From Oscillospiraceae bacterium (GTDB lineage Bacteria > Bacillota > Clostridia > Oscillospirales > Oscillospiraceae), in the NCBI GenBank assembly GCA_031262065.1, contig JAISIK010000048.1, positions 1 to 38,262 on the forward strand: a stretch of 38,262 nucleotides of DNA. Direction: 5' to 3'. Within the stretch, counting starts at the first letter, position 1. Each line of letters opens with the position of its first letter. Positions 1 through 38,262 of the stretch are shown here, in pieces. The position numbers and the translations under genes were made by a program. The notes under the pieces are model-generated. The model saw nothing but the letters and a program-made list of their open reading frames with translations, had not been told where the DNA came from and searched no databases.

Positions 1-114
1 TTGGTGTTGATTGCGGTGAGGGTCCACCTGTTCCCATCCCGAACACAGAAGTTAAGCTCATCTGCGCCGAAAATACTTTGCGGGCGACTGCACGGGAAAA
101 TAGGTAATGCCAAC
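1..114 (+). rRNA. rrf: 5S ribosomal RNA
   Basis: Conserved 5S core 'CCTGTTCCCATCCCGAACACAGAAGTTAAGCTC'; 5' TTGGTGTT can pair with 3' ATGCCAAC; tRNAs follow directly. Confidence 0.95.
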
Positions 115-122
115 ATAAATAA

Positions 123-198
123 TCCCCCTTAGCTCAGTCGGTAGAGCAACGGACTGTTAATCCGTGTGTCGTTGGTTCAAGTCCAACAGGGGGAGCCA
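123..198 (+). tRNA. tRNA-Asn (GTT)
   Basis: Cloverleaf TCCCCCT...AGGGGGA-G-CCA, anticodon loop CTGTTAA, TpsiC GGTTCAAGTCC, encoded CCA. Confidence 0.95.
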
Positions 199-247
199 AG
201 CGATATAGCCGTCACTAGTTGACGGCTATATCCCTTCCCAGACAAAT

Positions 248-324
248 GGGCCTTTAGCTCAGTTGGTTAGAGCATCCGGCTCATAACCGGACGGTCCCGG
301 GTTCAAGTCCCCGAAGGCCCACCA
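248..324 (+). tRNA. tRNA with CAT anticodon (Met, or Ile2 if lysidine-modified)
   Basis: Acceptor GGGCCTT...AAGGCCC-A-CCA, anticodon loop CTCATAA. The body resembles tRNA-Ile2(CAU), but Met versus Ile2 cannot be settled by eye. Confidence 0.9.
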
Positions 325-327
325 TAT

Positions 328-403
<76 letters not shown>

Positions 404-404
404 T

Positions 405-426
405 GCGGACGGCGAAAGCCGTCCGC
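405..426 (+). terminator. Hairpin terminator-like element after the rRNA/tRNA operon
   Basis: Perfect 9-bp stem GCGGACGGC-GAAA-GCCGTCCGC with a GNRA loop right after tRNA-Trp; no strong T-tract. Confidence 0.5.
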
Positions 427-433
427 AATTCAG

Positions 434-638
434 TTTGCCCTGTCGGGCAAGGGAAGTGTCCTTCGGACGTGAAGTAGCTTATCAAGCAGTGAAGTGTGCC
501 TGCGACACATATTGGGCAAACTTTACTTCATGTTTTGCCGAAGGCAAATCACGTCACTATTGACGGGGTCAATTACTTCACTTTTTGCGTAGCAAAATAC
601 TTTACTACTTGTGTGGCTTTTTCTATCAACAAACACAC
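434..638. repeat. Array of short hairpins separated by GTGAAGT(A)-like spacers, with the spacer inverted (TACTTCAC/ACTTCAT) in the second half
   Basis: TTGCCC-TGTC-GGGCAA (435-450), GTCC-TTC-GGAC (458-468), GCTT-ATC-AAGC (477-487), TTTGCC-GAA-GGCAAA (534-548), GTCA-CTAT-TGAC (553-564), TTTTGC-GTA-GCAAAA (583-597). Spacers: GGAAGT (452-457), GTGAAGTA (469-476), AGTGAAGT (488-495), then ACTTCAT (525-531) and TACTTCAC (574-581). Confidence 0.65.
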
Positions 639-783
639 GTCGTCGCAGACTTTGCTTAGTTCGCGGCGGCTTTTGTTCTATTTGCGCTTTGAGACAATTG
701 TGCGAACGGTGTTAATTTGCCGCTAAGAATCCGGCAAGAATATAGCAGCATATTTAGCGCACGGTGTTGCGGAGGCGAAACGA

Positions 784-1275
784 ATGATTGTAATACTATT
801 TACGCAGGGGCGTCCTCCCTCAGACGGGTTTATTTGGCGCGCGGTGACGCGCTTCTGCGCGATGACCGGGCATGCACTCCCGTCCGGCAAAATTGTGCGT
901 CCACCGGGGGCAAAGCCGCATTTTTCGGAGCGCAGCCCGGATTTTTCGCTCTCGCACAGCGGGGAGTTTACCGCGGTTGCCGTGTCGGAAACGCCCGTGG
1001 GGCTGGATATTGAAAAGCTACGCCCAATCGACGCAGCCGCGGTATCGCGCCGCTTCTTCGGCAAAGAAATTGCAGACCGCGCAGCCTTCTTCAGCGAGTG
1101 GACAAAGCGGGAAGCCGCGATAAAGCGCGATGGCTACGGCTTCCCCGCGCGGCTGAAAGAAACGCCGAACGCAATCAGCATCCCCTTTGCGCCGGGCTAC
1201 GCGGCAGCCTACAGCGGCGGCGCGGGAGAAATCTATTTGATAGAGGATACGGAAGAATCAGAACAGCACCCCTGA
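784..1275 (+). CDS. Sfp-type 4'-phosphopantetheinyl transferase family protein
   Basis: 163 aa; motifs FSLSHSGEFTAVAVSETPVGLDIEKL and FFSEWTKREAAIK match the Sfp/AcpT-like PPTase fold; upstream GGAGG. Confidence 0.85.
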   Translation: MIVILFTQGRPPSDGFIWRAVTRFCAMTGHALPSGKIVRPPGAKPHFSERSPDFSLSHSGEFTAVAVSETPVGLDIEKLRPIDAAAVSRRFFGKEIADRAAFFSEWTKREAAIKRDGYGFPARLKETPNAISIPFAPGYAAAYSGGAGEIYLIEDTEESEQHP

Positions 1276-1293
1276 ATTTAGGGGGTGCTGTTC
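1261..1293 (+). terminator. Hairpin overlapping the end of the PPTase gene
   Basis: GAACAGCACCCC...GGGGTGCTGTTC, about 12-bp stem; the PPTase stop codon lies within it. Confidence 0.5.
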
Positions 1294-1348
1294 TTGGCGT
1301 AAGCGCAGTATTTATCGCAATTGCCATGCCAATTTGCATTCGCAGCGC

Positions 1349-1537
1349 CTAGCGCAGGGAGAAAAGATCATTCGGTTCGCAGTCCAGAACGGCGCAGAGT
1401 TTTTCGATTGTCTCCAAGTATATTGCGGCGGAAGTATTATCACACAACCTGTTGACTGTTTCATAGTTGCTTTCCAAGGATTTCACAAGCCAATAGCGTG
1501 TTTTCTTCTTGCTGTCAAGCAGTTCCTGAATTCTCAT
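1349..1537 (-). CDS. Small Cro/CI-type HTH protein
   Basis: 62 aa from MRIQELLDSKKKTRYWLVKSLESNYETVNRLCDNTSAAIYLETIEKLCAVLDCEPNDLFSLR; typical compact HTH_XRE layout ending in 'L..ALDCEPNDLF'. A start slightly upstream (GTG) is possible. Confidence 0.8.
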   Translation of the reverse strand: MRIQELLDSKKKTRYWLVKSLESNYETVNRLCDNTSAAIYLETIEKLCAVLDCEPNDLFSLR

Positions 1538-1595
1538 ACTAATCAAAATTATCACCCTATTGAATTCTACAGCAAATGCAGATAGGAAATAATTT

Positions 1596-1622
1596 AGATA
1601 TATCTGTAGTATAGATAATACT
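1596..1622. promoter_or_regulatory. Candidate operator: AGATATATCT palindrome and AGTAT-N5-ATACT inverted repeat
   Basis: Palindrome at 1596-1605 and inverted repeat at 1608-1622, abutting the -35 of the rightward promoter and lying between divergent genes. Confidence 0.4.
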
Positions 1623-1650
1623 TGACTATTATGAGGCGATTTGTTATACT
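1622..1650 (+). promoter_or_regulatory. Sigma-A promoter for the 710-aa gene
   Basis: TTGACT (1622-1627), 17 bp, TATACT (1645-1650). Confidence 0.7.
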
Positions 1651-1693
1651 GCAATTGGCAAGGAAAACCAATATAAATACGAATAATTTAGGA

Positions 1694-3160
1694 GGGATAC
1701 GGACATGGCAGACATGGGAAAGTTGCTGGCAGAGGGCAAGGGTACAAAGAAATGGTTCAAGGTAGTTAGTCTTTGCCTAGTCTTGCTGGCGGTACTTATC
1801 GGTGGCGTATGTGGCACATTGTTACTATTCAGTTTGATCGGCGGCCCCAATCAGAGAGATACACAAAAGCTTGCAGTAATAATTTGTGGGGGATCTATTG
1901 TTGTTATCACGGTAAAACTGATCGGCGCAATTAAACGAGCGATCAGGCAGGCACGAACAAAAATCGAGGTATACGAAAACGGCATCAAAGGGCGCTTTTT
2001 GAGCCGTTCGGGTGATGCCCTAAAGTATGCAATAATGCCCTACGAGGATATTGAGGACGTTGATTACTCCACGAAGCGTGTTTGCATCAAGAATTATTCT
2101 GGGGATGACGTCTCTTGCTACCCGTCGAACGCTGGGATGATTGGGATACCAATTGTTTCTCATGGCAAATCTAGTTGGGATACGGACATGGGGAAACTGC
2201 TGGCAGAGGGCAATGCGAAAAAGAAATGGTTCAAGGTAGCAAGCCTTTTTCTAATTTTACTGGCGCTACTCTACGCCTCGGCGAGACTGGCTCTCTATGT
2301 GGCGAAAAACTACAAAGCACCTTCGATAAGCAAGTTATATTTCCATTCCGAGATAGTTGGAATACTCTTTGCAGTTATTTTGGGTGTGTTGCTTGTTGTT
2401 ATCACGATTAAACTGATCAGCGCAATTAAACGAACGATCCGGGAGGCACGAACAAAAATCGAGGTATATGAAAACGGCATCAAAGGGCGAAAGGTAGGAT
2501 CGGGCGGTCTAATGTATGCCGCAATACCGTATGCGGATATTGAGGAAGTTCGTTACGCCGCGGACTATGTATGGATCAGCGAAAAGGCTAAGGATAATAA
2601 ATATAATTATTTTAGCTTCAGAGTGTCAAACGCTGAGGTGATTGGGAAAGCAATGGTTTCTCATGGCAAATCCAGTTGGGATACGGACATGGGGAAACTG
2701 CTGGCAGAGGGCAATGCGAAAAAGAAATTGTTCAAGGAAGCAAGCCTTTTTCTAATTTTGCTGGCGCTACTCTACGCCTCGGCGAGACTGGTTCTCTATG
2801 TGGTGAAGAACTACAAAGCTCCTTCGATAAGCAAGTTATATTTCCATTCAGGTTTTGTTGGAATACTCTACGCAGCACTATTCTGTGTGTTGCTTGTTGT
2901 TATCACGATTAAACTGGTCGTCGCAATTAAACGAACGATCCTGCAGGCACGAACAAAAATCGAGGTATACGAAAACGGCATCAAAGGGCGCTTCGTGATC
3001 AAAGGGAGCTTCTATTGGCGGCGGCTGTGGTGGTATCCTATGCATCTAAGCAAAAGAATAATACCCTATGAGGATATTAAGAAAGTTGATTACTCCTCGA
3101 AGAGTGTTTGCATCAAAGGTGATTATTGCTACCCGTCGAACGCTGAGATGATTGGGAAAG
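1694..3160 (+). repeat. Three tandem intragenic repeats (about 483 and 501 bp period)
   Basis: GGGATACGGACATGG recurs at 1694, 2177 and 2678. GAACAAAAATCGAGGTATA[C/T]GAAAACGGCATCAAAGGGCG occurs in all three units. Units 2 and 3 are almost identical over their first 100+ bp. Confidence 0.9.
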
Positions 3161-3837
3161 CGATTAGTAAGTGCTTAGATAGGATAAACGAAGAAGAGGA
3201 GCGGAAAAGAAAAGAAGAAATGAGAGCACTAGAGTCATTAGCAGAGCAGGGAGATGCGAACGCACAATGTAACCTCGGAGATTGCTATTGGGACGGTGAA
3301 GGTATCGAGAAGGATTATGCCAAAGCTGTACACTGGTATCTAAAAGCGGTGGAGCAGGGACATGCGGATGCGCAATATAAGCTCGGTCTGTTGTATCATG
3401 TCGGTCTAGGCGCTGATAAGGATTATGCAAAAGCTGTATACTGGTATGAAAAAGCGGCGGTGCAGGGAAATAGTAATGCACAAAACAGCCTAGGGAATTG
3501 CTATAAGAACGGCGAAGGTGTCGAGTCAGATAATAAGAAAGCCGCATACTGGTATGAAAAAGCGGCGGAAATGGGAAATGCAGACGCCCAATGTAATCTT
3601 GCGCTTAGTTATTATATGGGCACTGGTGTCGTGCAGGATTATGCCAAGGTTGTATACTGGGCGAAAAAAGCTGCGGAAAATGGCAAGCCGGATGGACAGT
3701 TTATACTCGGGCACTGCTATTATCAAGGTTTTGGTATTGTTGAGGATGTATCCAAAGCCGAATACTGGTATCGAAGAGCAGCGGCACAGGGTCATGATCT
3801 TGCGCGAGAATCCCTGCAACATTTCTTTTCAAACTAG
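1705..3837 (+). CDS. Membrane protein with three tandem TM/PH-like units and C-terminal Sel1 (TPR-like) repeats
   Basis: 710 aa; RBS GGAGG. Three units 'DMGKLLAEG..KKWFK..SL.LILLALL...VVITIKLI.AIKRTI.QARTKIEVYENGIKGR...IPYEDIEEVDY...CYPSNAEMIGKA', then about five Sel1 repeats ('GDANAQCNLGDCYWDGEGIEKDYAKAVHWYLKA'). Confidence 0.85.
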   Translation: MADMGKLLAEGKGTKKWFKVVSLCLVLLAVLIGGVCGTLLLFSLIGGPNQRDTQKLAVIICGGSIVVITVKLIGAIKRAIRQARTKIEVYENGIKGRFLSRSGDALKYAIMPYEDIEDVDYSTKRVCIKNYSGDDVSCYPSNAGMIGIPIVSHGKSSWDTDMGKLLAEGNAKKKWFKVASLFLILLALLYASARLALYVAKNYKAPSISKLYFHSEIVGILFAVILGVLLVVITIKLISAIKRTIREARTKIEVYENGIKGRKVGSGGLMYAAIPYADIEEVRYAADYVWISEKAKDNKYNYFSFRVSNAEVIGKAMVSHGKSSWDTDMGKLLAEGNAKKKLFKEASLFLILLALLYASARLVLYVVKNYKAPSISKLYFHSGFVGILYAALFCVLLVVITIKLVVAIKRTILQARTKIEVYENGIKGRFVIKGSFYWRRLWWYPMHLSKRIIPYEDIKKVDYSSKSVCIKGDYCYPSNAEMIGKAISKCLDRINEEEERKRKEEMRALESLAEQGDANAQCNLGDCYWDGEGIEKDYAKAVHWYLKAVEQGHADAQYKLGLLYHVGLGADKDYAKAVYWYEKAAVQGNSNAQNSLGNCYKNGEGVESDNKKAAYWYEKAAEMGNADAQCNLALSYYMGTGVVQDYAKVVYWAKKAAENGKPDGQFILGHCYYQGFGIVEDVSKAEYWYRRAAAQGHDLARESLQHFFSN

Positions 3838-3950
3838 GTACAGAGTACAGTATTACATACAGGCACTCTAACCCCGCCAAAGAACCCCACAACAAAATCT
3901 CAAAAGCAGCGCATTTGAGTACCAACGCAATACTTTCCACCCCAAACAGC

Positions 3951-3984
3951 AAACAGAGTCCGCCTTTTTGGCGGACTCTGTTTT
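3951..3984. terminator. Bidirectional intrinsic terminator
   Basis: Perfect 14-bp stem AAACAGAGTCCGCC-TTTTT-GGCGGACTCTGTTT between convergent genes, with T-tracts on both strands. Confidence 0.85.
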
Positions 3985-4681
3985 ACAGTATTTTAGACAA
4001 TCGCGTGTTTTGGAAGGCTGTGTTCGCTTTCTCAATCAGTCGCGGCAGCTTTGTATAGCGTGCGACAAGCCAGCCGATTTCAGCCAAGGCAACGCCACCG
4101 ATCACGTCATACAGCCCGTGCTGCTTGGTGAACAGGGTCGAGGCAAAAACCAGAAGCGAGCCGATTACACAGGCGATGCTGATGGGAATGCGGTGGCGCA
4201 GATGCCTGCACTCGAACATATACCGCGTGCCGATCCACGCAATATAGCAGTGCGCGGAGGGGAAGAGGTTCGTCGGGGTATCGACGGTGTAAATCAGATT
4301 CATCAGCCACGCGTTTACGCCGCCGCCCGCTATTTCCGGGCGAATATTCGTCGTGGGCAGGAAAACGAAAAAGAAGAAGCCGACTACTTTTGCAACGAAA
4401 TCCGCAGCTGCAAGGCGGCAGCATAATTCCGGGCTTTCCTGCGCCACGGTGATATACTGATACGCCCAAAAGATATAGGTCAAAACATAAGCCCAAACCC
4501 AAGCGGGGACGAAGGGGATCAGCTTGTCCGCCGCGCTTGTCATGTCAAGCCCCGCGCTGCCGTTTGCCAGAAGCTGCACGAGTTTTGCAGCCTGATAGGA
4601 CAGCAGGTTCATGATTCCCGTTAAAATCAGCGGGAAGACTGCGTAGGACGGAATAATCTTGCGTAAATTGCGGCGGAACAT
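3983..4681 (-). CDS. PAP2-superfamily phosphatase/phosphotransferase membrane protein
   Basis: Motifs 'NLFPSAHCYIAWIGTRYMFECR' and 'STLFTKQHGLYDVIGGVALAEIGW' (PAP2 SAH and H-x3-D signatures), multiple TM segments. Confidence 0.85.
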   Translation of the reverse strand: MFRRNLRKIIPSYAVFPLILTGIMNLLSYQAAKLVQLLANGSAGLDMTSAADKLIPFVPAWVWAYVLTYIFWAYQYITVAQESPELCCRLAAADFVAKVVGFFFFVFLPTTNIRPEIAGGGVNAWLMNLIYTVDTPTNLFPSAHCYIAWIGTRYMFECRHLRHRIPISIACVIGSLLVFASTLFTKQHGLYDVIGGVALAEIGWLVARYTKLPRLIEKANTAFQNTRLSKIL

Positions 4682-4718
4682 CGGATCACCTCGCTTGATG
4701 GGCTACATTCTTCGACCA

Positions 4719-4747
4719 ATTATACGCAAAGCAGACAATAAAGTCAA
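4719..4747 (-). promoter_or_regulatory. Sigma-A promoter for the PAP2 gene
   Basis: On the minus strand TTGACT, 17 bp, TATAAT; the -35 overlaps the stop codon of the upstream metallophosphoesterase gene. Confidence 0.75.
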
Positions 4748-6645
4748 TAAGCCCCCACGTACTGCGCAAAGCGCATCAAAATCGTTGCCACCTGCGCGCG
4801 GCTTGCGCCGCCCTGCGGGTCGAGCATGCCGTCGCTTCCGACAAGAAGCCCCGCACCGACCGCCCACTGCATGGCGCTTTGCGCATATGCACTGACTGCG
4901 TGGCTGTCGCTGAAGCCGGACAAGTTGCCCTGCGCGGAAGTCGCGTAGCTGTATTTTCTCGCATAGCGATAGAGGATGGTTGCCAATTGCTCGCGCGTGA
5001 GTATATCGTTCGGGGCGAAGCGCCCATCTCCGACGCCGCTCACAATTTGCGTGACAGCCGCCCAGCAAATTGCCGCGCCGTACCACGCGTTTTTATCCAC
5101 ATCGGAGAAAACGCTTGTAACATACACCACGGGCGAACCCTTGAGGCGGTAGAGAACGGTCGCAAGCATAGCGCGCGTCATCGTTTGGTCGGGCGCAAAA
5201 GCCGTGTCGGACACGCCGTTAAAGAGCTTGTGGCTGATTGCATAGTCGATGCTGTCGTGATACCAGAGCGCGGGGTCTACATCGGAAAACGCGGCGGAGA
5301 CGCAATGCGCTTCTGCAAAATTGACTGTAAACGTACAATCTGCGGTAACATCCGAGAAATAGAAGTCGTTGCCCGCCTGCGTAACCGTGGCTGCACCCGG
5401 CGGGGAGAGATCCCAGCCTTCGATGGCGTAATTCTCATACGGCGTAGCGGTGGCGCTGTAGCCGTCGAAGGATACCTTCCCGTATACCGTATTATTTGCA
5501 GCGACTGTGATGGCATACGCGGATTTTGAGCGCAGCGCAACGGTGATGGGATAGTTGACCTGTGCGCCGCCGCTGTTCGGATTGCTCTGCCCGAGCGATT
5601 CGGCGCGGGTATATTCGCCGCTTGCATCATAGCGGGAGAGGACGACGCGGTTGTCATAGACGCTGAGCAGCGATACGGTGAGCGTATTGTTCGCGCTGCT
5701 GTTGGAGTAGCCGACGTAGCCCGCGTTCATATAGGTAAAGTTCAGTTTTTGGCGATTGGCGGAACTGCCGTGCCCGAAGCGGTTAACGTCCAGATATTCG
5801 CCGCGCGCCACATAGTTGACCGCGCCGCCCCAAGCGTCTTCATAGCGCCCGTCGTTGCGCCCCGTGCCGGCTGCGTAGCTCGGATTGCCGGAGTGATTGT
5901 GCCCATAGAGATAGAAAATATTCAAGTCTGCGGCAGCGGTGTTAATTGAATCAAAAAGAACCTGCGCATAGGTGTTGTCTGTGCCGGAGGAGCGGGCGCT
6001 GTAGTGCAGAGGGACATGACAGGCGATAAACACCGGGCGCGTTTCCCCCGCCTGTGCCAATGCGCCGAGCTCCGTCGAAACGGTGCTCGCGGTGGCGCTG
6101 ACGAGAGCGAGCATGGAGGAATCGCTCGACTGCCCATAGGGAAACTGCGATTCGTTAATTACGTAGACGATATACGGGTCGCTCTCGTCGTAGGGCTGCA
6201 AGCCGCTTTGAGCCAGACCGTAAGCGCCGGAATAGTCGTGGTTTCCTTGCGAGAATGTGCTGCTGTGCGTGGCGGTGTAGTCATCGCCGAAATGCGCGTT
6301 GAACATCGACTCGATTTGGCGGATGCCGTCGCCCGCGCAGTATTGTCCGTCGCCGTCTTCTTGAAAATGGTCGGTGTAGTCGCCGACAAAGAGCGTGGCA
6401 TCCGGCACAATGCCCGCCCCGCGCACAGATGCAAGAATCGCGTCAAGCGACTGCGTCCGCTCCTGCTCTTCGATAGGCGTAGCGTCGAAGGCGTAGCGGT
6501 TGTAGCTGCCGCCGCCGTAGCAGTTGTTCTGAAAATCCGAGCCGCAGAGAATTGTGGCAAGCGGCTCGTCCGAGGCTGCGGAAACCATGGGAAACAGGCT
6601 CAAAAGCATCGCAGCACATAGAAGCAGAGATAGGATTCGTTTCAT
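4744..6645 (-). CDS. Secreted metallophosphoesterase with C-terminal S-layer homology (SLH) domains
   Basis: Signal peptide; calcineurin-like motifs GSDFQ, GDYTDH, QGNHDY, YGHNHSG; three SLH modules (AFSDVDPALWYHDSIDYAISHKLFNGVSD...). Confidence 0.9.
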   Translation of the reverse strand: MKRILSLLLCAAMLLSLFPMVSAASDEPLATILCGSDFQNNCYGGGSYNRYAFDATPIEEQERTQSLDAILASVRGAGIVPDATLFVGDYTDHFQEDGDGQYCAGDGIRQIESMFNAHFGDDYTATHSSTFSQGNHDYSGAYGLAQSGLQPYDESDPYIVYVINESQFPYGQSSDSSMLALVSATASTVSTELGALAQAGETRPVFIACHVPLHYSARSSGTDNTYAQVLFDSINTAAADLNIFYLYGHNHSGNPSYAAGTGRNDGRYEDAWGGAVNYVARGEYLDVNRFGHGSSANRQKLNFTYMNAGYVGYSNSSANNTLTVSLLSVYDNRVVLSRYDASGEYTRAESLGQSNPNSGGAQVNYPITVALRSKSAYAITVAANNTVYGKVSFDGYSATATPYENYAIEGWDLSPPGAATVTQAGNDFYFSDVTADCTFTVNFAEAHCVSAAFSDVDPALWYHDSIDYAISHKLFNGVSDTAFAPDQTMTRAMLATVLYRLKGSPVVYVTSVFSDVDKNAWYGAAICWAAVTQIVSGVGDGRFAPNDILTREQLATILYRYARKYSYATSAQGNLSGFSDSHAVSAYAQSAMQWAVGAGLLVGSDGMLDPQGGASRAQVATILMRFAQYVGAY

Positions 6646-6648
6646 GGC

Positions 6649-7071
6649 TTACTCCTTTTTTTCGCGGAAGGCAAAAAAGCGCTGCCCGAAGTAGTTCAAG
6701 CCGACAAAGAGCCCCGCGCCGATCAGCATGACAATGTTCTTGCGCGTATCTTCCGACACGCCTGCCAACAGTCGATTGAAAAGCCTTGGGGGCAGTTCGT
6801 AAGCCAGCAGCCAGCACACGGCGATATTCAGCGCGAAGCGCAGCATGGGCTTCCAAGTGTCGCCCTTGTATTTGAAGGTAAAGTGGCGGTTGAGAAAATA
6901 GCTCATCACGCTCGCGAGAATGGTGCTGACGCCGCTGGAGACGCTTACGCTCCAGTCAAGCAGATTGAGAAGCGTAAGTCCCAGCCCAGTGCCCACAAGT
7001 GTATTGGCAGCGCCCACCAGAAGGAACTTCCACATTTTCTCATCAAACAGCATGCGCAGTTTTTCTTTCAT
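6649..7071 (-). CDS. GtrA family membrane protein
   Basis: MKEKLRMLFDEKMWKFLLVGAANTLVGTGLGLTLLNLL...SVMSYFLNRHFTFKYKG...GLNYFGQRFFAFR is typical GtrA; start trimmed to the internal Met. Confidence 0.88.
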   Translation of the reverse strand: MKEKLRMLFDEKMWKFLLVGAANTLVGTGLGLTLLNLLDWSVSVSSGVSTILASVMSYFLNRHFTFKYKGDTWKPMLRFALNIAVCWLLAYELPPRLFNRLLAGVSEDTRKNIVMLIGAGLFVGLNYFGQRFFAFREKKE

Positions 7072-7102
7072 ATTCGACAACCTTCTTTCTTTCGTAAACG
7101 CA

Positions 7103-7152
7103 CAAAAAGAAACTCTCCGCACTGTCCCTTCAAGGGACAGTGAAAGGAGTTT
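7103..7152 (-). terminator. Intrinsic terminator downstream of the 7152-7559 lipoprotein gene
   Basis: Minus strand AAACTCCTTTCACTGTCCCT-TGA-AGGGACAGTGCGGAGAGTTT followed by CTTTTTG. Confidence 0.75.
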
Positions 7153-7559
7153 CATTCCCAGCAGGCGGTGATGCTGCCGCCGCTTGCAACCGTAAATAGG
7201 ACTTCCCCGTCGGTACTGATACACTCTAAAACAACGCATACGCCGGGAAGATTGCAGGTGGCTGCAAGGTCGTCCGCAACGACCTGCACGGAGTCCACAT
7301 AGGTTTCGAGCGCCAGCTCGTCTGTGTAGATATTTTGCCCGAATGCGCAGGCACTTTCATAGCTCATCGTGCTGTATTCGCGCAGGGTTAGGGTGTTTTT
7401 GCCCTCGTCGTAGGTATAGTCTTCGTATTTTTGCCAAACTTGCTGCATATAGCTCGTTACATCCACGTTCGGCGCTTGTGTTTCCACCTGCGCGGCAGCG
7501 CAGGAAGCCAGCGCCAGCGCAGTGCAAATCCATAGCGCAGCGAGCAGAACTTTGCGCAT
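7152..7559 (-). CDS. Putative lipoprotein
   Basis: 135 aa with lipobox LALASC; no family recognised. Confidence 0.7.
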   Translation of the reverse strand: MRKVLLAALWICTALALASCAAAQVETQAPNVDVTSYMQQVWQKYEDYTYDEGKNTLTLREYSTMSYESACAFGQNIYTDELALETYVDSVQVVADDLAATCNLPGVCVVLECISTDGEVLFTVASGGSITACWE

Positions 7560-7618
7560 TGCGCATCACCGCCTTTTCCGTAATTATAGCGGATTTTCGG
7601 CAGTTTGTAAAGGAAAAC

Positions 7619-8143
7619 TCAGAATCCTTCGTTGGATTGCAGCCCCACGGTCGACAAAATATGCGTAAATTTTTCGCGATAGGTATTTTGCAGCGCCGAT
7701 TTGCAGTGAATGCTCAGCGAATAGTAATGCAGACCGTCGTACAGCAGCGTGCCGCAGCAGGTGAGGCTGCCGTCTTCGCCGGTTGCCGTCCATGCGTAGC
7801 GGTATTCATCCACGGAGGATTGCCCGAGCGCAACAGGGCGCAGCTGGTCATAGGTCTGCCCGGTGAGGCGAAGAAGCGCGCTGTCTAAGTCGCTTGCGGA
7901 AAAAACGTCCGTGATGATTTCATAATCGCCGTCAGCTTGCGTGTACACTTTTTGATTGCCCTGCGCCAACGAAACGGAAAGGAGCATTTGCGTAGGAATT
8001 TCGGCGCTCAGGGTGTATTGCGGCTCTGCTTCAAAAATAATTGTGTCATTTACACATTCTTCTAGCGTAACACCCTTGACAGAACAGGAAGATAATAGTA
8101 AAATAAAGATGATAGTGCAGATTAGTAAAAGGTTTTTTTTCAT
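7619..8143 (-). CDS. Putative lipoprotein
   Basis: MKKNLLLICTIIFILLLSSCSVKG lipobox; start trimmed to 8143; no family recognised. Confidence 0.75.
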   Translation of the reverse strand: MKKNLLLICTIIFILLLSSCSVKGVTLEECVNDTIIFEAEPQYTLSAEIPTQMLLSVSLAQGNQKVYTQADGDYEIITDVFSASDLDSALLRLTGQTYDQLRPVALGQSSVDEYRYAWTATGEDGSLTCCGTLLYDGLHYYSLSIHCKSALQNTYREKFTHILSTVGLQSNEGF

Positions 8144-8161
8144 TCCGCTACCTCCGAAAGG

Positions 8162-8464
8162 ATGATTGCTTTGACGATTAAATACTATGCGTTTTATATC
8201 GGCTTTATGAGCGCGATTTCTTTTCTGATTATGTTCATCGACAAACAGCGCGCCAGGAAGGGAAAGCGCCGCATTTCCGAGCGCATGCTTTTGGGCATTG
8301 CTGCGCTGGGCGGCTGTTTCGGCGGGTATTTGGCGATGCAAATTTTCCACCACAAAACGAGAAGAACGGGCTTTGCTGTGGGCTTGCCCGTGATGATGTT
8401 TGTACATCTGATCATTTTTATTTTACTTATCGATTCCGGCACGATCCCGCTTCCGAAGGTGTAG
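8162..8464 (+). CDS. DUF1294 family membrane protein
   Basis: DKQRARKGKRRISERMLLGIAALGGCFGGYLAMQIFHHKTRRTGFAVGLP matches the DUF1294 pattern. Confidence 0.88.
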   Translation: MIALTIKYYAFYIGFMSAISFLIMFIDKQRARKGKRRISERMLLGIAALGGCFGGYLAMQIFHHKTRRTGFAVGLPVMMFVHLIIFILLIDSGTIPLPKV

Positions 8465-8482
8465 GCGACCCTACATATAATT

Positions 8483-8515
8483 TGCGCCGCAGTTCCTTTT
8501 CAGAACTGCGGCGCA
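8483..8515. terminator. Hairpin between convergent genes
   Basis: TGCGCCGCAGTTC-CTTTTCA-GAACTGCGGCGCA, 13-bp perfect stem; weak T-tract. Confidence 0.6.
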
Positions 8516-8520
8516 CATCT

Positions 8521-8721
8521 CTATTTATGCTTCAGCTTTTGCTTCTTCCCGTCGGGGGATACAATATAGGTGTTGTCAAGCTGACTGGTGAGATTCTGCT
8601 TCACGGCGGCGATATACTGCTTGCGCAATGCGTCCCGCTCGGCAATTTCCGCCTCGGTCAGCCCCTCGGACTTCGCCTTATGGGCAAGCTCGTTAATGCG
8701 TTTTACAAGTTCGTCAATCAT
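8521..8721 (-). CDS. DUF896 family protein (YnzC-like)
   Basis: MIDELVKRINELAHKAKSEGLTEAEIAERDALRKQYIAAVKQNL...DNTYIVSPDG is diagnostic of DUF896. Confidence 0.9.
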   Translation of the reverse strand: MIDELVKRINELAHKAKSEGLTEAEIAERDALRKQYIAAVKQNLTSQLDNTYIVSPDGKKQKLKHK

Positions 8722-8729
8722 GGCTTCTC

Positions 8730-10394
8730 CTAACCCACGCCGAAGGATTGCTCAGAAATGAGCGCGGCGGTTTGTGTGTTGATAAGGTAAACGGCGTCCA
8801 TCGACGCAAGATACAGCGTCGTGCCAGAGAAGAGGAAGGCGGTGTTCCCCCAAACCGGCAGCGGCAGCGCGCCGATTTCTCGGATCTCTGCGCCGACTGT
8901 GTAGAGTTTGACGCTTCCGCCGTGGCAGATCACAGCCGTTTTTCCGTCCGGCGCGTAAGCCGCGTAGACCGCAGAGCCGTCATATTCACAGGCGGCGTAC
9001 GGCGCGGAAGAGGCAAACGAATCCCCCGCAGGCGTTACTGTGCGCAGATACAGCGTTGGGTATTCATCCATGCCCAAATCTGCAGCGAAGCTGCACAGTC
9101 CGCTTTCGCCTGCTGCCAGAGCATTCGGCGCTTCCGCATCCTCTGTTAAACTAATTGCAATGCGGGGCAGAGACTGTTCACCGCCGGGGTATACTGTGTG
9201 CGCCTGCGAAAATTGCAGATACTTGTCCGCATCTTCTGCCTGCGTGGCGGAGAATTCTTGCGATTGCAGCTGTAATTGCGCATCGAAAACCGTGTAGGCG
9301 TATGCCTTTTCGTGGGAAATTTCGAGCCTGTTTTCCCAGCCGTATTTCGTGTCGGTAAAAATCTGATACTGCGTCACATCGCTTGCGGTGAGAAGCTGCA
9401 CCTTGTCCTGCTCGACTGCAAACGCCCCCACCACACTGCCGACCAGACACTGCGAAGCCGACAGTTGCAGCATCGAGTCGATTTTCTTCAGCTCTGTTGC
9501 TGTGTACGCTTTGTGCGCAGAAACGCTGTAGGGCGCTTCCGAAAAGGGCTCGCCCGGCTCGTCGAGGTAAACGGTTCTGGAAAGATACAGTCCCGATTCG
9601 TCAATAACGCTCTGCGCCGTCGCGCCCGTCATGGCGCAGATGCCCGCACGCTGCGCAGCCGCAATATCGATTTGTGAAACAATCGTGTAGGCGGCAGTGT
9701 GCAGGGGCGCGGAGAGGGAAATGTTCTCGATGGCAATGCTTTGGTCTTCGCCGTTGTCGATGTAGTGCGGCAGATAATCACTTTCTTCGCCAAAGCGGTA
9801 AACGTCCGCATTGGAGAGCAGATAGAGGGCGCTTCCCACAAGGGCGGCGTTTTGAAAAATCCCGTCTTGCGTGAGCGTGGAGATAAGCGTCGGTCGTTCG
9901 GGATCGGATACATCGAAGATTTTGACGTGGCAGCGTTCCTGCGAGAGGTAGCCGCTCTCGGTCAGCAAAAAGTTGGAGCTGTTCGTGATAATGACAAGGC
10001 GATGATCCGAAACATAGAAATCGCAGAGAAATTCGTAATACTCCTCGGAGGAAACATCCTCCGTCACTTAAACGGTGTTCGACAGTTCCTCTTGCCCGTC
10101 CGCGCGGAGGATTTTGAACTCGGAATTGTTGAGGATATACAGGCAATCGCCTGCAAGAAGCGCCGTGTTCTGCCGCCGCGCAGGGGATTCTTCCGCGACG
10201 GCGGTGTCCGGGATTGGGCTGAGATTTGTCAGGTTTTCCAGCACGTCCTGCGCGCTGCTTGCAGCGCGGGGTTCGCTGAAGGCAATCGGCTGCGTGTCTT
10301 CCTGCAAGGCGGGCGCAGGGGTCTTCGGCGCGGTGTTGCAGCCTGAAAACAGCAATACAAGGGCAAGGAGCCCGCTGAGAATACGAAATTTCAT
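8730..10394 (-). pseudogene. Secreted beta-propeller domain protein interrupted by one in-frame TAA
   Basis: ORF 10068-10394 (lipoprotein signal MKFRILSGLLALVLLFSGC and start of propeller) and ORF 8730-10067 are in the same frame and separated only by TAA at 10068-10070; predicted propeller strands continue across it. Confidence 0.7.
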
Positions 10395-10434
10395 ATTGAA
10401 CCCTCCATGGAGAGAAAATCCTCGTTCTGTATAC

Positions 10435-10463
10435 ATCATACGGTTCTTGACACAATCTGTCAA
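10435..10463 (-). promoter_or_regulatory. Sigma-A promoter for the beta-propeller gene
   Basis: Minus strand TTGACA, 17 bp, TATGAT. Confidence 0.7.
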
Positions 10464-10471
10464 GAAGGCAC

Positions 10472-10500
10472 TTGCCACAAAGCAGCCTTTGCACTATAAT
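10472..10500 (+). promoter_or_regulatory. Sigma-A promoter for the 10530 oxidoreductase operon
   Basis: TTGCCA, 17 bp, TATAAT (10495-10500). Confidence 0.7.
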
Positions 10501-10529
10501 AGCAGTACGCAGATAACGGAGGAAACGGC

Positions 10530-11744
10530 ATGAAGGTGATGATCATCGGCGGCGGGGCATCGGGTATGATGGCGGCGCTGGCTGCATCTGAGCGGCAGGA
10601 TAACGAGGTTCTCTTGCTCGAACGGCAGGCGCGGGTCGGGCGAAAACTGCTCGTCACGGGAAACGGGCGCTGCAATCTGAGTAACCGCAATCTTTCACCG
10701 AAGAATTACCATGGCGAGAATCCCGCATTTAGTGACTTTGCGCTGCAAAACTTCGGCGCAGAGCAGACGCTGGCGTACTTCGCGGCATTGGGATTGCGCA
10801 CGACCACGCAGGAAGACGGCAGAGTCTACCCGCGCAGCGACAGCGCAAACAGCGTGCTCGACGTCCTGCGGCTGCATTTGGCGCAGCGAAAAAATGTAAG
10901 CATCCACACCGCCTGCGAGGTGCTTGCCCTGCGCAAAGAGGCAGGCAGCTTTCAGGCGCAGACGGCGGACAATGCCTTTTCTTCCGACCGCGTGATTGTC
11001 TGCGCGGGCGGTTTGGCGGGCGGGAAATACGGCGGCACGGATTTCGGCTACCGCCTGCTCGCAGGTTTCGGTCACACGCGCACAAAACTCTATCCCGCGC
11101 TTGTGCAGATTAAAACGCAAACAGACTTTGTGCGTCCGCTCAAGGGCGTGCGCTGCGATGCCCGCGCCACGCTTTTCTGCGCGTCGCACGAGCTTGCGCA
11201 AAGCTGCGGCGAGCTGCAATTTACGGACTACGGCGTGAGCGGACCGATGATTTTCGAGCTTTCTCGGCAGGCATCCGTGTGCGCAGAGAATGCAACACTC
11301 CTTCTGGACTTTGTGCGCGAACTTTCGCAGCAGGACTTGCTTGCGGCGCTGCAAAAGCGCCGACAGGACCTGCCCGACTGCCTGACGGAGGATTTTCTAA
11401 CCGGCTTTGTGCACAATCGTTTGGGGCGGGTGATTCTGCGCCGCTGCGCCTGTGCGCTCGACCGTAAGAATCGGGATATGGATGACGAACTTCTGCGCAG
11501 CATCTGCAAGATGCTCAAGGCATTTCCCCTTGCGGTGCTCGGCACGATGGATCTGCAAGACGCACAAGTGACTGCCGGCGGTATCAAGACGGCGGATTTT
11601 CGGAAAGAAACCTTAGAAAGCCGCCTCTGCCCCGGGCTGTACGCCGCCGGAGAGGTTTTGGATATCGACGGCGACTGCGGCGGCTATAATCTGCAGTGGG
11701 CGTGGTCTTCCGGCAGGCTTGCGGGAATGGAGGCAGGCAGATGA
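10530..11744 (+). CDS. NAD(P)/FAD-dependent oxidoreductase, HI0933/BaiN-like
   Basis: N-terminal MKVMIIGGGASGMMAALAA, GRKLLVTGNGRCNLSN, C-terminal GLYAAGEVLDIDGDCGGYNLQWAWSSG. Confidence 0.92.
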   Translation: MKVMIIGGGASGMMAALAASERQDNEVLLLERQARVGRKLLVTGNGRCNLSNRNLSPKNYHGENPAFSDFALQNFGAEQTLAYFAALGLRTTTQEDGRVYPRSDSANSVLDVLRLHLAQRKNVSIHTACEVLALRKEAGSFQAQTADNAFSSDRVIVCAGGLAGGKYGGTDFGYRLLAGFGHTRTKLYPALVQIKTQTDFVRPLKGVRCDARATLFCASHELAQSCGELQFTDYGVSGPMIFELSRQASVCAENATLLLDFVRELSQQDLLAALQKRRQDLPDCLTEDFLTGFVHNRLGRVILRRCACALDRKNRDMDDELLRSICKMLKAFPLAVLGTMDLQDAQVTAGGIKTADFRKETLESRLCPGLYAAGEVLDIDGDCGGYNLQWAWSSGRLAGMEAGR

Positions 11745-13336
11745 TACGAATCAGCGAGATACTCGTTCCTGTGCAGCATGCTGGCAGCGACCTGCGCTTT
11801 CATGCCGCGCAGGCGCTCGGCGTGAAAGCCTCCGACATTGACAGCCTGCAAGTTTTCCGCCGTTCTCTCGATGCCAGGAAGAAGCCGAACCTGCGCTGGG
11901 TCTATACCGTCGATGTGGGGCTGCGCAGCGGCGAAGGGGTGGTGCTGCGGCGGGCGAAGAGCAAGCGCATTTTTCGCGCCGGCTATGACAGCTATCGAAT
12001 TCCAAAGCTGCAATCCGCGCAGCGTCCCGTGGTTGTCGGGTTCGGCCCTGCGGGCATGTTTGCAGCCCTGCTGCTGGCAATGTGCGGTCTTCGCCCCATT
12101 GTACTTGAGCGCGGACAGGCAGCCCCCGCCCGCCGCGAGGCGGTGGAGCGCTTTTGGAACGGCGGCGAGTTAGACCCCGAGTCGAACGTGCAGTTCGGCG
12201 AGGGCGGCGCAGGTGCGTTTTCCGACGGCAAGCTGACCACCGGCACAAAAAATGAGCGGCAGCGCTGGATATTGGAAGAATTGGTTCGTCTGGGCGCACA
12301 GGAAGAAATCCTCTACGACGCAAAGCCGCATATCGGCACAGACGTTTTATTTACGGTCATACAAAACCTGCGGGAGAAAATTCTGCGGCTCGGCGGGGAG
12401 ATTCACTTCGGCGCAAAGCTCACGGGGATACAAACGCGCGGGAATTCCGTTTGCGCAGCGACATATACGCAAAACGGCGAAGAAAAAGAACACTCTTGCA
12501 CGCAGCTCATTCTTGCCATTGGGCACAGCGCCCGCGACACCTTCCGCATGCTCCATGCCGCGGGTGTACCGATGGAAAAGAAACCCTTTTCTATGGGCGT
12601 TCGCATTGAGCATCTGCAAAAAGACGTCGATTTTTCGCAGTATGCCATGCAGCGCACGGGGATGCTTCCCCCGGCTGATTACAAATTGGCATGTCATCTG
12701 CCGGACGGCGAGAGTGCGTATACCTTCTGCATGTGCCCCGGCGGGCAGGTCGTTGCAGCAAGTTCGCAGTGCGGCGGCGTCGTGACGAACGGCATGAGCT
12801 ACGCCGCGCGCGACGGCGAAAATGCCAACAGCGCCCTGCTTGTCACGCTCAAGCCGGAGGATGTGCCCTATGCGGACGTGCTCGGCGGGGTGCAGTGGCA
12901 GGAAGAATTGGAAAAACGGGCATTTGCGCTCGGCGGCGGAGATTACCGCGCCCCTGCGCAGAGAGTTGAGGATTTTCTTGCCAAACGCCCCTCAACGAAG
13001 TTCGGCGCGATTGCGCCCAGCTATCGTCCGGGCGTAACGCTGTGCGATTTGCACGCGCTGCTGCCTGAAAAAATCAGCAGTACCCTCGCGCGTGCAATCG
13101 TGGAGATGGATAAGAAGCTCGCAGGCTTCGCAGCAGCCGATGCGCTGCTCACCGCGCCCGAAACCAGAAGCTCTTCGCCTGTGCGCATCCTTCGCGATGA
13201 AGGAAAGCAGAGCGCAGTTCGCGGCTTGTATCCCTGCGGAGAGGGCGCGGGCTATGCAGGCGGCATCCTGTCCGCCGCCGTGGACGGAATGCTCTGCGCA
13301 GAAGCAGCTGCAGGGATTCCTTGTCGAAGCAATTAG
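11741..13336 (+). CDS. FAD-dependent oxidoreductase (COG2509-like)
   Basis: MIRISEILVPV...VVGFGPAGMFAALLLA...FGEGGAGAFSDGKLTTGTK...; ATGA overlap with the upstream gene; start trimmed. Confidence 0.9.
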   Translation: MIRISEILVPVQHAGSDLRFHAAQALGVKASDIDSLQVFRRSLDARKKPNLRWVYTVDVGLRSGEGVVLRRAKSKRIFRAGYDSYRIPKLQSAQRPVVVGFGPAGMFAALLLAMCGLRPIVLERGQAAPARREAVERFWNGGELDPESNVQFGEGGAGAFSDGKLTTGTKNERQRWILEELVRLGAQEEILYDAKPHIGTDVLFTVIQNLREKILRLGGEIHFGAKLTGIQTRGNSVCAATYTQNGEEKEHSCTQLILAIGHSARDTFRMLHAAGVPMEKKPFSMGVRIEHLQKDVDFSQYAMQRTGMLPPADYKLACHLPDGESAYTFCMCPGGQVVAASSQCGGVVTNGMSYAARDGENANSALLVTLKPEDVPYADVLGGVQWQEELEKRAFALGGGDYRAPAQRVEDFLAKRPSTKFGAIAPSYRPGVTLCDLHALLPEKISSTLARAIVEMDKKLAGFAAADALLTAPETRSSSPVRILRDEGKQSAVRGLYPCGEGAGYAGGILSAAVDGMLCAEAAAGIPCRSN

Positions 13337-13386
13337 CCGGGGAACATTCCCGAACGCCGCCTCATACAATGCAATGAGGTGGTGTT

Positions 13387-13716
13387 ATGACTCTGACATT
13401 CTTCATCGGCGTGCTGGCTGCATGCGGGATGCTCTTGATTATTTGGACTGTACTCGAGGCGTTTTTGCTGCCTATGCCGAAGGATAAGGCGTACATAGTT
13501 TTGTACTTAAGCGGTGACGCGGGGAAGGTCGAGCGCTATATCCGCTCTTGTCTCTGGCTTATGGAGCGCAGAGGCTTTGGCGCACGGCTGATTCTTGTTG
13601 ACGACGGGCTGAGCCCCGATGCGCAAAGCGCAGCAGAGCTACTTCTGCGCGGCGAGGATCACGCAGTTTTGTGCAGCAAAACACAGATGAGAGAATACTT
13701 GGAAACGGAGAACTGA
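13387..13716 (+). CDS. Small membrane-anchored hypothetical protein
   Basis: 109 aa with one N-terminal TM; lies between coding genes in the same direction. Confidence 0.65.
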   Translation: MTLTFFIGVLAACGMLLIIWTVLEAFLLPMPKDKAYIVLYLSGDAGKVERYIRSCLWLMERRGFGARLILVDDGLSPDAQSAAELLLRGEDHAVLCSKTQMREYLETEN

Positions 13717-13720
13717 AGCA

Positions 13721-15919
13721 TTGGAGCAAGAACTGATCGGCGGCACCATTGCCGCCGTAGTCTTCCAAAATCAGCAAAACGGCTATGCGGTCGTGAAGCT
13801 CAATAGCGAAGATGGCGCAAGCATTACCGTCGTCGGCACAATTCCCACGCCGATTGCTGGGGAACGCCTTCTTGTAACGGGCAAGTGGAGCACCCATGCA
13901 AGTTACGGCAGGCAGTTCGAGGCGGAGTTTTTAGAGCGCCTTCTGCCGGAGACCACCGCCCAGATTTTGGCGTATTTGTCCTCCCGCGCTGTGCGCGGCA
14001 TCGGGCCGAAGACTGCGGAGAAGCTGGTGAAGCACTTCGGGGAAAGCACGCTGAAAGTTTTGGAGCGCGAGCCGGAGCGCCTCACGGAAGTGAGCGGCGT
14101 TTCTCCGAAAAAGGCGCGGGAGATGGGCGAATCCTTCCGCACGCAGGTCGGCGTACGCCGCCTGATTGAGCTTCTGTCGTCCTACCATATTTCGCCGGAA
14201 ATTGCCATGCGCGCCTACCGCCTTTACGGGCAGGAGTCTGTGGAGATTGTGCACACGAACCCCTACTTGCTCACGCAGGCGGAGTTGGGTGCGCCTTTTG
14301 CGGCTGCGGACAGGCTTGCGCTCGAGCTGGGCTTTGATGGCGACGATGCGCGCCGCGTGGAGGCGGGCGTCCTCTTCGAGCTGCGGCACAACCTGAATAA
14401 CGGGCATACCTTCCTGCCGCAGGACAAGCTTACGGCGGCAACCGCCGCACTTTTGGAGCTTGACGAATCCTTTATTCTTCCCGCAATCGAACGCCTGCGC
14501 GCTGTGCAGCGTGTGTATACGCAGGAAATCGGCGCGTTGACGGCGGTCTATCTGCCGGAGTACTTTCAAGCAGAGCAGTATATTGCCCAGCGCGTGCTGA
14601 AAATGTCCCAAGCGGCGGATGCGGAAATCCCGCATGCGCAGGCGCAAATTGCGGCGATTGAGCACAGTCGGCAGCTGCAGTATGCCGATTTGCAGCGTGA
14701 GGCAATCTGCGCCGCAGCGCAGAAGAGAATTTTAATCCTGACCGGCGGTCCCGGCACAGGGAAAACCACCACCTTGGCGGGCATTTTGGCAATGTTCGAC
14801 CGCCTGCGTTACAAGACGCTGCTTGCGGCGCCCACGGGGCGCGCCGCAAAGCGCCTGTCCGAACTGACCGAGTGCGAGGCATCGACCATCCACCGCCTGC
14901 TCGAGGTGCAAGTTTCGCCCGAAACGGGGGAGATGTTCTTCCTGCGCGGGGAAAGCGAACCGCTCGGCTGCGATGCGCTCATTGTCGATGAGGTGTCCAT
15001 GGTCGATTTGCTCCTCATGGAGAGCCTGCTGCGCGCCCTGCCTGAAAAGGGACGGCTCATTCTCGTGGGCGACCCCGACCAGCTTCCCAGCGTCGGCGCA
15101 GGAAATCTCTTTTCGGATCTCATTCGCAGCGGCGCGATAAAAACCATCTGCCTCACAGAAATTTTCAGGCAGGCGCGAGAGAGCCTGATTGTTATGAACG
15201 CACATGCGGTCAACCACGGGCAGTTGCCTGCCTTATCCGTAACGGACAGAGATTTCTTCTTTATGAAGCGGCGCAGCGCGGAAAATGTTGTGCAGACCAT
15301 CGCGCAGCTCTGCGCGCAGCGCCTGCCGCAGAATATGGGCGTCCCTGCGGATGAAATTCAGGTTATCAGCCCCACCCGCAAGGGCGAAACCGGCACGTAT
15401 AACTTGAATATTGTCCTGCAAAATGCACTCAATCCGAAGTCCGCGCAGAAAAAAGAGGTATTTTGCGGAACAAATTGTTTCCGCGAGGGCGATCGGGTGA
15501 TGCAAATTCGCAATAATTATGATATTCTATGGAAAAGGATCGGCGGCGGGATGGGCGCGGGCATTTTCAACGGCGATATCGGGATTGTCCGCAGCATCGA
15601 CCACACTGCAGATGCAATCACCATCCGCTTTGACGACCGCGAGGCGATTTACGATGCGGACATGCTCACCGAGCTGGAGCTTGCCTACGCCATCACGGCG
15701 CACAAGAGTCAGGGCAGCGAGTACCGCGCGGTGATTTTTGCGGTGTACAGCGGCGCGCCGATGCTCCTGACACGCGGGGTGCTCTATACCGCAATCACCC
15801 GCGCACGGGAGCTTCTGATACTGGTAGGAAATGAAGAGATTGTCGCGCAGATGACGGAGAATAACCGCCGCAACAAACGCTACAGCGGTCTTCGTCTTCG
15901 CCTCATGCAGAGCCTATGA
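13721..15919 (+). CDS. recD2: RecD2-type ATP-dependent DNA helicase
   Basis: N-terminal EQELIGGTIAAVVFQNQQNGYAVVKL, tandem HhH region, Walker A LTGGPGTGKTTT, Walker B LIVDEVSMVD, C-terminal AYAITAHKSQGSEY; TTG start. Confidence 0.95.
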   Translation: MEQELIGGTIAAVVFQNQQNGYAVVKLNSEDGASITVVGTIPTPIAGERLLVTGKWSTHASYGRQFEAEFLERLLPETTAQILAYLSSRAVRGIGPKTAEKLVKHFGESTLKVLEREPERLTEVSGVSPKKAREMGESFRTQVGVRRLIELLSSYHISPEIAMRAYRLYGQESVEIVHTNPYLLTQAELGAPFAAADRLALELGFDGDDARRVEAGVLFELRHNLNNGHTFLPQDKLTAATAALLELDESFILPAIERLRAVQRVYTQEIGALTAVYLPEYFQAEQYIAQRVLKMSQAADAEIPHAQAQIAAIEHSRQLQYADLQREAICAAAQKRILILTGGPGTGKTTTLAGILAMFDRLRYKTLLAAPTGRAAKRLSELTECEASTIHRLLEVQVSPETGEMFFLRGESEPLGCDALIVDEVSMVDLLLMESLLRALPEKGRLILVGDPDQLPSVGAGNLFSDLIRSGAIKTICLTEIFRQARESLIVMNAHAVNHGQLPALSVTDRDFFFMKRRSAENVVQTIAQLCAQRLPQNMGVPADEIQVISPTRKGETGTYNLNIVLQNALNPKSAQKKEVFCGTNCFREGDRVMQIRNNYDILWKRIGGGMGAGIFNGDIGIVRSIDHTADAITIRFDDREAIYDADMLTELELAYAITAHKSQGSEYRAVIFAVYSGAPMLLTRGVLYTAITRARELLILVGNEEIVAQMTENNRRNKRYSGLRLRLMQSL

Positions 15920-16587
15920 AGGTTTTCAACACGCTGCTTGATTTGCTGTATCCGCCGAAATGTGTCTTTTGCGGGAAGCTGCTCAAAGACAACGAAACGG
16001 ATTTTTGCAAGGCTTGCCGCGCCACTCTCCCGCGGGTGGACGCGCCAATCAAACGCGGGGAGTTTTTCGACCGCTGCTACAGCGTCGTGTACTACGAAAA
16101 GGACATTGCGCAGGCAGTGAAGCGGCTGAAGTTTTCCGGGATGCAGCAGTATGCAAGGCCGCTCGGGCAACTCATGGCGATGCAGCTTCTGTCCGAACGG
16201 GTAGAATTTGATGTACTCACATGGGTTCCCATCAGCAAAAAGCGCCTGCGCAAACGCGGCTACGATCAATCGAGGCTTCTGGCGCAGGCGGTAGCGCAGG
16301 AGCTTGGCGTGCAGTGCGTATCCACCCTGCAAAGAGTTAAAGACCGCCTCCCGCAGTCGTCCATCAAGGATTATGCCGCGCGGCGCGGCAATGTGAAAAA
16401 TGCCTATGTCGTCGGGAATCCAAGCAGTGTCAGAGGAAAGCGGGTGCTTTTGCTCGACGACGTCATCACGAGCGGCGCAACGCTTTCCGAGTGCAGCTTC
16501 CACTTAAAGCTCGCGGGCGCGACGCAGGTTCAGTGCGCAAGTTTCGCAGCTGCGCGCATACACAAAGTAACGAAGAAAAGCAGGTGA
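15916..16587 (+). CDS. comF: ComF family phosphoribosyltransferase-like protein
   Basis: LLDLLYPPKCVFCGKLL...FCKAC and PRPP motif VLLLDDVITSGATLSEC. Confidence 0.92.
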   Translation: MKVFNTLLDLLYPPKCVFCGKLLKDNETDFCKACRATLPRVDAPIKRGEFFDRCYSVVYYEKDIAQAVKRLKFSGMQQYARPLGQLMAMQLLSERVEFDVLTWVPISKKRLRKRGYDQSRLLAQAVAQELGVQCVSTLQRVKDRLPQSSIKDYAARRGNVKNAYVVGNPSSVRGKRVLLLDDVITSGATLSECSFHLKLAGATQVQCASFAAARIHKVTKKSR

Positions 16588-16591
16588 CCAT

Positions 16592-17626
16592 ATGTCCATT
16601 TTTTCAAGAGACCTCGGCATCGACCTCGGCACATCGAACGTGCTGATTTTTGCGGCAGGCAAGGGCATTGTTCTGCGCGAGCCGTCCGTGGTCGCGCTGG
16701 ATAAAAATACCGGGAAAGTGCTCAAGGTCGGCGCGGATGCGCGCAATATGCTCGGAAGAACGCCGGGCAATGTTGCAGCAATTCACCCGCTGAAAGACGG
16801 CGCAATTTCCGATTATGCCATGACCGCGCAGATGCTCACGCAGATGATTTCTCGTGTCGTTCGCCATTCCATTGTCAAGCCGCGCATGATTCTCAGCGTG
16901 CCGAGCGGCATTACGGAGGTAGAAGAGCGCGCGGTGATTCAGGCTGCCATGGAAGCCGGCGCGCGCCGTGTGTATCTGATTGAAGAGCCGCTGGCTGCCG
17001 CCTTGGGGGCGCAGATGGATATTTCTGCGCCGAACGGGCATATGGTTGTCGATATCGGCGGCGGCACAACGGACATCGGCGTGCTGACCATGAACGGCAT
17101 TGCGCATTCTGCGTCTATCAAGATTGCGGGTATTGCCTTCGATGAGGCAATCATCAAATTTGTAAGAAAATATCACGGCATAGTCATCGGCAGCAATAAG
17201 GCGGAAGAGCTGAAAATGTCCATCGGCTGTGTGTGCGAGCGCCCGGATTCGCTGACGATGAAGGTCAAGGGGCGCGATGTGAAAACGGGGCTTGCCAGCG
17301 AGGTCACCGTAACTTCCGAGGAGATGCTCGATGCGCTCAAGCGCCCCGCGCGGCAAATTGCGGATCAGGTTCTCGATGTGCTTGAGGAAACCTCTCCCGA
17401 GCTTGTCGCGGATATTGCAGGAAACGGCATTGTGCTTACCGGCGGGTGCAGCCAGATTTGGGGCATGGATCGCCTTTTGCAGGAACGCACGGAAATTCGC
17501 TGCATGGTTGCAGACGACGCCGATTCCTGCGTCGCCTACGGCTGCGGAAAGAGCCTGTCGTGGATGAACCACATGCAGGAGGGCACGATCAATCTTGCCC
17601 GCCGCAGGCTTTTGAAAGACGGCTGA
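16592..17626 (+). CDS. mreB: MreB/Mbl-family rod shape-determining protein
   Basis: DLGIDLGTSNVLIFAAGKGIVLREPSVVALD...MVVDIGGGTTDIGVL...GNGIVLTGGCSQIWGMD. Confidence 0.95.
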   Translation: MSIFSRDLGIDLGTSNVLIFAAGKGIVLREPSVVALDKNTGKVLKVGADARNMLGRTPGNVAAIHPLKDGAISDYAMTAQMLTQMISRVVRHSIVKPRMILSVPSGITEVEERAVIQAAMEAGARRVYLIEEPLAAALGAQMDISAPNGHMVVDIGGGTTDIGVLTMNGIAHSASIKIAGIAFDEAIIKFVRKYHGIVIGSNKAEELKMSIGCVCERPDSLTMKVKGRDVKTGLASEVTVTSEEMLDALKRPARQIADQVLDVLEETSPELVADIAGNGIVLTGGCSQIWGMDRLLQERTEIRCMVADDADSCVAYGCGKSLSWMNHMQEGTINLARRRLLKDG

Positions 17627-17670
17627 TACCACTACGAACACACCATTTTTATGGATATTTGCATAAACCA

Positions 17671-17696
17671 AGAGGCTGCCCGACCGGGCAGCCTCT
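17671..17696. terminator. Hairpin downstream of mreB
   Basis: Perfect 12-bp inverted repeat AGAGGCTGCCCG-AC-CGGGCAGCCTCT; no T-tract. Confidence 0.55.
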
Positions 17697-17925
17697 CAAC
17701 TTGTCAAAAAACCTCGTAGAGTTCGCCGCCCGGGGGCGGCGAATTAAATTTTAATCATTTTCCGCGGCGGCGTGTACGTCGTGGAAAATACTTATCGGTC
17801 AGAGAGTGACGAGATGTTCGCTATAGGCGGACATCGAGGCGCGGGTCTGACTGCAAGCCCTTTTGTCAAAGAAGTGCGAAGCACCTCTTTGACAGTCTGC
17901 GAGGCTGCCCGACATGGGCAGCCTC
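17671..17925. repeat. Structured intergenic element bounded by two near-identical hairpins
   Basis: GAGGCTGCCCGAC..GGGCAGCCTC at 17672-17695 and 17901-17925; internal hairpins TTCGCCGCC..GGCGGCGAA and TGTCAAAGAAGTGC-GAA-GCACCTCTTTGACA; no convincing ORF. Confidence 0.5.
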
Positions 17926-17937
17926 TTCGTTCGTGTA

Positions 17938-18987
17938 TTAAACTTCCACACGCCAGCCGTGCGTGTCCGGGAGTACGCCGCACTGAATGCCTGTAATTTG
18001 GTCGTAGAGCTTTTGCGAGAGTTCGCCGATTTTGCCGCCGCCGATTACCATGACCTCTTCCTTGAAACGCAGCTTACCAACCGGCGAGATAACCGCAGCC
18101 GTGCCCGTGCCGAAGCACTCTTCCAGTGCGCCCGATCGCGCTGCGTCCAGCAGTTCTTCCACGCTGATGCGCCGCTCCTCGACGGGGCATCCCATCTCAC
18201 GGCAAAGCGTCAGCACGCTGTCGCGCGTGATACCGGGGAGAATAGAGCCTTGCAGCGCAGGCGTCACGACCGTGCCGTTTATTTTGAAGAAGATATTCAT
18301 CGCGCCGACTTCCTCAATGTACTTGCGCTCAATGCCGTCGAGCCAGAGTACCTGCGAATAGCCGTCGTCGTGCGCCTTGACCTGCGCCTTGAGAGACACC
18401 GCGTAGTTGCCGCCCGCCTTGGTAAAGCCCATGCCGCCGCGCACCGCGCGGACAAACTCGTCTTCAATCCAAATGGCCACAGGCGCAAGCCCCTGCTCGT
18501 AGTACGCGCCCGAAGGGGAGAGAATGATGATAAACAGATAGCTCGAAGACGGCGCAACGCCGAGATACGGCTGCGTGCCGATGATAAACGGACGAACATA
18601 CAGGCTTGTGCCGGGGTCGGTGGGAATCCAGTCGCGGTCAATATCGACCAAGGCTTTGACTGCCTGCACATAATCCTCCTCGGGAATCGGCGGAATGACC
18701 AGTCGGTCGGCGGACAGATTCGAGCGTTTTGCGTTCATATCCGGGCGGAAGAGGTAGACTTTGTCGCCGTTTCGATACGCCTTCATGCCCTCGAAAATTT
18801 CCTGCCCGTAGTGAAACACCGCGCAAGAGGGAGAAAGAGACAGATTTTGGAAGGGCACAATCCGCGCATCATGCCAGCCCTGCCCCTCGGTATAGTCCAT
18901 CAGGAACATATGTTCCGTGAAAATCTTGCCAAAGCCCAACTTGTCGCCGGATTGCGGCTGCGCAGTCTTTGCAGATGTAATCTTCAT
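17938..18987 (-). CDS. ilvE: Branched-chain amino acid aminotransferase
   Basis: FHYGQEIFEGMKAYRNGDKVYLFRPDMNAKR..., DGIERKYIEEVGAMNIFF, LPGITRDSVLTL. Confidence 0.95.
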   Translation of the reverse strand: MKITSAKTAQPQSGDKLGFGKIFTEHMFLMDYTEGQGWHDARIVPFQNLSLSPSCAVFHYGQEIFEGMKAYRNGDKVYLFRPDMNAKRSNLSADRLVIPPIPEEDYVQAVKALVDIDRDWIPTDPGTSLYVRPFIIGTQPYLGVAPSSSYLFIIILSPSGAYYEQGLAPVAIWIEDEFVRAVRGGMGFTKAGGNYAVSLKAQVKAHDDGYSQVLWLDGIERKYIEEVGAMNIFFKINGTVVTPALQGSILPGITRDSVLTLCREMGCPVEERRISVEELLDAARSGALEECFGTGTAAVISPVGKLRFKEEVMVIGGGKIGELSQKLYDQITGIQCGVLPDTHGWRVEV

Positions 18988-19101
18988 AGATTCGTCCTCC
19001 TGCTGTTTTTGAAAATCCTACTCCTTTTTTCGCCCTTTGTCAATCCCTGCGGATAAAAAACTGCTGCACAGAACGTGCAGCAGGCGGAATGCAAATCTGA
19101 T

Positions 19102-19311
19102 TTACAGCGTGAAGTCAATATCGTCGAATTCCGCAAAGTCCTTCGCCTTCGGGCGAGGGGGAACACGCTTGAGCGGGTCATACTTAAATTTGCGGCAGTG
19201 GAAATCGGCGACGACAATGCCTCTTTTGGCGCAGAGGCAGCTTTCCTCGTCAACCTTTGCAGCGCGGGTGCAATAGGCGCAGGCACGAACAATATTCTTA
19301 CGGAACAACAT
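19102..19311 (-). CDS. Small Cys-containing conserved-type protein of unknown function
   Basis: 69 aa; CAYCTRAAKVDEESCLCAKRGIVVADFHCRKFKYDPLKR with a CxxC/CxC/C pattern; start trimmed to 19311. Confidence 0.75.
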   Translation of the reverse strand: MLFRKNIVRACAYCTRAAKVDEESCLCAKRGIVVADFHCRKFKYDPLKRVPPRPKAKDFAEFDDIDFTL

Positions 19312-19344
19312 GCGGCTCACCTCGTATCGTGTCGAATACAAGTA

Positions 19345-20406
19345 TTATACCGCAAATACTTTGGAATTACTAGCCCTCTTTTTGCGAAGCCGCGGCATAG
19401 TCACAGCCAGCGCGAAAACTGCGCCGCACAGGCAGAGAAGCGCCGCGCTTCCGCGTGAATATGCCAGCGCAAAAAGCGCCGATAAAAGCCCGTGCAGGAG
19501 CTTTTGCAGAAAATATCCCTGCGGATGAAGCCCTGCAGGCTGCCACAGGCTCATCGCCTGAAAATGCACGCAAAGCCCGCCCCAGCCGAGCATAAATGCA
19601 CACAGAACAAACGCAAGTTCCCGTGAAAGTAAAGCAGAAATGCTGAGAATCCCCGTAGAGAGTTCCATACTGCCGCTCAGCAGCGACTGCGCAGCGCTTT
19701 GCGGCAAAACGGTGCGCAGCGGGGTGCACAAAAGCTGCAATATGCCTGTGTTTCGCAGCAAATACAGCATGGAGGAGAAAAAAACAACCAGCGTGCAAAT
19801 TTGCAGCAGCGCCGCGCAGGAATCGCTGATTGCGCGCAGAAATACTTGCGCAAAGGGTGCGCGCTGCGCGTCTTCCGACCTGTGTACGCGCAGAAGAGGC
19901 GCCGCCTGTTGCGCGGTCAATGCCCCTGCAAGTAGGGCAGTAAGGCAGTGAATCAAGTATAGGATCAGTCCGATTTTTACATTTCCAAAGACTGTTCCGC
20001 CGACAATGCCGACAAAAAAGGCGGGTCCTGAATTGTTGCAAAACACCAGCGCACGCTGCGCGTCCTGCTTGCTCACCCTTCCGCTTTGATATAAGGACAC
20101 CAAGGTGGAAACGCCCACAGGGTAGCCGCCGACAAAGCTGATCAGCAGCGCCGGGGCGCAAGAACCGCTCACGCCAAAGAAGCTGCGCATCAGAAAATCC
20201 GCCCGTTTTCCGCTGCGCCCGCCGATCCGCAGTGTGACGAACAGGCGGGAAATGACGAAAAACGGCAGGAGTGCCGGAATCACGGCGCTCCCGCAAAGGC
20301 GCAGACCCTCGAGCGCCCCGGCGCTTGCATCTTTGGGAAAGCAGACCAGCCCTGCAGCTACAAACAAAAGACAAAGCAGCGGGAGCAATCGCCAAATAGA
20401 CTTCAC
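19345..20406 (-). CDS. YlbJ-like / nucleoside-recognition (Gate) domain membrane protein, sporulation-type
   Basis: LCGSAVIPALLPFFVISRLFV...ISFVGGYPVGVSTLVSLYQSGRVSKQDAQRALVFCNNSGPAFFVGIVGGTVFG; RBS GAGGTGG before GTG at 20406. Confidence 0.82.
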   Translation of the reverse strand: MKSIWRLLPLLCLLFVAAGLVCFPKDASAGALEGLRLCGSAVIPALLPFFVISRLFVTLRIGGRSGKRADFLMRSFFGVSGSCAPALLISFVGGYPVGVSTLVSLYQSGRVSKQDAQRALVFCNNSGPAFFVGIVGGTVFGNVKIGLILYLIHCLTALLAGALTAQQAAPLLRVHRSEDAQRAPFAQVFLRAISDSCAALLQICTLVVFFSSMLYLLRNTGILQLLCTPLRTVLPQSAAQSLLSGSMELSTGILSISALLSRELAFVLCAFMLGWGGLCVHFQAMSLWQPAGLHPQGYFLQKLLHGLLSALFALAYSRGSAALLCLCGAVFALAVTMPRLRKKRASNSKVFAV

Positions 20407-20538
20407 AAAAACCACCTCACGGGAATATATGCAGGAAAAGGAAAGAATGAACCGTTGCTGCATAGAATGTCCATGGGTGATAAGTTTTTATCCCTATACG
20501 TACCTGTATACAGTTGTACGGAAAGGAAGGAACACATA

Positions 20539-20805
20539 ATGAAGGAAAAACTGATTGATGATCTCGCGGGGAAACTGTCGATTCCTGCGGAATCGTTTGC
20601 TTCCGTGCCCCTCACGGAGCTGCGCGGAAAACGCAATGTCTGCGTCGAGAATCACGGCGGCATTATGGAATATACGGACGAACGGGTCAAAGTCGCCGTG
20701 CGGCGCGGCGCAATTTGCGTCATAGGCAGCGACCTTTGCATCGAGCGGATGACCCGCCGCCGCGTGGAAATTCGGGGAAATATCCGCGCACTGGAATTGG
20801 AGTGA
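20539..20805 (+). CDS. yqfC: Sporulation protein YqfC (YabP family)
   Basis: 88 aa YabP/YqfC-like domain directly upstream of yqfD; RBS GGAAGG. Confidence 0.88.
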   Translation: MKEKLIDDLAGKLSIPAESFASVPLTELRGKRNVCVENHGGIMEYTDERVKVAVRRGAICVIGSDLCIERMTRRRVEIRGNIRALELE

Positions 20806-20811
20806 GGAACG

Positions 20812-22053
20812 ATGTATGAACTGATCAACTATTTCCGCGGCTATGTGCGCCTGCGCATTACGGGCGCTGCGCCCGAAAAATGCCTCAACGCCCTGTCGCA
20901 GGAGGGGATTGCCTTTTGGGGAATCATAAAGGAGGACGACCTGCACTACAGCCTCTTTTCCTATACCGCCGACGCAGCGATGGTAAACCGCCTTGCAATG
21001 AAAGAATTTTGCAGCTGCGAGCTGCTTGCGCATTTCGGCTTTCGCGCAGCCTTTCGCGGGCTGCGGAAAAGACCCGTGCTCCTGCTGGGGCTTTTGCTGG
21101 CATTGACGGCGACTTTTGTATTGCAGGGCTTTGTCTGGACGATTCAGGTGGAGGGAAACACCACGCTGCACGAGCAGGAAATCCTCCGCGCCCTGAAAAC
21201 GCTGGATATTGCGGTCGGAACATGGGGCGCGAATATCAACTCCGAACGCACCAAAAACCAAATGCTGAACCTTGTTCCCGAGCTCCAATGGATTGCAGTC
21301 AACCGCACGGGCGGGTATTTGCAGGTGCTTCTCCACGAGAGGGCCATGCCGGATAAAGACGAAGACCCGTACCAATTTGCCAATGTCATTGCAGCGCGCG
21401 ACGGCGTTCTTACGGAAGTCTCCGTGCTTGAGGGGATGAAGCTCTGCGCAGCGGGGCAAACGGTCAGGAAGGGGCAGCTTTTGGTTTCGGGTTACGAGGA
21501 CTACGGACAGATGACCCGCGTTGTGCGAGCCAGCGCCGAAATCTATGCGACAACGTGGCACACGGGCACGCTGGTGATGCCGTCGCAGGCGATGGAAAAG
21601 GTGTATACCGGCGAGCAGTGGACGCAGAAGACCTTGCTTATTGGGGAGAAAAGAATAAATTTATACGGAAACAGTGGAATTTACACGGACAATTGTGATA
21701 AAATAATAAGTACGCGTGTACTGTCCCTGCCCGGCGGCTACGATTTCCCGATTGTATTGGAAACGGCGGTCTATCGGCAGTACAGGCTTGTGCCGCGAGA
21801 GTTGTCGCCGCTCATAGCGCAGGAGCAGCTGGAAACCGCATGGGAACGCCTTACGGTAAGCGCCATGATTGCAGGGGAAATCCAAAGCACGGAGGCTTCT
21901 GTGATACGTTCGGGAGAACTCTATGTGCTCAACGCGAACAGCACCTGTAAAGAGATGATTGCGCGCGCCATGCCGATTACCATCGCAGACGACGGCGCAG
22001 TTGCAAAGGAGAACACAAATGACGGAACGGATTATCAACGCCGAGAGAATTGA
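20812..22053 (+). CDS. yqfD: Sporulation protein YqfD
   Basis: Typical YqfD layout: RGYVRLRITGAAPEKCLN, TM, then POTRA-like VEGNTTLHEQEILRAL...; adjacent to yqfC and phoH. Confidence 0.92.
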   Translation: MYELINYFRGYVRLRITGAAPEKCLNALSQEGIAFWGIIKEDDLHYSLFSYTADAAMVNRLAMKEFCSCELLAHFGFRAAFRGLRKRPVLLLGLLLALTATFVLQGFVWTIQVEGNTTLHEQEILRALKTLDIAVGTWGANINSERTKNQMLNLVPELQWIAVNRTGGYLQVLLHERAMPDKDEDPYQFANVIAARDGVLTEVSVLEGMKLCAAGQTVRKGQLLVSGYEDYGQMTRVVRASAEIYATTWHTGTLVMPSQAMEKVYTGEQWTQKTLLIGEKRINLYGNSGIYTDNCDKIISTRVLSLPGGYDFPIVLETAVYRQYRLVPRELSPLIAQEQLETAWERLTVSAMIAGEIQSTEASVIRSGELYVLNANSTCKEMIARAMPITIADDGAVAKENTNDGTDYQRREN

Positions 22054-23005
22054 ACAGATTATCAATGTATTCGGGTCATTGGACGAAAACATCAAGCATA
22101 TCGAGCAGACCTATCAGGTAAAAATCACAAACCGCGGCACGGAGCTGAAAATCAGCGGCGAGGAAGAATCCGCCGATAAGGCTGCGCGCGCCATCGAGGG
22201 CTTGCTGACGTTGGCTGCAAAGGGCGAGCCGATTGACGAGCAAAAGGTGCGCTATATTATCAATTTGGTGTCCACGGGAAACGACGATAAGATTTCGCAA
22301 ATGGCAAAAGACGTCGTCTGCGTTACGGCAAAGGGCAAGCCCATCAAGGCAAAGACGCTCGGGCAGCAGCGCTATTTGAAAGCCATTTTGAAAAACACGA
22401 TTACCGTCGGCGTGGGTCCTGCGGGAACGGGAAAAACCTATCTCGCGGTTGCCGCTGCGGTGTCTGCCTTTCGGGAAAAGACGGTCAACCGCATTATCCT
22501 CACCCGCCCTGCGGTCGAGGCGGGGGAGCGGCTGGGCTTTCTTCCGGGCGACTTGCAGAATAAAGTCGATCCCTATCTGCGCCCGCTCTATGACGCGCTG
22601 TACGATATGCTCGGCGCGGAGACCTATCAAAAATATTTAGAGCGCGGGAATATCGAAGTTGCGCCGCTTGCCTATATGCGCGGGCGCACCCTCGACGACA
22701 GCTTTATTATTCTCGATGAGGCGCAAAATACCACGCGCGAGCAGATGAAAATGTTCCTGACCCGCCTCGGTTTCGGCTCGAAAATTGTCATAACCGGCGA
22801 TGTAACGCAAATCGACCTGCCGGCAGACAAGGTCTGCGGGCTGAAAGACGCGGTGCGGGTGCTGGAAAATGTGCCGGATATTGCCATCTGCCGCCTCACC
22901 GCGAGCGACGTGGTGCGCCACGCGCTTGTGCAGCGCATTATCGAGGCTTACGAGAGCGCCGAGAAAAAGCCTGCCGCACAGCAAAATTACAAGAGGAAGA
23001 AATAG
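22019..23005 (+). CDS. phoH: PhoH family protein
   Basis: TVGVGPAGTGKTYLAVAAAVSAF, NRIILTRPAVEAGERLGFLPGDLQNKVDPYLRPLYDAL, SFIILDEAQNTT; start trimmed. Confidence 0.95.
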   Translation: MTERIINAERIEQIINVFGSLDENIKHIEQTYQVKITNRGTELKISGEEESADKAARAIEGLLTLAAKGEPIDEQKVRYIINLVSTGNDDKISQMAKDVVCVTAKGKPIKAKTLGQQRYLKAILKNTITVGVGPAGTGKTYLAVAAAVSAFREKTVNRIILTRPAVEAGERLGFLPGDLQNKVDPYLRPLYDALYDMLGAETYQKYLERGNIEVAPLAYMRGRTLDDSFIILDEAQNTTREQMKMFLTRLGFGSKIVITGDVTQIDLPADKVCGLKDAVRVLENVPDIAICRLTASDVVRHALVQRIIEAYESAEKKPAAQQNYKRKK

Positions 23006-23007
23006 AG

Positions 23008-23508
23008 ATGAAACACAAAATCATCCTGCGCTATGCCAATCGCAAGGATCGCAGCCTTGCCCTCACTGCGCACCTGCACCGCTGTATTGCAGCGGTTTTG
23101 GAGGAAGAGGGGGTGCATGTGCCCTGCGAAATCAATGTGCTGGTAACAGACGACGCGGGCATTCGCGCAATCAACCATGCAGCGAGAAGCGTCGATAGCG
23201 AAACCGATGTGCTCTCTTTCCCGATGTTTCACTACACAGCGGGCAAGTTTCCGCGCGATGTGCAGGTGGATATCGATCGGCAGACGGGGCTTCTTCCCTT
23301 GGGCGATATGGCGATTTCCCTCGAACGCGCGCGCGACCAAGCGAAACGCTTCGGGCACTCGACCCGCCGCGAGATTGGCTACCTCACCGTGCACAGCGTC
23401 TTGCACCTGCTGGGCTACGACCACCTTGACGAAGGCGAAATGAAAACACAGATGCGTATTCGCGAAGAGTACATGATGAAAAAGATGAACTTAGGGAGAG
23501 ACAAATGA
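23008..23508 (+). CDS. ybeY: Endoribonuclease YbeY
   Basis: LTVHSVLHLLGYDH with ETDVLSFPMF and LGDMAIS. Confidence 0.95.
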   Translation: MKHKIILRYANRKDRSLALTAHLHRCIAAVLEEEGVHVPCEINVLVTDDAGIRAINHAARSVDSETDVLSFPMFHYTAGKFPRDVQVDIDRQTGLLPLGDMAISLERARDQAKRFGHSTRREIGYLTVHSVLHLLGYDHLDEGEMKTQMRIREEYMMKKMNLGRDK

Positions 23509-24389
23509 TAACGAAATCTGCTATGATAACCATCGCAGGCAGACCCAATGTCGGCAAATCCACGCTGATCAATCGCCTCATCGGCGAAAAAATCGCCATT
23601 GTGTCGAACAAGCCGCAAACCACGAGAAACCGCATCTGCGGCGTGCTGACGCACGGCGATGCGCAGTTAGTTTTCATCGATACGCCGGGCTTTCATAAGC
23701 CGCGCACACGCTTGGGCGATTACATGGTCAATGTTGTGCGCGAATCGGTTTCGGACGTGGATGCGCTGCTTCTTCTTGTCGAGCCGATTGCAAATGTCGG
23801 CGTGCAGGAGCAGGAGCTGCTCGAGCGCATGAAAGCAAGCGGCGCACCGACGGTTCTTGTAATCAATAAGATTGATACCTTGCCCAAGGACAAGCTCCTT
23901 GCGGTAATTGCCGCATATTCGCAGGCTTACGCCTTCGACAGCATCATTCCCATCTCCGCAAAAACGGGCGACGGCGTGGAGGAATTGCTGGCTCGCTGCG
24001 CAAGTTTTGCAGGCGAAGGTCCGCAGCTGTTTCCCGACGGCATGGTTTCCGACCAGCCCGAGCGGCAGGCAATCGCGGAAATTGTGCGCGAAAAGCTCCT
24101 GTGGAATCTCGACCGTGAAATCCCGCACGGCACGGCGGTGGAAATTACCAAATTTTCAGAGCGGGAGAGCGGCGTTATCGATATCGACGCCACAATCTTC
24201 TGCGAAAGGGACAGTCACAAGGGCATTATTATCGGCAAGAACGGCGAAATGCTCAAGAAAATCAGCGCGGCTGCCCGTGTAGACTGCGAGCGCTTTATGG
24301 GCACGAAGGTCTTTTTGCAGACATGGGTCAAGGTCAAAAAAAATTGGCGCGACAGCCAGTCGATTATCCGCAATTTCGGATACGAATAA
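23505..24389 (+). CDS. era: GTPase Era
   Basis: GRPNVGKSTLINRLIGEKIAIVSNKPQTTRNRICGV, DTPGFHKP, C-terminal KH domain GIIIGKNGEMLKKI. Confidence 0.97.
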   Translation: MITKSAMITIAGRPNVGKSTLINRLIGEKIAIVSNKPQTTRNRICGVLTHGDAQLVFIDTPGFHKPRTRLGDYMVNVVRESVSDVDALLLLVEPIANVGVQEQELLERMKASGAPTVLVINKIDTLPKDKLLAVIAAYSQAYAFDSIIPISAKTGDGVEELLARCASFAGEGPQLFPDGMVSDQPERQAIAEIVREKLLWNLDREIPHGTAVEITKFSERESGVIDIDATIFCERDSHKGIIIGKNGEMLKKISAAARVDCERFMGTKVFLQTWVKVKKNWRDSQSIIRNFGYE

Positions 24390-24454
24390 TTTCCCTCGTA
24401 TATCGCGCGTGCAACGGACAATCCTAATTGCATCATATCATAGGAGGCTGCCCG

Positions 24455-24544
24455 ATGGACGCGACACAGTTTTGGAGCCTGTTTTTACAGACGGGTTCGC
24501 CCGAGGCATACCTACTCTATAAGCAGGAGAGCCATCATCCATAA
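24455..24544 (+). CDS. YqzL-like microprotein (29 aa), not in the supplied ORF track
   Basis: AGGAGG RBS, then ATG: MDATQFWSLFLQTGSPEAYLLYKQESHHP*. 'W..F..TGSPEAYLLYK' and its place between era and recO match YqzL. Confidence 0.8.
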   Translation: MDATQFWSLFLQTGSPEAYLLYKQESHHP

Positions 24545-24580
24545 ATGCCGCAGCTGCGGCATACATACATTGGAGCTGCC

Positions 24581-25333
24581 ATGCATCTGAAAACGCAAGC
24601 AATTGTGCTGCGCGAGACGCAGTATAACGACAACGATAAACTTTTGACCATCCTCACGCGGCACTACGGGAAAATGACCGTAAAAGCGCGCGGGGTCAAG
24701 AGCCGCGCCAGCAAGCTCAAGGCGTCGTGCCAATTGCTGGCGTTTTCCGAGTTTACCTTGCTTGAACATCGCGACCGCTATATCATCACGGAAGCGGACA
24801 CAATCGCCATGTTTTCGGAGTTGAGAAGCGATTTGGAGCTGTTGTCCCTTGCCTCTTACTTTTCGCAGGTGACGGAGCTGCTTTCGCAGGAGGACGACCC
24901 TGACCCTGCGCTCTTGTCCCTGCTTCTGTGCGCCCTGCATGCGCTGTGCCGCAACAAGCAGCCGCAGAGCCTGATTAAGGCGGGCTTTGAGCTGCGCCTT
25001 GCCTGCCTTGCGGGCTATTTGCCGGATTTGCGCGGCTGCGCCGTGTGCGGCAAACGCGATGCAGACCGCTTCAATATCACGCGCGGCGCGTTGGAATGTG
25101 CGAGTTGCGCGGCAGAGCAGGGCATACGCTTGCCGCTGTCAGCCGGAACGCTCGAGGCAATGCGCTATGTGTGCGCCGCGCCGATAGAGAAGCTGTTTTC
25201 TTTCCGTTTGTCTGCTGCCTCCTTGGCGGAGCTTAGCGGTATTGCGGAAGCCTACCTGTGCACGCGGCTGGAGCGCGGCTTTTATACCCTCGATTTTTAT
25301 AAATCCCTATTCATTACGGAGAAACAAGAATGA
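24581..25333 (+). CDS. recO: DNA repair protein RecO
   Basis: AIVLRETQYNDNDKLLTILTRHYGKMTVKARGVKSRASKLKA; CAVCGK...CASCA zinc motif; start trimmed. Confidence 0.94.
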   Translation: MHLKTQAIVLRETQYNDNDKLLTILTRHYGKMTVKARGVKSRASKLKASCQLLAFSEFTLLEHRDRYIITEADTIAMFSELRSDLELLSLASYFSQVTELLSQEDDPDPALLSLLLCALHALCRNKQPQSLIKAGFELRLACLAGYLPDLRGCAVCGKRDADRFNITRGALECASCAAEQGIRLPLSAGTLEAMRYVCAAPIEKLFSFRLSAASLAELSGIAEAYLCTRLERGFYTLDFYKSLFITEKQE

Positions 25334-27696
25334 CCGAACTATACGAAAAATCCATAAAGAAGCTGGAGCTGGACAAGGTGCTTGCGCAATTGGCGCAGTG
25401 CGCCAACAGCGAAGCTGCGAAGGCGCGCTGCGTAGCCATTTTGCCGATGGACGATGCGGGCGATATTCGCATAGCGCAGGAGCAGACAAGCGCAGCCTGC
25501 GCCCTCGTAACGAGAAAGGGTTCGCCGAGCTTCCACAGCCTCTATGCGGTTGCGCCCTCCTTGGAGCGCGCCGACCGCAGCGGCTGCCTGAATCCGTCGG
25601 AGCTTCTGCGCATCGCGGGGGTGCTTCGCTGCATTCGCGCCGCGAAAGAGTATTACAGCGGCGATTATATGCAAAGCGTGCTCGACGTGTATTTTCAAGA
25701 GCTTTCGCCCAACCGATACTTAGAGGGAAAAATCAGCACCTCGATCATTTCCGAGGAGGAAATTGCAGATGCCGCAAGCAGCGAGCTTGCCGACATTCGC
25801 CGCCATATGCGCATACAGAGCGCGAAAGTGAAGGAATCCCTGCAAAAAATCATTGCCTCGCCGACGAATGCAAAGTTCCTGCGCGAGCCGATTATCACGA
25901 TGCGCGGCGACCGCTACGTTGTCCCCGTCAAGAGCGAGTGCAAGGGCGAGATTCCGGGATTGGTGCATGATGTCTCCTCTTCCGGCGGCACATTTTTTAT
26001 CGAGCCGATGTCGGCTGTCAACGCGAACAATGCCCTGCGGGAGCTTTCCATTCGCGAACGAAAGGAAATTGAGCGCATTTTGGCGGAACTGTCCGCGGAG
26101 GCTGCCTCGTTCCGCGAGGGAATTTGCAGCAGTTATGAGATGCTGGTGATTCTCGATGTGATTTTTGCGAAAGCGCGGCTATCTTTCGGCATGAATGCAA
26201 TCGAGCCGGAGATTCGTACGAATGCAGGGCTGAGCCTGCGAAAGGCAAGGCACCCGCTTATTGATAAGAAGGCGGTCGTGCCCATCACCGTGCGTTTGGG
26301 CGATGATTTTGACACCCTCATTATTACAGGTCCGAACACCGGCGGTAAGACCGTAACGCTGAAAACCCTTGGGCTTCTGACGCTCATGGCGCCGTGCGGG
26401 CTGCACATTCCGGCAGACAGCGGCAGCTCGATTTCCGTCTTCGCACGTGTCCTTGCAGACATCGGCGACGAGCAGTCGATTGAGCAGTCCCTTTCCACAT
26501 TTTCTTCCCATATGAAAAATATCGTGGAAATTCTCAGCCATTGCGACGAGGAAACCTTGGTGCTCTTCGACGAGCTCGGCGCGGGCACAGACCCTGCCGA
26601 GGGCGCCGCACTGGCAACCGCCTTGATTGAGTTTTGCAGGCAGCGGGGTAGCCGCATTGCCGCAACGACGCATTATGCGGAGCTGAAGCTCTACGCCATG
26701 CGCACGAAGGGCGTGATGAACGCCTCCTGCGAATTTGACGTGGAAACGCTGCGCCCCACCTACCGCCTGCTCATCGGCATCCCGGGGAAGTCCAACGCCT
26801 TTGCGATTTCGCGGCGGCTGGGTCTGCCGGAGGAGATCATCGATAAGGCGAAGGGCTTTGTCAGCGAGAGCGACCGCAATTTTGAAGATGTGCTGAGCCA
26901 GCTTGAGCAGCAGCGCCTGCAGATGGAAACCGCCAAGCTGGAGGCGGAGCGTCTGCGGCAGGAAACCGCGCAGATGAAGCAAAAGTCCGAGCAGTATTAC
27001 GCGGAAATCAAAAACGAGCGCGAGAAGGCAACCCGCAGTGCGCGATTGGAGGCGCAGAGCATTATCGACAATGCCCGCCGCGCAGCAAACGAAGTGGGCG
27101 AGGAGCTCAAACAGCTGCGAAAGCAGATGCGCGAGGGCGCGGATGTGCACAATAGCCGCCAGTCCGAGCTGCGCCGCAAGCTCAATGATGCGGAAAAGGA
27201 GCTGGGAGGCGGGCAGGAGCAGCGCGAGCGTCCGCAGGCAAGCCGCGCCATTCGCCCCGGCGATACCGTAGAGGTTCTGCGCCTCGGCACACGCGCGAGC
27301 GTCATTGCAATCAACAAGGACGGCTCTTACCAACTGCAAGCGGGCATTATGAAAATCTCCGCCCGCCAGGACGAGGTCTACCTGATTGAGGAAACGCAGC
27401 AACAGGCAAAGAAAATCATCGAGCGCACGAAACGCGAGTTTCGCAGCGCAGCAGCGCCCACGGAGCTGAACCTTTTGGGTATGAGCGCAGACGAGGCGAT
27501 TGCGGAGCTGTCCGTCTTCTTAGACGGTGCGCTGTTGGCGGGCTTAACGTCCGTTCGCATTATTCACGGCAAGGGTACGGGCGTACTTCGCAAAGCGGTG
27601 CACGAGGAACTTAAACACCACCGAAACGTCAAGGGCTACCGCCTCGGCGTTTACGGCGAGGGCGAGGACGGCGTGACCATTGCCGAAATGAAATAG
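25330..27696 (+). CDS. mutS2: Endonuclease MutS2
   Basis: ITGPNTGGKTVTLKTLGLLTLMAPCGLHIPA, LVLFDELGAGTDPAEGAALA, C-terminal Smr domain VRIIHGKGTGVLRKAVHEEL. Confidence 0.97.
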   Translation: MTELYEKSIKKLELDKVLAQLAQCANSEAAKARCVAILPMDDAGDIRIAQEQTSAACALVTRKGSPSFHSLYAVAPSLERADRSGCLNPSELLRIAGVLRCIRAAKEYYSGDYMQSVLDVYFQELSPNRYLEGKISTSIISEEEIADAASSELADIRRHMRIQSAKVKESLQKIIASPTNAKFLREPIITMRGDRYVVPVKSECKGEIPGLVHDVSSSGGTFFIEPMSAVNANNALRELSIRERKEIERILAELSAEAASFREGICSSYEMLVILDVIFAKARLSFGMNAIEPEIRTNAGLSLRKARHPLIDKKAVVPITVRLGDDFDTLIITGPNTGGKTVTLKTLGLLTLMAPCGLHIPADSGSSISVFARVLADIGDEQSIEQSLSTFSSHMKNIVEILSHCDEETLVLFDELGAGTDPAEGAALATALIEFCRQRGSRIAATTHYAELKLYAMRTKGVMNASCEFDVETLRPTYRLLIGIPGKSNAFAISRRLGLPEEIIDKAKGFVSESDRNFEDVLSQLEQQRLQMETAKLEAERLRQETAQMKQKSEQYYAEIKNEREKATRSARLEAQSIIDNARRAANEVGEELKQLRKQMREGADVHNSRQSELRRKLNDAEKELGGGQEQRERPQASRAIRPGDTVEVLRLGTRASVIAINKDGSYQLQAGIMKISARQDEVYLIEETQQQAKKIIERTKREFRSAAAPTELNLLGMSADEAIAELSVFLDGALLAGLTSVRIIHGKGTGVLRKAVHEELKHHRNVKGYRLGVYGEGEDGVTIAEMK

Positions 27697-27726
27697 GCAC
27701 AGATGATGTTTTTTTGAATATAACAG

Positions 27727-27755
27727 TTGACAAATCCCGCCGAGTTGATTATTTT
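27727..27755 (+). promoter_or_regulatory. Sigma-A promoter for the HPr-like gene
   Basis: TTGACA, 17 bp, TATTTT. Confidence 0.65.
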
Positions 27756-27807
27756 ATGAGTATGAGTTTTTGCAGACACAGAGCTGGCGAAAGTAAGGGG
27801 TGAACAC

Positions 27808-28068
27808 ATGTACACAGAAAAAAAGGTCGTAAAGTGTGAATCCGGTCTTCACAATAAGCAGGCAACGTATTTTATCCAGAAGGCGAACGAGTTCCGTGCA
27901 AGCATCTGGATCGAGGCGGAAGACCGCAAAATCAATGCCAAGAGTCTTTTGGGCGTTCTTTCCATGGGCGTCACAACCGGCACGGAAATTCTGCTCATTG
28001 CCGATGGGTCGGACGAAGAAGCGGCGGTAAAATCGCTCGCTGCGATTCTGGAAAAGGACATTTTCTGA
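27808..28068 (+). CDS. HPr family phosphocarrier protein with altered active-site loop
   Basis: 86 aa HPr fold; ESGLHNKQATYFIQKANEF in place of the canonical GLHARPA loop; NAKSLLGVLSMGV keeps the Ser46-like region. Confidence 0.88.
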   Translation: MYTEKKVVKCESGLHNKQATYFIQKANEFRASIWIEAEDRKINAKSLLGVLSMGVTTGTEILLIADGSDEEAAVKSLAAILEKDIF

Positions 28069-28084
28069 TTCGGTCAAATGAAAC

Positions 28085-28141
28085 AGCTGTCTGAAAGGCG
28101 GTGACCATTTGTTATGGCTACGGCGTTCGGGCAGCTTTTTT
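28085..28141 (+). terminator. Long-loop terminator-like hairpin upstream of uvrC
   Basis: GCTGTCTGAA / TTCGGGCAGC stem (with G-U pairs), then a T-run TTTTTT. Confidence 0.55.
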
Positions 28142-28155
28142 ATTGGTGAGGCGCT

Positions 28156-29976
28156 ATGACAAAAACGGAGCTAAGGCAAGCGGCATTAACGCTTCCATAC
28201 GAGCCGGGCGTGTATATCATGAAGGACGCAAGCGGCAAGGTGATTTATGTCGGCAAGGCAAAGCGGCTGAAGAATCGCGTCAGCCAGTATTTCCAAGATT
28301 CTGCGTCGCATAACGAGAAAACGAGGCGAATGGTTTCGCAGATTCACAGCTTTGATACCATTGCCGCAGCAACGGAATTTGAGGCATTGGTGCTGGAGTG
28401 TTCGCTGATTAAGCGGCATATGCCGAAGTATAATATTCTGCTGAAAGACGGCAAGGGCTACCCCTTTTTGCGCTTGGATTTGCGCGATCCCTACCCGCGA
28501 TTGACGCTTTCTTCGCACAGCAAGGACGACGGCGCGCGCTATTTCGGTCCTTTCGGCAGCCGCGGACGCACCAATCTGGCGATTGCTGCGATGCAGGAGA
28601 CGTTTCGCCTGCCAGACTGCAACCGAAAATTCCCGCGCGACGTCGGCAAGGAGCGCCCTTGCCTGAATTATCAGATGAAAAAGTGCGATGGCTGGTGCCG
28701 CCCCGCGCTCACGCAGCGCGAATACCGCGCGCGCATAGAGCAGCTGCTTCTGCTTCTTGAGGGCAAGCACCGCACGCTGAGCGACGCCCTGCGAAAGCAG
28801 ATGGAGGACGCTGCAGAGCATTTGGAATTTGAAACAGCGGCGCTCTTGCGCGATCGCCTGCACGCCATTGAGGCACTGGGGCAGCGGCAGCTCGTCACCG
28901 CAGGCAAGCGCATCGATACCGACGTTATCGGCTGGTATCAGACCGAGGCGAAGCTCTGCTTTGCGGTGCTGCATTTTATCGGCGGCAATTTGGTGGACAA
29001 AGATTTTGAACTCTTGCCTGCAACGCAGGATGACCGGGAGGTTTTTTCCTCGCTTGTTAAGCAGTATTATCTTGCGCGAAAATCAGCGCCCCGCCGCGTT
29101 CTGCTTTCTCTGCCCATGGACGATGCGCAGCTTTTTGAGCAGCTGCTTGCAGAGCAGATGCAAATTCGGACAAGCCTGCGCACCCCGCAGCGCGGGGAAG
29201 GGCGGCAGCTTGTGGAGCTTGCCGATAAGAACGCCCGCGAGGAGGCGCAGCGCGCAACCACTGCTTCTGAGCGTATCAGCGGAACGCTTCTTCTCTTGCA
29301 GTCGATGCTTTCCCTGCCGCAGATTCCGCGGCGGTTGGAAGCCTACGATATTTCCAACACCGCAGGGACGGATATTGTTGCATCCATGACCGTCTTTGCA
29401 GACGGCAAACCGAAAAGAAGCGACTATAAGCGCTTCAAACTGGAAAATATGGAAGAACAGGACGACTACGCTGCCATGCGGCAAGTGCTCTGCCGCCGCT
29501 TTTGCCATTATCTGGACGGCGATAAGGGTTTCGATGAAGCGCCGGACGCGCTTTTGATTGACGGCGGCGCGGTTCACGCACAAACGGTTCGCGCGGCGCT
29601 CCTGCAAATGGGCGTGGATCTGCCGATTTTCGGCATGGTCAAAGACGGTCGCCATCGCACCCGCGCACTGGTAACGCCGGACGGCGAGGAAATCGGGATT
29701 CAAGGAAATACCGCAGTTTTTTCGCTAATCGGGCGCATACAGGAGGAGACGCACCGTTTCGCAATTACCTACCACCGCTCTCTTCGCAGCCGCCGTGTGC
29801 GCAGCTCTGCGCTCGACGGCATTGCGGGTATCGGCGATAAGCGAAAAACGAAACTGCTCAAACACTTTCAGTCTGTCTCCGCCATTCGCGGCGCGAGCGT
29901 GGAAGAATTGCAAGAATGCCTGCCGCGCAGCGCTGCGCAGGCAGTTTACGACTATTTTCATCAGGGAGCGGAATAA
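28156..29976 (+). CDS. uvrC: Excinuclease ABC subunit C
   Basis: LPYEPGVYIMKDASGKVIYVGKAKRLKNRVSQYF GIY-YIG domain, UvrC RNase H-like domain, C-terminal HhH. Confidence 0.97.
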   Translation: MTKTELRQAALTLPYEPGVYIMKDASGKVIYVGKAKRLKNRVSQYFQDSASHNEKTRRMVSQIHSFDTIAAATEFEALVLECSLIKRHMPKYNILLKDGKGYPFLRLDLRDPYPRLTLSSHSKDDGARYFGPFGSRGRTNLAIAAMQETFRLPDCNRKFPRDVGKERPCLNYQMKKCDGWCRPALTQREYRARIEQLLLLLEGKHRTLSDALRKQMEDAAEHLEFETAALLRDRLHAIEALGQRQLVTAGKRIDTDVIGWYQTEAKLCFAVLHFIGGNLVDKDFELLPATQDDREVFSSLVKQYYLARKSAPRRVLLSLPMDDAQLFEQLLAEQMQIRTSLRTPQRGEGRQLVELADKNAREEAQRATTASERISGTLLLLQSMLSLPQIPRRLEAYDISNTAGTDIVASMTVFADGKPKRSDYKRFKLENMEEQDDYAAMRQVLCRRFCHYLDGDKGFDEAPDALLIDGGAVHAQTVRAALLQMGVDLPIFGMVKDGRHRTRALVTPDGEEIGIQGNTAVFSLIGRIQEETHRFAITYHRSLRSRRVRSSALDGIAGIGDKRKTKLLKHFQSVSAIRGASVEELQECLPRSAAQAVYDYFHQGAE

Positions 29977-29980
29977 ATTT

Positions 29981-30538
29981 ATGCGAGTAATCACAGGCAC
30001 GGCGCGCGGCACAAAGCTGAAAACACCGCAGGGCGAGCAAACCCGCCCGACCTCCGACCGCGTGAAGGAGGCAATTTTCAGCATCATCCAATTTGATATT
30101 GCGGGCGAGGTGCTCGACTTGTTTGCAGGCACTGGGCAGTTGGGCATAGAGGCGCTCAGCCGCGGCGCACAGTCGGCAGTTTTCGTCGATGAACTTCCTG
30201 CGGCGGTTGCCCTTGTGCAGGAGAATCTGCGCAGAACGCACCTAAGCGAAAAGGCAAGCGTGATACGGGCAGACTACAAGAGTTATCTTGCGCATTGCCG
30301 CAATCGCTTCCGCATTATTTTCCTCGACCCGCCCTACGCAGAAAAATCACTGGAAAATGCACTTATTTGCATCTCAGAAATTGACATTTTGGCAGATGGT
30401 GGTATAATTGTGACGGAACGGTCTGAAGAGAAGCCCCTTTTGGGAGAATATCCCGGTCTGGAGCGTTCCAAAGATTACAAATACGGGAAAACAATCATCA
30501 CGCTTTTTCGGAAAACAAGCAGGGGAGGTGCGCGATGA
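29981..30538 (+). CDS. rsmD: 16S rRNA (guanine(966)-N(2))-methyltransferase RsmD
   Basis: MRVITGTARGTKLKTPQG..TRPTSDRVKEAIFSI, VLDLFAGTGQLGIEALSRGA, FLDPPY; start trimmed. Confidence 0.94.
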   Translation: MRVITGTARGTKLKTPQGEQTRPTSDRVKEAIFSIIQFDIAGEVLDLFAGTGQLGIEALSRGAQSAVFVDELPAAVALVQENLRRTHLSEKASVIRADYKSYLAHCRNRFRIIFLDPPYAEKSLENALICISEIDILADGGIIVTERSEEKPLLGEYPGLERSKDYKYGKTIITLFRKTSRGGAR

Positions 30539-31041
30539 AAACCGCCCTATACCCCGGCAGTTTCGACCCCGTCACCAACGGGCACATGAATATCATCGAG
30601 CGGGCAGCGCGCCTCTTCGACCGTGTGATTGTTTGCATTATGATCAACTCCGAGAAAGCCCCGTTTTTCACCCTGCGTGAGCGCGAGCAAATGGTGCGCA
30701 GCGCAACCGCGCACTTGCAAAACGTCGAGGTCGACGCCTACGAAGGGCTCACGGCGGAATATGCGAAATTGCATAACTGCTGCACCATGGTAAAGGGCTT
30801 GCGCGCCGGGTCAGACTTTGAAAAAGAATTCCAAATGGCAATGATCAACCGCAAGCTGAATCCCGCGCTGGAATCCATGTTCCTTACGTCGGAACATCAA
30901 TATATGTACCTCAGCTCCAGCATCGTCAAGGAACTGGGCATGCACGGCGCAGACTTGACAGACTTTCTCCCGGAATCGGTGTTGCCGGACTTCCAAAAGA
31001 AAATTACCCGCTTACGGAAAATTAAGGAGGCAGAACAATGA
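30535..31041 (+). CDS. coaD: Pantetheine-phosphate adenylyltransferase
   Basis: MKTALYPGSFDPVTNGHMNIIERAARLFD, STVKEL-like SSSIVKELGMHGADLTDFLP. Confidence 0.96.
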   Translation: MKTALYPGSFDPVTNGHMNIIERAARLFDRVIVCIMINSEKAPFFTLREREQMVRSATAHLQNVEVDAYEGLTAEYAKLHNCCTMVKGLRAGSDFEKEFQMAMINRKLNPALESMFLTSEHQYMYLSSSIVKELGMHGADLTDFLPESVLPDFQKKITRLRKIKEAEQ

Positions 31042-31541
31042 ACGAAAATGGCATTGAAGAAGTAATCGGCACATTATATGAGATGGTGCAGGACGCACGA
31101 TCCGTACCCTTCAGCAGCGATAAATGTGCACTCGAGCGCGACCGCGTATTGGACTTGCTCGACGAAATCAGCAACCAGCTCCCCGGCGAGCTGAAGCAGG
31201 CGAAGACGATTGTCGAATCGCGCAGCGAGCTGATCACCAACGCAAAGCGCGAGGCAGAGGGCATTCTCAAATCCGCGCAGGCGCAGGCGCGCGTGTTGGT
31301 TTCCAAGGAAGAGATTTTCCTGCAGGCGCAGGATCAGGCGAAGGACATGGTTCGCGCCGCGCAAGAGAAGATTAAAGAGCTGAAGCAGGTCACCAACGAC
31401 TATGTCGATGATTCCCTGCGCCGCACGGAAGAGGCAGTCGCCGAGGCGCTGTCTGAAATCCGGGATTCCCGTTCAAAGTTCCGCGCCTTGGTCAGTCCGC
31501 AGTCGGTGCGGGCGAACAGCGCAATTATTGAAGACGTATAA
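31038..31541 (+). CDS. Coiled-coil hypothetical protein (ATP synthase subunit B-like / DivIVA-like)
   Basis: Heptad-rich Lys/Glu/Ala segment (AKREAEGILKSAQAQARVLVSKEEIFLQAQDQAKDMVRAAQEKIKEL); ATGA overlap with coaD. Confidence 0.75.
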   Translation: MNENGIEEVIGTLYEMVQDARSVPFSSDKCALERDRVLDLLDEISNQLPGELKQAKTIVESRSELITNAKREAEGILKSAQAQARVLVSKEEIFLQAQDQAKDMVRAAQEKIKELKQVTNDYVDDSLRRTEEAVAEALSEIRDSRSKFRALVSPQSVRANSAIIEDV

Positions 31542-31607
31542 AAATACTGTTCCAAAAAGCAGGTCAATTGATGGGATTGACCGCTTTTTTGGAAATCGGA
31601 GGGTATT

Positions 31608-33311
31608 ATGGCATACATGGAACGCTATCAGCTCTGGTGCAAGTCTGCGCCACTGAGCGAGGGTTCGCTGAAAAAGCTGAAGGCAATGGCAAGCGATGAA
31701 AGCGAGCTGCGCAGTTGCTTTGAGGCGGAGCTGCAATTCGGAACGGCGGGCATTCGCGGCATTATGGGGCTGGGCACAAACCGCCTGAACGACTTTACGG
31801 TGCGCCGCACGGCGCAGGGGCTTGCTGCGTGGCTTTCTTCCACGCAGTTGCCGCAGCGCTGCGCAATCGCCTACGATTCGCGGCACAATTCGCAGCGCTA
31901 CGCCGAGCTGTGCGCTGTGGCGCTTGCGGAAAAGGGTATCCGCGTTTTTCTGTATCATGAGCTTGCGCCCACGCCGATGCTGTCTTATGCAGTGCGGCAA
32001 CTCGGCTGCGGTTGCGGCATTGTCGTCTCCGCCAGCCACAACGCAGGCGCGTACAACGGCATCAAGTGCTATGGACCTGACGGCTGTCAAATGACGGACG
32101 AACCGGCAGCGCTGGTCTTTACGGCGATTTCCAAAATCCCGTATTTTCTCCCCGCAAAGCAGAGCTTCGCAGAAGCGCTGGAAGAGGGCAAGGTCGAATA
32201 CATCCCGCAGTCGATGTGGGACAGCTACTACGAAACGGTGCTTGCAGAGCGTGTGAGCGCCGCAGATGCATCGAATTTGAACGTGCTCTATACGCCGCTT
32301 TGCGGCACGGGCAACAAGCCTGTGCGCCACGTGCTGGGCAAAATCGGCGCGAAGGTCGAGGTCGTAGCGGTGCAGGAACAGCCCGACGGCGACTTCAAAA
32401 CCTGCGAGTATCCCAACCCCGAGACGGACGCCGCGCTGAACGAGAGCTATAAAATCGCCCGCAGCACGCATCCCGACCTCATTTTGGGCACCGATCCCGA
32501 CTGCGACCGCGTGGCAATCGCCGTGCCCTGCGGCGACGATTTCCGCAAATTATCGGGCAATGAATTGGGCTGCCTGCTTTTGGAGTATATTTTACGAGTC
32601 CGAAAGAGCAGCAATACCCTGCCCGAGAACCCGATTGTCGTGCGCAGCATCGTTTCTTCGCCAATGGCTGACAAGATTGCGCAAAAGTACGGCGTAGAGA
32701 TGAAGGCAGTGCTTACGGGCTTTAAGTACATCGGCGGAGAAATCCTCGCGCTCGAGCAGGCGGGGCAGGAAAACCGCTTTGTCTTCGGCTTTGAAGAAAG
32801 CTGCGGCTACTTAAAGGGTACATACGCCCGCGATAAGGACGCGGTCATTGCCTCGATGCTCACCTGTGAATTGGCGGCTGATTTGAAGCGGGAGGGCAAG
32901 AGCCTTTTGACGCAGATGGACGATTTGTATGACGAGTTCGGGCGGCACGAAACCAAAGTCGTCAGCGTGGAACTCACAGGTCCCGACGCGCTGAAGATTT
33001 CCGCGCAGTTTATGGAGGGCTTCCGCAGCAACGCCCCGCAGAGCATCTGCGGTATTCCCGTAACTTTGCTGACAGACTATCAGGCGCGCACCCGCCGCAA
33101 TTTGCAGACCGGCGAGGAAACGGCGGTACTTCTGCCGAAGTCCAATGTCGTCTCCTTAGAACTCGGAGAGAAAGCAAGCATCATCGTCAGACCCTCCGGC
33201 ACAGAGCCAAAAGTCAAGCTCTACCTCACCGCCGTGGATTCTGACCGCGCAGTTGCCCAAACGCTTCTCTCGGATCTCGCAGCCGCCATGCAGAGCTATC
33301 TACCAAACTAA
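31608..33311 (+). CDS. Phospho-sugar mutase (phosphoglucomutase/phosphomannomutase family)
   Basis: FGTAGIRGIMGLGTNRLNDFTVRR, GIVVSASHNAGAYNGIKCYG, LGTDPDCDRVAIAV, FGFEESCGYL, RPSGTEPKVKLY. Confidence 0.95.
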   Translation: MAYMERYQLWCKSAPLSEGSLKKLKAMASDESELRSCFEAELQFGTAGIRGIMGLGTNRLNDFTVRRTAQGLAAWLSSTQLPQRCAIAYDSRHNSQRYAELCAVALAEKGIRVFLYHELAPTPMLSYAVRQLGCGCGIVVSASHNAGAYNGIKCYGPDGCQMTDEPAALVFTAISKIPYFLPAKQSFAEALEEGKVEYIPQSMWDSYYETVLAERVSAADASNLNVLYTPLCGTGNKPVRHVLGKIGAKVEVVAVQEQPDGDFKTCEYPNPETDAALNESYKIARSTHPDLILGTDPDCDRVAIAVPCGDDFRKLSGNELGCLLLEYILRVRKSSNTLPENPIVVRSIVSSPMADKIAQKYGVEMKAVLTGFKYIGGEILALEQAGQENRFVFGFEESCGYLKGTYARDKDAVIASMLTCELAADLKREGKSLLTQMDDLYDEFGRHETKVVSVELTGPDALKISAQFMEGFRSNAPQSICGIPVTLLTDYQARTRRNLQTGEETAVLLPKSNVVSLELGEKASIIVRPSGTEPKVKLYLTAVDSDRAVAQTLLSDLAAAMQSYLPN

Positions 33312-33318
33312 ATTCCCC

Positions 33319-33347
33319 TTGACAAAGCGCAAACTTTCCACTATTCT
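33319..33347 (+). promoter_or_regulatory. Sigma-A promoter of the T-box/valS unit
   Basis: TTGACA (33319-33324), 17 bp, TATTCT (33342-33347). Confidence 0.7.
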
Positions 33348-33361
33348 TAATGGGATAATGC

Positions 33362-33590
33362 AACACACGGTGATGGAGAAGAGTATTCCGACTTCCAATG
33401 CAGAGAGAGGGCGGTCGCTGCAAGCCCTTGCGGAACAAGAAGAACGTCACTCCGGAGTGCAGGGCTGAACAGGAAGTAAGCCCCCGCGGGTCCTCCCGTT
33501 ACAGAGGCGAAGTGCCCGGCATTTTGCCGGGAATTCAGGTGGTACCACGGATTTATTCGCCCTGAACCCATGCGGTTCGGGGCGTTTTTC
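33362..33590 (+). promoter_or_regulatory. T-box riboswitch leader of valS, probable GUC (Val) specifier
   Basis: GGTGATGGAGAAGAGTA, AGAGAG, distal loop GGTCGCTGCAA, AGAAC-GTC-ACTCCGGAGTG, T-box AGGTGGTACCACGG (33537-33550), and a terminator, all directly upstream of valS. Confidence 0.92.
33558..33589 (+). terminator. T-box regulated terminator
   Basis: CGCCCTGAACCC-ATG-CGGTTCGGGGCG followed by TTTTT. Confidence 0.88.
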
Positions 33591-33610
33591 ATCAAAAAGG
33601 AGAAAGTAAA

Positions 33611-36244
33611 ATGGAATTACCGAAAACCTATGAGCCAAAGGACGTCGAATCGCGTCTGTATCAATTCTGGATGGATAAGGGCTATTTCCAAACCAAGCGC
33701 GATCCGAAGAAGAAGCCCTTTACAATCGTCATGCCGCCCCCCAATGTCACGGGTCAGCTGCATATCGGGCACGCGATGGACGCTGCGATGCAAGATGTGC
33801 TCATTCGCTTCAAGCGCATGCAGGGCTACGCCGCGCTGTGGATTCCGGGCGTTGACCATGCGGGCATCGCCACGCAGATTCGCGTTGAGGAGGAACTTCG
33901 CAAGCAGGGAATCTCCCGCCATGATTTGGGACGCGAAAAGTTTTTGGAAAAGGTTTGGCAGTGGAAAAATCTCTACGGAAACCGCATTTTGGAGCAGCAG
34001 AAGAAACTCGGCGCATCGTGCGACTGGGAGCGCTCCCGCTTTACGATGGACGAGGGCTATTCCAATGCGGTGCGCGAGGTCTTCGTAAAGTTCTATGAAC
34101 AGGGGCTTATATATAAGGGCAGCCGCATTATCAACTGGTGTCCGAACTGCGTAACCGCGCTGTCAGACACCGAAGTGGAGTATGTGGACAAGCCCGGCAA
34201 CCTCTGGCATATCCGCTATCCGCTGGCTGACGGCAGCGGCGCGGTTGTTGTTGCAACCACCCGCCCGGAGACCATGCTCGGCGACTCCGGCGTGTGCGTA
34301 AACCCGAACGACGACCGCTATCGGGCTCTTGTCGGCAAGAAGGTGATTTTGCCGCTGGTGAACAAAGAAATTCCCATCGTCGCAGACGAGTATGCGCAGA
34401 TGGAATTCGGCACAGGCTGCGTGAAAATGACGCCCGCGCATGACCCGAACGACTTCGAAGTCGGGCTGCGGCACAATCTGGAAGTGATTCGCGTACTCGA
34501 CGACCACGGCGTAGTCAACGAGCTTGGCGGTGCATATCAGGGCATGGATCGCTACGATGCGCGCAAAAAGATTGTCGCAGATTTGGAGGCGCAGGGCTAC
34601 CTCGTCGAAATCGAGCAGCATAACCACAATGTCGGCACTTGCTACCGCTGCCATAAGGACGTCGAGCCGATTATCTCCGCGCAGTGGTTTGTGAAGATGG
34701 CGCCGCTTGCGCAAGACGCCCTGCGCGTCGTTCAAGAGGGGCAGACAAAGTTTGTCCCCGACCGATTCACGAAGACATACAGCAACTGGATGGAAAACGT
34801 CCGCGATTGGTGTATCTCCCGTCAGCTCTGGTGGGGGCATCAGATTCCCGCATGGTACTGTGACGACTGCGGGCACATGACGGTTTCCCGCGAGGATGCA
34901 GTCTGCTGTGAAAAGTGTGCAAGCCTGCGCATCCGCCGCGATGAAGACGTGCTCGACACATGGTTTTCTTCCGCGCTGTGGCCCTTTGTCTTGCAGGGCT
35001 GGCCGGATACCGAGAGCGAGGATTACCGGTATTTCTATCCGACCGACGTGCTCGTAACAGGCTATGATATTATCTTTTTCTGGGTTGCGCGTATGGTGTT
35101 CTCCGCTTGCGCGCACACCGGGCGCACACCCTTCCACACGGTCTTGCTGCATGGGCTGATTCGCGACGACAAGGGCAGAAAAATGTCGAAATCGCTCAAC
35201 AACGGCATCGACCCGCTGGAGATGATCGACCGCTTCGGTTCGGATGCGCTGCGCATGAATATGATTACCTCCAACTCGCCCGGCAACGATATGCGCTTCC
35301 ACGTGGAGCGCTGCGAGGCAATGCGCAATTTTGCAAATAAGCTCTGGAATGCCAGCCGCTATGTCATGATGAACCTGTCGGTGACGGAGAATGCTCTGCC
35401 GCAGGTTGCGGCGCTGGAACCTGCTGATAAATGGATTCTCTCGAAGCTCAATACCCTCATTGCCGAGGTGACGGAGAATTTAGACAAATACGAGCTGGGT
35501 ATTGCGGTGCAGAAGGTCTATGATTTCATCTGGGACAGCTACTGTGACTGGTATATCGAGCTGACAAAAGCCCGCTTGTACGGCGAAAACGAGCAGGAGA
35601 AGACGACCGCGCAGAAGGTGCTTCTCTATGTGCTCGAGCAGATTCTGCGCCTGATGCATCCCTTTATGCCCTTCATCACGGAGGAAATTTGGCAGGCAAT
35701 TCCGCACGAGGGCGAGGCGCTGATTGTCGCGCAGTGGCCGAAATACGACGAATCCCTGTGCTTTGCGCAGGAGGAGTCGCAGATGGAGAGCGTGATGCAC
35801 GCCATTCGCGCCGTTCGTAACCGTCGCGCAGAGCTGAATGTGCCGCCGTCGAAGAAATCGACCCTCTATATTGTCACGAAGAAGCCCGCGCTGTTTGCGT
35901 CCGGCACGGCGTTTATTTCCCGCCTTGCCTATGCCGACGAAGTGCTGATTTGCGAATCTGAGCCGCAGGGCTATGCGTCGATGGCGTCCTGCGTAACCCA
36001 CGATGCGGCGCTCTATATGCCGATGAATCAGCTCATCGACTTTGAAAAGGAGCTTGCAAGAATCGCCAAAGAAACGGAAAAGGCAAGCAAGGCGCTTGCG
36101 GCGATCCATGGGAAGCTGGGAAACGCGGGCTTCCTTGCAAAAGCGCCGGAGGCGGTTGTAGAAGCAGAAAAGGAAAAGGCTGCGAAGCTCGAAGGGCTTC
36201 TTGCGCAGCTTGCCGAAAGCGAAGCGCGCTTAAAAACACTCTAA
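33611..36244 (+). CDS. valS: Valyl-tRNA synthetase
   Basis: MPPPNVTGQLHIGHAMDAAMQD (HIGH), GRKMSKSLNNGIDPLEMID (KMSKS), VAL-type C-terminal coiled coil. Confidence 0.98.
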   Translation: MELPKTYEPKDVESRLYQFWMDKGYFQTKRDPKKKPFTIVMPPPNVTGQLHIGHAMDAAMQDVLIRFKRMQGYAALWIPGVDHAGIATQIRVEEELRKQGISRHDLGREKFLEKVWQWKNLYGNRILEQQKKLGASCDWERSRFTMDEGYSNAVREVFVKFYEQGLIYKGSRIINWCPNCVTALSDTEVEYVDKPGNLWHIRYPLADGSGAVVVATTRPETMLGDSGVCVNPNDDRYRALVGKKVILPLVNKEIPIVADEYAQMEFGTGCVKMTPAHDPNDFEVGLRHNLEVIRVLDDHGVVNELGGAYQGMDRYDARKKIVADLEAQGYLVEIEQHNHNVGTCYRCHKDVEPIISAQWFVKMAPLAQDALRVVQEGQTKFVPDRFTKTYSNWMENVRDWCISRQLWWGHQIPAWYCDDCGHMTVSREDAVCCEKCASLRIRRDEDVLDTWFSSALWPFVLQGWPDTESEDYRYFYPTDVLVTGYDIIFFWVARMVFSACAHTGRTPFHTVLLHGLIRDDKGRKMSKSLNNGIDPLEMIDRFGSDALRMNMITSNSPGNDMRFHVERCEAMRNFANKLWNASRYVMMNLSVTENALPQVAALEPADKWILSKLNTLIAEVTENLDKYELGIAVQKVYDFIWDSYCDWYIELTKARLYGENEQEKTTAQKVLLYVLEQILRLMHPFMPFITEEIWQAIPHEGEALIVAQWPKYDESLCFAQEESQMESVMHAIRAVRNRRAELNVPPSKKSTLYIVTKKPALFASGTAFISRLAYADEVLICESEPQGYASMASCVTHDAALYMPMNQLIDFEKELARIAKETEKASKALAAIHGKLGNAGFLAKAPEAVVEAEKEKAAKLEGLLAQLAESEARLKTL

Positions 36245-36254
36245 AATATCTTTT

Positions 36255-36289
36255 GTTCCTCCGCTATTGCATAGCGGAGGAACTTTTTT
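36255..36289 (+). terminator. Intrinsic terminator after valS
   Basis: GTTCCTCCGCTAT-TGC-ATAGCGGAGGAAC then TTTTTT. Confidence 0.93.
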
Positions 36290-36423
36290 GCACAAATGGA
36301 ATTTACCCTTTATTTCTTAGCGAGATTGGTGTATACTTTATAATATTGCAGGCGTTTCTTTCTGGAAGAAAGATGGATATATACGGGGCAAAAACTGATC
36401 TTGGTTGGAAGGGATTTGCGAAG

Positions 36424-37044
36424 ATGGAAGAGGAAAATAAGATCGAGCCGAAGAAGAAAGAGAAACCGGGCTTTCTTTACGAAATATATTCGTTGTTACA
36501 CGATTTGGTATACATTCTTGCGGGTATCACCATTGTCTTTGTCTTCGTAGTGCGCCTCGTCGGCGTGAGCGGACCTTCGATGATGCCGACCCTGCAAGAC
36601 GGCGACTACGTCGTTCTTTTGAGCAACGTTTGGATTGGAGATTTGGAAGGCGGGGACATCATTGTTGCCCGCCAAGAGAGCTTCCGCGACGGCGAGCCGA
36701 TTATCAAGCGCGTCATTGCCACGCAGGGGCAGACGGTTGACGTGGAGTATCTCCCCTCCGGTGGCGCAATTGTCAAAGTGGACGGCGTAGTTTTGAAGGA
36801 GAGTTCCTATATCAACGAAGAAATGCGCGAGCCGACCTATATGCAGTGCGAATTTCCCTTTACGGTCGAAGAGGGCTGCGTATTCGTTATGGGCGATAAC
36901 CGCAACCACTCCGCGGACAGCCGTTATGTAGAAATCGGGCAGATTGAGCTTTCACAGGTGCTCGGAAAGGTGCTGATTCTCGCCCTGCCGGGAGAAGGGG
37001 AAGGCAGCAGCCGCGATTTCAGCAGAATCGGTGCGGTGTCCTAA
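36424..37044 (+). CDS. lepB: Signal peptidase I
   Basis: TM anchor, GVSGPSMMPTLQDGDYV catalytic Ser, IIKRVIATQG catalytic Lys, VFVMGDNRNHSADSRY; start trimmed. Confidence 0.94.
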   Translation: MEEENKIEPKKKEKPGFLYEIYSLLHDLVYILAGITIVFVFVVRLVGVSGPSMMPTLQDGDYVVLLSNVWIGDLEGGDIIVARQESFRDGEPIIKRVIATQGQTVDVEYLPSGGAIVKVDGVVLKESSYINEEMREPTYMQCEFPFTVEEGCVFVMGDNRNHSADSRYVEIGQIELSQVLGKVLILALPGEGEGSSRDFSRIGAVS

Positions 37045-37934
37045 TGGATACGCAGATGAATATCCAGTGGTATCCCGGGCATATGACGAAGACCCGCCGC
37101 AAGATGGAGGAGGATTTGCGCCTTGTCGATGCGGTGTGTGAAATCGTCGATGCACGTATCCCGCTTGCCAGCCGCAACCCCGATATTGCGGCGATTTGCG
37201 GCAACAAGCCGCGCATGGTGATTCTCAACCGCATCGACCTTGCAGACGCGCAGGCATGCACCGCATGGAGCGAGTATTTTCAGTCGCAGGGAATCTCCGT
37301 CCTGCGCACGGACTGTAAGAGCCGCCGCGGCATCAATCGCTTTGTGCCCGCGGTGCGGGAGCTTTTGGCGGAGAAATTGGCGCGGTATCAGGAAAAGGGG
37401 CAGGTCGGCAGACCGTTGAAGCTCATGATTGTCGGCATACCCAATGTGGGAAAATCCACCTTTATCAATCAGGTTGCGGGGCGCAAGGGCGCAAAGGCTG
37501 AAAATCGCCCCGGCGTTACGCGCGGTAAGCAGTGGGTCACGGTCGATCGCGGCTTGCTCCTTCTCGATACACCGGGCATTTTATGGCCGAAGTTCGACGA
37601 CGAGAACGTCGGCAGGCTCCTTGCCTATACCGGCGCTGTGAAGGACGACGTGCTGGATGTGGAAACCTTGGCAAGTAACCTCTTTGCCCTTCTGTGGGAG
37701 CGTTACCGCGAGGATATGGCGCAGCGCTATAAGCTCGATGCCGCTTTTGCAGGCAGCGGGTATGAACTGCTGACGCTGGCGGGGAAAAAGCGCGGCTTCC
37801 TGCTTTCGCGCGGTGAGATTGACACGGAGCGCATGTCCCGCATTTTGCTTGAGGAATTCCGAAACGGGAAAATCGGCAGTTTTACACTCGAAAGCCCGCC
37901 AAAGTGGGAGGAATCGGCACATGTGGGAAATTGA
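37044..37934 (+). CDS. ylqF: Ribosome biogenesis GTPase YlqF/RbgA
   Basis: [42 protein letters not shown]; circularly permuted G motifs, [12 protein letters not shown]. Confidence 0.95.
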
Positions 37935-38262
37935 GCAGGCTTGCTTTGCGGAGGGTTTCGACGTCGTTTGCGGCGTGGACGAGGCGGGGCGCGGGCCCTT
38001 GGCAGGCCCTGTATACGCGGCTGCCGTCATTCTTCCCCCGAATTTGCATATCGAAGGGCTGAACGACTCGAAGAAAGTCAGCAAAAAGCGCAGAGATATT
38101 CTGTTTGATGAAATTTGCCTGCAGGCGATTGCCTACGGCATTGCCTCCGCAGATGAAAAGGAGATTGATGAAATCAATATCCTGCAAGCAACGTTTTTGG
38201 CAATGCGCCGCGCGATTGACGCCCTGGAGCTTAGACCGTCGATAGCGCTGATTGACGGCAAT
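37921..38262 (+). CDS. rnhB: Ribonuclease HII (partial, runs off the window)
   Basis: [25 protein letters not shown]...[19 protein letters not shown]; starts at ATG 37921 overlapping the end of ylqF. Confidence 0.94.

Follow-up and report, generated by a model that had tools for sequence, protein, structure and literature searches.

A hairpin-interrupted heptamer array behind a tRNA-Trp gene of an Oscillospiraceae bacterium, a probable relic of a mobile element linked to S23/IVP proteins

The window, a stretch of 38,262 nucleotides from an Oscillospiraceae genome (contig JAISIK010000048.1), carries an array of seven-letter words interrupted by short hairpins, which we read, with a probability of roughly 0.6, as the decayed copy of a mobile selfish element, one that is not autonomous. 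A complete element consists of a hairpin of a gene end or tRNA terminator, an anchor (segments A:B), three heptamers in forward and, beyond segment C, four in inverted orientation, with hairpins between the heptamers of each group, and finally a gene of the PF05635 family. The window copy is a complete array but a solo, non-autonomous relic: no PF05635 gene was found behind it, nor any match to this family in the host genome (G000). Four of its seven heptamers carry one mismatch, which marks it as an ageing copy, and it is presumably now immobile or dependent on a helper.

Architecture of the window array

An earlier note, made from the letters alone, had described short, unrelated hairpins separated by a GTGAAGT word that inverts halfway. 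Words and hairpins were found by sequence inspection at the positions it gave, and the inversion was confirmed, with three forward and four reverse heptamers (Table 1). The start and extent were corrected: the element spans positions 404-605 (+), larger than first described, and begins with a 24-nt hairpin. One proposed hairpin (GTCA-CTAT-TGAC) was out of register, the homologous hairpin being h5. Upstream lie a 5S rRNA and three tRNA genes (ARAGORN, Rfam), and the CCA end of tRNA-Trp abuts the element with zero gap. Six different hairpins occupy the heptamer gaps, and the next likely gene downstream starts at 784.

Table 1. Parts of the window element and the tRNA gene that precedes it
Feature	Positions	Strand	Basis
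tRNA-Trp	328-403	+	ARAGORN, Rfam
Hairpin -1, TGCGGACGGC-GAAA-GCCGTCCGCA, 24-nt perfect, terminator-like	404-427	+	sequence; common to C37 and C24 copies
Segment A (AGTTTGCCC), local pairing with B or long-range pairing with C	432-440	+	sequence; conserved in 33 aligned copies
Segment B (GGGCAA), closes anchor hairpin with A	445-450	+	alignment, covariation helix 1
Spacer S1 GGGAAGT, 1 mismatch to GTGAAGT	451-457	+	alignment A1
Hairpin h1 GTCC-TTC-GGAC	458-468	+	covariation, helix 2
Spacer S2 GTGAAGT	469-475	+	exact word match
Hairpin h2 GCTT-ATC-AAGC	476-488	+	covariation, helix 3
Spacer S3 GTGAAGT	489-495	+	exact word match
Hairpin h3 GTG...CAC, weak in window copy	496-508	+	helix 4 of family
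Segment C (GGGCAAACT), complement of A, separates the two half-arrays	514-522	+	alignment
Spacer S4 ACTTCAT, inverted, 1 mismatch	525-531	+	alignment
Hairpin h4 TTTGCC-GAA-GGCAAA	534-548	+	covariation, helix 5
Spacer S5 ACGTCAC, inverted, 1 mismatch	551-557	+	sequence, alignment
Hairpin h5 ATTGAC-GGG-GTCAAT	559-573	+	sequence; helix 6 of family
Spacer S6 ACTTCAC, inverted	575-581	+	word match
Hairpin h6 TTTTGC-GTA-GCAAAA	583-597	+	covariation, helices 7 and 8
Spacer S7 ACTTTAC, inverted, 1 mismatch; final recognisable part	599-605	+	sequence, alignment

Two exact GTGAAGT words 6-26 nt apart occurred once in the window and not at all in 100 shuffles, and folding of positions 404-720 gave z = -4.7 (+ strand) and -3.2 (- strand) against shuffles. 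Searched with Rfam, the window gave only the 5S rRNA, the tRNAs and a T-box above the gathering score, with no family for the array; on the contig of the second host copy (C37, see below) only one tRNA was matched.

Other features of the window were recorded in passing. The T-box leader (33361-33567 (+), RF00230) scored 120.8 bits, well over the gathering score. An open reading frame of 710 aa (1705-3837 (+)) contains three membrane-like repeat units (MGKLLAEG...KKWFK) followed by Sel1-like repeats, and resembles an internal triplication. An unexplained small repeat (TTTTTCTATCAACAAAnACA) is shared by window positions 609-640, behind the element, and host contig C24 near 13125, before the truncated copy described below.

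Copies in the host and in related genomes

A pattern private to this locus would have refuted the earlier note, and that is not what was seen: the host has a second complete copy (G000:C37:646-843(-), 76% identical to the window copy) and a 5' fragment of the element on contig C24, and many copies were found in high-copy relatives. Hairpin -1 is nearly identical at the head of the window, C37 and truncated C24 copies. This hairpin (TGCGGACGGCGAAAGCCGTCCGCA) also stands alone elsewhere in the host, at G000:C13:55352-55375 and C68:18623-18650, so it may be a widespread terminator that the element has picked up.

The two-word pattern was present in 32 of 99 relatives' genomes, some single matches being due to chance; where copies are many, hairpins are seen to alternate with the words, and the reversed control pattern is near zero. 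A stricter pattern of anchor plus words was matched in at least 24 of 394 genomes of the host's order (controls: zero). The named records with the full layout are MAGs of Oscillospiraceae and other Clostridia, mostly from animal gut, and the order +++---- is common to about 60 distinct copies.

Outside the order, patterns of two or three words alone were discarded as a detector because they are loose: three-word matches in IMG/VR were mostly hairpin-free, and only one contig (L245) resembled a related array. L245 has two arrays of 4+4 GTGAAGT units (3845-4055 and 7848-8058), 4 kb apart, whose centres differ and are mutually reverse-complementary. At L117 (about 150-260), an array of GTGAAAT type stands directly behind a GTGAAGT array, i.e. 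two adjacent element types. Searches of the open-access literature on GTGAAGT hairpins, palindromic repeats, PF05635 and S23/Avd turned up no account of such arrays, which is weak evidence of novelty.

A linked gene of the PF05635 family

Three features are absent from the earlier note: the linked PF05635 family, a three-way complementarity within the array and the kinship to 23S rRNA intervening sequences. Directly behind complete copies at L087, L160, L309, L327 and L374, and also at L052, lies a gene for a four-helix-bundle protein of about 120 residues. The linked proteins match PF05635 (23S_rRNA_IVP; E 5e-25 and 1e-27) and TIGR02436 (E 9e-29 and 3e-30), with a further match to the solved chain 2rld_A (E 1e-20). 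Among 51 genomes whose array status was tallied by hand, PF05635 was present in 22 of 26 with arrays vs 10 of 25 without (Fisher p = 0.001). Four array-bearing genomes, the host included, have no PF05635, which counts against a partnership with the protein, and many array copies have no such gene behind them.

The linkage was also seen from the side of the protein. With genes fetched by PF05635 alone, and arrays of at least 3+3 words within 330 nt counted, ordered inverted word arrays were found upstream of 26 of 80 genes vs downstream of 1 of 83 (p = 1e-8), and upstream of 24 of 75 when GTGAAGT words were excluded; for the whole set, controls gave 0 of 276 (shuffles) and 1 of 58 (other genes). 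Other protein sub-families have the same array layout with different words (AATGAAG, TGATG, TGAAAT, GATAT, GAATTG, GTTATATT, GSTAAAT), and words without hairpins were also found at PF05635 genes (TTTTCAC, TGAATAAT, TTCTCTTC). Placed on the PF05635 protein tree, 11 word classes (several of them judged visually when their computed score did not exceed 2) required 12 changes, against a minimum of 10 and a shuffled mean of 50. This co-segregation, for which common descent of array and gene would suffice, shows that the two form one unit and does not speak to binding.

Covariation and the level at which the structure acts

Covariation was measured on an alignment of 33 copies (A1), in which the heptamers are nearly invariant and the hairpins differ in length and sequence; the earlier impression of variable stems between conserved spacers was thereby borne out. 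Cells of the hairpin structure were paired in 92.5% of cases vs 73.9% in shuffles, changes on both sides were found in 28 of 36 pairs vs 16.9 in shuffles, and 220 cells had changes on both sides vs 73, the shuffles preserving column make-up and not relatedness. Pairing fell to 32-49% when partner columns were slid by 1-3, a control that leans favourably as the structure was drawn from the same sequences. RNAalifold returned a branched tree in which forward heptamers pair in register with inverted ones.

The pairing of TTTGCCC with GGGCAAA proposed earlier is part of a conserved three-way complementarity: segment A is complementary both to B, locally, and to C, and from one sub-type to the next C changes along with A (TTTGCC/GGCAAA, GTTCCGC/GCGGAAC, GTGCC/GGCAC, GCGCC/GGCGC, TTCGCC/GGCGAA). 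Since A:C pairing crosses the heptamer pairing, the two folds are mutually exclusive as simple nested structures, and the complementarity might act as a switch.

Very strong covariation, a branched tree and a switch-like A/B/C segment set would all suit a structured RNA, which the earlier note had allowed, whether non-coding or an mRNA leader: a hairpin tree, read from the upstream gene, that controls the four-helix-bundle gene or is processed by RNase III in the manner of the 23S rRNA intervening sequence. The same-strand position behind a tRNA gene would permit read-through transcription, and the array could instead be the leader of the PF05635 mRNA given that the gene lies only about 25 nt behind it in some full copies. 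We consider the RNA explanation unlikely, at about one chance in a handful, on the following grounds. G.U makes up 1.5% of the hairpin pairs vs 10.7% in 114 tRNAs from the same loci, and G.T, with 11 cells, is hardly more frequent than the A.C mismatch, with 8. The loop type tracks heptamer polarity when read on one strand (left half TNC/TNNC, right half GNA/GNNA; 34:0 vs 5:39), so that neither strand is uniform in loop type. Rare G.U and polarity-linked loops fit DNA hairpins of oriented units, or arm-to-arm copying, better than a selected RNA. The lack of a matching Rfam family, the many copies without the gene and a promoter-like TTGACA-N17-TACAAT between array and gene at L386 also speak against it. 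The covariation stands, and structure at the level of DNA is favoured by this argument, which is no proof.

Insertion sites and mobility

The earlier suggestion of a mobile element inserted behind a tRNA operon gained support from the sites occupied. Of 57 window-type arrays, 15 closely follow a tRNA gene of the same strand, and of 53 none closely precedes one (p = 2e-5); for PF05635 genes the counts are 33 of 80 and 1 of 83 (p = 2e-11). Different elements stand behind tRNA-Trp in several genomes (window, L106, L398, L468). Another recurrent site is the 3' end of a gene whose product ends ...HVESVVCL, read by this motif alone as a probable rRNA uracil methyltransferase of rumA/rlmD type: it is occupied at L087, L097, L309, L405, L408, L435, L471 and L478 and empty at L472, L473 and L483. 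The idea that the right arm of hairpin -1 is freshly copied from this target was dropped, because the arms are imperfect and the hairpin travels with the element (L471, L459, L477). Behind the same gene end, L473, L477 and L459/L471 contain repeated CACGTnGARAGTGTYGTKTGTCT blocks 0.4-2.4 kb apart, which look like attachment-site copies from serial integrations.

Occupied and empty sites were compared between sister species. At L344 (G200) the element sits exactly at a stop codon, and the orthologous site is empty in G160, G222 and G253; at L332 both G200 and G222 have the element and G160 lacks it, and in G200 the stop codon is supplied by the element's AACTAAG. Copies in different families can be nearly identical (L032 of family f1 and L354 of family f10: 98% over 243 nt, with unrelated flanks), and L325 and L356 are near-identical copies behind two different tRNAs of one genome (G194). 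Near-identical PF05635 proteins also occur across families (L397/L417; L438/L446/L447/L467). Homology ends sharply at unrelated sites. The empty orthologous sites and the near-identical copies in different families indicate that the element is mobile. At the empty-site comparisons no clean target-site duplication was seen, and the sequence from stop codon to terminator was replaced, not simply interrupted, which counts against the mobile-element explanation. Of the terminal inverted repeats and target-site duplication of a MITE, the element offers the complementary segments A and C, the latter in an internal position, and the empty sites offer no clean duplication. For the window locus the genus is too divergent for such a comparison (PPTase about 30-44% identical).

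The elements might have no dedicated mobility: passive quasi-palindromes would be remodelled by strand-switching in replication and spread within larger mobile elements, with the gene hitch-hiking. Whole hairpins are indeed swapped between two L087 copies that are otherwise nearly identical, and perfect, G.U-free arms suit arm-to-arm copying. The terminator hairpin ahead of L325 and L356 is inverted between the two, a sign of hairpin flipping that would also be in keeping with passive change. A fixed 3+4 layout with nearly invariant heptamers, homology that breaks off sharply at unrelated sites, a preferred orientation behind tRNA genes and co-segregation of word and protein fit this explanation poorly, and we rate it as rather improbable, a little below the RNA explanation.

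Candidate movers in the carrier genomes

RVT_1 matches were lacking in the host and, outside its genus, in 16 of 20 genomes that carry PF05635; the genomes without one include G115, G160, G194, G198, G200, G201, G211, G222, G263, G317, G331, G362 and G395, most of them >90% complete. No Y1_Tnp match was found in the host or in 10 of the 20 (G083, G087, G115, G160, G200, G211, G222, G263, G317, G362); as the genomes are mostly MAGs, these absences are provisional. Missing from many carriers, RVT_1 and Y1, the two enzyme families covered, are disfavoured as movers, as are the retroelement and REPIN/RAYT explanations that depend on them, and this would point to the four-helix-bundle protein as the factor that the element itself provides.

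Group IIC introns prefer sites behind transcription terminator hairpins, and insertion of the present elements behind terminators and at gene ends recalls those sites. PF05635 also resembles, and is homologous to, the Avd protein of DGRs (PMC10053308), so that a retroelement served in trans by the reverse transcriptase of a DGR or group IIC intron was considered; with RVT_1 lacking in the host and the 13 carriers named above, and no match to a group II intron ribozyme core within the window, we find it very improbable. Slightly more improbable still is a repeat of the REP/BIME/REPIN kind whose mover would be a RAYT (Y1, IS200-type) supplied in trans and reading a short word plus a hairpin. This explanation shares the logic of a short conserved word by a hairpin, in inverted pairs dispersed between genes (cf. 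PMC3116915), and conflicts with the unconserved hairpin sequence, a word that is not GTAG-like and the Y1-free carriers.

Proposed mechanism

For the mobile selfish element that we favour, the following course is proposed. When replication or transcription leaves a DNA strand unpaired for a time, the S23/IVP protein would bind the heptamer of its own element on that strand. It would do so as an oligomer (solved relatives are homopentamers), and the hairpins would fold away unconstrained DNA and so gather the heptamers for a single oligomer. The strand could take either of two exclusive folds: in one, A pairs with B and the forward heptamers with the inverted ones; in the other, A pairs with C and the inverted heptamers stay free. 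Once folded, it would be copied or moved to a new site, mostly one that follows a hairpin already present (tRNA terminator) or lies at a stop codon, with little harm to the host, and the chemistry of transposition would be provided by host replication or repair.

More tentatively, and with the balance of our judgement somewhat against it, these elements could represent a new class: a mobile folded DNA strand with S23/IVP as the sole element-encoded factor, heptamers specific to sub-families, hairpins as sequence-free spacers and the 23S intervening sequence (IVS) as one branch, having no transposase, recombinase or reverse transcriptase of its own. The word-specific arrays, tRNA-proximal sites and occupied or empty sites offer the whole S23/IVP family a testable seven-letter DNA partner and an assay. 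They also account for one class of the intergenic repeats left unannotated in gut Clostridia, and present a case where strong covariation may stem from DNA hairpins, not RNA.

Comparison with known systems

S23/IVP proteins are commonly annotated 'four helix bundle protein' and have, to our knowledge, no known function; likewise, we know of no mechanism given for the rRNA S23/IVP elements, which are labelled selfish. The nearest known thing to the present elements is the 23S rRNA IVS (Leptospira, Coxiella; PMC4990558), with which they share the PF05635/TIGR02436 protein, heptamers before the gene, the selfish label and stem-forming ends. In Coxiella, the IVS, called selfish, has three to four GACAGAT heptamers before the S23p gene and a 28-bp terminal stem (PMC4990558). 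Unlike the IVS, the present elements are found not within rRNA but after tRNA genes and at the ends of genes; covarying hairpins separate their heptamers, which form two half-arrays facing each other across a segment that complements the anchor; and there are many copies per genome, many of them gene-less. Measured against the features of an IVS, seven-nt spacer words occur in all aligned copies, PF05635 is encoded by complete members of the element family and not by the window copy or its host, and the window copy sits behind 5S rRNA and three tRNAs, not inside 23S rRNA.

In the wider phylum, PF05635 genes (25 examined) often have short direct repeats upstream, with a lag of 7 best in 7 of 9 clear cases. 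This 7-nt periodicity was seen outside the host's order at L520, L532, L534 and L541, and at L520 the PF05635 gene lies within LSU rRNA. An inverted 3+3 array was found in this sample only at L535, which belongs to the host's own family, so the opposed-array form looks lineage-specific. GTGAAGT in the window is probably best read as an IVS-type heptamer with hairpins between its copies.

The other systems are more distant. Group IIC introns differ in that the present element has neither a ribozyme match nor a reverse transcriptase. DGR Avd is homologous to PF05635 and forms four-helix bundles as a pentamer, whereas most of the present carriers have no reverse transcriptase. REP/BIME/REPIN repeats with RAYTs share a short conserved word plus hairpin, inverted pairing of units and dispersed non-coding copies; in the present elements the hairpins are free to vary, no GTAG word is found and many carriers are without Y1. 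The earlier view that the array is neither a terminator series nor an ordinary REP is supported, given varying hairpin sequences and the word GTGAAGT. It was also right to set CRISPR aside: short repeats and near-regular spacing are shared, but CRISPR repeats measure a few tens of bases and their spacers are unrelated and non-palindromic, whereas here the repeat is 7 nt long, the intervals are palindromic and the array inverts halfway.
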